A DNA stretch of 64,000 nt. Origin: Ahniella affigens. Its GTDB lineage: Bacteria; Pseudomonadota; Gammaproteobacteria; Xanthomonadales; Ahniellaceae. The first letter of the stretch is position 1; every line of letters begins with the position of its first letter. Below are positions 1 through 64,000 of this stretch, piece by piece. Below the pieces are notes generated by a model. That model searched no databases. It worked only from the letters and a program-made list of their open reading frames with translations, and was not told where the DNA came from. Position numbers and translations under genes: made by a program. Where the stretch lies: assembly GCF_003015185.1 (NCBI RefSeq), contig NZ_CP027860.1, positions 5,053,001-5,117,000 of the forward strand, given 5' to 3'.

Positions 1-68
1 GAGTGGTGGCTCGCGCATCCAGTCAACGCGGCAAAGGCCAACAGGCCCGCGAAAAATTTCAGGGTCAT
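1..68 (-). CDS. Lipoprotein, N-terminal fragment (cut by window edge)
   Basis: The minus strand opens with an ATG at 68 and reads MTLKFFAGLLAFAALTGCAS before the window ends. This is a typical lipoprotein signal: one positive residue, a hydrophobic stretch, then a lipobox LTGC. A GGAG-like ribosome site lies about 7 bases upstream. The mature protein would be lipid-anchored in the envelope. Its function cannot be read because only 22 codons are present. It diverges from the exported gene at 338. Confidence 0.7.
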   Translation of the reverse strand, partial: MTLKFFAGLLAFAALTGCASHH

Positions 69-337
69 GTGTCGCTCCAAGTGTTTGGGGGTCGGTCGGA
101 ACGAACAGTTGAGTGCCGACGGACAACTCTTGCCGTCGCGTGGTGCCTTCCTGGCGTCGCCCAAGTGCCCGCGTGAAGAAGCGGTGAATCTGGAGCCTAA
201 GCGCATCTCATTCCGCTTGCAAGCCTGCTAGACGCGATAGGTCGGCTGTTTTTTGACTTGCGTCGGGTTCTGCGCACACGAAACCGGGAAAACTCCGTTT
301 CAGAATGTGTCGCTTTCATGAGTTCCGGGAGTCCGTC

Positions 338-2230
338 ATGTACCTGCCGCGTTTTACGTTGGGTTTGTTCACCCTTTTCGTTGCAACCAGCGCCCTCGCG
401 GCCGACCAGAATCTGCGGGTTGGCACCGGCGCGGGTTGTACGCATGCCGACGTGGCCTCGGCGCTGAACACCGCTCGCACCCAAACCGGTACGCATACGA
501 TCCGGATCAACAAGGGCAGCTATGCGATGCCGAATGGCGCCAGCTATACGCCGACCGTGAGCCAGACGGCGGTGTTTCTGGAAGGTGGCTACGACAGTTG
601 CACCGCCGCGGCGCCAACCGGCAGCACCGGGAACGATGCGGACCTCGCCGTGCTGGATGGTACGGGTGGGACTGCGACATCCGTGCTGTCGCTTGGCATC
701 AATGGTCTGGTGCAGACGTTTCAGATCCGACGTGTCGTGATTCGCGGCGGCGAATTCAGTGGCCTGATCGTCAGCGGGCAGGCGTCGGTGCTGCTCGGCG
801 TCGGCACCAAGATCAAGTTCAATGCAACACCCGGGGTTGGCGGCGGCGTGGTGCTGAACGGTGCGCTGACGTCCAACACCGCGAGCGCGGCGCGCATCGA
901 CTTTTATATCGATGAAGGCGCCGAGATCACCAACAACACGGCGACCGACAAGGGTGGCGGCGTGTTCTGCGGCAATCTCTCGGGTGTGGATGGCCATGCC
1001 AGCATCGTGTTCCGCGACGGTATCATCGGCTACAACCAAGCCGATGAAGGCGCAGCGTTCTATTGCCGGGGAACGGTGGAAGTTGGCGGCGGTTTTCAGC
1101 CAAGGCCACGTACAGATCGCGCCGCCCTCATCATCGGCAATCAGTCCACGGCGAACGGTTCCGGTGTGCGGTGCGCAGCCGGCTTCGCCACGTTGGATAT
1201 GGTCTTGCCTGTGCAAAGCGACGGCTTCCGGCATGTTGGTGCTGATCCCAATAGCACCGGCCTGCTGGCCGTGGTGGCAAACAGCGGTACGAGCAGCCCG
1301 GGTTTGTGCTTGACCGGCAGCAGGACCTGGGGTGCCGTTGGCAATCCCGCGCCAACTGGACAAAGCCGCTTCCGTCTGCGCAACTTCTACATGTCCGACC
1401 AGTTTGGCGATGGTTTCACGGGTTTGAGCACGCGAGATCGCATCGAGCTGATCGTCGAACCTTCGGGTACCAACGTGTCGTGCTCGTTCTTCAGCCCGAC
1501 CCCCTGTGTGCGGCTGACCGCGAATTCGTTCGATGTGGCGGATGGTTCGCTCTTAACCGCCAGTGGCGCGAGCATTCTGCAATTGCGCCGCGCGTTGGTC
1601 GACAGCAATGCCGCGCGCTCCGACCTGGCCTTGGCCGACGATGGCGCGCAGATCATTCTCTACAGCAGCATTCTCGACAACAACACCGTCGCCAACCGCA
1701 CAACGCTGCCGAGCACGGCGTCGCTCTTTGCGGCCCGCTTTGGCGGCAGTGTGGACGTGAACTACAGCACGATCATCATGCGCTCGGCGCTCACGCAGTT
1801 CTTCCGGCTCGGTTGGGGTCCGTTGACCGACGCCACGGGCACGATCTATACCCAGGGCAGTGCGTTTGCATCGACCGTGGGGGCGCCGCTCGCTGTGGGC
1901 TACGAGAGTGGCGCACCGTCCAGCAGTTTCCGCCGGTACTGGTGCGGCTACTTTGCGAATACCAGCAGCAATTTCACGGGACACACCGTCATCAACGATC
2001 CCAACACCAGCAACTATGCGCTGGCGAGCAGCTTTGCGGTGGATGCAAACTACGCGCCGACCAACGAGCAACTCCGTGATGCGTGCTCACCACCGACCGG
2101 CACGCTGAATCTGGATTATTACGGTCACTCCTACAACACGATCCTGGAGCCCGGCAGCCCCGTACACGCCGATATTGGCGCGGTCGAAGCGCAACTCGCC
2201 GACCCGGTGTTCAGCAACGGCTTTGAATGA
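338..2230 (+). CDS. Secreted beta-helix-like protein, choice-of-anchor Q type, with GFE-type tail
   Basis: The 630-residue exported protein starts at ATG 338, behind a GGGAG site; an in-frame ATG at 305 lies upstream of any plausible signal peptide. Residues 1-24 form a signal peptide ending in SALAADQ. The body is rich in Asn, Gly, Ser and Thr and has repeating short strands (for example ITNNTATDKGGGVF), as in right-handed beta-helix proteins. A DIGAVEAQ segment near the end matches the choice-of-anchor Q signature. The last residues are DPVFSNGFE, a tail shared with four other exported proteins here. No catalytic residues were recognised; a surface or secreted structural role is inferred. 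Confidence 0.75.
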   Translation: MYLPRFTLGLFTLFVATSALAADQNLRVGTGAGCTHADVASALNTARTQTGTHTIRINKGSYAMPNGASYTPTVSQTAVFLEGGYDSCTAAAPTGSTGNDADLAVLDGTGGTATSVLSLGINGLVQTFQIRRVVIRGGEFSGLIVSGQASVLLGVGTKIKFNATPGVGGGVVLNGALTSNTASAARIDFYIDEGAEITNNTATDKGGGVFCGNLSGVDGHASIVFRDGIIGYNQADEGAAFYCRGTVEVGGGFQPRPRTDRAALIIGNQSTANGSGVRCAAGFATLDMVLPVQSDGFRHVGADPNSTGLLAVVANSGTSSPGLCLTGSRTWGAVGNPAPTGQSRFRLRNFYMSDQFGDGFTGLSTRDRIELIVEPSGTNVSCSFFSPTPCVRLTANSFDVADGSLLTASGASILQLRRALVDSNAARSDLALADDGAQIILYSSILDNNTVANRTTLPSTASLFAARFGGSVDVNYSTIIMRSALTQFFRLGWGPLTDATGTIYTQGSAFASTVGAPLAVGYESGAPSSSFRRYWCGYFANTSSNFTGHTVINDPNTSNYALASSFAVDANYAPTNEQLRDACSPPTGTLNLDYYGHSYNTILEPGSPVHADIGAVEAQLADPVFSNGFE

Positions 2231-2558
2231 TCTTCAGTAGGCGATCGAGCGCCTCTGAATACGTTCAGAGGCAACGCGGACTATCTGCTGTCTACCCACT
2301 GTCAGGTATACAAGTGCGTGATGGTGGCGCGCTGAGTCCGGTTCCCGGCTTTGGCCGGGGCACGCTACACACATTACGCAACGCCGATCTGAAAGCCTAG
2401 GATGGGCTTGGTCACTCCCCCAGCAAGTCTAGAAAGTCGCTCAGGATTAGGCACGCTCGGAACCAAGACTTGAATTTGCGGTCTTCACACGATCGCTGTT
2501 CGTCGCACTTGGCCCCGGACGCGACGATGTCTTAGCCAATTCGATAGGGAACCGAACC
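2231..2558. other. Intergenic region, 328 bp
   Basis: No gene was recognised here. It holds the palindrome at 2251-2272. A GC-rich hairpin-like stretch (CCCGGCTTTGGCCGGGG) lies around 2342-2360. The rest carries no visible reading frame with a ribosome site. Confidence 0.5.
2251..2272. terminator. Palindromic hairpin, candidate terminator and repeat module
   Basis: GCCTCTGAA and TTCAGAGGC form a perfect 9-bp stem around TACG, 20 bases after the stop of the exported gene. The same hairpin ends the larger repeats at 24479-24500 and 49554-49575. There is no U-run, so termination is an inference from position. Confidence 0.5.
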
Positions 2559-3239
2559 GTGGCATTTGCGAGGATCAATGTTGTTGTGCTCCTGCTGGCT
2601 GGACTTCTAGTCAATGGGATTACTCGCGCTTCCAATAACAGTGCACAACTTTCAATTGAGGAAGCGCTTGCTCTACCGTGCCAGCTGCATCGATTGACGC
2701 TTGCGCCAACCTTGGTCTTGTCGACACAGTCGCAGGTTTGCGTGCCAACTGCTCATGATGGCGACGCTGAGTCCATTGAGCGCGAGACTTTTGGTCCTCA
2801 TGCGCTCGTGCCGATGCACTACTTTGTCAACGACGTGGGGCGTGATGCCATGGCTCAGACGCGTAGTGCGTTTCCAGAAGGTTCGGTGATCATCAAGCAG
2901 AAGCTGCTGCCGGACGGTGAGACATTGGGCATTGGCGGCATGATCAAGCGCGAGAGTGGATTTGATCCCACTCACGGCGACTGGTCCTACTTCTACCTGT
3001 CGCACGGAAACCACCTGCGGCAAGGAAGGCTCAAAACTTGTCGGACTTGCCACGCCAAGACGCAACACACTGATCACGTGTTCATTCGCGGCCGGGACTG
3101 GAAGACAGCGCTGGATGGCCGGTTGATCCACCGGTCGGATTCGATTGACACGGGCCCGCCGACGCCGATCGTCACCGAGCGCCCGGACGCCTGCGGCGCG
3201 CCCACGCAAAGGCGCCAACCGCGTCGCCCGCACGATTGA
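2559..3239 (+). CDS. Cytochrome P460-like haem protein
   Basis: This 226-residue protein starts at GTG 2559 behind an AGGGA site and has a signal peptide (residues 1-24), so it is periplasmic. The centre matches the cytochrome P460 / c'-beta fold: FPEGSVIIKQK, then GFDPTHGDWSYFY, then the haem-binding CRTCH at residues 161-165 followed by TDHVF. Family members bind c-type haem and in some bacteria act on hydroxylamine or nitric oxide; which applies here is unknown. About 50 extra residues, rich in Pro and Arg, follow the fold. It appears to be a single-gene unit. Confidence 0.75.
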   Translation: MAFARINVVVLLLAGLLVNGITRASNNSAQLSIEEALALPCQLHRLTLAPTLVLSTQSQVCVPTAHDGDAESIERETFGPHALVPMHYFVNDVGRDAMAQTRSAFPEGSVIIKQKLLPDGETLGIGGMIKRESGFDPTHGDWSYFYLSHGNHLRQGRLKTCRTCHAKTQHTDHVFIRGRDWKTALDGRLIHRSDSIDTGPPTPIVTERPDACGAPTQRRQPRRPHD

Positions 3240-3313
3240 CCGCAGGTTTCAAATCTATGGCCGAACTTAGGGATGAGTCCCTCAGTGTTGGACAAGCAGG
3301 AGTCGGTGGTTTA

Positions 3314-3345
3314 TAGTTTACCTGTCGGTTAATTAACTATCAGGT
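3314..3345. promoter_or_regulatory. AT-rich promoter/operator candidate upstream of the ArsR gene
   Basis: An unusually AT-rich patch in GC-rich DNA contains a GTTAATTAAC palindrome (3328-3337) within wider partial dyads (TAGTT/AACTA and ACCTG/CAGGT). ArsR-family repressors commonly bind such dyads over their own promoters, so autoregulation is inferred. The right arm runs into the GTG start. Confidence 0.35.
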
Positions 3346-3703
3346 GAATCTTGTGCAAGACGATCTCAGCCGCACGTTTTCCGCCCTCGCCGACCCAACA
3401 CGCCGCGCCATCCTGGCCCGCCTGGCCGAAGGGGAGGCGAATGTCTCGGAACTGGCGGCGCCATTTCTGGCGTCAATGAGCCTGCCGGCTGTGACCAAGC
3501 ATCTGAAAGTGCTGGAGCATGCTGGCCTGATCAGCAAAGGGCGGCAGGCGCAATGGCGCCCCTGCCGGCTCAATGGCGAACCGTTGCGGGACGCCGTCGA
3601 CTGGATGGCGCAATACCGCGAGGCCTGGGAGGCGCAGCTCGATCGTCTCGGTGCCTATCTGAAAACCAAAACCCAAGGAGACCGTCGTGGCAACAACGAC
3701 TAA
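3344..3703 (+). CDS. ArsR-family HTH transcriptional regulator
   Basis: The 119-residue protein is a winged-helix regulator of the ArsR type: LADPTRRAILARLAEG near residue 16, then a recognition helix LPAVTKHLKVLEHAGLISK (residues 47-65). No paired metal-binding cysteines are visible, so it is probably not a metal sensor. The start is GTG 3344; GTG 3353 is an alternative. The end overlaps the SRPBCC gene by 17 bases. ArsR/SRPBCC gene pairs are common in proteobacteria, with the regulator controlling its partner. Confidence 0.88.
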   Translation: MNLVQDDLSRTFSALADPTRRAILARLAEGEANVSELAAPFLASMSLPAVTKHLKVLEHAGLISKGRQAQWRPCRLNGEPLRDAVDWMAQYREAWEAQLDRLGAYLKTKTQGDRRGNND

Positions 3704-4631
3704 GAGCAGTGTGCTGTCCCTGAGCCGTACTTATGACGCCCCGTTGCAAGCAGTCTGGGAGGCGTGGACGATTCCTGAGGAAGTGGCGCAATGGTGGGGC
3801 CCACGTGGGTTCACGCTGACGACGCACGACCGCGATTTCCGGACCGGCGGCCATTGGCACTACACCATGCACGGCCCGGATGGCACTGACTACGAGAACA
3901 CCACGCAGTATTTGGAAGTCGTGCCGATGCAGCGCATGGTTTACGACCATGGCGGGCATCGCGATCGGCCGCCACTGTTTCGCGTCCACGCGCTGTTCAC
4001 CGAGCGCGATGGCAAGACGCAACTGGACATGAGCATGACGTTTGCGACGCCCGAGATCGCACAGGAAATGCGTGGCTTCATCAAGAAAGCCGGTGGCGAG
4101 GGCACCTGGGATCGGCTGGCTGAGCACCTGGGCAAGCGCGTGGCGGGCAAGGAGTACTTCATCATCACCCGCAGCTTTGCCGCGAGCATTGAGCAGGTTT
4201 ATCAAATGTGGGCCGACCCCGAGCAACTGGCGCAGTGGCTACCACCGACTGGCGCGACGATGCGCTTTTTGCGTCCAGCGGGCGATATCGGCACGACCGG
4301 GTTCTACGAGATGACACTGCCTGGACAGCCGCCGATGTACGGGCGGATCACGTGGCTCGTGCGCGAGCCACCCAACCGCCTCGCCTACACCCAACAATTC
4401 TGCGATGCCAACGAACGCGTGATTCGACCACCGTTCTTCGAACACTGGCCCACAACCATGTTGGCCGAGATTGATCTGGTCGCCGAAGGTCCGGATCAGA
4501 CGCGCGTAAGGGTACGCTGGGACGCGCAGGATGCAAACGCCGAAGACTTGGCCGAGTTCATCAAGCAACGTGCCGGCATGACCCTTGGTTGGACGGGCAG
4601 CTTTGACAAGTTGGAAGCGCTGCTGACTTGA
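3687..4631 (+). CDS. Tandem SRPBCC (AHSA1-like) domain protein
   Basis: This 314-residue cytosolic protein starts at GTG 3687 with an AAGGAG site six bases upstream, inside the end of the ArsR gene. It carries two AHSA1-type SRPBCC domains in tandem, residues about 8-145 and 155-312. Each opens with the same pattern (LSRTYDAPLQAVWEAWT..., ITRSFAASIEQVYQMWA...) and then a QWW or QWL segment. The usual family unit is one domain of about 150 residues, so this is a duplication or fusion. SRPBCC folds bind hydrophobic ligands; the ligand is unknown. Confidence 0.88.
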   Translation: MATTTKSSVLSLSRTYDAPLQAVWEAWTIPEEVAQWWGPRGFTLTTHDRDFRTGGHWHYTMHGPDGTDYENTTQYLEVVPMQRMVYDHGGHRDRPPLFRVHALFTERDGKTQLDMSMTFATPEIAQEMRGFIKKAGGEGTWDRLAEHLGKRVAGKEYFIITRSFAASIEQVYQMWADPEQLAQWLPPTGATMRFLRPAGDIGTTGFYEMTLPGQPPMYGRITWLVREPPNRLAYTQQFCDANERVIRPPFFEHWPTTMLAEIDLVAEGPDQTRVRVRWDAQDANAEDLAEFIKQRAGMTLGWTGSFDKLEALLT

Positions 4632-4649
4632 GTCAATGTCGATTGATCA

Positions 4650-4671
4650 AGCGCCAGGAATTTCTGGCGCT
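4650..4671. terminator. Hairpin between convergent genes
   Basis: AGCGCCAG and CTGGCGCT form a perfect 8-bp stem around GAATTT, 19 bases after the SRPBCC stop and 45 bases before the end of the convergent MAPEG gene. A bidirectional terminator is likely from position; the U-run is weak. Confidence 0.5.
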
Positions 4672-4715
4672 CTGATCTCGACCCGAATCCTGCGCACGGC
4701 CGTCGCTGATACCTA

Positions 4716-5123
4716 TCAGCCGGCCAAACCCACCCGCGCGAACACCCATAGCAAATAGCCGCCGGCGACTGCAATGACACCAGTCGTCAGCACCATGCCG
4801 ATCTGGCGGAAGATCAGCTTTTCCTGCACCTGGCTGACGCCATAGCCATGCAGGATCCGGCCGATCACCAACGCCCCACCCAGGCCATGCAACAAGCCCG
4901 GACCGGCGCCCACACTGGTCAGCAACAGGAGCAGGATCAGCGTGATCGGCACGTACTCCGAAAAATTCGCATGCGCGCGTATCGCCCGCTGCAGGCTTTT
5001 GTCACCGCCATCCCCAATGCCAACCCGCAACCGACCGCGAAACATGATGGTGCGAAACGTCAGCACGAGATACACGAACGCCAGAAGACCAGCGTAGGGA
5101 GTCAGAATCGCCATGGCAGCCAA
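4716..5123 (-). CDS. MAPEG-family membrane protein
   Basis: The 135-residue protein has four predicted membrane helices (about residues 5-23, 58-75, 77-92 and 107-130) and the MAPEG signature RAIRAHANFSEYVP near residue 47. This resembles the YecN/inner-membrane branch of the family, whose eukaryotic members handle glutathione and eicosanoids. The bacterial role is generally unknown. The start could be ATG 5123 or the ATG three codons on. It is convergent with the SRPBCC gene. Confidence 0.82.
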   Translation of the reverse strand: MAAMAILTPYAGLLAFVYLVLTFRTIMFRGRLRVGIGDGGDKSLQRAIRAHANFSEYVPITLILLLLLTSVGAGPGLLHGLGGALVIGRILHGYGVSQVQEKLIFRQIGMVLTTGVIAVAGGYLLWVFARVGLAG

Positions 5124-5219
5124 GCACTCTTGTTGGGTGGAGAATCGCGGAATGACCGCGAATCTCCCATGTGCTGGCGATCATCGTCAATGGACGATTC
5201 CGCCAATGATCGGTCAGGA

Positions 5220-6020
5220 TCAGCCCGCGGGCGTAAGGGCTGGATCCAACGTATCCAGCAAGCGGAAATCCGTTCTGGGCGCGCTGCCATCGGGCTCCAG
5301 TTGCGTGATCTTGGCGGCATCGACCTCGGCGGTCCAAGGTTCACGTGCCATCGGCACAAAGTGGGCGCGGTGCCAAGGCGATCGCGATTCCAGCGAGAAC
5401 GTGATGGGAACACGCACGAATCGTTTACCGCGGGCAGCAGCCTCTGACAACTGCCACTGTTCGACAGCTGTTGCCGCGGCTTCAGTAAACGCTTCCATCG
5501 CGCGCGTCGCGGCCTTGGAGTCACCACGGAGTTTGTCAGCAAAGATCCAGCCATCCTGGCCCGAGGTTCGGACGACGTTGCCAGTCGCATCGATCTCGAC
5601 GATCAACACGACTTCGGCGCCATAGCGCCCGCGGAGCATGGCTGTGGGATACCGTGGCGGCGTGAGCGTGGGCTTCGATTGCCGTTGCACAGGCGGGTCC
5701 ACGAACTGCGCGTTCGTGATTCTGAGTTCGCCTGTGCGGGCGTCGCCAAAATCGGCTTGCAGGTCCAGACTAAAATGCGCTTTCGCGTTCACGGCCTTGC
5801 CATCCACCTCGATCGGTGCGAAATGCCAAGCACCAACACGCGACTTGAGCACGGCATTCAGCTCATCGCCAAAATCTTGATTGAACACCACTGAGGTCAC
5901 CTGACCTTGTGGGTTGATTACCAAGTGCCCCGTAGCATCGGCACGAAAAATCTCGCTATCCGCAGCTTGTGCAAGGCATGCAGAAAAAAGTAGCGCCAAA
6001 GAGAAGATGGTTCGCTTCAT
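5220..6020 (-). CDS. Periplasmic TonB C-terminal-like protein
   Basis: The 266-residue protein has a clean signal peptide (MKRTIFSLALLFSACLAQAADS). Residues about 130-215 match a TonB C-terminal fold: PPRYPTAMLRGRYGAEVVL, then VEIDATGNVVRTS, then AVEQWQL and VRVPITFSL. The N-terminal half (about 20-110) looks like a second, weaker unit of the same kind. No membrane anchor or proline-rich spacer is present, so it is unlikely to be a working TonB energy transducer. Free TonB-C proteins are frequent in this bacterial group but poorly understood. Confidence 0.7.
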   Translation of the reverse strand: MKRTIFSLALLFSACLAQAADSEIFRADATGHLVINPQGQVTSVVFNQDFGDELNAVLKSRVGAWHFAPIEVDGKAVNAKAHFSLDLQADFGDARTGELRITNAQFVDPPVQRQSKPTLTPPRYPTAMLRGRYGAEVVLIVEIDATGNVVRTSGQDGWIFADKLRGDSKAATRAMEAFTEAAATAVEQWQLSEAAARGKRFVRVPITFSLESRSPWHRAHFVPMAREPWTAEVDAAKITQLEPDGSAPRTDFRLLDTLDPALTPAG

Positions 6021-6193
6021 TGTTTACCTCAAATCAGAAACAGTACTGTACGACAAGTTGAATTCCCTACACATTTCTTGGCGGGGCGCATTTGCGTGAA
6101 TGAGCGCAGGTAATCAGACTTCTGGTTCCTAGTCAGGGACACATCTGTTAACCCGGCCCCGGTGCACCGACACCCAAGCAGGTGGCATTTCGC

Positions 6194-6706
6194 TCAAGCA
6201 TTGGTCTCGTGTGCGCGAGCATCCCGTTCCAGCGGTGCATCCCAATAGCCATGGCGTACGACTTGATCGAGATAAATTGGCATGAATGCCGCAATGCCGC
6301 CTGCAGCTTCATATTGAAACACATGCCGGAATTCGTGCGACAGCAAGCGCATTGATCGTTGTCCACAAGCCACCCAGACACCATAGCCCAGCGTCAAGCC
6401 AGCCGTCCCAGGCCCAAGCATGCCCAGTTTGGATGCAGCCTCCCGCAGGATCGCATCTGTGGGCGCTGGCATCCTGTCGACGTCGACCACGCGGATCAAT
6501 TCGGCATGCCGGACACCCATGCGTTGCGCAATCGCGATCTCGGCAGCATCCAGCGGCGCGCCATGCCTTGCGATGTCGACCGCCAAGGACTCCGCCCACG
6601 CAATAGCTTTGGGCAGCAGCGTCGGCAGCAACACACTAAGGTCGATGTTTGGGTCAAAGATGGCATTGATGATGGTTGCGATGTCGCGGCGAGCTGCCCG
6701 CCTCAT
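6194..6706 (-). CDS. Small putative zinc metallopeptidase (HExxH)
   Basis: The start ATG at 6706 overlaps the stop of the preceding DUF1801 gene as ATGA, so translation is probably coupled; the reading frame is open further upstream but only in shadow of that gene. The 170-residue protein has no signal peptide. It carries HEFRH at residues 124-128, a match to the HExxH zinc motif, with downstream acidic candidates at E160 and E167. A glycine-rich segment (MLGPGTAGLTLGYGVWV) precedes the motif. The layout resembles DUF4157-like minimal metallopeptidases. Substrate is unknown and activity is inference from the motif. Confidence 0.6.
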   Translation of the reverse strand: MRRAARRDIATIINAIFDPNIDLSVLLPTLLPKAIAWAESLAVDIARHGAPLDAAEIAIAQRMGVRHAELIRVVDVDRMPAPTDAILREAASKLGMLGPGTAGLTLGYGVWVACGQRSMRLLSHEFRHVFQYEAAGGIAAFMPIYLDQVVRHGYWDAPLERDARAHETNA

Positions 6707-7095
6707 TTCAGACGTTCTAACCGACCTTTCCGACGGACAATGTTCTTGTAGTCCCACTGGATCGCGGCACCGTCCTGCAGCCATTGCCGAAGGCGCTCGG
6801 TATCGACGTCGGCTACCGTCGTGAAGCGCGCCTCCGCCGCTTTGAACTTCCCTTCTGGCTGCAATCCTGGTGTCGAGAACGTCTGTCCGCTCCAAAACAG
6901 CAAACGCACGCCGCCTTTGAGCCGGCTATAGCCAACGATGGGATTGCCGTCCAGAAACCAGACCGGATGCGCGTGCCAGATTCGACTCTCGGCGTCCGGC
7001 AAGCCCTGATCGATCGCCCCGGCGAGCAAGGCGCAGATTGGCTGCATCGCCTTGTCTTGGGCAGCGTTGTAGGCGTCGATTTCAGCTGGGATCAT
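6703..7095 (-). CDS. DUF1801-domain protein
   Basis: The 130-residue cytosolic protein fits the DUF1801/YdhG fold: an N-terminal helical part, then ESRIWHAHPVWFLDGNPIVGYS and a GVRLLFWSG strand pair. Family members have no agreed biochemical role. It is the first gene of a two-gene unit, sharing an ATGA overlap with the HExxH gene. A second DUF1801-like gene lies at 44544-44969. Confidence 0.75.
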   Translation of the reverse strand: MIPAEIDAYNAAQDKAMQPICALLAGAIDQGLPDAESRIWHAHPVWFLDGNPIVGYSRLKGGVRLLFWSGQTFSTPGLQPEGKFKAAEARFTTVADVDTERLRQWLQDGAAIQWDYKNIVRRKGRLERLK

Positions 7096-7357
7096 CGCGG
7101 GATTTTCCGGTTCTGGTGCGGGCGCTTGCGATTTTGATCGCTATGCCCGATCGACGCAAACGGCCGACGCGTCGCGTGATTGGCGCGCCATGCCGGTCAT
7201 CACCTCGTGACGATACAGTGGGCCGTCTTCTCGCCAGCCTAAGGCAACGCTTGTACAGCTTCTGAAGAAGTTAGGAGTCTTGGTCGCACCAAAGGTCCGC
7301 CTATTCGCGCATCAAACTGTCAGCGACGATGCGCGATTCTTACGACGGCACAGTGTG

Positions 7358-7459
7358 GCAAGTAGCCCTCTCCCCAGCCCTCTCCCACTCGCGTGGGAGA
7401 GGGAGAAGTGCTCCCTCCCCCGCGATCGCGGGGGAGGGCTTGGGGAGGGGGTTACTTGC
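7358..7459. repeat. MITE-like palindromic CCCTCTCCC repeat
   Basis: The element starts GCAAGTAGCCCTCTCCCC and ends GGGGAGGGGGTTACTTGC, giving long imperfect terminal inverted repeats. Inside are two further perfect hairpins, CCCTCTCCCAC/GTGGGAGAGGG and CCCTCCCCCGCG/CGCGGGGGAGGG. Repeats with this CCCTCTCCC core are widespread between proteobacterial genes; no transposase is nearby. Confidence 0.75.
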
Positions 7460-7534
7460 GGTCAGAATCGTCACTACCCGCAATTTGTTGGCGGCAAAAC
7501 CAATGGGTCACGGCGAGTTTCATCAGAGGCCTGC

Positions 7535-7573
7535 GGGTCTGAGAGTTCAGGATGGACTAATTCAGCCCCCTCC
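7535..7573 (-). repeat. Partial copy of mosaic repeat (module 1)
   Basis: Read on the minus strand, this matches module 1 of the copies at 24333 and 62543: GGGGGCTGAATTAGTCCATC, then CCTGAACTCTCAGACCC. It begins about 10 bases after the DUF4410 stop, in the same orientation relative to its gene as the copy at 24333. The other modules are missing or decayed. Confidence 0.6.
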
Positions 7574-7582
7574 AAACCAATC

Positions 7583-8119
7583 TCAAGACTTAGACTTGAG
7601 CGTCTTCTTGATGAAGCCGCCGACCTTCTCAGCGAAGTCGCGCACACCCTTGTCGGCAGAGCCGCCGAAGATGCCACCGACTTTGCGGTCGACCACTTCG
7701 TCCTCACCCAACACGGCGCCACTCGCTTTCGCTTTGATCCACGCGTTCACCGCGAACTTCTGTTTGCCGGCGCCGAGACCAATGAAGTAGCGCGCTGCCT
7801 TGTTGCCCTTCTTGTAGTCGGTGACGGTACCGCCAAAGGAGATAGCGGTGGCGGCGTCCGGACAGCCAGCGTCGCCAGCCTTGACCGCGGTCATGCCCTT
7901 CAATGTGTTTGGCAACTCCTGCACGATGCCTTGCTGCAGCGTGGCCAGCACCTCCGGCGGAATGGCAGCGGCGCGCTTGTCCTCACGGGACTCGGCCTGG
8001 CTCGAATCGCCCGGTTGGAACAGCTCGACTTCGACGCAGTCGTAGTTGGCGGCGTGACTGATCTGGGCAGCGGCCAGCAGAGGCAGTGCGGCAAGGGTGG
8101 CAATGGCAAGACGGTTCAT
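7583..8119 (-). CDS. DUF4410-family exported protein
   Basis: The start at ATG 8119 is preferred because an AGGA site precedes it and a signal peptide follows directly (MNRLAIATLAALPLLAAAQI...HAANY). The 178-residue protein matches the DUF4410 pattern: DGCP-like GCPDAATAISFGGTVTDYKKGNKAARYF, then AWIKAKASGAVLGEDEV, then a glycine-rich stretch (KVGGIFGG) and a Lys-rich tail. Members are periplasmic or outer-membrane-associated and of unknown function. Confidence 0.7.
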   Translation of the reverse strand: MNRLAIATLAALPLLAAAQISHAANYDCVEVELFQPGDSSQAESREDKRAAAIPPEVLATLQQGIVQELPNTLKGMTAVKAGDAGCPDAATAISFGGTVTDYKKGNKAARYFIGLGAGKQKFAVNAWIKAKASGAVLGEDEVVDRKVGGIFGGSADKGVRDFAEKVGGFIKKTLKSKS

Positions 8120-8283
8120 GATGATCCTCATTTCGGTTCGTTTCGGTTCTATGGTTTGGACGGGCAACGCCGCAGGTTCATTGTCCTACTCGGACTCAGG
8201 ACCGCAAGCCGATCATCCGCGCCATTTTGCGCGGATCACGGCGACCATCATCAATCCAACTGGCTTTGGCCTCGTTCGTTGCC

Positions 8284-9504
8284 TCAGTCTGGCGAACGGG
8301 CATTGGCGTCAAGTTGGGTTCGGCCGCCTGCTGCATCGACCCGCCAGAGGGCCCCTGCTTCGTACAACGCGGCTTCGGGCAGTTGTTCCGCGTGATCAAT
8401 GTCGAGACGCAGCAACCGGCCTGATTGCTCCAACCCAATATGCGGCACGATGGTGTGGCCGATGGCCAGTCGTTTGGCCCCATAGGTGGCAAGGACCTGT
8501 TCCAGGTGCGCCTTGGGGTCAGACTCCCGCACAAACATCGGATCATCGGGCAGCGCCATACCGCGATACCACGTGACGCCCAGCTCGCCGAGCACGACAG
8601 CTGCTTCAGGTGGCAAGAACTGCAAGTCCGTAAAGAGATGCGGCCGTGCGATCCGATTCGCTTCGGCCAAGTTGAGTCCCGCACTCAGGAACGCGTGACT
8701 GATCCCGCCATGCACGAGCAAGTGATCGCCAATGCGGGCAATCACATTCTTGCTCGCGAGCCAGCCGCCCAATACAGACTGTGCGCCATAGAGCTTGTGC
8801 TGACCTTCCGCACCCAGTGCGCTTGCGAACGCCACCTGCCGAGGTGCCCAGTATTTGCTGCGCCCCGACAGCAGCATGTGTTCGTGATTGCCCAGAATCA
8901 GATGCAGTCCGCCGCCGGCCGCCGTGGCTTCGGCGTCCAGTCGATAGAGCAGCCACAGCAGCGCCGTACTCTGTTCGCCACGATCAACTTGGTCACCGAC
9001 CAATGCGACATGATCCTTGCCGTACTGCCAGTGCAGGGATGCATCGATGACATCGGTTGCCTGCAGCAGTGCAACCGACTTGTCGAACTGTCCTTCCAGA
9101 TCCGAGAGCATCAGTAGGCGATCTGGGTTCCGATCAACTTCCGCCGTCGCAGGACCAGGATTCGACCGCAAATCCACTTCGAAGGTCGTGTGTGCGGCGT
9201 TGTCGACGCGAACCACAATCCGGGGTAGCGGTTCTGCGGGCAAGGTTTCAGACACCACGTGCCACACGCCGTCACGCTGGACTGTATCCATCACAAGGAA
9301 GCCCTGCTCACTTCGAAATACATGCGGGCCTTCTTGCTGCAGTCCCGGAATGGCCATTGCGGGCGCGGTGACCGGGGCTTGTCTGGATTCGTTATCCTGG
9401 GCTTGCGCCGCGCCGACCAACAATCCACAAAGCAGCAGAGTCACGCAGAGAATCGGGCTTTGACAAGCCTTGGAACCAGGTCGGATCGTGATGTGCATTC
9501 GCAT
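8284..9504 (-). CDS. Exported calcineurin-like metallophosphoesterase
   Basis: The 406-residue protein starts best at ATG 9504 (GAGGG site) and has a signal peptide ending GAAQAQ. Metallophosphoesterase motifs are in order: SDLEGQF (about residue 134), GDQVDRG (170-176), GNHEH (205-209), and LLVHGG further on. The first motif has Glu where many relatives have the metal-binding His (DxH); the same variation is known in a subgroup of bacterial phosphoesterases with SDxEG. It probably hydrolyses phosphoesters in the periplasm with two metal ions. Substrate is unknown. Confidence 0.8.
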   Translation of the reverse strand: MRMHITIRPGSKACQSPILCVTLLLCGLLVGAAQAQDNESRQAPVTAPAMAIPGLQQEGPHVFRSEQGFLVMDTVQRDGVWHVVSETLPAEPLPRIVVRVDNAAHTTFEVDLRSNPGPATAEVDRNPDRLLMLSDLEGQFDKSVALLQATDVIDASLHWQYGKDHVALVGDQVDRGEQSTALLWLLYRLDAEATAAGGGLHLILGNHEHMLLSGRSKYWAPRQVAFASALGAEGQHKLYGAQSVLGGWLASKNVIARIGDHLLVHGGISHAFLSAGLNLAEANRIARPHLFTDLQFLPPEAAVVLGELGVTWYRGMALPDDPMFVRESDPKAHLEQVLATYGAKRLAIGHTIVPHIGLEQSGRLLRLDIDHAEQLPEAALYEAGALWRVDAAGGRTQLDANARSPD

Positions 9505-9684
9505 GCGGCGGCCCTCAGCGTGGCGGTGATCCGCCATTGAAGCGCGTCACACGCGCGCTGTCCAATCTCCGCCTCGGGACCCAAGGCGCCGGTGCGAGCG
9601 GCCCCCGAGTTGGTGGCCGCAGCGCCCTTCGGGTCAACGCCGCGTGCTAGCCTTCTGGTTCGATCACTTTTGCGGGAAACAGTC

Positions 9685-11400
9685 ATGCTTGCGATCGGTA
9701 TTCGTTCGGTCCCATTTGGCGCCTTCAGGCGCTTCAGTGCCTACCCATTGCTGACGCTCACCGTCCTTCTTGCGGCCTGCGCCAGCCAACCGAAACAGAC
9801 CGCCACATTGGCCATGGCGAGCGAAACGCCAAGTGAGCCAATCGTTTTTCTGGAAGACGCCGCTGCGTCGCAAGCGGCTTCCGCATGTGGCATCAGCGTC
9901 GCCGCTGGCACCGGTGCGCCCGCACCGCCCGAGGCAACAGCCAGCGCCGCAGCGGATCCGGTGTTCGGGCTCGGAAAATGGATCGCGGGGTTGATCCTCT
10001 CGCAAGCCAAATCGGTGGCGACGCGCGAGCTCGGTTGGGATCAGGAATACAACCGCTTTCTGGCGCTATCCAGTCAGCTCAACGAGATCAATACGCGCTT
10101 GAATGCGCTCGATGCCCGCATGGATCGTCTGACTGAGTTGCTGGAGACGATTGACCTGCGCCGCGTCAAGTCGGAGTACCACCGCGATTTTGTCCAACCA
10201 GTCTTCATTGGCACGACGGCGTTGAATCAGCTGGCTTGCCGCGAGGCCGCGCTGAATCGCGCGCGCCTGCTCGATCGGGATGTGCAGATGGCGCTCAACC
10301 AGCGCAATATCGCGCTGGATCAGTTCAAGCAAGAGTGTCGCAGCAACAATGATTTCTATAGCATTCCCGCAAGCCTCACCGAGCGACTGAGTTCCTCTGG
10401 CTCCATTCTCGATAGCTACAAGCGTGCCGTGATCCTGCCGAGGCGATTTCTGGTCGAGCAGGACACCATCGAGTACGAAAGTGTGTTCTATCGCTATCAC
10501 CTGACCCAAGTCACCGCGTTGCGGTTGGCCGCAGAATGCAAGATTCGGAATCGCCCAGACAACGCCGATCCCAACGACCCCGGTCAGGCGAACTTCCGAA
10601 AGGCGTTGGCAAAGTCCCTCTACGAAGACATTGACGGTCCGTTCCGCGTCGCGCGAATGGACCAGGTTGAACAATTCCTACCCACGCCCTTGCCCGAGGG
10701 TCTGGTGTTTGACATCCAAAACAATCTGCTGTGGCTCAACCGCCGTGAGTTCGGCGCGCATCCCTACACGAGCCAGCGTTTGTCCAACCGCGCTGTGAAT
10801 GTGCGACTAACTCGTCGCGGACCCAGCGAAACCGGACCATGGCAGTTCCAGCTTGCCCGATTTGGTGATGTCGAGGCGATGGCGGCACTCGGGCAGGCGC
10901 TGCCAACGGTGCGGCGCGGCGACAGCGGTAGCTCGTTATATCCGGCAACACTGAAGCCCTTTTTGGCAGAGATCGGCCTCGGCCAAGTTGCTGCCGCGAT
11001 TCCGGATTCGGGCGACCTGAGTTTTGCGTGGACCGCCGATGCCGGCCGGCCCATTCGGCGCTGCCACACCCTGGATGCGACGGCCTGCAAGAAGTGGTAC
11101 GACCCGCATGAAAGCCTCGGTCGTATCGCGGCCATCGCCCCAGCCAGTGGCTCCAAACTTCGCCCAAATCCGGATGGGGCTTGGTACGCGCCACAGCAAT
11201 GCCGCCCTAACGAGTGTCGCGATTTCCGTTATGCCAAGTCCGGCGTCATCTCGGTGTGCCGTGATCCCAACGTCACCGATTCGCGGACTCGCTGCGTTGC
11301 TGATCGCGTCTTGGGTGAGTGGCAGGCGCCTGGTCTATACACGTCACGTCCGCGGCCAGAGGATCACTTCTTCGCGTTCCGGTGGTCGAACACGGATTGA
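9685..11400 (+). CDS. Large lipoprotein with coiled coil, unknown function
   Basis: The start is ATG 9685, which puts a lipoprotein signal first (LTVLLAACASQ, lipid cysteine at residue 32); an upstream in-frame start would not give a signal peptide. The 571-residue protein has a Gly/Ala-rich hydrophobic segment near 90-115, then a heptad-like helix (LNEINTRLNALDARMDRLTE, residues about 131-150). A C-terminal region from about 350 has LWLNRREFG and several Cys (CHTLDATACKK, CRPNECRDF, CRDPNVTDSRTRC). The C-terminal part vaguely resembles DUF1566-type domains, but I cannot assign it. Confidence 0.65.
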   Translation: MLAIGIRSVPFGAFRRFSAYPLLTLTVLLAACASQPKQTATLAMASETPSEPIVFLEDAAASQAASACGISVAAGTGAPAPPEATASAAADPVFGLGKWIAGLILSQAKSVATRELGWDQEYNRFLALSSQLNEINTRLNALDARMDRLTELLETIDLRRVKSEYHRDFVQPVFIGTTALNQLACREAALNRARLLDRDVQMALNQRNIALDQFKQECRSNNDFYSIPASLTERLSSSGSILDSYKRAVILPRRFLVEQDTIEYESVFYRYHLTQVTALRLAAECKIRNRPDNADPNDPGQANFRKALAKSLYEDIDGPFRVARMDQVEQFLPTPLPEGLVFDIQNNLLWLNRREFGAHPYTSQRLSNRAVNVRLTRRGPSETGPWQFQLARFGDVEAMAALGQALPTVRRGDSGSSLYPATLKPFLAEIGLGQVAAAIPDSGDLSFAWTADAGRPIRRCHTLDATACKKWYDPHESLGRIAAIAPASGSKLRPNPDGAWYAPQQCRPNECRDFRYAKSGVISVCRDPNVTDSRTRCVADRVLGEWQAPGLYTSRPRPEDHFFAFRWSNTD

Positions 11401-11432
11401 TCCGCCCGCGCCACTTTGATCTGGCGTGAACA

Positions 11433-11464
11433 CACTCGCCGCCCGATGATCCAGGCGGCGAGTG
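11433..11464. terminator. Strong hairpin between convergent genes
   Basis: CACTCGCCGCC and GGCGGCGAGTG form a perfect 11-bp stem around a 10-base loop, midway between the ends of the lipoprotein gene (11400) and the protease gene (11503). Its position suits a bidirectional terminator. There is no long U-run. Confidence 0.6.
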
Positions 11465-11502
11465 GTGCGTCTTGATGACCCAGTCGCGCAAACGTTTGCT
11501 GC

Positions 11503-12723
11503 TTACGGGAACGCTGACTTGAAGTAGCTGATCGCATCGAGCACTTGCGGGGTGATGCGCCGATACGCATTCGGAAACTCGACGCCCGGGCTGCACGTCG
11601 TGCAGCTATGCGTGCTGGCCACGCCGAACACCACCTTCTTGTTGCCGCCGAAAATGTCGGTAAACAGACCCGAGCCAGAATGCCCGCCGCTGGAATCGCA
11701 GTTCACCGTCAGACGGGTGTTCCAATTGTCGCTGTCTTTGCTGCCAAAGCCGCCGATCTCACAGTTGTTGATGTCTTGATAAGCCCAACCTTGCTCGCAG
11801 TTCGCGGGCGCCGCGCTGAGGTCGCAAGCCGGGTAGCCGCGATTGAAGCAACGGCCGTCACCCAGGTCATGATCGGCGCAGAAATCCTGCAAGGCCGCGT
11901 CAGTCATGGCGTAGTAACCGAGCCACCCAGTCGTATTGCCGGGCGACGTGCCGAGTACCATGATGCCGTAGTCGTGCGGCCATGGATTGGTGGGCTCGGT
12001 GCGGAAGGCCTCGGGCGTGAAGTACCAGATGGCGGTGTGTGCACCGTAAGGCTCGCAGCTCGCGTTGGCGCATTCGCCTTCGCGACCAGGCCGGAACCGT
12101 GTGCCGTTGAGTGAGACCCATGACGCATCGTCGCGGTCGTAAAGACAATGTGCGGCGGTCAGCACGATGTTGTGCGCAATCAAGGTGCCCGAGCAACCGG
12201 AGTTCCTGCCGCCACCTAGCTGGCCCTGGGCGCGAAACGGATAGGTCGTGTTGTCAAATCGACGGGTGCGCGTGTCAACACCGTTGCTCAAGCCCTTCTC
12301 GACCACCGACGGCTCAATGACGGGTTTGGCCGTTCCCTCGGACCCCATGTTGGCGCCCTGTTGTTCCAAATAGCGGTGCAACTGGTGCGCCAATTGCTTC
12401 GGCATGTCCACCCGGTATTCGAATCCCGTCTGCAGATTCACCGCACGCCACGCATTTTGATCAACGACGCGATTGCGATCTCCGGCATCGAGACGCTTGC
12501 CCCGACCAGGCATGGCATCGATGTCCGCGACACCGGCCCATGTCCAAACGTCGCTGAGCGGGGCGTGGGCTTTGCCTGTATCCGATATAGCGCGACCCAG
12601 GTCGATTGTCAGATTGGTCCCGAATGCGGGCGCGCGGCTGACGTTCTGGTCCGCCGCCGCGTGCGCCGCGGCGATGCTCATCATGCCGAGCGCGCAAGCG
12701 ACGGCAAACACTTTCTTGTTCAT
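11503..12723 (-). CDS. Secreted trypsin/V8-like serine endopeptidase
   Basis: ATG 12723 follows a strong GGAGG site and opens a signal peptide (MNKKVFAVACALGMMSI...AHA). The 406-residue protein has an N-terminal pro-region to about 165 and then a chymotrypsin-fold domain. The catalytic triad is visible: His192 in LTAAHCLYD, Asp251 in PHDYGIMVLG, Ser349 in GGHSGSGLF. The GGHSGSG form and the DYGIMVL strand are closest to glutamyl endopeptidase (V8) relatives. Several Cys pairs suggest disulfides, in line with export. It ends FKSAFP and lacks the GFE tail seen on other exported proteins here. Confidence 0.85.
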   Translation of the reverse strand: MNKKVFAVACALGMMSIAAAHAAADQNVSRAPAFGTNLTIDLGRAISDTGKAHAPLSDVWTWAGVADIDAMPGRGKRLDAGDRNRVVDQNAWRAVNLQTGFEYRVDMPKQLAHQLHRYLEQQGANMGSEGTAKPVIEPSVVEKGLSNGVDTRTRRFDNTTYPFRAQGQLGGGRNSGCSGTLIAHNIVLTAAHCLYDRDDASWVSLNGTRFRPGREGECANASCEPYGAHTAIWYFTPEAFRTEPTNPWPHDYGIMVLGTSPGNTTGWLGYYAMTDAALQDFCADHDLGDGRCFNRGYPACDLSAAPANCEQGWAYQDINNCEIGGFGSKDSDNWNTRLTVNCDSSGGHSGSGLFTDIFGGNKKVVFGVASTHSCTTCSPGVEFPNAYRRITPQVLDAISYFKSAFP

Positions 12724-12993
12724 GATCTCCTCCAAGTAGGGTATGTAATGGTTCTCAAGCACATCGATGAACGCCGATGGTGAGAGAGCATCCGTATTTC
12801 CGGGCTCACTTGGACATACGCGTTGCCATTAAGACAGAGATCACGTTGGTGGAAATATTTGTGCTGCCGGGTGAAGTTTGCAAGCGCGGGCACGCGGCGT
12901 CGCACACCGAATAGCGTGTGCGACGATTCTTTGTGCAGACATTCAATCAGCGTTGATTGCGAAAGGACGAAGCGTTCGATTTGATCGAGCGTG

Positions 12994-15420
12994 TCATAGT
13001 GCCCCGCAAGCCGACATGTTTTGCGGCGGTGCATACGCGATGCGCTGGCCGTTTGCATCGCGCCAAGGCAGCGGCTCAAACGGTTGAAAGCCGGCAGGCG
13101 GCTCGGTCGGAATGCCCTGCGCGTCGATCGCCTGTTTGACGTAGCCGAGTGACCCGTCGGTCGGTGTGCGCTGCAACCATAACGCGTCGTCGTCGCGCCC
13201 GGGCGCAATGTAGTGGCGCGCGTTGGTCAGCCAGCTGAGCTGGCGAAACTCATCCTGCACGATGCTGCGCGCCTCGCCCTCTGGCAAGTAGTGCAGCAAG
13301 TAGCAACGGGCTACCGTGGCATCGCGCAGAAAACGCGGATCCTGCTTGGTTGCCAACTGGAATAGTTGCGCACAGGCCGTCTCGATATCGGCCCGATCAC
13401 GGGTCATGGCACTGATTCGGCAGTAAGCGCCCAAGCGGTGCAACAGACTGTCGCCGAGACTCGCATAGGCCGAGCGCGCAAGAAACGCGGTGGTGATCGC
13501 GTCTGTCGGCGCCAGCTTGCTCTTGACGCGCGCCGCCAAATCCAAGGCAGCCGGCAACACTTCTGGATAGGTTTGCTCGAATCGCGCCTTCTGACTCGCA
13601 GCCAGAACGATGGCATCCCATTCCGGCCGGAAAATCGGATTGCCCGGTTCACTTTGGATGCTATCGGGCAGTTGCAATAGGTCGGCGACAGCATTGTCGG
13701 GCGCCCGATTCGCAAAGTCCCGACGCGCACTGAGGCAAGGTTCGACGTCGACGTTGCAGAATTTCGCGACGACATAGAATTCCCATTCCTCGCGCCGACG
13801 ACTCATGGCCTGCTCGAACAGTTGTTGCGCGGGCATGACCTTGGGCGGGGTCGCACCATTGATCTGTTCGTTGACCACATACAGATCGAATTGTTGGACG
13901 ACCGTGGCGTAGCCGCCCGGTGATCGCCTATTCGCGGCCGTGATCAAACCCAGAACGCTGGCATCGGCTGCGAAGGCGTCAACATGGTGCTGCAGCAGCC
14001 GACTGTCTCGATAGTAGACGAATCGATCGTGCAGCCTTTGTAGGCGCTCGTGCTGAAATCCCAGCGCATCTGGTTGCAGCAGCCCTTGCTCGATGCCCGC
14101 GAGGACTCGGTCCTGAATTGCCTTATTCTCGTCGCCGTCGCCTAAGAACATCCAGTCGAACACCGATCGCGGGCACCGGCCCGCGGCCATGCACGGTGAC
14201 ACGGGGACCAGCACGTCGGCATCGTAGTTCAACATCGGTATCGGCAGAATCGCGCTGTCGCTCTCAAGCGCCATGGCGGCGATTTGCCAAGTGGTTTGAT
14301 CCAAAGCCCGCTGCTGGGTCCACATCCAGCCGAAGGTTCCGGCGAGTCCGACGCCCGCGAGCAGCAACGCGCCACTGAGGGATGCCAGCGCAGGCTCTCG
14401 CCGAAGCCAACGCATAGCCCGTTCGGCGATACCCGGTCGACGTGCGCTGATGTCGAGTCCTGCCTGAAAGCGCCGCAGGTCATCCAGCATGACCGCGGCG
14501 GTCTCGTAACGATCTTCCTGCCGCCAAGCCATGGCTTTGGCACAGATCGCAGCAAGATCGGCCGGCATGCCAGCGATGTGCTGCAGCGGTTCGACGTTTC
14601 CGGCCAGCACTCGTTGCATGATGGTACGGGCATCGCCGCTACCATGCGCCGAGCGGCCGCTGACGAGGCGGTACAAGATGGCGCCGAGCGCGTAGACATC
14701 GGTGCTCCGCGACAGGCGAAACTCTTTGATCAGTACTTGCTCTGGCGCCATAAAGCCGGGTGTCCCCGACACTTCTTGGGCGAGCACTTGCCCACGTTCA
14801 TCCATGGGTCGCGCCAGGCCGAAGTCGGCAACCAGTGGTTGACCGTGCTCGTCGATCAGAATGTTGGCCGGTTTCAGGTCGAGATGAAGGAGCCCTAGCC
14901 GATGGGCATAGTCGATGGCCTCAGTGATCGGAATCATCAACTGCAGCGCTTCCTTCGGCGCCAGAGCGCCAAGGCGACAGCGATGGGCGAGTGTTTCACC
15001 GCGCGCCAAGGGCATGCTGAGAAAATCGATACCCGCATGACTGCCGACTTCCAATACGGGCAGAATGTTTGGGTGGTTCAACGTGGCGGCGTGGCGTGCC
15101 TCGGTCAGGAAGCGCTCGCGTGAGCCCGCCAGACTCAGCGCCGTTGGGCCGAGCAACTTCAGGGCCACCTCTCGATTCAGCGACTTCTGCAACGCCCGGT
15201 AAACGAGACCCATGCCGCCCTGGCCGATCAATTCCAACAATTGATAAGCGCCAAAATCAGCCTGCGTCGGATCACTGAGATCCGGCAGGATCATTGGGTC
15301 CCATGTGTCGTCTGATTTTGCCAGGGACAAAATCGACGCGAGTCGGAGGGCGTCAAGTGGGTGCTTGAGGTCTTGCGTGTCCAAGGCCGCGGTCGGGTGG
15401 ATGGACGGATTAGAATTCAT
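12994..15420 (-). CDS. Membrane Ser/Thr protein kinase with periplasmic C-terminal domain
   Basis: The 808-residue protein starts at ATG 15420 behind an AGGA site. A PknB-type kinase domain spans about 57-320: GQGGMG loop (67-72), VALKLL lysine (88), DLKPAN with the catalytic Asp at 181, DFG (199-201), APE (226-228). The residue before the catalytic Asp is Leu (HLD, not HRD), so it is a non-RD type kinase that may not need activation-loop phosphorylation. One membrane helix follows (about 346-366). The remaining 430 residues would be periplasmic; no known sensor fold was recognised. It diverges from the ECF sigma gene at 15574. Confidence 0.88.
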   Translation of the reverse strand: MNSNPSIHPTAALDTQDLKHPLDALRLASILSLAKSDDTWDPMILPDLSDPTQADFGAYQLLELIGQGGMGLVYRALQKSLNREVALKLLGPTALSLAGSRERFLTEARHAATLNHPNILPVLEVGSHAGIDFLSMPLARGETLAHRCRLGALAPKEALQLMIPITEAIDYAHRLGLLHLDLKPANILIDEHGQPLVADFGLARPMDERGQVLAQEVSGTPGFMAPEQVLIKEFRLSRSTDVYALGAILYRLVSGRSAHGSGDARTIMQRVLAGNVEPLQHIAGMPADLAAICAKAMAWRQEDRYETAAVMLDDLRRFQAGLDISARRPGIAERAMRWLRREPALASLSGALLLAGVGLAGTFGWMWTQQRALDQTTWQIAAMALESDSAILPIPMLNYDADVLVPVSPCMAAGRCPRSVFDWMFLGDGDENKAIQDRVLAGIEQGLLQPDALGFQHERLQRLHDRFVYYRDSRLLQHHVDAFAADASVLGLITAANRRSPGGYATVVQQFDLYVVNEQINGATPPKVMPAQQLFEQAMSRRREEWEFYVVAKFCNVDVEPCLSARRDFANRAPDNAVADLLQLPDSIQSEPGNPIFRPEWDAIVLAASQKARFEQTYPEVLPAALDLAARVKSKLAPTDAITTAFLARSAYASLGDSLLHRLGAYCRISAMTRDRADIETACAQLFQLATKQDPRFLRDATVARCYLLHYLPEGEARSIVQDEFRQLSWLTNARHYIAPGRDDDALWLQRTPTDGSLGYVKQAIDAQGIPTEPPAGFQPFEPLPWRDANGQRIAYAPPQNMSACGAL

Positions 15421-15573
15421 GTTGCGATTCCTGAGTGCGACAGCACATTTTCGGTTGCACAGTCTGGATGGTGGCGCCTTGCCTACGGGCCGCCGCATCC
15501 CCTGTATTCAACCTATTACGCCTGACGGTACAAATGTGACAGGATTCGTTGGATTTCTTTACGGGGGCGCCCG
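15421..15573. promoter_or_regulatory. Shared divergent promoter region, kinase/sigma pair
   Basis: These 153 bp separate the starts of the kinase and sigma genes and must hold both promoters. No clear -35/-10 pair or operator was identified. A GGGGG ribosome site lies just before ATG 15574. Confidence 0.4.
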
Positions 15574-16239
15574 ATGCACTTTCCATCCACCCGCTGGAGC
15601 CTCCTGGTTGCTGCTGCCGACCCGGACCAAAGTCGCGTGGCTTGGGAAGCGCTGGCGCGTTCCTATCGCCCAGCGATCGTGGCCTATTTCCGAGCACGTT
15701 TCCGCCCGGAGGTGGCCGAGGATCTCACCCAGCAATTTCTGACGGAGTCGATTGAATCGGCGTGGTGGACACGAGCCGATGCGGGTACCGCCAGCTTTCG
15801 CACCTTTTTGCGAGTGCTACTGCAGCGGTTCGGTGCGCGTCATCATGAGCGCTTCAGCGTGGAACATGATCCGAATTGGCAAGCGGACGATTCCGCCGCC
15901 GAGTCATCGGCGCCTGCGCCTGGGCCAGAGCAGATCTTCGAGTTGCGCTTCGCGCAGATTCTGGTCCACCGTGCAGAGGAACACCTGAAGGCGTCGCTGC
16001 AAGAAGACCCGGCGCAACTCGCGCTGTTGCCCATGCTGTTTGCAGATAGCGGACACGGTGATCTGAAGCAGGTGGCAGAACAACTCAGTCTGACGCCGAA
16101 CACACTTACTCAGCGTCTGAAGCGACTGAGGGTCCGCTTCAAGGCGCAGCTGCGTTCGGAGATCGGGGAGTTGCTGAGCGATCCCGAAAACCTTGATGTC
16201 GAGTTGCAAGGCCTTCTGAGCACGCTTCGACGGGCTTAG
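15574..16239 (+). CDS. ECF-type RNA polymerase sigma factor (kinase-linked type)
   Basis: The 221-residue protein has a sigma-2-like region (about 20-90) with TRWSLL near the start, EDLTQQFL (50-56) and FRTFLRVLL. A sigma-4 helix-turn-helix lies near 163-190 (LKQVAEQLSLTPNTLTQRLK). The TRWSL and EDLTQ motifs are typical of ECF sigmas encoded beside Ser/Thr kinases, for example in planctomycetes. In Xanthomonas and Vibrio, kinase-linked ECF factors (EcfK/PknS, EcfP/PknT) are activated by phosphorylation rather than by an anti-sigma factor. No anti-sigma gene lies nearby. Control by the neighbouring kinase is inference. Confidence 0.82.
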   Translation: MHFPSTRWSLLVAAADPDQSRVAWEALARSYRPAIVAYFRARFRPEVAEDLTQQFLTESIESAWWTRADAGTASFRTFLRVLLQRFGARHHERFSVEHDPNWQADDSAAESSAPAPGPEQIFELRFAQILVHRAEEHLKASLQEDPAQLALLPMLFADSGHGDLKQVAEQLSLTPNTLTQRLKRLRVRFKAQLRSEIGELLSDPENLDVELQGLLSTLRRA

Positions 16240-16397
16240 TATCTTGTCCCGCAAATAGATGAGGGAGATCGGAAGTATTGCGAGCCGACGCATGGCATCT
16301 GGCGGAGCCGAAGTGCTTACTCAGGCGACGACCAGCAGGTCGCATTGGTGCAATCGGCGAGAACGCTATTCGATTCGAGCGCGAGCGGATCTCGCTC

Positions 16398-16649
16398 TCA
16401 GGCAGAGGTGGCAAGGTTGCATCGTGGGCTTCTGATGCGGGCGGCTGTGCAACGTGTCGGTGCGGTGGTCACGCCTGCGCGATCCGAGCTGGTTTCGCTC
16501 GTAGAGCATGACGAGGCGCTCTTGTTCTGCGCAGGTTCACTTGCAATATCGTCGAGGTCCGGCCCTGCCAAGACCGACAGCAGTACGACGACTCCGAGCA
16601 GCAGGACTGCAACGGTGACGAGAGCATTTCGAATCGTGCGATAGGTCAT
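16398..16649 (-). CDS. Small single-pass membrane protein, tentative
   Basis: From ATG 16649 the frame gives 83 residues: MTYRTIRNALVTVAVLLLGV, completing one membrane helix, then a polar Ser/Thr- and Cys-containing tail. The helix preceded by a positive start looks real. There is no good ribosome site and the tail has no recognisable features, so the end of the frame may be non-coding. It lies 184 bp downstream of another small membrane protein gene on the same strand. Confidence 0.35.
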   Translation of the reverse strand: MTYRTIRNALVTVAVLLLGVVVLLSVLAGPDLDDIASEPAQNKSASSCSTSETSSDRAGVTTAPTRCTAARIRSPRCNLATSA

Positions 16650-16833
16650 GAGTTCGGTCAGTAGCGTGATCGGCGAAACGCGCAGGCAGCTTGATTGCGG
16701 GTGGCCTTCCATTCTGCGATCGCGCAGCACGGTCGCCTGGAGTTCGATGCGCCTTGCCAGCAGCGTCTGTGGGTAAGATTCCTGGTCTTGATCCCGACTG
16801 GCTGATCTGGGCAGCAAGGGGCCGCGGTATGGT

Positions 16834-17337
16834 TCAGTCTCGCTCGCTCGGCGTCGACGCCAATGCCTCCCTAAGCATGCGTTTGGCCGTGGCGACCTCC
16901 ATGCAGAACTTCAGCGACATCACGATCAAAACAACGAGTGGCATCAGCAGAACCGCGTGAGGCTGATACCAATGATCAGTAGTGGCGACGTCTCGCTGAC
17001 TCAGGGCAACAATCGTCGTGCAGGTCAGAAAAGCAACCCAGAAGACGGCGGTCAATAGATCCGGAGTGATAGTGACCCGAGCCTCGGACCCTGACTCCGT
17101 CGCGCTGACGACGCCGCGGATGATGGGCAGCGAGTCAGCTCGATAGCGGTAGGCCCGGGTCATCGTGAACGCTGTGTCCGAGACCTCCCCATAGAACCAC
17201 TCATGCGGTCTTGGCGGCTCGCCCAGTGTTGCGAACTGACGCGCCATCGTCATTCGGGGCCCAGTATGGTGGCGCAGCGCGGCTATTGCGGAGTGAATCG
17301 GCAGCGGGGATCGAATAGTGCACCGATAGAACGGCAT
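16834..17337 (-). CDS. Small two-helix membrane protein
   Basis: ATG 17337 has an AGGA site about 8 bases upstream and gives 167 residues. The N-terminal 90 residues look like a soluble beta-rich unit (FYGEVSDTAFTMTRAYRYRA, then SLPIIRGVV). Two membrane helices follow (about 100-115 and 128-145), then a short charged tail. The pattern of a short beta domain before two helices recurs in hypothetical proteins of gammaproteobacteria. Function is unknown. Confidence 0.6.
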   Translation of the reverse strand: MPFYRCTIRSPLPIHSAIAALRHHTGPRMTMARQFATLGEPPRPHEWFYGEVSDTAFTMTRAYRYRADSLPIIRGVVSATESGSEARVTITPDLLTAVFWVAFLTCTTIVALSQRDVATTDHWYQPHAVLLMPLVVLIVMSLKFCMEVATAKRMLREALASTPSERD

Positions 17338-17471
17338 ACGGGTTCCTGAGAGCGCTCTTTGCATTCCCCACCATGGTTGTTGGGTATGTGGGTTGAAACA
17401 AGTGTCGGGGGCCGCCGAGCAAGACCCGTTTGCGCGGATAATTCGACGCCGAATTCATGCTTGCCGGTGAT

Positions 17472-18842
17472 TTACTCGAGCGGATCGGCTGAATTGGGAC
17501 CATTGCGGCCCTCGGCACTAGCCGCAGTCTTCGGACACTCACCATGATGACCGATGCGGGCAGTCAGCTCGTCACATAATCGGGTCGCCGCTTCCGGATC
17601 ACCACCGGCGATCAACACGGCGGCGAGACCGCCGGTCGCCTCAGGATCGAGTGGCGCGATGGTTAATACTCGGCGATACCAGGATTCGGCTTGGCGCCAG
17701 TCGCCAGCATTTCGATAGCGGTCACCGATCAGAATGCCGAGCGCTTCCTGCCAGTGCTGCACTTGGGCGGGGTTCTCCGCATAGTCTTGATCCATGGCCG
17801 CATAGGCCTGTTCGAACCAATGGCGGGCTTCGTCGTTGCGATCAAGTTGGGTCAGGACGTCGGCGAGATTGATCATCGCGGGCCACGCTTGTGGGTCCAG
17901 TTCGATGGCGCGCTGGTGCTCGATCAGTCCCTGGTCCAGATTGCCCTGCGCACTGAGCACCAAACCCAGTGCTTTATGCGCTGCTGCGGCGTTCGGTGCG
18001 CGTTGCACGGCCGCCTCGGCGAGTTCGCGCGCGCGTCGCAATTGGCTGCGGGCGGGCTCTTCGGCCATATGACCTGCCTTCAGCGCGTCGGCCAGGCGAC
18101 GATATTCGATGGCCGTCGCACCGGGTGGGGTCGGCCAACGGATCGCTCGTTGCGTGAGCGCATTGGCGAGCCCCGCGAGGGCCGCGGGGTTTTCGGGGTC
18201 GACATTCAACACCCGTTGGTAGAGCTCCAGCGCCGCTTCGTTGTCGGCACGGTCGAACTGAAAGTAGTGATCGTCGGCGCGAACCAGGAGGCGCTCGTTG
18301 TCGGCACTGGTTTGGGTTCCGCCTTCGCGGGTGTGTCGGGTCCGCTCGGACCACAGCCAAGCCAAAACCGTGAGACCGATCACCAATGCCAGTCCGATCG
18401 TCAGTTTCGACCAATATTGCGGACGGTGGTAAGCGCGCGCGACGGATTCGGTCGGCTCAGCGTCCGGCTGCACGACCGCTTTGGTTGGCGGCGCCATGGT
18501 TACGATGGATTCAACCACCGGGATCCATCGATAGCCGCGCTTGGCGATGGTTTCGATCCACTGTGGCGCTCGGGCGTCATCGCCCAGTGCCTGCCGCAAC
18601 TTTGACACCGTCCGGGCGAGGCTGTCGTCACCAACGACCAGTCCGGGCCACAGCGTGGCCATCAGTTGCTCCCGAGTCCAGACGCGCCCTGGCTCGTTGG
18701 CAAGCAGACAAAAGAGATCCATGACCTTGGGTTCCAACCGCTGATTGCCCGCGGGGCCGCGAAGCTCACCCAGGTCACGCTCAGCGCGCCATGGGCCGGC
18801 CACCACCCGCTCGGGCCAAGGCTCTGAATTCATTGCAGTCAT
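17472..18842 (-). CDS. CadC-like membrane regulator with TPR repeats
   Basis: The 456-residue protein opens with an OmpR/PhoB-type winged helix (about 35-110): LEPKVMDLFCLLANEPGRVW, then LMATLWPG, then a recognition helix with ARTVSKLRQALGD and IAKRGYRW. One membrane helix (about 146-164) follows. Residues 190-440 hold several TPR-like repeats (for example ALAGLANALTQRA, AHKALGLVLSAQGNLDQGL). DNA binding from the membrane, driven by a periplasmic TPR sensor, is inferred by analogy with CadC. It is divergent from the S41 peptidase gene, with 117 bp between the starts. Confidence 0.85.
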   Translation of the reverse strand: MTAMNSEPWPERVVAGPWRAERDLGELRGPAGNQRLEPKVMDLFCLLANEPGRVWTREQLMATLWPGLVVGDDSLARTVSKLRQALGDDARAPQWIETIAKRGYRWIPVVESIVTMAPPTKAVVQPDAEPTESVARAYHRPQYWSKLTIGLALVIGLTVLAWLWSERTRHTREGGTQTSADNERLLVRADDHYFQFDRADNEAALELYQRVLNVDPENPAALAGLANALTQRAIRWPTPPGATAIEYRRLADALKAGHMAEEPARSQLRRARELAEAAVQRAPNAAAAHKALGLVLSAQGNLDQGLIEHQRAIELDPQAWPAMINLADVLTQLDRNDEARHWFEQAYAAMDQDYAENPAQVQHWQEALGILIGDRYRNAGDWRQAESWYRRVLTIAPLDPEATGGLAAVLIAGGDPEAATRLCDELTARIGHHGECPKTAASAEGRNGPNSADPLE

Positions 18843-18959
18843 GACTTGGGAAGAAGATCGTCAGCAAAGCAGGAGGGTTTGCTCATGGTGGAATAGCATG
18901 GCGAGCACCGACACTGCAGGCAAGCCGGCGTGGTGTCGGCATGACAAGAGAGGGATCGA

Positions 18960-20468
18960 ATGCGTCAACAGGGATTTCAAGCGGGAGGGTGTTTGGTGCT
19001 GGTATTGGGGTTGCTCGCCTGCAGCGCGACCAGGCCGCCGGTCGTAGCCTGCCCAGAACCGCCCCAGGGAATGGATGCCGAATCGCCCACATTCCGCGCC
19101 GAAGACTTACGGTCAGACTTGGCCGCGCTTCACGCGGGTCTTCAGGAAGCGCATGTCGATCTGTACGCGCGCCAGTCGAAAGCTGCGCTCGACCAAGCGT
19201 TTGCCGAGGCGATGCATGGGATCGATCGGCCACTGACCCGAACCGCAGCCGAGCTCTATTTTCAGCGCGTTGTCGCAAAGGTGCAGGTGGCGCACGCCCG
19301 GATCGACCTGCCATTTGCGCGCTGGTCCGCCTACCGGGATGCCGGTGGCCGTGCGCTCCCGTTGTTTCTGCGGGTCGACGACGGCCGGGTGTATGTCTGG
19401 GAGCTCGCGATGCCGGTCGCGGGCCTCGCGCCCGGTGACGAGGTGATCAGCGTGGATGGACATGCCGCCCTGTCCTGGCTCAACAACCTCGGTGCGTTGG
19501 TGTCGGCCGATACCGACTACATGCGTTATGCACAGATGGAGCGCTTGCTACCCATGTTGGCCTGGCTCGCGCACGGCGATGTGGATGGCGTGGCGTTGCA
19601 AGTCCGCCGAAGCGACGGGCACGTTGCAAGCGTCACCGTGGCGAGCCGCTGTCGGGCCGAGATTTTGGCGGCAGCCACAACTCCTGCTGACCAAGCAGCG
19701 CCGGCATCTCGTGAATTCCGGTTGCTCAATGCAACCACCGGCTATCTCAAACCTGGTCCGTTTTATGACGATCGGCCGGAAGCCGAAACGCCCTGGAGCA
19801 CGACGGCCTTTCGGACGTTTATCGATGCCTCGTTTCAGGACCTGATCGCCAAGAACGCCGACACGTTGATCATCGATCTGCGCGACAACCCTGGCGGCGA
19901 CAACTCGTTCAGCGATTTGATGCTGGCCTGGTTTGCGACCCAACCCTTCCGCTTCAGCCCCGGTTTCGAAATCAAAGTCAGCCCGCAGACTACCGCCTCC
20001 AATCAAGCGAGACTGGACAGCGCACCGGCGGATGCTGGCGGCGCGTCGGCTGATATGGCCAAGCTGTTTGTTGGCAAGCAAACGGGTGACGTAGTGGTCT
20101 ATCCGATCCCAGAAGTTGCGCCGCGTCCTGGTGATCGCTTCCGAGGCAAGGTGTACGTGCTGATCAATCGCCACACATACTCGAATGCCACGAACGTCGC
20201 CGCAGTGATTCAGGACTACAAGTTCGGCACCTTGCTCGGTGAAGAGACCTCTGACCTCGCGAGCACGCTTGGCGCGATGGAACAGTTCACGCTGCCGCAC
20301 ACCGGCATTGTGGTGGGCTACCCCAAGGCTCGTATCCTCCGACCGAATCGGGACCCTGCCCCGCGCGGCGTCGTGCCCGATCATGTGTTGGTCAGCCCGC
20401 ACGGGCGAGATGGGCACGATGCGGTACTGGCGCTGGCGCTGGATTGGGTCCGACAGCAGACCGAATGA
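18960..20468 (+). CDS. S41-family (C-terminal processing) peptidase lipoprotein
   Basis: ATG 18960 has an AGAGGG site and opens a lipoprotein signal (LVLGLLACSA, lipid Cys at 21). The 502-residue protein has a PDZ-like region (about 130-180, with LAPGDEVISVDG) and an S41 core: LIIDLRDNPGGDNSF near 303, VLINRHTYSNATNVAAVI with the probable nucleophile Ser408, then LLGEETSDL. Relatives cut proteins near C-termini or act as periplasmic hydrolases. As a lipoprotein it would sit in the envelope. The divergent CadC/TPR gene may control it. Confidence 0.82.
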   Translation: MRQQGFQAGGCLVLVLGLLACSATRPPVVACPEPPQGMDAESPTFRAEDLRSDLAALHAGLQEAHVDLYARQSKAALDQAFAEAMHGIDRPLTRTAAELYFQRVVAKVQVAHARIDLPFARWSAYRDAGGRALPLFLRVDDGRVYVWELAMPVAGLAPGDEVISVDGHAALSWLNNLGALVSADTDYMRYAQMERLLPMLAWLAHGDVDGVALQVRRSDGHVASVTVASRCRAEILAAATTPADQAAPASREFRLLNATTGYLKPGPFYDDRPEAETPWSTTAFRTFIDASFQDLIAKNADTLIIDLRDNPGGDNSFSDLMLAWFATQPFRFSPGFEIKVSPQTTASNQARLDSAPADAGGASADMAKLFVGKQTGDVVVYPIPEVAPRPGDRFRGKVYVLINRHTYSNATNVAAVIQDYKFGTLLGEETSDLASTLGAMEQFTLPHTGIVVGYPKARILRPNRDPAPRGVVPDHVLVSPHGRDGHDAVLALALDWVRQQTE

Positions 20469-20586
20469 CGGGCGGTGGTCATGTGCCTGACGGTTCCGGT
20501 ATGTTCGCAATCAGAGTCGGCTCGATTGCTGGGCCGGAACCTCGCTTTGGCTGACCGAGTCGCTACCGCTCGATGGGTAAGGACCG

Positions 20587-21330
20587 ATGATGAGCACTCA
20601 CATTTCGACCCAACCTGACTGGCACGGCCGCATCGCTTTGTCGATGCTGCTTGCCCTCTTTGTAGCATTGGCGTCGTCGGTTGCACGTGCCGGCGACACT
20701 GCGCGCGTCGCGACTTCTGCAGACGCGCCCGAAGCTGAGCGAGGGCAACCGCCCTCGATCTGGCTTGTGCAGCATTCCCGGTTTCGGATGCAGGGGGATG
20801 TGTATGAATATCGCCTCGACTTCCAGGAACCGATCCCAGTGACACCGGCCCTGTGCCAGGTGGACGTTGCCGACATCGATGTGGCGAAAAATGGGCGCCC
20901 TCCAGATCTCAATGGCTATGACGCGGTGACTCAATACCGACTGTTCGCGTTTCGGGTTGCGGGCGTCGACTGTACAGACATGTCGCCTGCCGCATTCTTT
21001 CGTGCGGATGACGGCATCAGTGCCGAGAACATTGAATCCGTGCAGCGTGCGCTATGGCGCTGGCAGCGATCCTTGAGGATAGTCAGCGACTTGCCGCCAA
21101 TTGAAGACAACGAGGCCGCCGGGGGTGATCTCGACGATTTTCTTGACCAAGTCCGCAATGCCCGGTTGACGGAGACATCGTCGATTGGACTGAGCGACTC
21201 GGACATCGTTTGTGAATGGTCCCTGCAAGGCGGCAAGGGGTTGCTTTGGGATGTCCGCATTAACCCCAACACCGGCGTGGTCAACGGAATTGGCTTTGGG
21301 CACGTTGATCCCGAACTTTCGGATGATTGA
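20587..21330 (+). CDS. Exported protein of unknown function
   Basis: The 247-residue protein has a signal peptide (residues 1-36, ending VARAG). The mature part is mostly polar, with three scattered Cys (CQVD, CTDM, CEWS) that could form disulfides. No family was recognised. The start may be ATG 20587 or the next codon, ATG 20590. It follows the S41 gene by 118 bp on the same strand and could be co-transcribed. Confidence 0.6.
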   Translation: MMSTHISTQPDWHGRIALSMLLALFVALASSVARAGDTARVATSADAPEAERGQPPSIWLVQHSRFRMQGDVYEYRLDFQEPIPVTPALCQVDVADIDVAKNGRPPDLNGYDAVTQYRLFAFRVAGVDCTDMSPAAFFRADDGISAENIESVQRALWRWQRSLRIVSDLPPIEDNEAAGGDLDDFLDQVRNARLTETSSIGLSDSDIVCEWSLQGGKGLLWDVRINPNTGVVNGIGFGHVDPELSDD

Positions 21331-21389
21331 TAGGCACGGCCGCCGGCCTGAATCCATTGCTCGGTTTGTGCTTGCCGCTGAACGATTGT

Positions 21390-21818
21390 TCAATTGGAGG
21401 GACCGCGCCGCTTCCGCCAGCCTGCTACCAGCTTCTGGTATGGCCGCACCACATCTGGCACGTACAGATCGCGGACGTCCTCGGGTGCGTATGTCGCGTC
21501 AATGAGCGGGCCAACCTCGAAGTGTTCGACGTCGGGTCGCGATTGAAGCCACGCAGCAACCCAATGCCGATCGGCCTCAGTTGCACTTCGACGGCTTTGG
21601 GGCACGACAAAGCCATCATCGGCGCCACCGTAGGTCAGGCCTGATGATTCGATCGCTTCGCGAAGGAAATCATTCCAAAACGCGTTGTCTGCATCGGCCG
21701 ACTCATTCTCTTGGCGTTGCAGTTTGAGCTCAAATCCCAGGACTTGGAACTCGTCGACGTATAGTTTTTTTCGGAGCCGGCGGACCCGGCTTCGGCGGGG
21801 TGGCGTTCGTTGGTTCAT
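21390..21818 (-). CDS. yggL: YggL-like 50S ribosome-binding protein (DUF469)
   Basis: From ATG 21818 the 142-residue protein reads RRLRKKLYVDEFQVLGFELK, then FWNDFLREAIESSGLTYGGA, then TEADRHWVAAWLQSRPDVEH and VGPLIDA. These are the signature blocks of the DUF469/YggL family; the E. coli member binds the 50S subunit. About 30 residues extend past the family core (YVPDVVRPYQKLVAGWRKRR). ATG 21824 is an alternative start. The frame stays open upstream to 22184 but without a ribosome site. The gene symbol is by family only. Confidence 0.75.
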   Translation of the reverse strand: MNQRTPPRRSRVRRLRKKLYVDEFQVLGFELKLQRQENESADADNAFWNDFLREAIESSGLTYGGADDGFVVPQSRRSATEADRHWVAAWLQSRPDVEHFEVGPLIDATYAPEDVRDLYVPDVVRPYQKLVAGWRKRRGPSN

Positions 21819-21824
21819 TCTCAT

Positions 21825-22322
21825 CGTTGCTGTTCTTCGAGCGGCGTTCGGCGAGGTGACGACGCGCTTAAGTCGTCCCACGAGATGGTAGCCAATTTGA
21901 ACCCCGTCTTGGATCAAGTCCGGGGCGACGAATCGCAAGTGTCTCGTTTGTGGCAATTCTGCCGCTTGGGCTTGTGAGAAGAATCGATTTGCCAATGATC
22001 CGGGTTCATCTCTCGTCACCTGGGACTTGCTCCGAGTGGGGATAGCGCCGAATTGGACAAATCGAAGCCTACCTAGAACAACGGGGCCTGTTTTGCCCCG
22101 ACGGCTTTCGCACTGTGCGGCACGTCGGGATCCAGAACAATCGGGCGATTGCATCGCAAGCAATCTGAGGCACCGAACGCTCACGCACTGGTCGATCTGA
22201 TCGTTGCATGGGATTGCTCACGCTGGTCGGTCGTGATCGTCCGACGCAAAGAATTCCGCGTAGACCCGTAGCCACCCCGGAATGGGTCCGCGGCGGGCAC
22301 TTTCGGAGCACTTGAGAACCCT
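21825..22322. other. Intergenic region, about 500 bp
   Basis: No gene is convincing here. The minus strand stays open from 22184 into the YggL gene and includes a protein-like stretch (DLIQDGVQIGYHLVGRLKRV), which could be a decayed gene or chance. A promoter for the plus-strand gene at 22323 must lie near its right end. Confidence 0.4.
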
Positions 22323-24332
22323 ATGAAACAGAGACATGTGAGTGTGATGGTGTTGGCGATACTCGCTAGCGCGACAGTCGATGCGCGCCCCGCGGGTCCA
22401 CTGGTTTCGGTCGAGGCTGCGCCGCAGCCTGTCTTGCGCGAATGTCCGGCCAATTTGCTGAAGGATGTGGTGTTGCAGAACACTTTGCGGGTCTCGCGGT
22501 CGGTGCAAGTTCGCGATGGCGAGGTTGTTCATGTGGACCGGTTTGCACTGGATGGCAACGCACAATGCGCAGTTCAAACGGCGCCAACCTTTGTCGCACT
22601 GAAGCCGGATGACGCCTTATTGGCACCGATCGATGTAAGTGATGTCAGCGATGTCCTGTCGCTAGCCGATTCCAAGGGCAAGGATACGCCTTCGGGCAAC
22701 TCTTGGGCCTGTACTGTACGCGGCAAGAACATTGCCGTCTATGCGGGTCGATGCGGCAGCGGCGGCGGTTTGATTGGTTCAGCGTTTTTTGTCGCACCCA
22801 ACTTCGCGCTCAGTGGCGGCTCGATTTGGAATGGTTTCCAAGGGAATGCGTGCCTGATCGAAGGCACATCCAGCGCACCGTCCGCATACTACGATGTCCA
22901 CACCGTCAATGTGGCTGGCTCCGGTTCGAACACTTTGGTGGGACTGGGCTTGATGCAAACAGGCCCAGGCACCTCGGGCGTGCAGGCTCAGGATAGTCCG
23001 CTTTATGTATCTGGGCAGCCATTCCGATCGGCTTCTGTGGAAGGCAAGTTTCAAAACTATTTCACCTGCAAGTCCGGCCCGGTCGTTTCGGACCAGAACG
23101 GGCTCGCACGCATTGACTACACTTATGTCAATGATCCCTTCCCGCCCGCTCCTTTTCCGTTGGACGTCGGCGGCCCGGCTTTTCTCGGCGTTTCGGGCAA
23201 CACAACGCCAATCGGCGTGCATATCTTTGAGGGTTCGGTCAGCGTTCCCTATCCCTATCTGACGCCGTTCTTTCGACGCTTTACGTCCGCCGACACGGGT
23301 CTAATTGGCACGTGGATGCAGGCCGCAGTACCGACCAGCACGCAGGCTGTCACCATTACGTCGCCAACCTTCGGGAGTGTCGTCAACAGCAATCTCCCGC
23401 TCAATGTTGCGGTGACCGCGCCGGGTGGTTTTGCGCTCGAATTGGATGGGGCGCCAGTCGCCACCCCGATCAGCAATCTGAGCCCTGGCGTGCACACGCT
23501 CACGGCATACAAGCCGGGTTTGCCGCAGTACCGGCATACCATTCGCTTCACCGCCGAGGCACAGGTGTACGTCGACAACTACGAGTTTGACAATACCCCG
23601 GAAACCTACAAGGCGTTGTACGCCGATCAACCGCAAACGCACACCTTTCATCTGTACAACGACCAGGATTGGACCGCCTTCGCGGTCGGCAACGGGACTC
23701 GAATCAATCTATCGATGGTAGGGAGCAACTTCGGTACCTGCAGTATGACCCTGTACCGTCACCCCGACTATCCAAACGGGACACGTGAGCTGGTAACGTC
23801 GACCGCGGGACCTTGCCAAGCGTTGTCGCTGAACGTCGACTCGCCGGTCTCGCCGAGTATCCATGTGTATTTCTTGGAAACGCGTCTGCAAGGCGCCTAC
23901 AGCGGGAACAACACGAGCTACGTGCTGACTGCCACCACACAGCAAGTCCCCGTAGCGGCTGATTCGTACGAAGCCGACAACAGTCGCGAGCAGTTTGTGG
24001 CGCTCTATGCTGGTGCGCCGCAGGATCACAACTTCCATCAGGAAGGCGACGTGGATTGGACGGCGTTTGCAGTCGGCCCTAGCGTGCCCGTTCAGGTGCG
24101 CGTAACGGGCAACGGTGCAGACCGGTCGCGCATCCGTCTGTATCGGCAGACCAACTACCCGTACGGTCCCATTGACTTGATCGGCACCCATGAGGCCACC
24201 AATCCGCTCCTGCTTTCGGATCAGATCTCGCATAACGGGCCCTACACCGTTTACTACGTCGAAACGTCGGCGATCTGGAGCGGCTTCTATGGGTTGGCGG
24301 CAAGCTACACGATTTCGGTGGAGGCAAACTAG
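22323..24332 (+). CDS. Exported trypsin-fold pseudoprotease with two PPC domains
   Basis: The 669-residue protein has a signal peptide to about residue 21. Residues about 125-335 follow a trypsin-like layout (GSAFFVAPNFALSGGS, then DVGGPAFLGV), but the catalytic positions are lost: no His where TAAHC is expected, and Ala in place of the nucleophile Ser (GGPAF for GDSGGP). An Ig-like or Big region (about 342-412) follows. Two bacterial pre-peptidase C-terminal (PPC) domains complete it, 417-538 and 545-669; each opens with D-x-YE-x-DN and has DxDWTAFAVG. PPC domains usually end secreted proteases. A binding or scaffold role is inferred. Confidence 0.72.
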   Translation: MKQRHVSVMVLAILASATVDARPAGPLVSVEAAPQPVLRECPANLLKDVVLQNTLRVSRSVQVRDGEVVHVDRFALDGNAQCAVQTAPTFVALKPDDALLAPIDVSDVSDVLSLADSKGKDTPSGNSWACTVRGKNIAVYAGRCGSGGGLIGSAFFVAPNFALSGGSIWNGFQGNACLIEGTSSAPSAYYDVHTVNVAGSGSNTLVGLGLMQTGPGTSGVQAQDSPLYVSGQPFRSASVEGKFQNYFTCKSGPVVSDQNGLARIDYTYVNDPFPPAPFPLDVGGPAFLGVSGNTTPIGVHIFEGSVSVPYPYLTPFFRRFTSADTGLIGTWMQAAVPTSTQAVTITSPTFGSVVNSNLPLNVAVTAPGGFALELDGAPVATPISNLSPGVHTLTAYKPGLPQYRHTIRFTAEAQVYVDNYEFDNTPETYKALYADQPQTHTFHLYNDQDWTAFAVGNGTRINLSMVGSNFGTCSMTLYRHPDYPNGTRELVTSTAGPCQALSLNVDSPVSPSIHVYFLETRLQGAYSGNNTSYVLTATTQQVPVAADSYEADNSREQFVALYAGAPQDHNFHQEGDVDWTAFAVGPSVPVQVRVTGNGADRSRIRLYRQTNYPYGPIDLIGTHEATNPLLLSDQISHNGPYTVYYVETSAIWSGFYGLAASYTISVEAN

Positions 24333-24500
24333 GGGAGTCTGAATCAGGCCATCCTGGACTTTCAGACCCGCACTGTGTCCGGCCGCCTGTCCCGGCGAAG
24401 GCCGAGGTCCGGACTCAGTGCTCCAGAATCACGCACTTGTGTGCTTGATTCTGGACGGGCCAGCCATGGCCCCGCGTCGCCTCTGAACTTGTTCAGAGGC
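24333..24500 (+). repeat. Mosaic palindromic repeat, copy A (all five modules)
   Basis: The copy starts directly after the TAG of the PPC gene. In order: module 1, GTCTGAA...TTCAGAC with inner CAGG/CCTG; module 2, GCACTGTGTCCGG...CCGGACTCAGTGC (one mismatch); module 3, CCAGAATCACGCAC-TTGT-GTGCTTGATTCTGG (one mismatch); module 4, GGGCC-AGCCAT-GGCCC; module 5, GCCTCTGAAC-TT-GTTCAGAGGC (perfect). The same series appears at 49436-49575 and, without module 5, at 62543-62692. It probably also acts as the terminator between convergent genes. Confidence 0.8.
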
Positions 24501-24640
24501 TACCAAGGCAACTTTGAGTCGGTCCGACTTGAATTCTCAGATACTCTTGGCGGCATCAGCAGCTCTCTGACCCTTGGAGCGCCTGCTCACCTGGACGCTG
24601 CCGCGGTCACTCGTGTCGTGTCCCGCAAATAGCACGGGAA
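24501..24640. other. Spacer after repeat copy A
   Basis: With the preceding repeat this completes a 308-bp gap. No gene or further repeat module was recognised; a weak TCCCG/CGGGA hairpin lies near its right end, 24621-24639. Confidence 0.4.
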
Positions 24641-26107
24641 TCACTCAAACCCGTGCGCAAACAACGGGAGCTCTGCAGCGACAACGGCGACGTTGCCAAG
24701 TATCACTCTGCCCGAGGCATCCCGACCCCCACTCTGAAGCTGGATTTGCGGTCGATTCGTCGCCCTGGCCGGCAAGCTGGCGCGCAGCGAATAGGTCCCA
24801 GGTGCCAGATCGGCAGGCACGAGAGCAGTGGCTTGCAGCGTTAATGGCGCACCGGGATGCAGCGCACGCAAATCATCGGCAAATCGGGTACTCCAGCGGG
24901 TAACACCGCTCGTGTCGACTAGTTCAAGTTGCAGCTCATATTGCCAATAGATTGGCGCACTGCCGGTGTTGGCAAGAGCGACGGTCACCGGAATTGGACT
25001 GCCAGCATGAATCGGGTCGGGCAATTCCAGCCGATCTAAATGCAGATTGTAGCCAAGCGCGCGGCGAATGCTCGCCAGCGCAGTCGCAAACCCGGGTTCC
25101 TCATGCTTGCCCGCCGGTCCAAGAACGCTGAAGTGGTACTGCCGTATCAATGTCTCGATGTCAGCCTGGCGGCTCACCCAGACGTTCTTTTGGCTGGCCA
25201 ACGGGCTCTCACCGGAAACGGGATTCTGCTGCCAGTTGTCACGAGCGCCCGGCGATTGGTTGGCGATCGCCCATTCCATGTTCCAATCGCCGCTGTCATC
25301 GCACAATGGCATTGCGGGCGAGAACAACGCACACGCGCCGGTAAAGGACGGAAAGTAGTCTTCGTGAAAGCCAAATTCGGTATTGCCGACGTCCGTAGCC
25401 CGGGGATATCGGGTTTGCATCGGCGTCTGCACGAAAGCCTGTGCGTAGTGGTCACGGATCGCTTGCTTGGTCGAACTACTCGGTTCCAGAGACTCGCATC
25501 CGGTCTGGTGCCACTCGCCCCAAAGTCCCAATAGGCCGATTTGTATGGCGGTGACTCGAGCGTCGCCGTCATACCGCGCTGCGAATGCATCGATCAGTTG
25601 CTCCATTTGCGTCAACATGTTCGGATGATTCCACGCCGGAGCCCGACCTGGGCCATCTCCATTGCAACTGGTGTAGTCGGTTCCGACAATGTTGAAGGGC
25701 GCTTGCTCGAGGAACAAGGGATAGTCTCGCTCCAACTGGCCGCCTGAGTAGTACTGACTGATGCCGCTGGCTGGGCCATCAGGATAGTCAGCGACCAAGC
25801 GGAGCACGAAAGTCGCGTCCGGATATACGGCCTGGATCGGCGCCAGATGACGCTGTTCGAAGCCCGACCAGTCGAAACTCTGATCGAACGGTTCCACCTC
25901 CCGCCAAGGTACGTAGACATGAAAAATCCGTGTTCCGTAGAAGTTGTCGGTTCCGCCATCGGCTGCAAACGTCGTGCCCCAGAGCATGAAACCCTTGTGT
26001 GGATTCGACACATCGTCGCTCGTTCGGGGCGGCAGAAATACAGCTGAGCCGGCCACATTGGCACTGAGGACCAACGCGCTGGTCAGGATTGCCCGCAGAA
26101 TTTTCAT
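24641..26107 (-). CDS. Secreted DUF4832-type protein with GFE tail
   Basis: From ATG 26107 the 488-residue protein has a signal peptide (MKILRAILTSALVLSANVAG). The body matches the DUF4874/DUF4832 glycosidase-like barrel: NPHKGFMLWG, VYVPWREVEP then FDWSGFEQ, VLRLVADYP, and LGLLGLWGEWH. A beta-sandwich-like domain follows (about 365-470). It ends LPLFAHGFE, the tail shared with four other exported proteins here. A carbohydrate target is plausible from the fold but not shown. ATG 26140 is an alternative start with no better ribosome site. Confidence 0.72.
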   Translation of the reverse strand: MKILRAILTSALVLSANVAGSAVFLPPRTSDDVSNPHKGFMLWGTTFAADGGTDNFYGTRIFHVYVPWREVEPFDQSFDWSGFEQRHLAPIQAVYPDATFVLRLVADYPDGPASGISQYYSGGQLERDYPLFLEQAPFNIVGTDYTSCNGDGPGRAPAWNHPNMLTQMEQLIDAFAARYDGDARVTAIQIGLLGLWGEWHQTGCESLEPSSSTKQAIRDHYAQAFVQTPMQTRYPRATDVGNTEFGFHEDYFPSFTGACALFSPAMPLCDDSGDWNMEWAIANQSPGARDNWQQNPVSGESPLASQKNVWVSRQADIETLIRQYHFSVLGPAGKHEEPGFATALASIRRALGYNLHLDRLELPDPIHAGSPIPVTVALANTGSAPIYWQYELQLELVDTSGVTRWSTRFADDLRALHPGAPLTLQATALVPADLAPGTYSLRASLPARATNRPQIQLQSGGRDASGRVILGNVAVVAAELPLFAHGFE

Positions 26108-26326
26108 GCTGATTTGATTGTCGCTTCGATGCTGTGCCATCGCACGGATTCCAGCACAGGGCACAAGTCGAGAACCGGGATGATCGGCACACTTGAGCGC
26201 CAATGAACCGTAACGTCGTCAATAAAGCCTACGCGTGGCCGGCTTGAACCTAGGTATTGATCAAAGCCCTTTTTGTATCGACGCGGCCGCGGCGAACCGG
26301 CGCGTGCGGCATGTGGGGGTTTCAAG

Positions 26327-27037
26327 TCAGGTGTCGTACTCGCCATCCCACGGCGGATAGAAGGCCATGTAGTTTCCAGGCTCCACGGTCACCCAGATCG
26401 ATGGGTCATCGTCATCGTCGTCGTCTTCACCGGCGTCGTCGGTATCGTCATCGCCTGGATCAAAGATCAGCCCGAATTCCAAGCCGAAAGCGCTGACACT
26501 AAAGGGTGTCACCGAGATGTCCTGGAAGGTGTGTGGCCCCAGGCGCTCCAACAAGCGTTCGGTGAACGCGTCGACAGCCGATTCCGTCGTGAGCCCTTCC
26601 TGCTTCTCGTCGAAGATCTCTGCCTCAAGCAACGCGCCATATTCATCGAATCGGTACAGAGCGATGTAGTTGCCGCCCTTGCGACCTTCAAGTCGCGGCT
26701 CGAAGGGAAAGGTCAGAAAGAACTGTGAGCCGTCCTTCAGCTTGCCGACGTAGCGCGCCTTGTAGTCATCGTGGTTGATGCGTACGAGCCGTGGCGGCAA
26801 TCGTTTTGAATGGGGTGGCAGGCTGGACGCGTCGCCTTCAAGGTAACCCTTTTTGCGCTTCTCATGAATGTCGCGCGCAACCGCGCGCAACGCAGCGTCG
26901 GGGCTTTCAAAGTTTTTTTGCGTCAATCTGGGCTTGGCGCCAATCCGACCGTTTTCGGTAATGATCGTATTGCCACGGCATTCGATGTTCCAAAACTTGT
27001 TGGATTGATCGTCCTGCAGATAGAAAGTTCGCTTCAT
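26327..27037 (-). CDS. WGR-domain protein
   Basis: The 236-residue cytosolic protein begins with a WGR-type domain (residues 1-70: NKFWNIECRGNTIITENGRI, then a K-rich helix). WGR domains bind nucleic acid in PARPs and occur in many bacterial orphans. The middle part is beta-rich (YIALYRFDEYGALLEAEIFD). A highly acidic stretch (DPGDDDTDDAGEDDDDDDDP) lies near residues 195-214. There is no catalytic PARP part. It is the last gene of the minus-strand set from 30304. Confidence 0.75.
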   Translation of the reverse strand: MKRTFYLQDDQSNKFWNIECRGNTIITENGRIGAKPRLTQKNFESPDAALRAVARDIHEKRKKGYLEGDASSLPPHSKRLPPRLVRINHDDYKARYVGKLKDGSQFFLTFPFEPRLEGRKGGNYIALYRFDEYGALLEAEIFDEKQEGLTTESAVDAFTERLLERLGPHTFQDISVTPFSVSAFGLEFGLIFDPGDDDTDDAGEDDDDDDDPSIWVTVEPGNYMAFYPPWDGEYDT

Positions 27038-27118
27038 TTGGTGAGGCCGCGTTCGTGGATGAAGTGCTGTATGCCGTCAGGACGACCGACCTTGGGCAGA
27101 CCGGCCAGGAACCGGCAC

Positions 27119-27556
27119 CTACTTGAGTTGCTGCGCCAAGCCAAGCAAGATGCCTTCGGGCCCACGGATGTAACACAGCCGGTAAACATCTCGATAGTTG
27201 ACGACTTCATCCACGATGGTGGCGCCGAACTGGCGCAGGCGCGCCAGGGTGTCGTCGAGATCGGTCACGGCAAACATCACGCGCAAATAGCCCAGCGAAT
27301 TGACGGGCGCGAGCCGATGATCCGACGCCATGGCGGGCGCGTGGAAGTGCGACAGCTCGATCCGGCTGTGGCCATCTGGCGTGCGCAGCATCGCGATTTC
27401 GACTTTCTGGTCGCGGACGCCCGTAACGCGCCCGGCCCATTCTTCGTCGACCATCATTCGACCTTCGAGGATCATGCCGAGTTCGACAAAGAACGAGATC
27501 GTTGCATCGAGGTCTTCCACCACGATGCTCACATTGTCCATCCGAACGATTGTCAT
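27119..27556 (-). CDS. VOC-superfamily (glyoxalase-like) protein
   Basis: The 145-residue protein has the paired beta-alpha-beta units of the vicinal oxygen chelate fold: MDNVSIVVEDLDATISFFVE at the start and VMFAVTDLDDTLARLRQFGA in the second half, ending VYRLCYIRGPEGILLGLAQQ. Candidate metal ligands are in the usual strand positions (His/Glu pairs such as RIELSHFH). The reaction is unknown; relatives include glyoxalase and bleomycin-resistance proteins. It starts 9 bases after the small membrane protein gene and is probably co-transcribed with it. Confidence 0.82.
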   Translation of the reverse strand: MTIVRMDNVSIVVEDLDATISFFVELGMILEGRMMVDEEWAGRVTGVRDQKVEIAMLRTPDGHSRIELSHFHAPAMASDHRLAPVNSLGYLRVMFAVTDLDDTLARLRQFGATIVDEVVNYRDVYRLCYIRGPEGILLGLAQQLK

Positions 27557-27565
27557 GATTCGACC

Positions 27566-27826
27566 TTATCCGCTATCGCTTGGGACCCGTTGCACGCGTT
27601 TACGGTAGTCATTGACATTGTCGCCTTGAATGCGTGTCTTTTGCGTGCCTTTGACTTCAGACACTTTGCGCTCCGAGCCCGTGATGGGCTTGGCTTCGAC
27701 CGCAGTCTCGTGCTCAAAGCTGTGCGACTTATCGGTGTTGCGGTAGTACCGGTAGAGAAACCAGTACAGACCCGTGGCACCGGCTGGGCCGGCTAGCAAT
27801 AACCATAGTCCACTGTCGTCGCTCAC
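27566..27826 (-). CDS. Small membrane protein in the SPFH gene set
   Basis: The 86-residue protein has one N-terminal membrane helix (LWLLLAGPAGATGLYWFLYR, residues 7-26) and a polar Lys/Arg-rich cytoplasmic tail. The start is GTG 27826, overlapping the stop of the zinc-ribbon gene as GTGA, so translational coupling is likely. No family was recognised. Its tight link to the zinc-ribbon and SPFH genes suggests a partner role. Confidence 0.65.
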   Translation of the reverse strand: MSDDSGLWLLLAGPAGATGLYWFLYRYYRNTDKSHSFEHETAVEAKPITGSERKVSEVKGTQKTRIQGDNVNDYRKRVQRVPSDSG

Positions 27827-29139
27827 AGATTACTCCCCACAATCGCCAATGCAATGCCTTCGAGAATCGTGCCAACGGTCAGCGCTGCCAGCAACAGCTT
27901 CCACTGTTGCACGGGCACACTGCCCATCGTCTCGCCGGTGCGGCCATTGACCGCAATGTAGTGCAGCATGCCGCCGTTGCTGCCCGGTTGGTGGTACGAA
28001 TACAGCCACACCGGCAAATACATCGAGACCCAGCGCGTGCCATGCACAACGAGGCGCTCGCGCTCCCAGCGCACGCCGCGGTCGTATCGATTGACCGATT
28101 GCCGGACTTGTGCGCGCGCGATCGACAGGAGCTGGTCTTCCAAACGCGGCTGCAAGTGATCGACATCGCGATCGCGCTTTTCGGAACTGAAGCCCGCGAG
28201 ATAGGACGCGTTCCACTTCACCGCATTCTTGGTGTCGAACGGCAGGATGGTATTGATGATGTTGTTCGTATTGGCGCGCGTATCCAGGTTGCCGCGATCG
28301 GCGGACGATTCGATCGTCAGATCGTCGACCGTGAAGTCGACGTGGCGATCCACCTGATAGACGTCGGCATCGTAGTACGTCTTCTTGTCGTTGCCGCTGC
28401 CGGTGGTGTAGCGGCGCGTCTCAACTTCGCCTTGGCCGGACACATCGGCGCTGACATTGCCGTCGATGACCATGTAAGGCAGGTAGACACCCACGACGTT
28501 TTCTGGCGTGAACTGTTCCTTGAAAGCTTTCAGCGCAAAGAGCCGGCGCTTGTCGACGAATTGGCGGATGCGCGCGACGGCGTCGTCCTTTTTGATGTGG
28601 AACGGCAACACGGCATCTGGCACCGCACCGTTCGCGACTTGCTCGTTGACGCCGAACACATGTCGACACCAATGGCAGCGCGCCGTCATCGAACTCTGCG
28701 TGTTGACGGTCACCTCGGCACCGCAGCCGGTGCACTTGAAGCTCATCAAGTCGGCGACATCGGCCGCAATATTGCGAGCGCCCGATGCAATGACGCGGCC
28801 TTTCAGTTGGTCGATGCCCACGCCGAGGCCGAATTCTTCCTCGACGCGCTGGCCTTGCCACTCGTTGCGGCAAAACAAGCAGATCAGCAGATCGCTGCCA
28901 GGCTTGTGCCGAATGTCGGTGGCGCCGCACTTCGGACAGTGGTTCTGACCGTCCTTGAGCTCGGCGGACTCGGTGTCAATCGCAACCGGGTCGGGCGCGA
29001 GCAATTCGTCACGAATGGGCTTTGGCAGCGTCGCCGGATCGATCGGCGAGCTGCCTGGCTGGGGTGGCACATCCTGTGGCGATCCGGGGCCGCTGTAGGG
29101 CGGCAGCGGCGGTGGCGGCGGATTGCTCGGTTTTGACAT
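27823..29139 (-). CDS. Double zinc-ribbon membrane protein (YdjG-like)
   Basis: The 438-residue protein begins with a proline-rich stretch (1-35). Two Cys4 zinc ribbons follow: C68/C71 with C87/C90, and C136/C139 with C155/C158. The middle has beta-rich domains (VVGVYLPYMVIDGNVSADVS, then RWVSMYLPVWLYSYHQ). A C-terminal membrane helix (about 415-435) anchors it. The plan matches Bacillus YdjG, found with the SPFH protein YdjI and a PspA relative. Here the SPFH gene lies 22 bp upstream; no PspA gene is in the window. Confidence 0.75.
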   Translation of the reverse strand: MSKPSNPPPPPLPPYSGPGSPQDVPPQPGSSPIDPATLPKPIRDELLAPDPVAIDTESAELKDGQNHCPKCGATDIRHKPGSDLLICLFCRNEWQGQRVEEEFGLGVGIDQLKGRVIASGARNIAADVADLMSFKCTGCGAEVTVNTQSSMTARCHWCRHVFGVNEQVANGAVPDAVLPFHIKKDDAVARIRQFVDKRRLFALKAFKEQFTPENVVGVYLPYMVIDGNVSADVSGQGEVETRRYTTGSGNDKKTYYDADVYQVDRHVDFTVDDLTIESSADRGNLDTRANTNNIINTILPFDTKNAVKWNASYLAGFSSEKRDRDVDHLQPRLEDQLLSIARAQVRQSVNRYDRGVRWERERLVVHGTRWVSMYLPVWLYSYHQPGSNGGMLHYIAVNGRTGETMGSVPVQQWKLLLAALTVGTILEGIALAIVGSNL

Positions 29140-29161
29140 GGTGATGGGCCCCGTTTGTTGC

Positions 29162-30304
29162 TTACAAGCCTAGCGCTTTGGCCTTGAGGGTATCGTAGTC
29201 GGCCTGGGTGATCAGACCCAGGTCCAGCATTTCCTTGGCCTTCTTCAACTTGGCGATGGGGTCTTCAGCGGCCGGTGTGACGGGCTGCTGGATGCCGGCG
29301 ACGCCGCCCATCATGCCACTGGCCATGCCGATTCCGACGAGACCGGCTGCGCCGCTGTTCTCGCCAGCCGCCTGGATGCCCGCAGCGACGCTGGCCTGCA
29401 GATTCGAGTTGCCGCGCGCGCCCGACAACGCATCGGCGCGCTGCACCGTCTTCAGCAGTTCCTTGGTGTTCGCATCGTATTCGATCGACACGATGGCCGT
29501 CTTGACGATGGCGAGGCCGCGATCGGTCTTCCATTGGTAGGCATTTTCGACCGCCGCCGACAGGCTCTTGGCAAAGCCGATCGAGTCCTGCTGCAGCTTG
29601 GTGATGCGGTTGTTCTTGCTCGGGTCGTTCGTGTAAAGACTGAACGCCGGCGCCAGCGAGCTCACCACTTCATTGAACAACTGGCTGGCCGCAGCGTTGT
29701 CGAGATCGGTGAAGTCAAACACCTTGCCGGGCTGCAGATAGGCGGCCGGCACGAAGTTCTTCACGAACAGGATGGGATCGACGATCTTCATCGTGTACGA
29801 CCCGCGCGTGACGGCGCCGACTTGCGTGTTCAGGAAGCCGTCGTCCCAGTAGATCTCAGACTGCGTGCCAAAGCGGTTGTCTGGCAGTTCCTTGAGCGAC
29901 ACGAAGAACGCCGCCTGCTGCGAACCCGGCTGGCCGCCAAACTTGAAGCGTTCCCAGCTCTGCTTGATCAGAGAATCGACCAGACCATCGCCAGCGAAGA
30001 TGGACTTCGAGTTCAGATCGTCGGATCGCCACTCATAGCCACCCGGCTCGGCCACAAAGCCCGTGATGGCACCATCCTGCAGCAACAGCAACCCGTAGCC
30101 CTCGGGCACCACAATCTTGGAGCCATTGCTGATGATGTTCGACGAGCCCTTGGTATTGGACCCACGCCCGGCATTGGTGCCCTGAGGCACAGCCGCAAAC
30201 ACGGCAGCCGTGGCCGGCAATCCGTTCGGCACGGTGTAGAAGTCCTTCCATTGGTCGGCGAGCACGCCGCCAACCGAACCCGCAACTGCTTGAATCAGAC
30301 CCAT
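29162..30304 (-). CDS. SPFH-domain protein with C-terminal SHOCT domain (YdjI-like)
   Basis: ATG 30304 follows a GGAG site. The 380-residue protein has the virion-core/YdjI form of SPFH domain: QWKDFYTVP near the start, SKIVVPEGYGLLLLQDGAI, GGYEWRSDD, and TRGSYTMKIVDPILFVKNFV. A Gly/Ala-rich linker follows (about 300-345) and then a SHOCT domain (LKKAKEMLDLGLITQADYDT). SPFH proteins scaffold membrane microdomains. It heads a minus-strand set with the zinc-ribbon and small membrane genes; a membrane-stress role like that of Bacillus YdjFGHI is inferred. Confidence 0.82.
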   Translation of the reverse strand: MGLIQAVAGSVGGVLADQWKDFYTVPNGLPATAAVFAAVPQGTNAGRGSNTKGSSNIISNGSKIVVPEGYGLLLLQDGAITGFVAEPGGYEWRSDDLNSKSIFAGDGLVDSLIKQSWERFKFGGQPGSQQAAFFVSLKELPDNRFGTQSEIYWDDGFLNTQVGAVTRGSYTMKIVDPILFVKNFVPAAYLQPGKVFDFTDLDNAAASQLFNEVVSSLAPAFSLYTNDPSKNNRITKLQQDSIGFAKSLSAAVENAYQWKTDRGLAIVKTAIVSIEYDANTKELLKTVQRADALSGARGNSNLQASVAAGIQAAGENSGAAGLVGIGMASGMMGGVAGIQQPVTPAAEDPIAKLKKAKEMLDLGLITQADYDTLKAKALGL

Positions 30305-30566
30305 GATCGTTCTCCGTGGCGCTTGGCCGGACCTCATGCCCGGCATGGGTCGAGACTATACAGCCCCCGACCGCTACGGCGATTCCCGTCATGCGTTTTT
30401 TGACGATGTCGCAGGCAGCCCCAGATTCCAAGGCTTGACTACCAGCAAGCTGACCTCGCACGCCCTGAAAATTGGCTGCCATGGTCGATTTTGAATGGGC
30501 CGTCCTTGGCCCTCAGCGATGCTGACCACGTTCGCAGCTCGCCTGGCACGCGGGCAGGCCGTTGGC

Positions 30567-31646
30567 TCAGGCCAACGCCGGATAGTCGGTGTAGCCTTCG
30601 GCGCCGCCGCCATACAACAGATTTGCGCGCAATTCGTTCAGAACCGCGCCCTCTTTCAAGCGGCGCACCAGATCAGGATTGCTGATGAACGAGCGACCGA
30701 ACGCGATCAGATCGGCCTTGCCATCGGCGATCGTCGCAGTGGCCAACTGAGCGCTATAGCCGTTGTTGACCAACCAAGGCCCCTTGAAGGCTTGGCGCAA
30801 CGCGTCGTAATCAAAGCGCGGCGCGTTGGGTTCACGCGTGCCACCGGTTTCGCCTTCGATCACATGCAAGTACGCAAGCCCAAATGTGGCCAGTTGCGCG
30901 ACCACGTAACCGTAGGTTTGTTGTGGTGTGCTGTCCAGCGGTGCGGTGAACGACGTCATGGGGCTCAGCCGGATGCCGGTTCGGCCGGCGCCAATCTCGT
31001 CGACGATGGCTTGGGTGACCTCGATGATCAGACGCGCGCGGTTTTCGATGCTGCCGCCATAGCGCCCGGTGCGGTCGTTCACGCTATCGCGGAGGAACTG
31101 CTCCAACAGATACGTGTTGGCGGCGTGGATTTCGACGCCGTCGAATCCAGCGGTGATCGCATTGCGGGCCGCGCGACGATAATCGTTGATCAGGCCGGGA
31201 ATTTCGTCATCGCGCAGCGCTCTTGGCGTGGAGACCGGCTCGAAGCCTTGCTTCGTAAAGGTCTTCGCCACCGCGGCGCGGTTTGTCGACGAGACCGGGA
31301 CCTCGCCTGCTGGCAGCAGTGACGTATGCGAAATACGGCCAACATGCCACAGCTGAATGACAATCTTGCCGCCCTCGGCGTGAACCGCGTCGGTCACCTT
31401 TTTCCAGGCGTCGATCTGTGTGTCATTCCAGATGCCCGGGGTGTCGAGATAGCCCTGGGCAGTAGCGCTGATCGGGCTGGCTTCGGTAATGATCAAGCCG
31501 GCGGTCGCGCGCTGACGGTAGTACTCAACGGTCAGCGGGCCGGGAATGTTTCCCGGCAACGCTCGATTGCGAGTGAGCGGCGCCATGACGATTCGGTTGG
31601 TCAGGGTCAAGTCGCCAATTTGGGTCGGATCAAACAAGGTAGTCAT
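30567..31646 (-). CDS. nemA: Old yellow enzyme-type alkene reductase (NemA-like)
   Basis: The 359-residue flavoprotein matches N-ethylmaleimide reductase: TNRIVMAPLTRNRA near residue 17, EASPISATAQGY, VIQLWHVGRISH, FDGVEIHAANTYLLEQFLRD (substrate-binding histidine/asparagine region), and NDRTGRYGGSIENR. FMN-dependent, it would reduce activated C=C bonds in quinones, maleimides and nitro-compounds with NAD(P)H. It lies downstream of a NemR-like regulator on the same strand, with an operator 31 bases before its start. Confidence 0.9.
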   Translation of the reverse strand: MTTLFDPTQIGDLTLTNRIVMAPLTRNRALPGNIPGPLTVEYYRQRATAGLIITEASPISATAQGYLDTPGIWNDTQIDAWKKVTDAVHAEGGKIVIQLWHVGRISHTSLLPAGEVPVSSTNRAAVAKTFTKQGFEPVSTPRALRDDEIPGLINDYRRAARNAITAGFDGVEIHAANTYLLEQFLRDSVNDRTGRYGGSIENRARLIIEVTQAIVDEIGAGRTGIRLSPMTSFTAPLDSTPQQTYGYVVAQLATFGLAYLHVIEGETGGTREPNAPRFDYDALRQAFKGPWLVNNGYSAQLATATIADGKADLIAFGRSFISNPDLVRRLKEGAVLNELRANLLYGGGAEGYTDYPALA

Positions 31647-31676
31647 GGCAGTCCTTTCAGGGAATGTGGGTAATAT

Positions 31677-31691
31677 TAGACCGGTCGGCTA
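31677..31691. promoter_or_regulatory. NemR-type operator upstream of nemA
   Basis: TAGACCGGTCGGCTA is near-palindromic and matches the site at 32356-32370 (TAGACCAGTCGTCTA) in 13 of 15 bases; both continue GTA. E. coli NemR boxes have the related form TAGACC...GGTCTA. It lies 31-45 bases upstream of the nemA start. Confidence 0.7.
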
Positions 31692-31747
31692 GTATTTAGG
31701 GGCAGAAAAAGTCGCGGTGGCGACGGGTGGAAGGGATCATCTGAGGG

Positions 31748-32332
31748 CTATGACGTCAGGATCTGGCGGGTAAAAGCCAGCGCGTTGTTCAACGCCTCGG
31801 GGTTACGATTGAGCTTGCCCAGCAGACTTGCGCCTAACCAGAGTGGATACAGCATGTGGGCTGTTGCTTTGGGATCGAGCTCAGGAATCGAGCCGTCCTG
31901 GATCCCAAGTTCGATCTGCCGGGCAATGCGTTGGACGATCTGTTCGGTGCCGTCGCGGAGCGTCATGCGCATGGGCTCGGACAAGTCCGCGACTTCGCCG
32001 CCCAGCTTGACGACCAGGCACTTTGCCTCGTTGCAGCGTGCGCCCTGGCCATCGACCCAGCCCTGCCAGTAGCGCATCAAGCGCTGATTCGCCGTAAGCG
32101 ACTCGTCAGCAAACGCCGCATCCAGCATGGCGAGGTAGTGGTCGAAGTAGTCCTGGAGGAGCGCCTGCCCGAACTGCTCCTTCGACGGAAAGTAGTGATA
32201 GAACGAGCCTTTCGGCACACCCGCCGAACTCAAAATCTCGTTCAGACCAACACTCGAAAAGCCCTTGCCGACGATGATCCGGTGGCCGGTGTCGAGGATG
32301 TGCTGACGCGTGTTGTCGTGGCGGGTGTTCAT
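31748..32332 (-). CDS. nemR: TetR-family repressor (NemR-like)
   Basis: From ATG 32332 the 194-residue protein has a TetR helix-turn-helix (GKGFSSVGLNEILSSAGVPK, then GSFYHYFPSKEQFG). The ligand domain has RCNEAKCLVVKLGGEVADLS, with Cys100 and Cys105. In E. coli NemR a cysteine in this segment senses electrophiles and hypochlorite, releasing DNA. It sits directly upstream of nemA. Two matching operators, one before each gene, support joint control including autoregulation. Confidence 0.85.
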   Translation of the reverse strand: MNTRHDNTRQHILDTGHRIIVGKGFSSVGLNEILSSAGVPKGSFYHYFPSKEQFGQALLQDYFDHYLAMLDAAFADESLTANQRLMRYWQGWVDGQGARCNEAKCLVVKLGGEVADLSEPMRMTLRDGTEQIVQRIARQIELGIQDGSIPELDPKATAHMLYPLWLGASLLGKLNRNPEALNNALAFTRQILTS

Positions 32333-32355
32333 GTCGAGGGTATTAGAACAAGAAT

Positions 32356-32370
32356 TAGACCAGTCGTCTA
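32356..32370. promoter_or_regulatory. NemR-type operator upstream of nemR
   Basis: TAGACCAGTCGTCTA has perfect 5-bp arms (TAGAC/GTCTA) and lies 24-38 bases upstream of the nemR start. It overlaps the TAG stop of the upstream DUF5063 gene. Its match to the nemA site is 13 of 15 bases. Confidence 0.7.
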
Positions 32371-32871
32371 GTACCCCTCTGTGAGCAAATGTGTCGCATC
32401 CCAATAGGCATGAAGTGCACGGAGCGCTCCCGTCGCATGGTCTCCCCAATGCGTGCGAAAGCTGAACGTCCACTCCCAAAATGCGGCGGCTATTCGGCCG
32501 TGATCGTAGTGTCTCAATCCGTCTGCAACATCACGGTAGATGTCTTGAAGATCATCGCAGACATCGCCAATGACCGGCTGCTCGGGTGGCACTTCAAGCG
32601 GATCGAATACAATGCCGTAATACCCGATGGGCAATAGGCGCGTGCGCGCCACGACGCTGGCCATTTCAGCATCTTCCAACGCCAAGGTCGCATCGTCGTC
32701 ATGCTGCTCGTTATGCAGCGGTTCCGCCGTCAGCTGCAACAACAACGCCGCGTGATACAGCGCACTGACTCGTACCAGCGCGCTGTACACAGACATGTCA
32801 GTTCCGTCCGCGCCATTTGCCCAATGGCAATAGCGCCGGGCCTCGCTTTCGAATTGGTCAATCGGCGACAT
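32368..32871 (-). CDS. DUF5063-domain protein
   Basis: The 167-residue cytosolic, mostly helical protein fits DUF5063: FESEARRYCHWANG at the start, YSALVRVSALYHAALLL, then YYGIVFDP and a C-terminal FSFRTHWGDHATGALRALHA. Function of the family is unknown. Its last bases form part of the NemR operator, so readthrough into nemR may be affected by repressor binding. Confidence 0.72.
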   Translation of the reverse strand: MSPIDQFESEARRYCHWANGADGTDMSVYSALVRVSALYHAALLLQLTAEPLHNEQHDDDATLALEDAEMASVVARTRLLPIGYYGIVFDPLEVPPEQPVIGDVCDDLQDIYRDVADGLRHYDHGRIAAAFWEWTFSFRTHWGDHATGALRALHAYWDATHLLTEGY

Positions 32872-33044
32872 TCACGCTCCAGCCTCAATCAACGATCGCT
32901 GCGGTAAGCGGGCAATGGTATCGCCAGAGAATGTTGTCGCTGGAATCCCTTTTGTAAATACTCGTTCTTGGGGAAAACCAAACACTCAATCTGCGACAGA
33001 CAAGCGGTGCAAGTTGTCCAACTACGCTGTGCAACGAGGCGAAG

Positions 33045-34385
33045 TCAGTTCTCGAAGCCGTCTGAAAGCAGCGTCCCAACGATTACGCGTGACATGCCAA
33101 ACGATACGCTGTTGTTCGAAACGCCGACGCCGGTGAGCAATGGGTAGCCCTGATACCAACCAAAGCTGCGCGTCGGCCACACCAGCAGCGAACCACTGTT
33201 GTTGCTGACCTGCATCGAATAGCGCGCGGCAAGTTGCGGCGCGCCGGTGCCGGGATGAATGTCGACAAACGCCAGCTCGAACGCCGGCGTGCCGACGTAG
33301 ATTCGGCCTGATTGACCTTGCGACGCCATGGCCATCGTTGCGCATTGGATCGTCAACGTGTCGCACGCGCCGGGATTGATGCTGAGCCGGAGGTGGCCAC
33401 TCGGGGTCGGCGCGGTGTCGATCGAAGACACCCGCGCCGCGATCACCTCCAAATCGCCGCCCGTGCATCGGGCCCGGCCAATCAGCAGCGGCTCATTGGT
33501 CAACGGCGCGTCGCGGACGATGTCGTCGAGCACCGATGCTGACGCCGTGCTGGTGCTGCAATGAAGGTCAAAGAAGCGCTGTGATCCAACGACATTTGCA
33601 GCCGGGTCATAGGGTACGTAAAGCGCCTTGGCGGCGGCCGTACCGAGCGCGTCGATCTTGCCATCTGGACGCATCGCGATACGGAAGACGCGCAAGTCGA
33701 GATTACTGAAAGACGCACTGAAGCCCTCGAAGAACTGACTGCCTTCGTACTTGATCAAGGCCGCGCGGTCGACTTCGCCGCCCTGGCCCTGCACCGCCAT
33801 CAGCAAACCATTGAACCCGGGCCGGACGTTCGGCAAAGCCAAGACATCGCGCAAGGCGCCGACGCCGCCCGCAAAATGCGTCGGCATATTGCTCGATGTG
33901 AAACCGAGCAGGCTGCCGTCTGTGGCAAAGCGCGCCACTGCAACGAAATTGACGCTGAACTTGTAGACAAAGTGGACGATCTCGGCCCCGCCTTGCACGA
34001 CGACGACCGCGCGCGTCTGGATCTGATCCACGGCGCCGCCGACCACGCCATCCGGAATCGGCAGCGCGTAGGCAATGCTGCCGTTCGTGCCGAAACTCGT
34101 GTCGAGCGCGCCGTTGGCCTGGATTCGGCTGCAGACAATCCGGGGCGTACCACTGAACACCTGCGCCGAGAATAGGAGGTAGGTCCCCGACGCCGGCAAT
34201 TGAACAAAGCCGAGGGACAGGCTTCCGGGCATTGCGCCGGTGGCTTGGGGGACCGACACCAAGCCATCGGTGCCAAAGCTTCGGTCCAGATCCAGGGGCG
34301 ATGGCGTTTGCGAGCGGGCAAGCGGCGCCGCAACGAGCAGGACAAGGACGGCAAACCAGCGAAGGGCGAAACCAGACATGCGCAT
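33045..34385 (-). CDS. Exported delta-60 repeat protein with GFE-type tail
   Basis: The 446-residue protein has a signal peptide (residues 3-25, LRWFAVLVLLVAAPLARSQ). ATG 34385 or, two codons on, 34379 could be the start. It carries delta-60 repeat-like units (DLDRSFGTDGLVSVPQ, ANGALDTSFGTNGSI), which form beta-propeller-like folds. The end is LLSDGFEN, a variant of the GFE tail with one extra residue. It diverges from the CadC/TPR regulator at 34577, and a second delta-60 protein lies beyond that regulator. Confidence 0.78.
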   Translation of the reverse strand: MRMSGFALRWFAVLVLLVAAPLARSQTPSPLDLDRSFGTDGLVSVPQATGAMPGSLSLGFVQLPASGTYLLFSAQVFSGTPRIVCSRIQANGALDTSFGTNGSIAYALPIPDGVVGGAVDQIQTRAVVVVQGGAEIVHFVYKFSVNFVAVARFATDGSLLGFTSSNMPTHFAGGVGALRDVLALPNVRPGFNGLLMAVQGQGGEVDRAALIKYEGSQFFEGFSASFSNLDLRVFRIAMRPDGKIDALGTAAAKALYVPYDPAANVVGSQRFFDLHCSTSTASASVLDDIVRDAPLTNEPLLIGRARCTGGDLEVIAARVSSIDTAPTPSGHLRLSINPGACDTLTIQCATMAMASQGQSGRIYVGTPAFELAFVDIHPGTGAPQLAARYSMQVSNNSGSLLVWPTRSFGWYQGYPLLTGVGVSNNSVSFGMSRVIVGTLLSDGFEN

Positions 34386-34576
34386 GTTCCAAGGTCGAAG
34401 GAGGAAGACGCATGGTCGCTACCCGACCAAGATTGCGCCTGACCTGAAGCCGACAGCAACCGGACAGCAACCGGACACGGCAGAAAAATCGAGGTAGGAT
34501 TTGGACTTAGATCAGGACTTGGGCGGCAGCAACGAGCTGCCGCATGGGGCGACTGACCATCGCGACAAGGACATTC

Positions 34577-36454
34577 GTGAGCAATGTTGATCCCACCCCT
34601 GCCGCGCCTCGCGCCGCGCAGCCTTTCGGGTACGCCTTTGACGGCGTTCGGTTTGAGTTGGGGCGTGGGCGCCTGTTGATCGATGGGGTCGATGCCGCGG
34701 CCGGACCACTCGTCCTCAATTTGCTGGCGGTGTTGTGCCGGTCGCCGGGCTTGCTGGTGCTCCGCCAACAGCTGTTCGACGCCCTCTGGCCACGTCAGAC
34801 CGTTTCGGACGACGCCCTGACCAAGCTGATCGGCAGACTGCGTGAGACGCTCGGACCTTACGGCCACGCTGTGGTCACGCTGCGCGGTCGCGGCGTGCGT
34901 TTGGATGCGTCGGTGGTCGAAATCGAAGCTCCGGTTGATGCGGCATCGTTACCGAGCCAAAGCCGGCTCGCCGTGCCATTGCAAGACGCGGTCAACGAGG
35001 CGACGGTCCGTCCGCTCGATGCGCAAACCGAAACGCCCGCGCGTCCGGCCTGGCGCCTTTGGTTGGCGATGGGGGCGCTTCTGTTCGTCGTGTCACTCGC
35101 CCTGTGGATGGCTTCGAACGATGGATCCAGATCGGCCTTCGACTCAGACATGCTGTTGCCATCGGATCCAGCAGCAACTGTCTTCTCCGGCTTCGCGATC
35201 ACAATGGAAGACCTGGATACAGCGCAGCCGGGCACCGCCGACCTGCTGCGCGAAGCCAGTAACGCCGTCGACCATGGCGATGTTGCGCGCGGGATGGTGC
35301 TGCTTCGGGTGGCGCACGATTCCGATCCGACAACCCCGGTCCCGGGCGCATTGCTGGCCTACTTTCAGGCCAGAAAGCTGCAGCCCGTCGATCCCGGGCT
35401 ACAGGCCGAGGTCGCAACCCGACTGGGCGCCGCCACGACGCCCTATGTCCGCCTGCTGGCGCAATTGTCGGCCGATGTCGAAACGAGGGGCGATGGCGGC
35501 ACGCCGACCATGGTTGCGATGGTCGCCATGCGCCCGGGGGCCTGGCGTCTGCAACTGCGGATCGCCCATCAGGCGATGGGGCTGCGCCGTCACGGTCCGG
35601 CCCTCGCGGCGCTCCAGCGCATTCCTGATCACGGCATCCCCGCCGACTTGATCATGACCGCGTTGGCGGACCGGGCCGCACTGGGCGACGCCGAAGCGGT
35701 TGCCGAGGCTCTGGACCGTGGCGCCCTGACCGCGGCGCCAGCGGAATACGGCCTGGCGCTGCGCGGGCGACTGGCATGGACCGCAGGCCGAGTCGAAGCG
35801 GCGATCGCACTGATGGACGAGGCCGCGGCACAGGCCGTGCTCAGCAACAATGTGCGCGGTGAACTGAGCGCGCGCATCAGTGCCGCAACGTTTGCATTTT
35901 ACCGCCGTCAGATGGATGCGGATTCCAGACTGCTGCAAGCCGCCACACTGATCCGTCGGAACACGACACTGGAAGCACAATTACCCGAGGTTCTCGCCAT
36001 GCGAGCTCAGCTCGCACTTGATCAGGGTGACCGGCAAGCTGCCGAGAGCTTGCTGGAAAGCGCGGCGAGCTTGTACTTGTCCACGGACTTCCGCCTGTGG
36101 CTGGAGGTCTATAACGCCCGCCTGGGATTGATCCTTCCTGCTGGCCGCTTTCTGGGCGATCTGGACCGGCGCACGTTGGACCAACTCGGTCACGCCAGCG
36201 CCTACCAATTGGCCGACGCTTGGACGGCGCAGACCGCGGGCGACTTGACTGCAGCGCGCACGCTTCTCGCAGCCGCCCGTAGCAGTGGCGTCGACGACAC
36301 GTATCTGCGCGAAGATGCCGCTGCGTTGGAAGCGGTGATCAACGGCACGCACAGCACCTGCCGGCCCGACCCGCCCTACCCCAACCTGTTGCGCTTTTCG
36401 ACTTGTCGGATTGAGGCCATTCCGCGTGACGCTTGGGCCACAGGGAGCAATTGA
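34577..36454 (+). CDS. CadC-like membrane regulator with TPR-type domain
   Basis: The start is GTG 34577, with AAGGA seven bases upstream; an in-frame ATG at 34544 has no site. The 625-residue protein has a winged helix (about 18-110): LLVLRQQLFDALWPRQTVSD, then LTKLIGRLRETLG and TLRGRGVRLD. One membrane helix (about 165-185, LWLAMGALLFVVSLALWMAS) follows. The C-terminal 430 residues are helical and Ala-rich, like TPR or Sel1 repeats. It sits between two exported delta-60 genes, one divergent and one 48 bp downstream; control of both is inferred. Confidence 0.8.
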   Translation: MSNVDPTPAAPRAAQPFGYAFDGVRFELGRGRLLIDGVDAAAGPLVLNLLAVLCRSPGLLVLRQQLFDALWPRQTVSDDALTKLIGRLRETLGPYGHAVVTLRGRGVRLDASVVEIEAPVDAASLPSQSRLAVPLQDAVNEATVRPLDAQTETPARPAWRLWLAMGALLFVVSLALWMASNDGSRSAFDSDMLLPSDPAATVFSGFAITMEDLDTAQPGTADLLREASNAVDHGDVARGMVLLRVAHDSDPTTPVPGALLAYFQARKLQPVDPGLQAEVATRLGAATTPYVRLLAQLSADVETRGDGGTPTMVAMVAMRPGAWRLQLRIAHQAMGLRRHGPALAALQRIPDHGIPADLIMTALADRAALGDAEAVAEALDRGALTAAPAEYGLALRGRLAWTAGRVEAAIALMDEAAAQAVLSNNVRGELSARISAATFAFYRRQMDADSRLLQAATLIRRNTTLEAQLPEVLAMRAQLALDQGDRQAAESLLESAASLYLSTDFRLWLEVYNARLGLILPAGRFLGDLDRRTLDQLGHASAYQLADAWTAQTAGDLTAARTLLAAARSSGVDDTYLREDAAALEAVINGTHSTCRPDPPYPNLLRFSTCRIEAIPRDAWATGSN

Positions 36455-36502
36455 GTTCCTGTCTTGATCGTTTCGGCGACACAATTCCGCGTTGCTGTTG
36501 CC

Positions 36503-38635
36503 ATGAAACGACTGATTCTCATACTCATCGCGCTCGTTGCGCTGGCTCCTTCGCTCGCGCTGGCACAGGTCACGTTGCTGCCAGGCAGCTTCGATTTCCG
36601 GCGCGGGGGCGAGATCATGGATCACGTCCAACTTTCCGACGGCAGTTTCCTGATCGGCGGTCGCTTCACCGAAATAGATGGCGTCCCGAGGTCCAACCTG
36701 GCACGTCTGCATGCCGACGGCACATTGGACACCGAGTGGTCGATGCCGGTAAACGGCGACGTGAGGGCGCTCGACGTGCGGCCCGACGGCTCGGTTTACA
36801 TTGGTGGCGATTTCTCTCGTGTCAACGGCGTGCCGCGATTCTTTCTCGCCTTGCTGAGCCCCGGTCCGGGCGCACCTGTGCTCGACAATTGGACCGCCTC
36901 GCAGTTCGAAGCAGTGAGTGATCTCGCAGCGCTGGCAAACGGCGATTTGCTGATCAATGATGGCCGCGTCTGGCGGTATCCTGCTGGGAGCAGCGATCCC
37001 ATTGCGGGATTTGGAAGCTGGGAAGAATTCCACAGCGCCACATTCGAGACGTCACCGGATAAGCACAAGGTGATGCTCTTAGACTATTACCGAGTCGCCC
37101 TGTTTTCCGACAACGGCGCGACGATCTGGATTTATGACCGCCCCACCGACATTTCGAGCATCAGCACGGCGACACTTGCGCCGGATGGTGGCGCATGGAT
37201 CATGACGTACGACAATACCGATGGATGGGCCCAACGCTTCCGACGGTTGGCGCCTGACGGTCTCCCAGGTACACCAGTCGTTACGACGGTGAGTGGCGTC
37301 GTCGATCACATCGCGCTCGCTCCGTCTGGGGAACTGTGGCTCACAACCAGCTCGCGCTTCGGTATGTCCTGGGACGTGATTGGAATCCATGAGCGGGGCA
37401 CGATCAGTCGACTCGACATCAATGGCACGCCGCTTCCCGGCACGATCAATGTTATGGGAAGTTCGCACCGAATCATGTTTGTTTCCGACGGCGCGCTGAT
37501 TGGCGGACGAATCCGAACCACCAAAGGCCTGCTAACGCCCGGTCTGACGCGGGTCGATTCGACGCTCTCGACCATCGGTACGGCTCCAAAGGTGCTCCGT
37601 ACGGGGACGTCGATTCAGCAAGCAACTGCCTTGCCGGACGGTGGCTTCATGATCGCCGGTGACTTCATTCGCGTGAACGGCCAAGAGCAACGGTTCTTGA
37701 TGCGCCTTGATGGCAACCTCCAGATGACGAACCATCAGTGGTCATTGGATAGCGTGCCGACGGCTGTGAGTTTATCGGCGGCTGGCGATTGCTATGTCGG
37801 CGGACTCACGCCACTATTGGCAACGTCCAATTTGCCTCATCTGCTGCGCCTGAACGCCTGTGCCACATTGGACCCCGCGTTTGATCTCGGCGTCCCGTCC
37901 CCAGTCACGGCGCTTTTGGCGTTACCAGACCGCGTACTCGTCGGGCTGCAAGTCGAAAGCGGCGCCGATGAGGGTTATGCGGTCCGCTCGTATCCAACTT
38001 CTTCTAGCGCGCCTTTGCCCAGTTGGTCGATCGGCTTTGATCATGCGGTGTCTACGATGGTCGCGATCAACGGTCGCATCTACATCGGGGGTAGCTTCTT
38101 TCGCGTGAACCATGTCTTTCGAAATGGGGTGGTTCGATTGTCGGCCAGCCTGGACGGGGCAATCGACTCGACGTGGACCGCGGGCGCGACACCGGGCCGG
38201 GTACTGTCAATGCGTGCGGCCCCCGATGGCAGTTTGATCGTGGCGGGTGTGCCGTTTAATCCGCCGTATGACAAGACGCTCTTGCGGCTCTCGCCGTTGG
38301 ACGGAAGCCGTGATCCACTTTGGACGCCGTTTGGGGACCAGGACAATGGCCTCTCGATTCGAGCCTTGGCGATTCAGGAAGATGGCTCCCTCGCAACAGC
38401 ATGGGAAGGTAGCTCTTGCTGTATTGAGGCGATGACGTCATCTGGATTGTTTGGGGCGTCGAGAAGGGCGTTCATCGGCATGGTTTCGGGCGGGACCATA
38501 GCTGATCTCCAACCATTGCCGGGTTTCCGCCTATTGATTCTGGGTGAGTTCTCCAGTGCCTTTGGACAACCAAGACAGAGTATTGCCGTGTTCGGAAATA
38601 CGCAGGGACCGCTGCTGAAGGACTCGTTCGAATAA
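36503..38635 (+). CDS. Large exported delta-60 repeat protein with GFE-type tail
   Basis: From ATG 36503 the 710-residue protein has a signal peptide (LILILIALVALAPSLALAQ). It has many repeats of the delta-60 type (GSFLIGGRFTEIDGVPRSNL, GSVYIGGDFSRVNGVPRFF, GGFMIAGDFIRVNGQEQRFL, GRIYIGGSFFRVNHVFRNGV), spread over the length, which suggests a beta-propeller. It ends GPLLKDSFE. The start 48 bp after the CadC/TPR gene, on the same strand, suggests co-transcription. Function is unknown. Confidence 0.82.
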   Translation: MKRLILILIALVALAPSLALAQVTLLPGSFDFRRGGEIMDHVQLSDGSFLIGGRFTEIDGVPRSNLARLHADGTLDTEWSMPVNGDVRALDVRPDGSVYIGGDFSRVNGVPRFFLALLSPGPGAPVLDNWTASQFEAVSDLAALANGDLLINDGRVWRYPAGSSDPIAGFGSWEEFHSATFETSPDKHKVMLLDYYRVALFSDNGATIWIYDRPTDISSISTATLAPDGGAWIMTYDNTDGWAQRFRRLAPDGLPGTPVVTTVSGVVDHIALAPSGELWLTTSSRFGMSWDVIGIHERGTISRLDINGTPLPGTINVMGSSHRIMFVSDGALIGGRIRTTKGLLTPGLTRVDSTLSTIGTAPKVLRTGTSIQQATALPDGGFMIAGDFIRVNGQEQRFLMRLDGNLQMTNHQWSLDSVPTAVSLSAAGDCYVGGLTPLLATSNLPHLLRLNACATLDPAFDLGVPSPVTALLALPDRVLVGLQVESGADEGYAVRSYPTSSSAPLPSWSIGFDHAVSTMVAINGRIYIGGSFFRVNHVFRNGVVRLSASLDGAIDSTWTAGATPGRVLSMRAAPDGSLIVAGVPFNPPYDKTLLRLSPLDGSRDPLWTPFGDQDNGLSIRALAIQEDGSLATAWEGSSCCIEAMTSSGLFGASRRAFIGMVSGGTIADLQPLPGFRLLILGEFSSAFGQPRQSIAVFGNTQGPLLKDSFE

Positions 38636-38687
38636 GCGGTTATTCGGAACCGGCATTGGAACCAATTCGAATAGGGAAGACGCGCAA

Positions 38688-38707
38688 TCGATGCGCCTCC
38701 GCATCGA
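38688..38707. terminator. Hairpin between convergent genes
   Basis: TCGATGCG and CGCATCGA form a perfect 8-bp stem around CCTC, 53 bases after the delta-60 stop and 60 bases before the end of the convergent gene at 38767. There is no U-run. Confidence 0.45.
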
Positions 38708-38766
38708 CACTGCGAGCCACCCCGATCGCGCCGTGCGCCGGGGCGACCCTTGTTCTACGAATCAGT

Positions 38767-39375
38767 TCAGCCGGCAGTCAACGCGTAGCCCTTCCACATC
38801 GAACCAGACACTGTGATGGTGCCGCCTTCCAGCACCTCCGTTTGGGTCTGCGAAATTTCCTCTTCCACGAGGCGTTGCCCCTGTCCCGTGAACGGTGCCA
38901 CGACCGACACATAGAGTGAGCCTCGGACGTCTTCGAGAAACAGGCCGCCGGGCCAGATGACCTGCGGCGCGTAAAGCGGGTCGCCGCCTTTGGCAATGGC
39001 CGTCAGTACCCCAATGCCATAGTTGTTCGTAATCCGCACTTCGTTCAACACCAGGCCATCGAAATGTTGGTGAATCACGGCACCGTGCAAGGAGGGATCT
39101 TGTGAGATCACCGAATCGATCGTGAACGCGGCGGTCGTTTCGGTAAACGGCACGTGCGCCGTCTCGACCGTGAGATTCGAGGGGTCATTGAAATCGTTGG
39201 AATACTTTCCGAACACCGTAAAGTCCGACGGAATGTCGATTACTTGTTGGCCACCGGGGGGTGGTTCGGCGATCCGCCAGGCGATCGATGCCAAATTCGG
39301 GTTGACCACCGGTGTCTTGAAAATGGCGAGCCGAACAACTTCGTTGGTCTGATTGCGCAGCGTGATCTGTGGCAT
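38767..39375 (-). CDS. Cytosolic protein of unknown function
   Basis: ATG 39375 has an AGGAG site about 10 bases upstream; the frame is open upstream but without such support. The 202-residue protein has no signal peptide or membrane helix. It starts MPQITLRNQTNEVVRLAIFK and is beta-rich throughout, ending GTITVSGSMWKGYALTAG. Similar short proteins with a VAIFK-type start are known to me as hypothetical; I cannot assign a role. It stands alone on this strand. Confidence 0.6.
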   Translation of the reverse strand: MPQITLRNQTNEVVRLAIFKTPVVNPNLASIAWRIAEPPPGGQQVIDIPSDFTVFGKYSNDFNDPSNLTVETAHVPFTETTAAFTIDSVISQDPSLHGAVIHQHFDGLVLNEVRITNNYGIGVLTAIAKGGDPLYAPQVIWPGGLFLEDVRGSLYVSVVAPFTGQGQRLVEEEISQTQTEVLEGGTITVSGSMWKGYALTAG

Positions 39376-39680
39376 GGTCGATCGCTCTCCTGAAGGAACC
39401 GTTGGACTCTGGTTGAGGTCATCGCGCCGGGAGCGCGTGCAGCGGTGATCACTGCCGCCCCAAGCTACACGCACCAGCCAGGGGCCACATCGGTTGAGCG
39501 CCATGCGCTCGAACTCGATTGCTGTAACCAAGACCGGTGTGGACCCGATCCTAGCAGCCCCCACGACGGGTTGCGCAATCGATGTTGAGCCCGCTGGACG
39601 CGCCATCGGCGCCCTCATACCGTCACTGAGCCGGTTGCGCGTCTCGCGAACGCACGGACTTGTCTGGCCGCAGCCAACCT
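39376..39680. other. Intergenic region, 305 bp
   Basis: No gene, repeat or clear hairpin was recognised. It separates the promoter side of the 38767-39375 gene from the end of the four-gene envelope operon. Confidence 0.4.
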
Positions 39681-40772
39681 TCATGGAATGGCAAGTTCGA
39701 CCCGACGATTCTGGGCGCGACCTTCGAGCGTGTCGTTGCTGGCACGCGGCCGTGAGGCACCAAAACCAATGATCTTTGGTACAGGGCCCAATGTCGGATC
39801 CAACGCGCGCAACGCCGACCACACCGATTGCGCGCGCGCAAGTGACAACGCTTGATTGCGTTCGGCAGTGCCGATGTTGTCGGTATGTCCTTCCAGAATC
39901 AACTCGGTTGATGCGGCTCTGATGGCTTCTGCAATGCTCGGCAGCGCAGCCTGTGATTCGGGCCGCAGCGTGGCGCTGCCGAAGTCAAAATAGAGTCCAG
40001 GCAGCGTCACGCGCTTGTTCGTTTGGAGCATCTCTGCCAGCGGGCTCTTGGCCAACGGATACTCGATGCGGACGACGCGCAATTGCGTGTCGCCAATGCG
40101 CCACTGCAGCGCCAACGGATTCTGATCGTCATCAAGAAAGCTCAACTCAGCCTGCATCGTGTCACCGTTCTTGGCGGTAAACAGCCCCGATGCCACCAGC
40201 ACCGGCAGATGCTGCAACTGGTCGTTGACCAGAACGGGCATCGTGCCGACATTCCGGCGCTTCAACTCGCCCTTGAAGCTGCGGCCCGCACTGGCGGTGA
40301 GTGCCGATGCGAGCGCCAGAATGGAATGGTTCTCGCCTGGCAGGTTTGCCGATGCGCGCTTCAAGAACGCGTCTTCCGCAACCACCGCAAAAGGCGCCAC
40401 GCCGGAGTCGCGCAATCCCTTCAGCACGCTTGCCGACGCCCCCAACGCCGTCGTGCCCGGGTAGTCTTCCTCAACATCCGATTCGAAGTAGTTGCGATAG
40501 GTTCGCGCAGACTGTAGGTCTTCTGTGTGCACCAAGCGCTCGCTGGTGATTGATTCAGGTTTTCCATCTGCGCCACGGACGTCGGCAGCGTAACGGAGAC
40601 GCCAGCCCGACGCGTCGATTGATTCCAAGAGCTTTCGCGATTCATAGTCGCCGTCGGGCTCGGCGATGGCTGTGGTAATGGTCAGGCCGGGTACGAGCGG
40701 AATCTTGGGCGGTGATGCCGTTTCACCTGAGGCGGCCGCCAACACGAAAGAAGCAAAAAGGGTGTTCAGCAT
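39681..40772 (-). CDS. OmpA-family peptidoglycan-binding protein
   Basis: ATG 40772 has a GGAAGG site and overlaps the end of the preceding lipoprotein gene by 7 bases. The 363-residue protein has a short signal-like start (MLNTLFASFVLAAASG). The C-terminal 120 residues match the OmpA-like domain: LYFDFGSATLRPESQAAL, ELILEGHTDNIGTAERNQAL, SLARAQSVWSAL, and SRPRASNDTLEGRAQNRRVE. The conserved Asp and Arg that hold peptidoglycan are present. It is the last gene of a four-gene operon of exported proteins and may anchor them to the wall. Confidence 0.85.
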   Translation of the reverse strand: MLNTLFASFVLAAASGETASPPKIPLVPGLTITTAIAEPDGDYESRKLLESIDASGWRLRYAADVRGADGKPESITSERLVHTEDLQSARTYRNYFESDVEEDYPGTTALGASASVLKGLRDSGVAPFAVVAEDAFLKRASANLPGENHSILALASALTASAGRSFKGELKRRNVGTMPVLVNDQLQHLPVLVASGLFTAKNGDTMQAELSFLDDDQNPLALQWRIGDTQLRVVRIEYPLAKSPLAEMLQTNKRVTLPGLYFDFGSATLRPESQAALPSIAEAIRAASTELILEGHTDNIGTAERNQALSLARAQSVWSALRALDPTLGPVPKIIGFGASRPRASNDTLEGRAQNRRVELAIP

Positions 40773-42559
40773 GAGCCTTCCGGATTGCACAGTTTCAGGG
40801 TGAGTTTGTAGGTGCCGTTGGCGGTGCCGTTCCCCTTCTCGTGCCGAAACGTCTCGTCAACCACGAATCCTTTACTCGTTTTTTTGACCGCAGCACGGAT
40901 GCCGTCATCGCCAAACGCACGCTCAATGAAGAACCCGCCGTTCTTGTACGGCAGTTCGAACGTGGTGAACTGAGGGCCGAGCATGGCCGCGAGCGGGCTC
41001 ACCACCACATAGACCACACGCGCCACGGCGTCGTAGTCGCGCGTAGCCGGTTGACGCCGCAGGCTCAACACGCCGTCGACAATCTCGCCTTCCACCGGCA
41101 CAAAGAAGCTGTAGGGTTTGACGAACACCGCTGCGGCTTTGCCCTCCACCTCAATCGGCTTTTCTTCCTGGAGCGTCGAGTTGGGATTGACCGGCGTGCC
41201 CGTGAGCAGATTCAGGATCTCCGGCTGAGGCAGTACCGCGCGCTTGTACAGAATCGCGCCTTTGGTCAAACCAGGCCAACCGATGCGCAAGGCATCCTCA
41301 GATAGCGTGAATTTGGTGGCTTGCCCCAAGAAGTCGCCCTTGACCGCGACCGCTTGTCCGTAGGTTGTGCCTTTTGCGTAGCGAAGATCGAGGCGGCCCT
41401 CGAACTCAATCGTGTACGCCCACCACACCTGACCGTCTTGTGCCCGGAACTCGGCATGCATGCCGCCAGTGAACCGCCCGGCTAGGCGCTCGCAGTACTT
41501 GGCGAATTGCCGCTGTGCCACGAACGACCCCAAGTCAAACGCCAGTCCAAGTGCGCCACTCTTGATCGCCTCCTTCGCGGCTACCTGAGGCGGAACCAGC
41601 TTGAGGTTCCATGCGCTTTTGATTTCGGCCTCGCCTACGGACAGCGCAATCTTGCCCGCCTCGTTCGCGGGAAAGCCGTATTTCGTGCCCAGCCGGCTGG
41701 CAAGCGCAGCACCTTTGCTGGCCAGATAGTCGAAGGCCACGGCCTTGACCGCAGCGACAGGCCCGCCAGCCAGGTTGAACAACGCAGAGGCGAAGTTGAA
41801 GCCCTCCGTCACGCGCTCCAGTTGTTCGCACGTAACTCCAGCGCGCCGGCTCTGCGCCAATTCATTGACGATGCGTGCGCGCTCCTTGGCGCTCTTGGTT
41901 TGCCAGTTCGCCAGTTCTTTTGCCAAGGGCTTTAGGGCTGGCTTTAGGGCCGGATAAGTCTTGGCCGCATCGGTGAACGGCTGGGTCAGTTTGCGGACAT
42001 CGCGAAGCTCTCTTACTGCTTGCTGCAAACGCGGCTTCGCGGCAGTCCATTTGGTGAGCAGTTCGTCCCGATCTGGCGAATCGGGGACCTTCTTCAGCTC
42101 AGCATCGAGATCGGTCACCAGATCATCCAACACCTCGGCAACTGCATCCGCTTCGGTCTGAGCCTCGTCGATATCGTCCAGCGGCTCTTGCACGGCCACT
42201 TCAAAGTCAGCATTGCCTTTCAGTTTGCCACCCGGGGATGTGGCATGGACCTGATAGGTCCCGACTTGGTTGGTACCGCTGAAATTTAGACTGTAGTCGC
42301 CGTTTGCCGACGGCGCGACCTCAAGTGATTTGCTCGTTCGGTCCGGCAAGGTGATTTGTAGCGCCACCATGCCTTGACCGTCCAGCGGTGCGACGCCATC
42401 AATGGTCACGGGCGTCCCAGGCTCGATGGCATGGGCCGGTTGGATGCGGACGGATACGACCGGGTTGCCCGAGCCCTCGCTCTGGGCGTGACTGCGGCAT
42501 GCGCTGAGTGTCAGCAATGCCAAGAGCAACCACTGATTGGTGACATGGAGTCGTTTCAT
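40766..42559 (-). CDS. Large lipoprotein with N-terminal Ig-like domain
   Basis: The 597-residue protein has a lipoprotein signal (LLLALLTLSACRS, lipid Cys at 21). Residues about 30-125 look like an Ig/Big-type sandwich (ATSPGGKLKGNADFEVAVQ at its end). A long Glu/Lys-rich helical stretch (about 130-215) follows, then a Gly/Ala-rich segment (about 255-285) that could insert in a membrane, and a beta-rich C-terminal part. The start overlaps the end of the previous gene as ATGA. No family was recognised. The operon partners are lipoproteins and an OmpA-family protein. Confidence 0.65.
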   Translation of the reverse strand: MKRLHVTNQWLLLALLTLSACRSHAQSEGSGNPVVSVRIQPAHAIEPGTPVTIDGVAPLDGQGMVALQITLPDRTSKSLEVAPSANGDYSLNFSGTNQVGTYQVHATSPGGKLKGNADFEVAVQEPLDDIDEAQTEADAVAEVLDDLVTDLDAELKKVPDSPDRDELLTKWTAAKPRLQQAVRELRDVRKLTQPFTDAAKTYPALKPALKPLAKELANWQTKSAKERARIVNELAQSRRAGVTCEQLERVTEGFNFASALFNLAGGPVAAVKAVAFDYLASKGAALASRLGTKYGFPANEAGKIALSVGEAEIKSAWNLKLVPPQVAAKEAIKSGALGLAFDLGSFVAQRQFAKYCERLAGRFTGGMHAEFRAQDGQVWWAYTIEFEGRLDLRYAKGTTYGQAVAVKGDFLGQATKFTLSEDALRIGWPGLTKGAILYKRAVLPQPEILNLLTGTPVNPNSTLQEEKPIEVEGKAAAVFVKPYSFFVPVEGEIVDGVLSLRRQPATRDYDAVARVVYVVVSPLAAMLGPQFTTFELPYKNGGFFIERAFGDDGIRAAVKKTSKGFVVDETFRHEKGNGTANGTYKLTLKLCNPEGSC

Positions 42560-43158
42560 AGTTGTGGGACTGCCTGTCGTGCCACAGCTTCCAGGCGTTT
42601 GCCCAGTCCTTCGGTCTTGCCCATGCCGGTGACATTGAGCGTCAGGACTCGAGTGCCCTTGCGGACCACCAACTGCTGCGTGCCAATCAGGTCCATGTTG
42701 CTTGCCGACAGCCAGGCTTCATCGCCCAAATCATCGAGCTCCTGGCCAGATTTCTTGGTCTTGGCGTCGACGTGCTGATTGACCAACGCACTGAGGTTGC
42801 CTTGCATGCCGGTCACGGCACCGAACACCTCTTGCGCCGTCGCTTCGCTATCGTTGTCGCTCACCAGCACCATCAGCATCGTAATGCTGCCCGGGTGATC
42901 GGCGCTCGACCACATGCAGGATTCGGCTTCGTCGCTCATCAACGTTGCGTGCTGTGCCAAGACTTGTTCGGCTGCTGCAGCCGACACCAGATCACACGCT
43001 CGCGGCAAGGGTGATTTTGCTGGACTGTTCTCAGCCGATGCTGGTTCGGGTGCATCAAACGCAGGCCAAGCGTCGGCGGTTTTCTCGGCATTGGCCGGCT
43101 CGCCAGAACAAGCAACGGACAGCGCAACACTGATTAGCAGCAAAAGACGGTTGAGCAT
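42556..43158 (-). CDS. Small lipoprotein, DUF3558-like
   Basis: The 200-residue protein has a lipoprotein signal (LLLLISVALSVACSGE, lipid Cys at 17). A Pro/Ala-rich linker leads to a folded part with CDLVSAAAAEQVLAQHA and a partner Cys (ESCMWSS), the pattern of DUF3558-type lipoproteins. The stop overlaps the next gene start as ATGA, and it begins 10 bases after the upstream gene. It is the second gene of the four-gene envelope operon. Confidence 0.6.
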   Translation of the reverse strand: MLNRLLLLISVALSVACSGEPANAEKTADAWPAFDAPEPASAENSPAKSPLPRACDLVSAAAAEQVLAQHATLMSDEAESCMWSSADHPGSITMLMVLVSDNDSEATAQEVFGAVTGMQGNLSALVNQHVDAKTKKSGQELDDLGDEAWLSASNMDLIGTQQLVVRKGTRVLTLNVTGMGKTEGLGKRLEAVARQAVPQL

Positions 43159-43168
43159 GGGGAGAACC

Positions 43169-43663
43169 TCAGAGTTCCGGGGCGCGAACGCCCTGATAGC
43201 GGTAGCGAATCTTCATACCGGTGGCGGACTGCGCGTAGATCAAACCGTCCTGGCCGATGTAGACCTTGCTCGTAACCGGGTCAGTGCCGGACATCGTCAT
43301 GGTGTATTCGACGACCGAGGTCTCGATCCCCTCGACCGTTTCGCGCCCCAGCAACCGGCATTGCGACAACGCAATCTTGCCGCTGCGCATGTCGGCCACG
43401 AGCTTCTGCTCCACCGCCCAGAATCCTGATCGCAGCTTCTTCCACTTCCCGTCCATCTTGCTGTAGAGCACATCGTCCACCACCACCGACTCGAGCCGGG
43501 TGCCATCGGCCGTTTCCATCACAGATTGCCGGGATTGCTGATGCGCCGAGGCGTTGGCGGCCTCTACATAGGTGTTGCAGACAGGGTCCAATGCCTGGGC
43601 GGCGGGCGTTGCCAGCAGGCTGGTCAACAGGAGGTAGGCGAGTGTGCAGGATTGGCAGCGCAT
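43169..43663 (-). CDS. Exported protein, first gene of envelope operon
   Basis: From ATG 43663 the 164-residue protein has a signal peptide (residues 1-25, LLLTSLLATPAAQALDPV). The mature part is beta-rich: LESVVVDDVLYSKMDGKWKK, then EGIETSVVEYTMTMSG and KVYIGQDGLIYAQSA. This looks like an LppX/LolA-type half-barrel of the kind that carries lipids or reports on them, but the match is weak. It leads four genes with spacing of 10 bp, then ATGA, then a 7-base overlap. Confidence 0.6.
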   Translation of the reverse strand: MRCQSCTLAYLLLTSLLATPAAQALDPVCNTYVEAANASAHQQSRQSVMETADGTRLESVVVDDVLYSKMDGKWKKLRSGFWAVEQKLVADMRSGKIALSQCRLLGRETVEGIETSVVEYTMTMSGTDPVTSKVYIGQDGLIYAQSATGMKIRYRYQGVRAPEL

Positions 43664-43929
43664 GATGGTGGCCTGAGAGGGGGTTCTCTCTGGCTTACGC
43701 TGTTTTCGGCAGCGACCTGACAACGGCTCCCGCTTACGAATCGCGGGAGATTGATCGGCTCATCGAAAGACCTCTTCCTCTTGCGCTGACGCGGCACGTA
43801 CGAAGCGCGAATTGCCGTTGCCGCTGCAGACCCTGCCTGAATCGCGACGACACGCTGCATTCCCAAGCGCGATCTGAACGTCGCCAGGGCCAAGGCGTCG
43901 GGTCGTCGCGTACTGCTGCGTCTATGCGT

Positions 43930-44502
43930 TCATCGTGGCGCATTGGTCGAAGGCCCGCTCGCGCCCGGGATCAGTGCCGTCAGAGGCACCATCGCATCGA
44001 TCCGTGCCTCGAATTGGTAGAGTGCCTCTGGATAGACGCCAGACGCGTCAGGTGGCGCGTTGGCGATCTGGCAGCCGTAGTAGTGGTGGATCGATTTTTC
44101 GCGGCTGGACGTCTTGACCCGGGTGATCGCGGATGGATTGTCGGTTGCCATGACCGGGCAACCGTCAGTGGTATTGATATATTGGTCGTTTAAATTGAAG
44201 TAGCCAACGTCGTTGATGGCATCGATCAGAGCCGCGAGCTGCTCAGCACTCAGTTGCTGGTGCGCAGGACCAAGCAACGGCACGTCACGTTTGCCCAAAT
44301 AACTGACGCGGCCATCGCCATGAATGGTCAGCTCGTAGTCTGGGCACTGTCCGTAACAGCCGGTTCGGCGCAGACTAAGTTGCTCGAACTGATGGATCTC
44401 CGATGTCGCGGCAGGTCCGGCGGGCGCTGGAGCGGGCTCACACGCACCGATTGTGGTCGTCAAGCCGATGAGGAGTATGGCGGACAGCGTGTGTTTGGAC
44501 AT
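43930..44502 (-). CDS. DUF6438-type lipoprotein
   Basis: The 190-residue protein has a lipoprotein signal (ILLIGLTTTIGACEP, lipid Cys at 21). The family pattern is plain: LRRTGCYGQCPDYELTIHGD, then VSYLGKRDV and YFNLNDQYINTTDGCP. The CYGQC pair likely forms a disulfide. The family is of unknown function. It stands 266 bp from the envelope operon on the same strand. Confidence 0.75.
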   Translation of the reverse strand: MSKHTLSAILLIGLTTTIGACEPAPAPAGPAATSEIHQFEQLSLRRTGCYGQCPDYELTIHGDGRVSYLGKRDVPLLGPAHQQLSAEQLAALIDAINDVGYFNLNDQYINTTDGCPVMATDNPSAITRVKTSSREKSIHHYYGCQIANAPPDASGVYPEALYQFEARIDAMVPLTALIPGASGPSTNAPR

Positions 44503-44543
44503 TCGAGGGCTCCCGTGTGGCTGCCAGTGAACGGCCCTCGGCT

Positions 44544-44969
44544 TTATTCGGGGTTAGTTTGCTTCTGCGCAGCGTGGCGGGCGCGAACATCTTCGTACGC
44601 AGCGGCCAACAGCGCGTGCAACGGCGCATCATTCGCAGTGTCGCCAAGGCTGATTTTCACATGGCGCATGAAGCGGCCGTTGCCTGACAGGATTCGGGAC
44701 GGATCCGGCAACACCGCGCCAAAGTAGAAGCCAACGTTCAGATGCGTCGCGAACAAGTTGACATAGGCAAACGGCAAATCGCCGACACACGCAGTGGGGT
44801 GGCCATCGTGAAGCAGTTCGATGACATCGCCACCTTGGCTGCGAAGCGCATTGAACCAACTTCGGGCGCGTTCACGCAGGGGGTGACTGTCGGCCCGTAA
44901 CCATGCCTCGACAGCCGGATCACGGCTTTGTCCGCCAGCCAATCGAAACAGTCGCGTGTCAGACACCAT
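44544..44969 (-). CDS. DUF1801-like protein
   Basis: ATG 44969 has a GAGAGG site. The 141-residue cytosolic protein begins VSDTRLFRLAGGQSRDPAVE, has VIELLHDGHPTACVGDLPFA and a strand pair YVNLFATHLNVGFYFGAVLP. This is the DUF1801 arrangement, and a second member lies at 6703-7095. Function is unknown. Confidence 0.65.
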   Translation of the reverse strand: MVSDTRLFRLAGGQSRDPAVEAWLRADSHPLRERARSWFNALRSQGGDVIELLHDGHPTACVGDLPFAYVNLFATHLNVGFYFGAVLPDPSRILSGNGRFMRHVKISLGDTANDAPLHALLAAAYEDVRARHAAQKQTNPE

Positions 44970-45276
44970 GACAACCTCTCTCCAAACGCAGCAAGGTGAA
45001 TCATCGCCAGTGGCTTTGGCGGACGCAATGCGGGTCCTGTCCCTGATGGGACAGGTCATGGAAGTTGGCGTGAATGTCGGCCTTCGACCGTAGATGCTGC
45101 CGCATCAATCGTCGTGGTTGTTTGGCGTGTCATGTTCAACGTCGCAGGCGGAGACCCGCAAGTTCGGTCAAAATGGCTGGCAATTCGGTCGCCGAACTGG
45201 CGATCAGTGCGGAATCAACCTGACCCGTGATCAAGCGCCGGGCCGACCGGCTGGCGAGGTAGTGCGCTGCGAGTGG
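44970..45276. other. Intergenic region after the RHS gene, about 300 bp
   Basis: This stretch, downstream of the RHS-repeat gene, holds no recognisable gene; in particular no immunity-type gene was seen. A hairpin lies at 45036-45055. Confidence 0.45.
45036..45055. terminator. Hairpin, candidate terminator of the RHS unit
   Basis: CCTGTCCC and GGGACAGG form a perfect 8-bp stem around TGAT, 220 bases beyond the stop of the RHS gene. There is no U-run; the assignment is tentative. Confidence 0.35.
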
Positions 45277-47898
45277 CTACCGGATCTCCCGATCGTAGTC
45301 GTCAAACTCGTACGCCACCCGTTCTCCCATCTCATTCGTCACAGCAGTCCGGTTGCCATTGTCGTCGAATTCCTGATGCAAGGTTGTGACAACCCCAGTC
45401 GAACTGGACTTGCGCGCCCAAGTGGGCTTGTACTGAGGGTGCTCATACCGAAATTCCCAGGTGATCTCCGCATCACCTTCGCGGATGACCCTGGTCAGAA
45501 TATTGCCGACGCGGTCGTATTGAAATTCCGTGCGCGCGCCATCTTCGATGTCCTCGACAGTCATCCACTGGTTGCTGTCGTACTCGTAATCCGTCGTTTT
45601 TCCGGATCCGTCTACATCGCGGGTCAGATTGCCTGACCGGTCGTAGGTCTTGGTACTGACCCGGCCATCGCCATCTTCATATCGGATCAAGTGATCCAGA
45701 GCGTCATAGGTCGCTTTGGTCATTCGGCCATCAACCAGCACCGTCGTCGTAACATGGGTCGCGTCATCGTAGAGCTTGCGAATTTCGAAATCGTCTTCGT
45801 CGAGCAACAGCTTGGTTCGCTCTGTCCAACGATCACGTGCGTCGTATTGATAGCGTCTGCGCGTTTCGGCATGGTCGATCTCGGCGACCATGCGTCCGCG
45901 GGCATCATGTTCGTATCCCTTCTTCAACATGTCCGACCCGGCTTCAGATGCCAAGTAGCCCCAGTCGTCATAGGTGTAACGCCACTCGCGCCCTTCACTT
46001 GATTGCTTTTTGACCAGCTCGCCGCGAGGCCCGTATTCCAGCGCCACCTCGAAGTCGCCCCGCACGATCAACTTCCGATTGCCGCGCGGATCATAACGAT
46101 ACAGGGTGGCGATACCGCGCCAGTTGAATTCTTCGGCCACCCGCTCACGTATGCCAAGTTCAGAGAACTTCTCAGGATCAACGTACCGCCAACTGCGCTC
46201 AATCGGGCGCCCATTGTCAAGTTGGCGCCGTTCGAAAATGCGGTTTCCATACTCGTCGTACTCGAAGGTTGTGACCAATCCATTGCCATCCGTCTCGCGC
46301 GTGACCAATCGAAGGTTCAGTCCGCCATATTCGCTCGTTGACACGACGGATCCCAAGTGACGCTCGACCGGCAGGCCGAGCGAATTGAAAAGATACTTGT
46401 TGCGCAGGCCAGTGCTCCGCACAATGACCGTTCGTGGCACCGATCCGTGGGGCTGCTCGACCGTGTCATAGACAAAGGTCATGTCACCAAAGGTCGACCC
46501 GGACGTTGCGACGACCCGAGTCCTTGCGATTTCGCGGACTTCCCCCGATAGGACTGGCAGCTCGCGGCCGCCCTCATACGCAATCTTTCGACGCCCGGTT
46601 CCGATGCCATCGCGCATCTCAACGAGCCTGGAGCCCAGCGAGCGACCGCCGACTACGACATCCTGATAAACATATTGCGTGTCAGTCGGTCCCTTCCCGG
46701 ACTGATCCGAACGGACGACGCGAACCAGATTGCCACGGTCGTCCTGCGTCAACTTCAGCTTCCAGCCATCGGGTCCGAGAACCTCGGATAAGAAGAGTGC
46801 AGTACCTTGACTAATCGACTTGCCGTCGCGCGCCGCACCTTGCACGGGTCGTTGCAGGTATCGGAACTTCAGTTCACGATCCTTCGAGATCGATGCGGCG
46901 CTCAGGACTTTTCTGCCCGCCAAGGTCTCATAGACATAACGAATCTCGTTGCCATTGGTGTCGACGACGCGACTGAGCCGCCATTCTGTGCCATCGGGTT
47001 CTTTGTAGTCGTACCGATATCCATTCTTGGCGTAGATGGCGTAACCGCCCTGCTTCAGCGGGCGGACGATGGTGTGAAACCCAAACAGCGGCACAAAACG
47101 CGATTCGCCGTCTACTGCTTCGCGACGAAAGTGTTGGGTGCCACCGTTTTCGGAATGGATTGCCAGCCGGCCACAGGAGTCAAAACTCACACGTGATTCG
47201 GCTGTCGTGGTCCAGCCACGCCCCGCCAATCCAAGCGCGTCTCCCGAGTCGGCGTCGTAGCCGCGCTCAAACTCCAAGCTCGGCCCAAATCCCTTGAGCT
47301 CGATATCGATCGTGGACGGAAAAAAGTCACCGTCGAACAGATCCACATCATCCAGTATGACGTGCGACAAAGGCATGTGGTCGGATCCGATTTGCCGGGT
47401 GATTAGATCAATGGTCCACGACTGTTGCGTCGGGCCGTTAGCACCGAGCTCAACGGTCAATCGATCAGCGTCTTCGGGCAACCGCAAGCGTCGCAATGAT
47501 GCGTCGGAGACCCCCGAGAAGAGCTCGTGATCCTCGTGGCCTGCCCTCGCTAACACTCTCAATGTTGATCCTCTTGCTGCGTCGATCACAAAGGACCGAT
47601 CATCGGGGCAGAAGTAGTCGTTGCCAATGCTGTAGTCGTCTTCCAGAACGAGCTCGGCGGGTTGCTGGCCGGCGATGCGCAATTTGACCGTATCGGCCGC
47701 TAACTGGTCATCCGCAAGCCCCCAGGACACCGCAATGGGTTCGACCGGCGACGCAACTGGTTTGGCGCTTTTGCCGTCAGTGCCTGTGCCGGCAGCTGGC
47801 GTCTGCTCGTGCTGGCACCCCAGCGCCATGATCGCGACCATCGCGATGAAGGCTCGAAATGTTCTCTGGACAGACTGCTTGAAGGTGCGATCGGTCAT
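45277..47898 (-). CDS. RHS/YD-repeat lipoprotein without toxin domain
   Basis: ATG 47898 overlaps the stop of the upstream membrane protein gene as ATGA. The 873-residue protein has a lipoprotein signal (AFIAMVAIMALGCQHE, lipid Cys at 28). A DUF6531-like start (FGPSLEFERGYDADSGDALG, then LAGRGWTTTAESRVSF) precedes many YD repeats, such as YDEYGNRIFERRQ, YDRSGNLTRDVDGSGKTTDY and YDRVGNILTRV. It stops right after a repeat (AYEFDDYDREIR): there is no RHS-associated core or variable toxin end. It may be a cut-down relative or a binding protein in its own right. Confidence 0.8.
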   Translation of the reverse strand: MTDRTFKQSVQRTFRAFIAMVAIMALGCQHEQTPAAGTGTDGKSAKPVASPVEPIAVSWGLADDQLAADTVKLRIAGQQPAELVLEDDYSIGNDYFCPDDRSFVIDAARGSTLRVLARAGHEDHELFSGVSDASLRRLRLPEDADRLTVELGANGPTQQSWTIDLITRQIGSDHMPLSHVILDDVDLFDGDFFPSTIDIELKGFGPSLEFERGYDADSGDALGLAGRGWTTTAESRVSFDSCGRLAIHSENGGTQHFRREAVDGESRFVPLFGFHTIVRPLKQGGYAIYAKNGYRYDYKEPDGTEWRLSRVVDTNGNEIRYVYETLAGRKVLSAASISKDRELKFRYLQRPVQGAARDGKSISQGTALFLSEVLGPDGWKLKLTQDDRGNLVRVVRSDQSGKGPTDTQYVYQDVVVGGRSLGSRLVEMRDGIGTGRRKIAYEGGRELPVLSGEVREIARTRVVATSGSTFGDMTFVYDTVEQPHGSVPRTVIVRSTGLRNKYLFNSLGLPVERHLGSVVSTSEYGGLNLRLVTRETDGNGLVTTFEYDEYGNRIFERRQLDNGRPIERSWRYVDPEKFSELGIRERVAEEFNWRGIATLYRYDPRGNRKLIVRGDFEVALEYGPRGELVKKQSSEGREWRYTYDDWGYLASEAGSDMLKKGYEHDARGRMVAEIDHAETRRRYQYDARDRWTERTKLLLDEDDFEIRKLYDDATHVTTTVLVDGRMTKATYDALDHLIRYEDGDGRVSTKTYDRSGNLTRDVDGSGKTTDYEYDSNQWMTVEDIEDGARTEFQYDRVGNILTRVIREGDAEITWEFRYEHPQYKPTWARKSSSTGVVTTLHQEFDDNGNRTAVTNEMGERVAYEFDDYDREIR

Positions 47899-48938
47899 TG
47901 CTTTGGAATCGGCTGTTTCGGCTTTCTTGATGGCTGATCGGGATCGATGGCTGCGTCGGCGGCGGTCTCCAATCGCGAGACGATCTCCCGACCCTTGTTG
48001 ATCCGTCTCACCACCTTGTTGAATTCGTCGACCCGGCTGTCGTCCTCGAACACAAACGTCCCATCGTCCTTGATGGACCAACCCCCTTGCTGGTCCTTCA
48101 GGATCGTCAGGTAGCGGATAATCTCCGCCCCCCACTGGGCTCTTGCCTCGCACAGCTCGTCCAGTTGTTTTAGAAGCGGTTCACTGCGGTCACGTGAACT
48201 CTGAAGGAAGTCTGCGCGTGCATGAGTGCTCATGCCACTCGCGGTCAGGCGTTGCTCGATATCCGCGATTTGTCCGGCAAGATGGCGCTGATATCGCCGT
48301 GACTCATCTATCAAGAGCTGGGTACGCGCAATGCGCTGATTCAGTGCGCCGGGCTGGTCAATGTCGACCGAGTTCAACGGATCGGCACGACTGAACTCCA
48401 CGATTGCACCAACGAGACGAAGTTCATCGTCCGTGCTGGCGACCAGATGCTGCTTGGTGATTCGCACCAACTGCTCCATTTGCGGCGTCAGACTGGTTTC
48501 TCTCTGGGCGTTGACCAACGCATTCACCCGATCGGTCCGCTGTTGCCACTCGGAATAGCGGAACGACTCGTCTTTGGCTTCCTTGTGGATTGCCCGGATC
48601 CAATCCGCGCGAATTTCGGCGATCCGCCTGGATGCGCTGACGTCGACCACCCAGCTCGCAAACTTTGCGAACTGCCCGAAGGCAATCAGTAAGACCACCG
48701 CGATGAACACCCCTTGGACCGCCGACGCTTTACGGGTCACGAACCAGAACGGCAGCGCAATGATGAGCGCCACGGTAGCCGTTCCGGACACGCCGCTCAT
48801 GAACGCTCCGACGAACGCCGGTCCAGAAGCCATATCTGTTACGGCCTGAAAGAATGCGCCGATGCACAACACGAGGCAACCAACAATCCACGGCCATGCG
48901 CTGCCGAATGACGACGCACCCTTCGCTTCAATAGTCAT
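47895..48938 (-). CDS. Membrane protein with long coiled-coil region
   Basis: From ATG 48938 the 347-residue protein has three membrane helices (about 14-34, 48-68 and 77-100). Then come about 240 polar residues with heptad-like helices (IAEIRADWIRAIHKEAKDES, later LLIDESRRYQRHLAGQIADI). No family was recognised. Its stop overlaps the RHS lipoprotein start as ATGA, so the two are probably made together and may interact. Confidence 0.65.
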   Translation of the reverse strand: MTIEAKGASSFGSAWPWIVGCLVLCIGAFFQAVTDMASGPAFVGAFMSGVSGTATVALIIALPFWFVTRKASAVQGVFIAVVLLIAFGQFAKFASWVVDVSASRRIAEIRADWIRAIHKEAKDESFRYSEWQQRTDRVNALVNAQRETSLTPQMEQLVRITKQHLVASTDDELRLVGAIVEFSRADPLNSVDIDQPGALNQRIARTQLLIDESRRYQRHLAGQIADIEQRLTASGMSTHARADFLQSSRDRSEPLLKQLDELCEARAQWGAEIIRYLTILKDQQGGWSIKDDGTFVFEDDSRVDEFNKVVRRINKGREIVSRLETAADAAIDPDQPSRKPKQPIPKQ

Positions 48939-49091
48939 GTTGTTGCATAGCCCCCGAATCAGCACTGCTTGCGTGACTCGATGACGCGACTGATATGCGC
49001 ATCCGAAACTCCCGCCCCGTGTTTAGCTTTGCCATGCCATCTTAACTTGGTTGGTGAAAATCTCGCAAACCCGCAAGTTGACTCGTGGGCA

Positions 49092-49173
49092 GCGTTAAGG
49101 CGCATATGAACGAGTTCAGAGGCGGCACGGGTCTGAACGTCCTAAACAGATTTGTTCAGACCCGCCTTAACGC
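49092..49173. repeat. Nested inverted repeat
   Basis: Outer arms GCGTTAAGGC (49092-49101) and GCCTTAACGC (49164-49173) are a perfect pair. Inside are perfect 10-bp arms GGGTCTGAAC (49129-49138) and GTTCAGACCC (49154-49163), which abut the outer right arm. The inner arms match module 1 of the mosaic repeat, and a GTTCAGAGGC piece of module 5 lies between the left arms. Confidence 0.7.
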
Positions 49174-49435
49174 GTGTGTCGCGTCATTGATGTTAACCGG
49201 GCTGGTCCGCACGAGCGGTTCGATTCCATCGCCGCTTTGCGCGGATGTCCGAAATGCGGCGACTTGTCACGCCCCCTTGATCTGGGTCTCTCATGACGAC
49301 TGGCCGACAAATGCCATGCTCGTCATAATGGAAATGCTCAGCCAGATACTGAGCACGCTGAGCACAGGTTGGCGCCGGATTTGGCCTGCCGTGGATCAGT
49401 CGCGTCGTGAAGCGAACTAGTTCAGAGCACCGCTC

Positions 49436-49575
49436 GGGAGGGTCTGAATCGGACTTTCAGACCCGCCATGAGCCCGGCACTTGTCCGGACTTATGGCTCC
49501 AGAATCAAGCACTTGCGTACTCGATTCTGGGCGGGCCTTCCCAGGCCCGCGTCGCCTCTGAACTGGTTCAGAGGC
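49436..49575 (+). repeat. Mosaic palindromic repeat, copy B (all five modules)
   Basis: Module 1 is short (GGGTCTGAA-TCGGAC-TTTCAGACCC). Module 2 is also short and carries the core CCGG-CACTTGT-CCGG. Module 3 reads CCAGAATCAAGCAC...CGATTCTGG. Module 4 is GCGGGCC-TTCCCA-GGCCCGC, and module 5 is GCCTCTGAAC-TG-GTTCAGAGGC. Stem sequences differ from copy A but pairing is kept, which points to selection on structure. The right end lies 3 bases before the stop of the minus-strand gene at 49579. Confidence 0.8.
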
Positions 49576-49578
49576 TCC

Positions 49579-50163
49579 CTAGAACTTGAAACCAAAGCTG
49601 GCGCGGATGGTTTCGATCTCGGCGCCAGACTTTTGCCACTCCAGCGATAGCCGGGTTCGTGCACTCATCGCATACGCCAGCCCGACACCGCCAACCCACT
49701 CGATTTCTTTGTAATCGGGAAGGCTATTGTCGGCATGAAAGGACGCGCGCTGGAAACCGAGATGAAACATCGGTTGTAGCGACGCGTCAGCGCGAAATGT
49801 CTTGGCCACCGTGAATTCGGTCGCGTCCAGCTTGTATTCGCCCGGAAACACGACCGCCAGACAAGCAAGACCAGGATTGTTCGGGCAACGATTGATCCCG
49901 AACAGATGATCCACCTGCTCGTGTAACAGTCTTACCGACCAGTTTCCCGGCAAGTCCCGACTCACCGACAAGCTTGGACCCCGCCGATTGAATCCGAAGG
50001 TCCGCGCATCCCAGCCGGTGGGCAAGTCCAGATAGCGCGTGACATCGATGTTGGTCACCCCGACCGAGATCGTCCACGGCGTGTCATTGGCGCGAACCAG
50101 TTGCGGCGCCAGGGCCAGGGCAAGTAGCGATACGGTGAGAGCGCGGCGGGATGGCGTCGGCAT
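49579..50163 (-). CDS. Small outer-membrane beta-barrel protein
   Basis: The 194-residue protein has a signal peptide (residues 1-25, LLALALAPQLVRAND). The mature part is alternating polar/hydrophobic strands typical of an 8-stranded barrel (WTISVGVTNIDV, WSVRLLHEQVDH, FHLGFQRASFHA, EWVGGVGLAYAMSA) and ends in aromatic Phe (IRASFGFKF), the signal for outer-membrane insertion. It resembles OmpW/OmpA-like barrels; a ligand is unknown. Confidence 0.75.
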   Translation of the reverse strand: MPTPSRRALTVSLLALALAPQLVRANDTPWTISVGVTNIDVTRYLDLPTGWDARTFGFNRRGPSLSVSRDLPGNWSVRLLHEQVDHLFGINRCPNNPGLACLAVVFPGEYKLDATEFTVAKTFRADASLQPMFHLGFQRASFHADNSLPDYKEIEWVGGVGLAYAMSARTRLSLEWQKSGAEIETIRASFGFKF

Positions 50164-50403
50164 GGTGGTCGTAGAGGCTGGGTCAGTTCAAAAGCGTTAT
50201 GTGGGTCACTCGGACGGTTCAGTGCCTGAACTGGCCTGACTCGTGCCATGACTCGAAAAATACCACGAAGGACTTTCTCGCCGTTCAAGTCAATGCCGCG
50301 TGACGCGTTGTCCCCGATGTGTCGGCTCGCACGTCGTCGCGCGGTGCGTTGGCCCGAATCGCTCCGCGCTCCGGGTTGTTGATACGTCAGATCGCCGAAA
50401 GGC

Positions 50404-53400
50404 TCATTCGAAGCTATCCCTGAACAGGGCGTCGACCGCGTCGCAGGCCGTTGGCAGGCACTCGTGGCCGCTCAACACTTGCACGTCATCAATGAGCCAG
50501 CCGCTGCTGACGACACTGCAATCGCTCCCCATGCGCCAACGCAAGCGGGCCATCTGTGACTGCGCGGTCGCCGGCAGTTGGACGCGGGTGACGAGACCAT
50601 TTCGCAAGCCGGTCCAAGCGGGTCGCGATGCGAGGGGTCGTGGCGATCCGCTGCAGCTTTCGTTCGACAGCGCTTGAATGTATCCGCCTTCGAGAAAGCT
50701 GCCGCCGGCGGTGATGAGGTCTTGATAGGCCCCGCCGTCGAGACTGATCTCCAGGACGCCGCCGTCAAAGCCATTCTCGAAGTTGAACTGGTGCTTGAAG
50801 GTCAACACCGCGTTGGCGCTTTCTACCAAGAAGGCTTCCGATGTCAGCGCCGCCTCGCCGGTAGTGGATACCCCAACCGCCATGACGGCATGGGGTTCGG
50901 AGGCAACACTGCTGGCGACAGTTTGCCAGGGTAGCGCTGCACCGGTCTCTGCAGTTGTCCACGTCTGCGGCAGCGTGCCCAATACTGCGGTGTCAAAGTC
51001 TTGCGCCAAAGCGACCAAGGGGCGACCAACGGCAATCTGGCGGTTAAGTGCGATCGGGCCGAGACTGCTCTGGACATGAATCGCTAAATCGATCGGTGTG
51101 CCGCAGACTTGGTTCGCGGGCACGTTGACCTCAAAGTCGCGCGACACTGAGCTTGCGGTCGGGATCTGTCCGTAGCTCTGGCTGCCACCTGGCGCGATCG
51201 TCACGGTCGCATTCTGCGCCGTGCTGCCGGTTGCGTTGGCTACGGGTACCGACACGTTCAAGATCTCGCCTGGCTCCGCATAGCCGTTGCTATTGCAGCG
51301 CGAATCAGAGATCCCAAGCGCTTCCGCAACTGCCAGATTCGGTGTGTTGAACGACTCCACTACGGCGTTCGCGCCATCCGTGCTGGCGCCCACCCCGAGG
51401 CCGCGTGCGGCAAATCCGCGCCAGAGCGCCTGCATTTGCTCCGGCGCGCTGATCTCTGCTGCCGCCAACAGCGCGTCCCGCGCATCGATGAAATTCGGAC
51501 CAATGGGTGTCAGCTTCATGCCGTCGACCATCAACTGCAGCATCAACTCATTACCTTGCGTAAATCCCACGTCGGCGATCAGTTCCGCGCGCGCTTCGAA
51601 CAAAGCGGAGCACCAGACCACGCCGCGAAAATGCGTCGCCCCAGCGGCCGGCAGGAACGACGGATTCGGTGCGAACGCCGCGTCGGCAACATTGAACTGG
51701 GTAGGATCGATATCTGCAAACGTCAAAGGGTTGTGTGGCCGATTCTGCGGGCCGCCCAGGGACGTTCGGACCGCGTAAGGAAAGCTGCGAATGCCGTAAT
51801 AGCCATGGTTCTCGCCCACTGCACCAAGCTGGCGTGCGATGTAGGACCCGAACGGATAGGTGCCATTGATCGGCTCGTTGGCCTGTGCCAGCGCGAACCG
51901 CGCAAAGCAATCCGACCAGCCTTCGCCCAGGGCTGGCCCTTGGGCCGAACTCAGCCCGAGGCCATTGCCGATCAGTCGTCGCGACAGGCCATGCGCCAGT
52001 TCATGCACGACGACTTCCTGATCCAGGCCAGCATCCCGATCTGGCGTCGTGGGTGTGAACACCCCGACTTGCAAGCGCGTCGTGGCGCCATCGGCACCGG
52101 TCAGCATGACGGCGTCGTTGACCCGTGTGCTGTCTTGCAGTTCCACATTCATGCGATCGCCCGCGACGCCGCCGTTGCCGAAGTTGTCGTTCTGGAAATT
52201 CCCGGCAGCCTCGACAAATCCGAGCTCGTAAGTGCGGTCATGAAACCAGTTCGCCCAGTAGAAGGCGTTGATGACCGTCCCCGTCTGGAATGCCGATAAG
52301 GGTCCACCACCCGGCGGAATCGGTTCGTCACCCGGATTGCCGCCTTGGTCCTCGCGGCCAGGTGAGGGATTGTAGGCTGCGCCAAAGAATCGACCTGGCG
52401 TGCCCTCGACACGGCCAGAAGCGTCGATACCATTGACACCATCGCGATCGATGCCGGCATCGACATTGTTGCCGGTCGTGATCCGTTGCCCATCCGGAAT
52501 CCAGCCGAGCAGATTGAATGCCTTCAGCGGTGGCGTTATGGTCGTTCGTGAGATGGCCTCCTGAGGCTGGCTTCCATCGGGCGCGTTTGCTCCGGGGCTC
52601 ATGGGGGCTGGGCTGTCGTCGGCATAAGCCGTAACGGTGATTGGCTGACTCTGGTGGTCCAGCAGGTTCTGCCACCACAGCACCGTTTGGTCGTCCACGT
52701 CAACGAGCACGGACCACGCTTCGGTCGCCCCGATGAGTTGTACTTGCCATGCCAGTCGCGCCACCTTCGGCTCGATGGCAAACACCACCGGTTCGACGCT
52801 GATCTCGGTGGCTGACCCGGCCGACCCGAATCGCTGCGCGAACGCGGCAACACCCGGCCGGTCTGGAAGTTTCGTCAGCGGCGAGGTGCCAATCGGAAAC
52901 GCCACTGCGGCTGCGGCCGCACGGATCGCCGGCATGACAGCGGTTGGCTCACGCGCCAGCGAGCCATCAGAAGGGATCGCGATCGGCGATCCGATCACCC
53001 GAAACAATCGGTCTTCAGCATCGAAGGCGCCGGTGATCTCGGTGCCCAGCACCACGCGCCCGTTTACCAACTGACGCAGGCGCACCCACGCCAACCCGCC
53101 GTCCGGATTGCGATAGTCCGCCACCACTTCGAGCGCATCGATCAATTGGGGATCCACCGAATAAAGCAGCGCATTCGCGCTCAAGAACTCGCGCAGTGCC
53201 GCGACGCGCTGCCCCGGGGCGGCGGCGGCGGCGAGCCGACGTTGGGGCGACTTCGGTGCGATCACGCGCACCTGGCCATCGGATTCAGCCCGCTGTACAC
53301 GGAGCGTCTTGCCTGCATCCACCGCCAGAGCGCGCTGCAGGCTTTGCTGGCGACCGGGCTCCAGCGCACTCGCGCGCTCCGCATGCTGTTGCCGATAGCG

Positions 53401-53559
53401 GAGCGCCGCGTCACGACGATCGGCGCGAATGTCGTACTGATCGGTGGCCCGGGCGGCCTGCCCAATGGCGGCAACCTGGAGGAGCACTGTTGCCAAAAGC
53501 AGCGGCGCGAACCAGGTTCTGGCGCGCCTTGCTGCGTATCGCGTCGAGTGAGTCAGCAT
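50404..53559 (-). CDS. Secreted M36 fungalysin-type metalloprotease with GFE-type tail
   Basis: ATG 53559 has an AGGAG site 6 bases upstream and opens a signal peptide ending AARATD. The 1051-residue protein has a FTP-like pro-domain (about 60-290). The M36 catalytic domain follows, with zinc motif HELAH (519-523) and GEGWSD (545-550), whose Glu is the third ligand. Beyond it are a beta-rich domain with NSNGYAEPGEILNVSVPVAN and an immunoglobulin- or MAM-like region with GWLIDDVQVLSG. It ends ALFRDSFE. It probably digests extracellular protein. Confidence 0.88.
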   Translation of the reverse strand: MLTHSTRYAARRARTWFAPLLLATVLLQVAAIGQAARATDQYDIRADRRDAALRYRQQHAERASALEPGRQQSLQRALAVDAGKTLRVQRAESDGQVRVIAPKSPQRRLAAAAAPGQRVAALREFLSANALLYSVDPQLIDALEVVADYRNPDGGLAWVRLRQLVNGRVVLGTEITGAFDAEDRLFRVIGSPIAIPSDGSLAREPTAVMPAIRAAAAAVAFPIGTSPLTKLPDRPGVAAFAQRFGSAGSATEISVEPVVFAIEPKVARLAWQVQLIGATEAWSVLVDVDDQTVLWWQNLLDHQSQPITVTAYADDSPAPMSPGANAPDGSQPQEAISRTTITPPLKAFNLLGWIPDGQRITTGNNVDAGIDRDGVNGIDASGRVEGTPGRFFGAAYNPSPGREDQGGNPGDEPIPPGGGPLSAFQTGTVINAFYWANWFHDRTYELGFVEAAGNFQNDNFGNGGVAGDRMNVELQDSTRVNDAVMLTGADGATTRLQVGVFTPTTPDRDAGLDQEVVVHELAHGLSRRLIGNGLGLSSAQGPALGEGWSDCFARFALAQANEPINGTYPFGSYIARQLGAVGENHGYYGIRSFPYAVRTSLGGPQNRPHNPLTFADIDPTQFNVADAAFAPNPSFLPAAGATHFRGVVWCSALFEARAELIADVGFTQGNELMLQLMVDGMKLTPIGPNFIDARDALLAAAEISAPEQMQALWRGFAARGLGVGASTDGANAVVESFNTPNLAVAEALGISDSRCNSNGYAEPGEILNVSVPVANATGSTAQNATVTIAPGGSQSYGQIPTASSVSRDFEVNVPANQVCGTPIDLAIHVQSSLGPIALNRQIAVGRPLVALAQDFDTAVLGTLPQTWTTAETGAALPWQTVASSVASEPHAVMAVGVSTTGEAALTSEAFLVESANAVLTFKHQFNFENGFDGGVLEISLDGGAYQDLITAGGSFLEGGYIQALSNESCSGSPRPLASRPAWTGLRNGLVTRVQLPATAQSQMARLRWRMGSDCSVVSSGWLIDDVQVLSGHECLPTACDAVDALFRDSFE

Positions 53560-53881
53560 GCACGGCTCCTGGGACATTGGTTCTCGGCATACGCCGAAAT
53601 CGCCGGCGACCTGACACGCGGTCCGCGCTTGCTCTCGAATACATCCCATAGGGGGTCAGAGTGGATGACAACGGCTTGTGCTGTGGCCGGCGCGACTGCG
53701 AAGCGAGCTTGCTGAGCGACCTACGGCGCTTGGACATGCGCCGTTGTGCTTGCCTCGCAGTGAGATTGGTTGGAGTGGTTCACGTTGGTGAAGACGCTGT
53801 GGCAGGTTGGCGGCGCAATGCGCTTGGCTGATTGCGACCTACGTACCTGGGTTGGCGACTTGGCGAGGCATCGCGCGTGAA
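53560..53881. other. Intergenic region, 322 bp
   Basis: No gene was recognised. A hairpin (53723-53744) lies within it, and the protease promoter must lie towards its left end. Confidence 0.4.
53723..53744. terminator. Weak hairpin downstream of the TPR gene
   Basis: ACGGCGC and GCGCCGT form a perfect 7-bp stem around an 8-base loop, about 140 bases after the stop of the membrane TPR gene. No U-run is present. Confidence 0.3.
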
Positions 53882-56197
53882 TCAGCCGCCGCTCGCGCGC
53901 TTGTAGCGCTGGGCCAACGGGCTCTCGGCATCGGCGGCGCCGACAATTGGCAGCAGGGCTTCAAGGCGTGACGCGGCAAGTTCGGATTGGCCATCGAGAC
54001 GTAACAACTCAGCATCGAACACAGCGAGCATGGGCTCATTCGGGGCCTGAATCAACAACTCATCCAGCCAGCGTCGCGCCAGAGTGGCACCTACATTGGT
54101 GATCAGGCTCGGAAGGATCGCGCCCCGCAAACTCCGATGTTGATCGGCACTGATCTCGCCGCGCAGTACGGCAGCCGAAATGGCTGCATCGCTGTCCTGA
54201 AGCGTTTGCAAGTCGTCTTGGGTCACCCCATTCACGGCTGCCTGGTAAAACGGCACGGTTTTGTCGAGCAGAGCCACTGAGCCGTTGGCGAACTTCTGAT
54301 AGGCAAGCCGCAGATCCGGCACGGCCTTCAGCAACTCGTCAAAGGCATCACACGCCAACGCCGCGCGCAACTTCAGCTGTAGTCGGGAGAAGTTCTGCAC
54401 TTCGGAATCACTCAACACCACGTTGGCATCAATGTATTGGACAGAAGCCGGATAGCCTTCGGCCCGCGCGATGGCATCGGCCATCGGCCCGTCGAGTTGC
54501 TGCACGCGCTCATTGAGGCTGAAGCCTGGCGCGAGTTTCGGGTAGGCCGCCTGCATCAAGGCCAAGGACTCGCGATGCCGGCCCAGTCGATCCAGATAGT
54601 CGACCCGCTCCAACAGAAACGCGAGCCGGGAATTGTCATTGCTGGCCTCTAGCTGCTGCTGAATGGTGGCGGCCAGCGCGCCTTCAAAATCACCACGGGC
54701 GAACCGTATGCGCGTCAGTCCCGCTCGGGGCGTGCGCAAGTTCGGGCTCAACACCATGGCCTTCCGATACCCCGCTTCGGCAGCATCAAACTGACCATGC
54801 TCTTCGTCAGCGGCTGCCTGCTGCAGCCACGCATCGGGCTCATTGGGCGCGCGCTCAATGGCCATTGTGCGCAGCGCTTTTGCAGCCTTGGTGTCGGTGC
54901 GCAAGTCATACAACCTGGCGACACGCAGGAGCTCCGACGTCCCCGGTCCGTTTTTGGCGAGTTCGGCCAGTTCGGCCAAAGCGGCCTCATCACCATTGCG
55001 TTGAAAGCGCATCTGCGCAAGCGTGAAGCGTGCCTCGCTGGCGGTCGGGTCCGTTTGCACCCAATGTTCCAGAATCTGCTCTTCGGCCGCCTTGTCGGTG
55101 CGCAAACGCGCGTCGAACAGCTGCACCTGAAAGCGCGCAGAAACGGGTAGCTGGGGCAACTGCCGCATCAGGCGGCTGATCTCCGTCATCATCAGATCCC
55201 GTTGCCCTTGTTGGTAGAACGCCAACATGCGTGTCCAGCGCGCGTATGCAAAGGTGGGCGCTCGACTGAGCACCGAATCGAGGATCGGCAAGCCCTCGCT
55301 ACTTTGATTGTGGAGCTCAACCGCGTCGCGCGCCCTGGCGTAGTCGCGCAACACCGGCCATTGCTCGCTGCTGATGCTCGACAGTGGCGGGTCCTCGCCA
55401 GAAAGCGTCACGCCAGTGCCAACCATGAACGCCCGCACTGCCGCGCCCGCCTGATCAATCAGTGCGATCGGATCGCCAGCCTTGACCACAACTTCCTCAT
55501 GCACTTCCTGGGGACGCCAGCGTGTCATCGCCAATTGCAGTTCGAACCCCTCGACACTTTTTAAGACTTTGCCGGTGACCACCGCCTGCATCCGCAAAGA
55601 CGACGCAACCAAACGCCAAGCGCCGGTTTCGGCCTGACGCGGGTCCAAAATGCCCTGCGACGCAAAGGTCGCGGCGATGCCACGTGGGCCGTTCGCGATA
55701 AACGATGTCGTGTTGAAGCTAGGCTCATAAAGCAGATCGGTTTCGAGCAGCCCAGGAATCGCAAAGGCGAGTTCATCACCTTCACCACCATCCGACAGAT
55801 TTCGGAAGCCGCCGATCAGAAGACCGGGTTTCAATTGCGGCACCGTGCTCTTGGCGACCGGAGTCGTTGTGTTTTCCGGACTCGGTGCCGCGTCAGGCGG
55901 CGCACGGCCTGGCACCGCGACCGCCAAACCGACGGCCAAAGTCAGATTCCCAACGGTGATACCGATATCGCGCCCGCGCCACGACATCGCACCGTCAGCG
56001 CCCACCCGCCAGATCGTCCAGACAACAGCAGGCAGCACGCTCAGCGCCGAAACCAAGAAGCGATCGACCCAGATGTCGGCAAATCCGTAGCGCCCGACGA
56101 CGAACGTGATGACCTCCGTCCCCGCCCACACCGAGCCGAGATAAGCCAACAGCAGGTGCGGCACGCGCCGCTTCAAACATTCTTGCCAGAATTCCAT
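53882..56197 (-). CDS. Membrane TPR protein
   Basis: From ATG 56197 the 771-residue protein has three predicted membrane helices in the first 130 residues (LLLAYLGSVWAGTEVITFVV, then FLVSALSVLPAVVWTIW and IGITVGNLTLAVGLAVAV). A FlgO-like domain follows (about 145-270: LLIGGFRNLSDGGEGDELAF, VVTGKVLKSVEGFELQLAM). The remaining 500 residues are TPR-like repeats (RVARLYDLRTDTKAAKALRT, AEAGYRKAMVLSPNLRTPRA). The layout resembles receptors in this group where a membrane segment feeds a TPR domain; no DNA-binding domain is present. It diverges from the metal-efflux operon. Confidence 0.7.
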   Translation of the reverse strand: MEFWQECLKRRVPHLLLAYLGSVWAGTEVITFVVGRYGFADIWVDRFLVSALSVLPAVVWTIWRVGADGAMSWRGRDIGITVGNLTLAVGLAVAVPGRAPPDAAPSPENTTTPVAKSTVPQLKPGLLIGGFRNLSDGGEGDELAFAIPGLLETDLLYEPSFNTTSFIANGPRGIAATFASQGILDPRQAETGAWRLVASSLRMQAVVTGKVLKSVEGFELQLAMTRWRPQEVHEEVVVKAGDPIALIDQAGAAVRAFMVGTGVTLSGEDPPLSSISSEQWPVLRDYARARDAVELHNQSSEGLPILDSVLSRAPTFAYARWTRMLAFYQQGQRDLMMTEISRLMRQLPQLPVSARFQVQLFDARLRTDKAAEEQILEHWVQTDPTASEARFTLAQMRFQRNGDEAALAELAELAKNGPGTSELLRVARLYDLRTDTKAAKALRTMAIERAPNEPDAWLQQAAADEEHGQFDAAEAGYRKAMVLSPNLRTPRAGLTRIRFARGDFEGALAATIQQQLEASNDNSRLAFLLERVDYLDRLGRHRESLALMQAAYPKLAPGFSLNERVQQLDGPMADAIARAEGYPASVQYIDANVVLSDSEVQNFSRLQLKLRAALACDAFDELLKAVPDLRLAYQKFANGSVALLDKTVPFYQAAVNGVTQDDLQTLQDSDAAISAAVLRGEISADQHRSLRGAILPSLITNVGATLARRWLDELLIQAPNEPMLAVFDAELLRLDGQSELAASRLEALLPIVGAADAESPLAQRYKRASGG

Positions 56198-56271
56198 GAG
56201 CACGTCGCTGGTTTCGGTTTCATAGTATAGACGCGCCGCACTGCGCCGACCGGGTTCTGCGAGTCGCTCCG

Positions 56272-56293
56272 CTTGCGCCAAGCCTGGCGCAAG
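56272..56293. promoter_or_regulatory. Dyad between divergent genes, candidate operator
   Basis: CTTGCGCCA and TGGCGCAAG form perfect 9-bp arms around AGCC. Both flanking genes (56197 leftward, 56338 rightward) point away, so a terminator is unlikely. The dyad lies 44 bases before the start at 56338 and suits an operator for the metal-efflux operon. No regulator gene for it is in the window. Confidence 0.45.
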
Positions 56294-56337
56294 TGGGTTG
56301 TCTTTCGACCGGCTGTCGGATGCGTTAGACTGAGCAG

Positions 56338-56712
56338 ATGTTGTCGCAGATTCGCCATCGATTTGCTGGACTGACGCGGGCCTGGGCGCTGTTGCTCACG
56401 CTTGCGCTGTCGTGGCAGCCCATGCTGCCGATGCTCACCGATCTGCATGCCTCGACTCACAGCGCTTCGGGAAATCATGTTGATCATCGTGATCACGTGG
56501 ATGGGCGGTCCGCGCCGGGCAACCCGGAAGAACGCGATTTTCTGCATCGACTGATGCACGCTGCGATCTGCTGCGTGCATCTGACCGCATTGCCGGCGTC
56601 CACAAACTTTGCCTTTCCGAAGCTGTCTGCTTCGCCATTGCCGCGCGCACCCAGCCACCTTTTCGAGAGTGTGCTGCAAGCAAGGCTGCTCCGACCTCCA
56701 ATTGCCGGCTAA
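56338..56712 (+). CDS. Small exported His-rich protein heading the metal-efflux operon
   Basis: The 124-residue protein has a hydrophobic signal segment (AWALLLTLALSWQPMLPMLT). The mature part has a His/Asp cluster (HASTHSASGNHVDHRDHVDG), then ERDFLHRLMHAAICCVHL. Such His-rich short proteins often lie at the head of CzcCBA-type operons and are thought to bind metal in the periplasm. The outer-membrane gene starts 60 bp downstream. Metal binding is inferred from composition. Confidence 0.65.
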   Translation: MLSQIRHRFAGLTRAWALLLTLALSWQPMLPMLTDLHASTHSASGNHVDHRDHVDGRSAPGNPEERDFLHRLMHAAICCVHLTALPASTNFAFPKLSASPLPRAPSHLFESVLQARLLRPPIAG

Positions 56713-56772
56713 AGCCCGCGGCGGCGATGCCGCGCGTCTAAGACTTTAGCCACTTAAATTGGAGTTCCAATC

Positions 56773-58043
56773 ATGTCACCTGTCCGTGCTGCGATAGCGG
56801 CGGCGGTGCTGTGCGCGTATGTTCCCATCGTTGCCAGTACCGAGCCATCCGTTTCACTCGACGAGGCGTATCGCCGAGTCATTACCCAACATCCTGACCT
56901 GGAGGCCTACCGACTCGCGGTTGTGGCGCGCTAGGCCGAGGTCGAACAAGCCCAGCAATTGCCCCCTTGGCGGCTGGAGGCCGCCGCGGAGAATTTGCTT
57001 GGCACCGGAGATCTCGCAACGTTTGACGGTGCCGAGATCACGATCTCTCTTGCTTCCGTGATCGAGCGCGGCGGCAAGCGTGCGGCCCGGTCTACCCTCG
57101 CCGATGCGCACCGGCAGACGGCGGAATTGATGCGCGAAGGCAGGCAGTTGGACATTCTCGCCGAGGTCGCCCGTCGCTATCTGGACGCGGCGGCAGCCCA
57201 CGCGCTGGCGGCGCTGCTGCGAGAGGATTTAACGCAGCGGGAGCGCTTGCTGCAGGCGGCGCTCCAGCGCCGTCGAGCCGGCATTGAGCAAGAAGCTGCA
57301 CCACTGTCAGCGGACGCCCAACGCGCGCGTACTGCAGCAGAACTTGAGCAAAGCGTGCGCCGCGCTCAGCACGCCCGACAACGACTTGCGGTCTTGTGGG
57401 GCAGCACGGCTGCCGACTTCTCAATTGTTCCCGCTGATTTCGACCAATTGCCTCCGGTTCCGAGTTATCAGCGAGTTGCCGGCCTGCTCGCCGATACCCC
57501 TGAGTTGAAATGGTTCGCCCACGAGTCGCGACTGCGTGAGGCCAGGCTCCAACTGGCTCGCACGTCGAGCATCGCTGATATTGACTGGCAGGTCGGTGTT
57601 CGCCGCTTGGAGTCGGGGTCGGACTTTGGACTAGTCGGCAGTATTTCGATCCCCTTGGGCAGTGCCGCTCGCGCTGACTCTGGTATTCGTGCTGCCGATG
57701 CCGAACTTGCTGCCATTGCGTTCGAGCGAGAGGGCCGGGAGCGCATCCTGCAATCCACCCTGGTCGAGGCGTGGGCGCAGATCGATCTGGCAACGACCCA
57801 AGCACAACGGATAGATCGAGAAGTCATTCCGGCGCTGAACCGCGCTGCCGAGGCGGCAGAACGAAGCTATCGGGCTGGAGCAAGCAGCTTGTTGGAGTGG
57901 AACCAGATGCAAGTCGAGATTGTGGCTGCGCGCCGCGAGCGTCTTGATGCGGCGTTGACGGCTTATCGGGGGTTGATCGAGTTGCAGCGTTTGACCGGGC
58001 AGACCTTTTCCGTTGGAACTCCTCAAGCGGGAGGAGCCACACC

Positions 58044-58047
<4 letters not shown>
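56773..58047 (+). pseudogene. czcC: CzcC-like outer-membrane efflux gene with in-frame amber codon
   Basis: ATG 56773 (GGAG site) opens a signal peptide and the TolC-family start SLDEAYRRVITQHPDLEAYR. At codon 54 (56932-56934) the frame meets TAG. It then reads on without a shift (AEVEQAQQLPPWRLEAAAEN) to the natural stop at 58047, 424 codons in all. A CAG-to-TAG change (Gln) is the simplest cause. Downstream parts keep the family helices (GQALATI-free TolC core such as AERSYRAGASSLLEWNQMQV). Restart at TTG 56959 would lack the signal peptide. The czcB start overlaps its stop as ATGA. A read error, suppression or true loss cannot be told apart here. Confidence 0.8.
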
Positions 58048-62469
<4,422 letters not shown>

Positions 62470-62542
62470 CATTGTGACCGACAGGCGTTGCGAAACTCGA
62501 ATCACGAGCCATCGCCTTGGATGCGGCGGAGCGGCACCTTTA

Positions 62543-62692
62543 GGGAGGGTCTGAATAAGTCCATCCTGGACTTTCAGACCCGCACCGAGTCCGGCACTCA
62601 AGCCTGCCCCGGCGAAGGCCGGGGTCCGGACTCGGTGCCCCAGGATCAAGCACTTGCGTGCTTGATCCTGGGCGGGGCATTGATGCCGGGCA
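62543..62692 (+). repeat. Mosaic palindromic repeat, copy C (modules 1-4)
   Basis: Module 1: GGGTCTGAA...TTTCAGACCC with inner TCCATCCTGGA. Module 2: GCACCGAGTCCGG...CCGGACTCGGTGC (perfect 13-bp arms) with inner CCCCGGC-GAAG-GCCGGGG. Module 3: CCAGGATCAAGCAC-TTGC-GTGCTTGATCCTGG (perfect 14-bp arms). Module 4: GGCAT-TG-ATGCC. Module 5 is missing. It follows czcA by 73 bases. The right part supplies the last codons and stop of the truncated gene at 62646-62840. Confidence 0.8.
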
Positions 62693-62840
62693 CCAGAATC
62701 GGCAGCGCCGCGTTGCGTGCCGCTTCATTGCAACTGGCCGCGCTGCCGGTACCCACCGTTACGTTGTCAGCCATCACGGGAGGCTCGGCAACGGCGAACG
62801 CGAGCAGCATTGAAAAAAGCGAGCGGACAACAAAGCGCAT
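62646..62840 (-). pseudogene. Truncated exported protein gene ending inside repeat copy C
   Basis: ATG 62840 has a GGAG site and opens a signal peptide (MRFVVRSLFSMLLAFAVAE). The mature start NVTVGTGSAASCNEAARNAA resembles the start of the exported protein at 338 (NLRVGTGAGCTHADVASAL). After about 45 residues the frame runs into the repeat and ends as GINAPPRIKHASA, so only 64 codons remain. This looks like the N-terminal stump of a longer choice-of-anchor-type protein cut by the repeat or by a deletion at it. A short functional peptide is less likely. Confidence 0.55.
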
Positions 62841-62972
62841 GCCAAGGCTCCGGAGCGGGGACGGGATGGCAGACGCTGGATCCTGCACCGACTTGACATT
62901 ACAGACCCGCTTGACGCGAGCCACGCGGCCTACCCGTCGTCTTCGCGGCGATTTGGTTCCGCAAGCGACTGA

Positions 62973-63518
62973 CTACTGCATCGGCTCCGCCGCGCGCATG
63001 GTGGTGCAGCCGGCGTTGTTCTGCGCCGCAGGTGTTGGTTGAATCGCAGTGCGCTTCGGCTCGATTTTGCCACCCGGAATAATGATCTGCCTGCCCACGC
63101 CAAGGTAGGTGCCGGTCAGAACGTCTTGCCGGAATACCGTTGCGCTGAAAATCTCCTCACCGATCTTGTATCCCCAACCGTCATCGCCACATGGGCTGGC
63201 GTCGTTAGGTTCCGGCGTGTGGCGGTTGACGGGCCGGTAGAATGTTCGGATTTGCCGTTGCGCTGCAGGTCGGTCTGCCGTCTCGTTTGACCAATCCGGT
63301 TCGTCGTGAAACAGGAAGTCTCTCTTACCCGTATTGTCGATCATCCACACAGCGACCAGGTCGTCGGTGACGACAGTCTCCAGACACAAGGGCGCGCACA
63401 TTTTTTTGAGGCCCTCCTTGGACGTCTCGGCACGATCTGCAACCAGGTTGGTGGCTGAGGCGGGCATTGCTGCGGATGCAGCCAGCAGCATCATTCCGAA
63501 TAAAGTGATGACGCGCAT
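62973..63518 (-). CDS. Exported protein of unknown function
   Basis: From ATG 63518 (GAGG site) the 181-residue protein has a signal peptide (LFGMMLLAASAAMPASA). Two Cys sit close together (CAPLCLETVV) and others later (CGDDGWG, CTTM). The fold is mostly beta with DWSNETADRP and GTYLGVGRQIIIPGGKIEPK. No family was recognised. It follows the partial gene at the window edge by 70 bp and may be in one unit with it. Confidence 0.6.
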   Translation of the reverse strand: MRVITLFGMMLLAASAAMPASATNLVADRAETSKEGLKKMCAPLCLETVVTDDLVAVWMIDNTGKRDFLFHDEPDWSNETADRPAAQRQIRTFYRPVNRHTPEPNDASPCGDDGWGYKIGEEIFSATVFRQDVLTGTYLGVGRQIIIPGGKIEPKRTAIQPTPAAQNNAGCTTMRAAEPMQ

Positions 63519-63588
63519 GCCTCGGTACCTTGTCGCTTGAAGCGGTGGCCGGTGACCTTCGGGACAGTGGTTCCCGTTCGTAGTCGGT

Positions 63589-64000
63589 TCACTCGTGTTC
63601 CTCAAACTCGGGCTTCACGCCATCGAGCCATGGCCGGACCATGACACCAACAATTTCGACTGTGACTTGTTCCGATTGACGCCGGAACACGGCGTAGGGC
63701 GTGTATGTTTCGCAGTCGTCCATCTCCTGATGGCAATCCTCTTTGCAGAAGGCGGCAAACAGTGAGATGGGTTCACCATTCGAGTCCCAAGGAATCCGAT
63801 GGGTGAATTCGTGTTGCAGCAGTTCTTCGTCGATTTGGCTGGGCAGGTTGATCGTGTCGCGCGAGGGCGGAAAGGTTGTCGGTGTCTCAGGCGTTTTCGG
63901 GCCACCAAGCCATGGAAACCAAGCACGCCAGCCAGATCGGGCGGGCGGTGCCTGAACGGGGCCGTTGTAGCGCTCGAGTCGGGCGCGATAGCCCGCCTCG
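63589..64000 (-). CDS. Protein of unknown function, C-terminal part (cut by window edge)
   Basis: The frame is open from the window edge to a TGA at 63589-63591, giving about 136 codons without a start in this window. It reads ARLERYNGPVQAPP, then WFPWLGGPKTPETPTTFPPS, then LLQHEFTHRIPWDSNGEPIS and FCKEDCHQEMDDCETYTPYA, ending KPEFEEHE. There are three Cys in the CKEDCHQEMDDC segment. No family was recognised. Codon use and the open frame in an otherwise stop-rich strand support coding. Confidence 0.6.
   Translation of the reverse strand, partial: EAGYRARLERYNGPVQAPPARSGWRAWFPWLGGPKTPETPTTFPPSRDTINLPSQIDEELLQHEFTHRIPWDSNGEPISLFAAFCKEDCHQEMDDCETYTPYAVFRRQSEQVTVEIVGVMVRPWLDGVKPEFEEHE

Follow-up and report, generated by a model that had tools for sequence, protein, structure and literature searches.

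A membrane Ser/Thr kinase gene and an ECF-like sigma factor gene lie divergently, 153 bp apart, in the 64,000-nt stretch of Ahniella affigens DNA analysed here (contig NZ_CP027860.1; hereafter the window). With moderate confidence, we interpret them as a dedicated one-kinase, one-sigma pair whose sigma belongs to a kinase-linked family that lies outside group ECF43 and retains the acidic residues of region 2.2. What can be read from the sequence is the pairing, the common descent of such pairs, a non-RD catalytic loop in the kinase, the retained polymerase-binding acids and an intergenic element (Table 1). The original prediction of a divergent membrane Hanks-type kinase and ECF-like sigma was borne out by the reading frames, the Pkinase match and the start set by orthologues, but its likening of the pair to EcfK and EcfP (ECF43) was not, since the sigma falls outside the ECF43 clade, keeps the acidic residues and has Glu49 in the slot of the phosphorylated Thr. 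That interpretation was thus half right: the sigma is kinase-linked, yet not of the EcfK/EcfP kind.

Table 1. Features of the kinase-sigma locus (window coordinates).
Feature	Position	Strand	Evidence
Membrane Ser/Thr kinase gene, 808 aa from ATG 15420	12994..15420	-	Frame, Pkinase match, orthologue alignment
Predicted periplasmic helical sensor domain, four invariant Cys	12997..14316	-	Alignment, model
Predicted transmembrane helix, single	14332..14388	-	Hydropathy
Kinase domain (Pkinase, residues 85-330 of the 834-aa frame)	14509..15246	-	Pfam E=3.4e-39
HLD codons for HRD in catalytic loop (non-RD kinase)	14878..14886	-	Sequence, kinase alignment and tree
Divergent intergenic region, 153 bp	15421..15573	.	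Sequence
Conserved element GTCACAT-N12-GCGTA, promoter-like	15517..15540	- (as read)	Three divergent loci
TRWSL-family ECF-like sigma factor gene, 221 aa	15574..16239	+	Frame, TIGR02937, tree
TRWS codons (Thr6-Ser9), family-conserved; candidate docking or phosphorylation segment	15589..15600	+	Alignment
Region 2.2 AEDLTQ codons (Ala48-Gln53), acids kept, Thr52 not conserved	15715..15732	+	Alignment

We checked the gene starts of both members of the pair. The kinase frame is open to ATG 15498 (12994-15498, minus strand, 834 aa), and orthologue alignment places the start at ATG 15420, which is preceded by AGGAA (Shine-Dalgarno) and gives the 153-bp gap to the sigma gene. The Gly loop, catalytic Lys, Asp, DFG and APE are all present in the alignment, as in Hanks-type (PknB-like) kinases, while the arginine of HRD that marks RD kinases is replaced, the motif reading HLD. 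Non-RD kinases have lost this arginine; activation-loop phosphorylation is thought to be unneeded in them (EFR departs from this rule), and such kinases can have weak activity or function non-catalytically (PMC8463890). HLD is found in the kinase adjoining the TRWSL sigma (see below) at nearly all Lysobacterales loci. HRD is present in kinases beside TRWSL-sigma relatives of other phyla and in those close to the L045 and L050 sigmas; in the window genome, the kinases linked to ECF43 sigmas carry mostly HRD and some HCD. The 18 HLD kinases form one clade (SH-aLRT 98), apart from the ECF43-linked kinases; this and the sigma tree below come from quick searches of sampled genomes, with SH-aLRT support only.

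The window sigma matches TIGR02937 weakly (E=8e-7, below the model cut-off) and matches neither PF07638 nor PF04542; its identity as a sigma factor is confirmed by its relatives, the tree and an AF2 model (pLDDT 88) whose top fold neighbours are ECF sigmas. A single-sequence search of genome contigs confirmed no relative, and the relatives were found by an alignment-based search. The protein carries TRWSLL at residues 6-11 and AEDLTQQF at residues 48-55; a literature search on the TRWSL motif returned nothing. A tree of 87 sigmas separates the clade of the TRWSL family (support 99) from that of the ECF43 set (97) and places the window sigma outside the latter, and its own subfamily is supported within the TRWSL family (99), although the deep branching order is unsure because of the quick search. 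The sigmas of the window and of loci L075 and L076 form a supported trio (99). Phylogeny, which had been proposed as a check, sets the sigma in a kinase-linked clade distinct from the canonical anti-sigma-controlled ECFs and outside ECF43. We note that many Lysobacterales loci have two TRWSL sigmas in tandem ahead of the kinase (L043 6742-7464, L044 908-1651, L047 2786-3487, L048 7567-8298, L049 7510-8235 and L051 6218-6910). Region-2.2 acids are retained in the leading sigma of the tandem. They are mostly gone from the second, which groups in a clade of its own (100) and may thus be a decoy or a regulatory sigma.

Pfam searches of the genes neighbouring the window pair found no anti-sigma family, as had been noted; an unlinked anti-sigma gene may still exist. 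A Ser/Thr kinase adjoining the sigma and no anti-sigma gene beside it is also the arrangement of ECF43. Among loci found by the sigma alone in genome contigs, about 25 of 33 have a kinase within ~3 kb, more than expected by chance (neighbour counts depend on contig ends and on the genomes sampled). The adjacency recurs widely in Lysobacterales and at loci of Acidobacteriota, Planctomycetota and Verrucomicrobiota, most commonly with the sigma followed by the kinase on one strand. The divergent layout with an HLD kinase occurs only in the window, L075 (the same locus as L118) and L076, which also have the sensor domain and the intergenic element in common; the latter two loci are from metagenome-assembled genomes, the only ones in which the layout and the element recur. 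Among the loci examined, HLD kinases, the cysteine-containing sensor and the divergent layout were found only in those of Lysobacterales type. The HLD kinases and the window's sigma subfamily each form one clade, apart from the ECF43-linked kinases and the ECF43 sigmas, respectively; the pairing and its common descent are highly probable. The kinase gene is followed, after a 231-bp gap, by the frame of an exported, trypsin-like protease in the same orientation (11503-12762, minus strand). It is not kept beside the pairs of relatives and was rejected as a conserved neighbour, which counts against the suggestion that nearby exported proteases are targets. Also nearby is a 602-aa frame (9592-11400, plus strand) resembling an exported lipoprotein (LLAACAS close to its start), with no Pfam match.

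About 440 residues of the kinase are predicted to be periplasmic. Kinases across the sigma subfamily have related domains, 17-22% identical to that of the window kinase, and four cysteines are invariant in 14 sequences; a single-sequence search recovered this homology for L075 and L076 alone. The model of the domain is all-helical (mean pLDDT 71), and Foldseek gave no significant match, only weak ones of TPR type (e.g. LapB). In five loci, L036 (6452-7621) and the Tahibacter-type L082 (6773-7978), L083 (6951-7979), L084 (874-1971) and L085 (7013-7960), a stand-alone, probably exported homologue of this domain, with no Pfam match, is encoded directly upstream of the sigma.

Between the two genes, 15 columns of a 24-bp block are identical across the three divergent loci, whereas none of 60 shuffles gave more than 10. 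In minus-strand orientation, the block loosely resembles an ECF promoter, the usual boxes of which are AAC and CGT (PMC8103513). The 14-base form of the element has one zero-mismatch site in the window genome, the intergenic one, and searching that genome with the element yielded no regulon (2-mismatch counts were not above those of a reversed-pattern control). A 1-mismatch site (C1:708178) falls inside a 1007-aa open frame, and an exact 12-base site (C1:1525475) falls inside the frame of an ECF43-linked kinase. A second exact element in L075 (3789-3812) resembled a target promoter but belongs to a duplicated remnant of that locus's own sigma-kinase intergenic region (3700-3890), which still includes the starts of both genes and lies ~4 kb from the intact pair.

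The window genome also contains 43 PF07638 matches (35 above 90 bits), none of them at the window sigma. A kinase is in the region for 22 of 23 such matches (20 regions read), and in most ECF43-type sequences read, region 2.2 has a Thr as part of an A/P-T-x-L pattern. These sigmas are greatly expanded in this genome (G000:C1, e.g. loci L055-L074) and numerous in other genomes of the order; L058 has three kinase genes in one strand direction.

ECF43 is described as having lost the DAED acids, with a phosphorylated Thr taking their place (QTTA or STTA) (PMC13147305, PMC8999054). The window sigma instead reads VAED at residues 47-50, with Asp50 in 17/17 distinct subfamily sigmas and an acidic residue 49 in 16/17. 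Because the automatic alignment was gapped at region 2.2, the ECF43 Thr was placed by eye on the shared Leu; it falls on Glu49, three residues before Thr52, so with Glu49-Asp50 retained the ECF43 acceptor slot is already a Glu. Residue 52 is T in 7 of the 17, A in 6, L in 2, M in 1 and V in 1. Mycobacterium tuberculosis SigE, which is controlled by an anti-sigma, carries AEDLTQETF, and AEDLTQ is also present in two non-ECF43 sigmas of the window genome (L226 and L242); EDLTQ is thus no sign of kinase control. Of the two motifs originally taken as typical of kinase-linked ECFs, then, TRWSL does mark a kinase-linked family and EDLTQ does not. Thr6 is kept in 63/63 acidic-motif members and Ser9 is also conserved, while Ser59 (17/17) and Ser74 (15/17) are conserved in the subfamily only.

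In the mechanism we propose, the membrane kinase would sense a periplasmic signal through its cysteine-containing helical domain and control the divergently encoded sigma. The sigma would not need phosphorylation in region 2.2 to bind RNA polymerase, in which case control would act elsewhere; with the known ECF43 switch absent from it, control must work in another way. Phosphorylation, activating or inhibitory, is the most likely form, and Thr6 or Ser9 of TRWS, Ser59 or Ser74 could be the targets, although these conserved residues may instead be structural; kinase docking is the other candidate route. We think it somewhat more likely than not that the kinase phosphorylates the sigma directly, and consider region 2.2 a very improbable site. 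Acting at the shared element, the sigma may contribute to transcription of its own locus, and the pair is probably autoregulated. Outside ECF43, the kinase-linked groups have retained DAED-like acids, and their mode of action may likewise differ (PMC8999054 section 3.4).

The Thr of EDLTQ had been put forward as the acceptor, which would amount to an ECF43-like switch with phosphorylated Thr52 activating the sigma. The kinase adjoins the sigma, and Thr52 is shared by the window sigma and those of its two closest divergent relatives (L075 and L076), but the residue varies in the subfamily and AEDLTQ is shared with sigmas such as SigE, as described above. The ECF43 acceptor, moreover, aligns with Glu49 and not with Thr52 (PMC13147305), and we find this switch hardly credible. 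With the acidic surface of the sigma retained, a serious alternative is that the kinase inhibits or sequesters it: the kinase would act as the anti-sigma, holding a polymerase-competent sigma at the membrane, perhaps through TRWSL, and releasing it on a signal, with catalysis secondary or inhibitory. A sigma that keeps its polymerase-binding acids yet has no anti-sigma neighbour, a non-RD kinase and an N-terminal family mark without an assigned use are all consistent with this, whereas retention of the catalytic Lys, Asp and DFG argues against it; we know of no kinase that acts as an anti-sigma, and we think the arrangement unlikely. If true, it would be a second, undescribed route of kinase control, with a kinase in the place of an anti-sigma factor. 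It also seems improbable that control of the sigma lies mainly in its own transcription while the kinase phosphorylates other targets, adjacency then reflecting co-expression from the shared region. The conserved element and a sigma that looks intrinsically competent would fit such a scheme, but the pairing is kept across large distances, whichever the gene layout, and the clades match; this speaks for a physical partnership.

How phosphorylation controls a sigma factor has been worked out for ECF43 alone, and control of the acid-retaining, kinase-linked groups has been named as an open question (PMC8999054). The window locus makes this question directly testable, as it offers a compact two-gene case with named candidate residues, a defined element and ECF43 pairs as controls in the same genome.

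Among known systems, M. tuberculosis SigE, AlgU and E. coli sigma-E are the best solved-structure relatives of the window sigma in sequence and fold, and SigE shares AEDLTQ with it; these canonical ECFs are anti-sigma-controlled and lack the TRWSL N-terminus, and the window sigma lies in a separate clade. As in EcfK/PknS of Xanthomonas citri and EcfP/PknT of Vibrio parahaemolyticus (group ECF43), an ECF-type sigma lies beside a membrane Hanks kinase and no anti-sigma gene accompanies it, and the periplasmic region of the window kinase is predicted to be helical, like the TPR region of PknS (PMC13147305). ECF43 sigmas, however, have lost the region-2.2 acids and carry the phosphorylated Thr there, and PknS has the canonical catalytic loop of an RD kinase, unlike the window kinase with its HLD. 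Also kinase-linked are ECF59, ECF61, ECF62, ECF217 and ECF283, so far predicted only, which like the window sigma combine a conserved kinase neighbour and no anti-sigma with retained DAED-like acids (PMC8999054); Planctomycetota loci are among the relatives of the window sigma.
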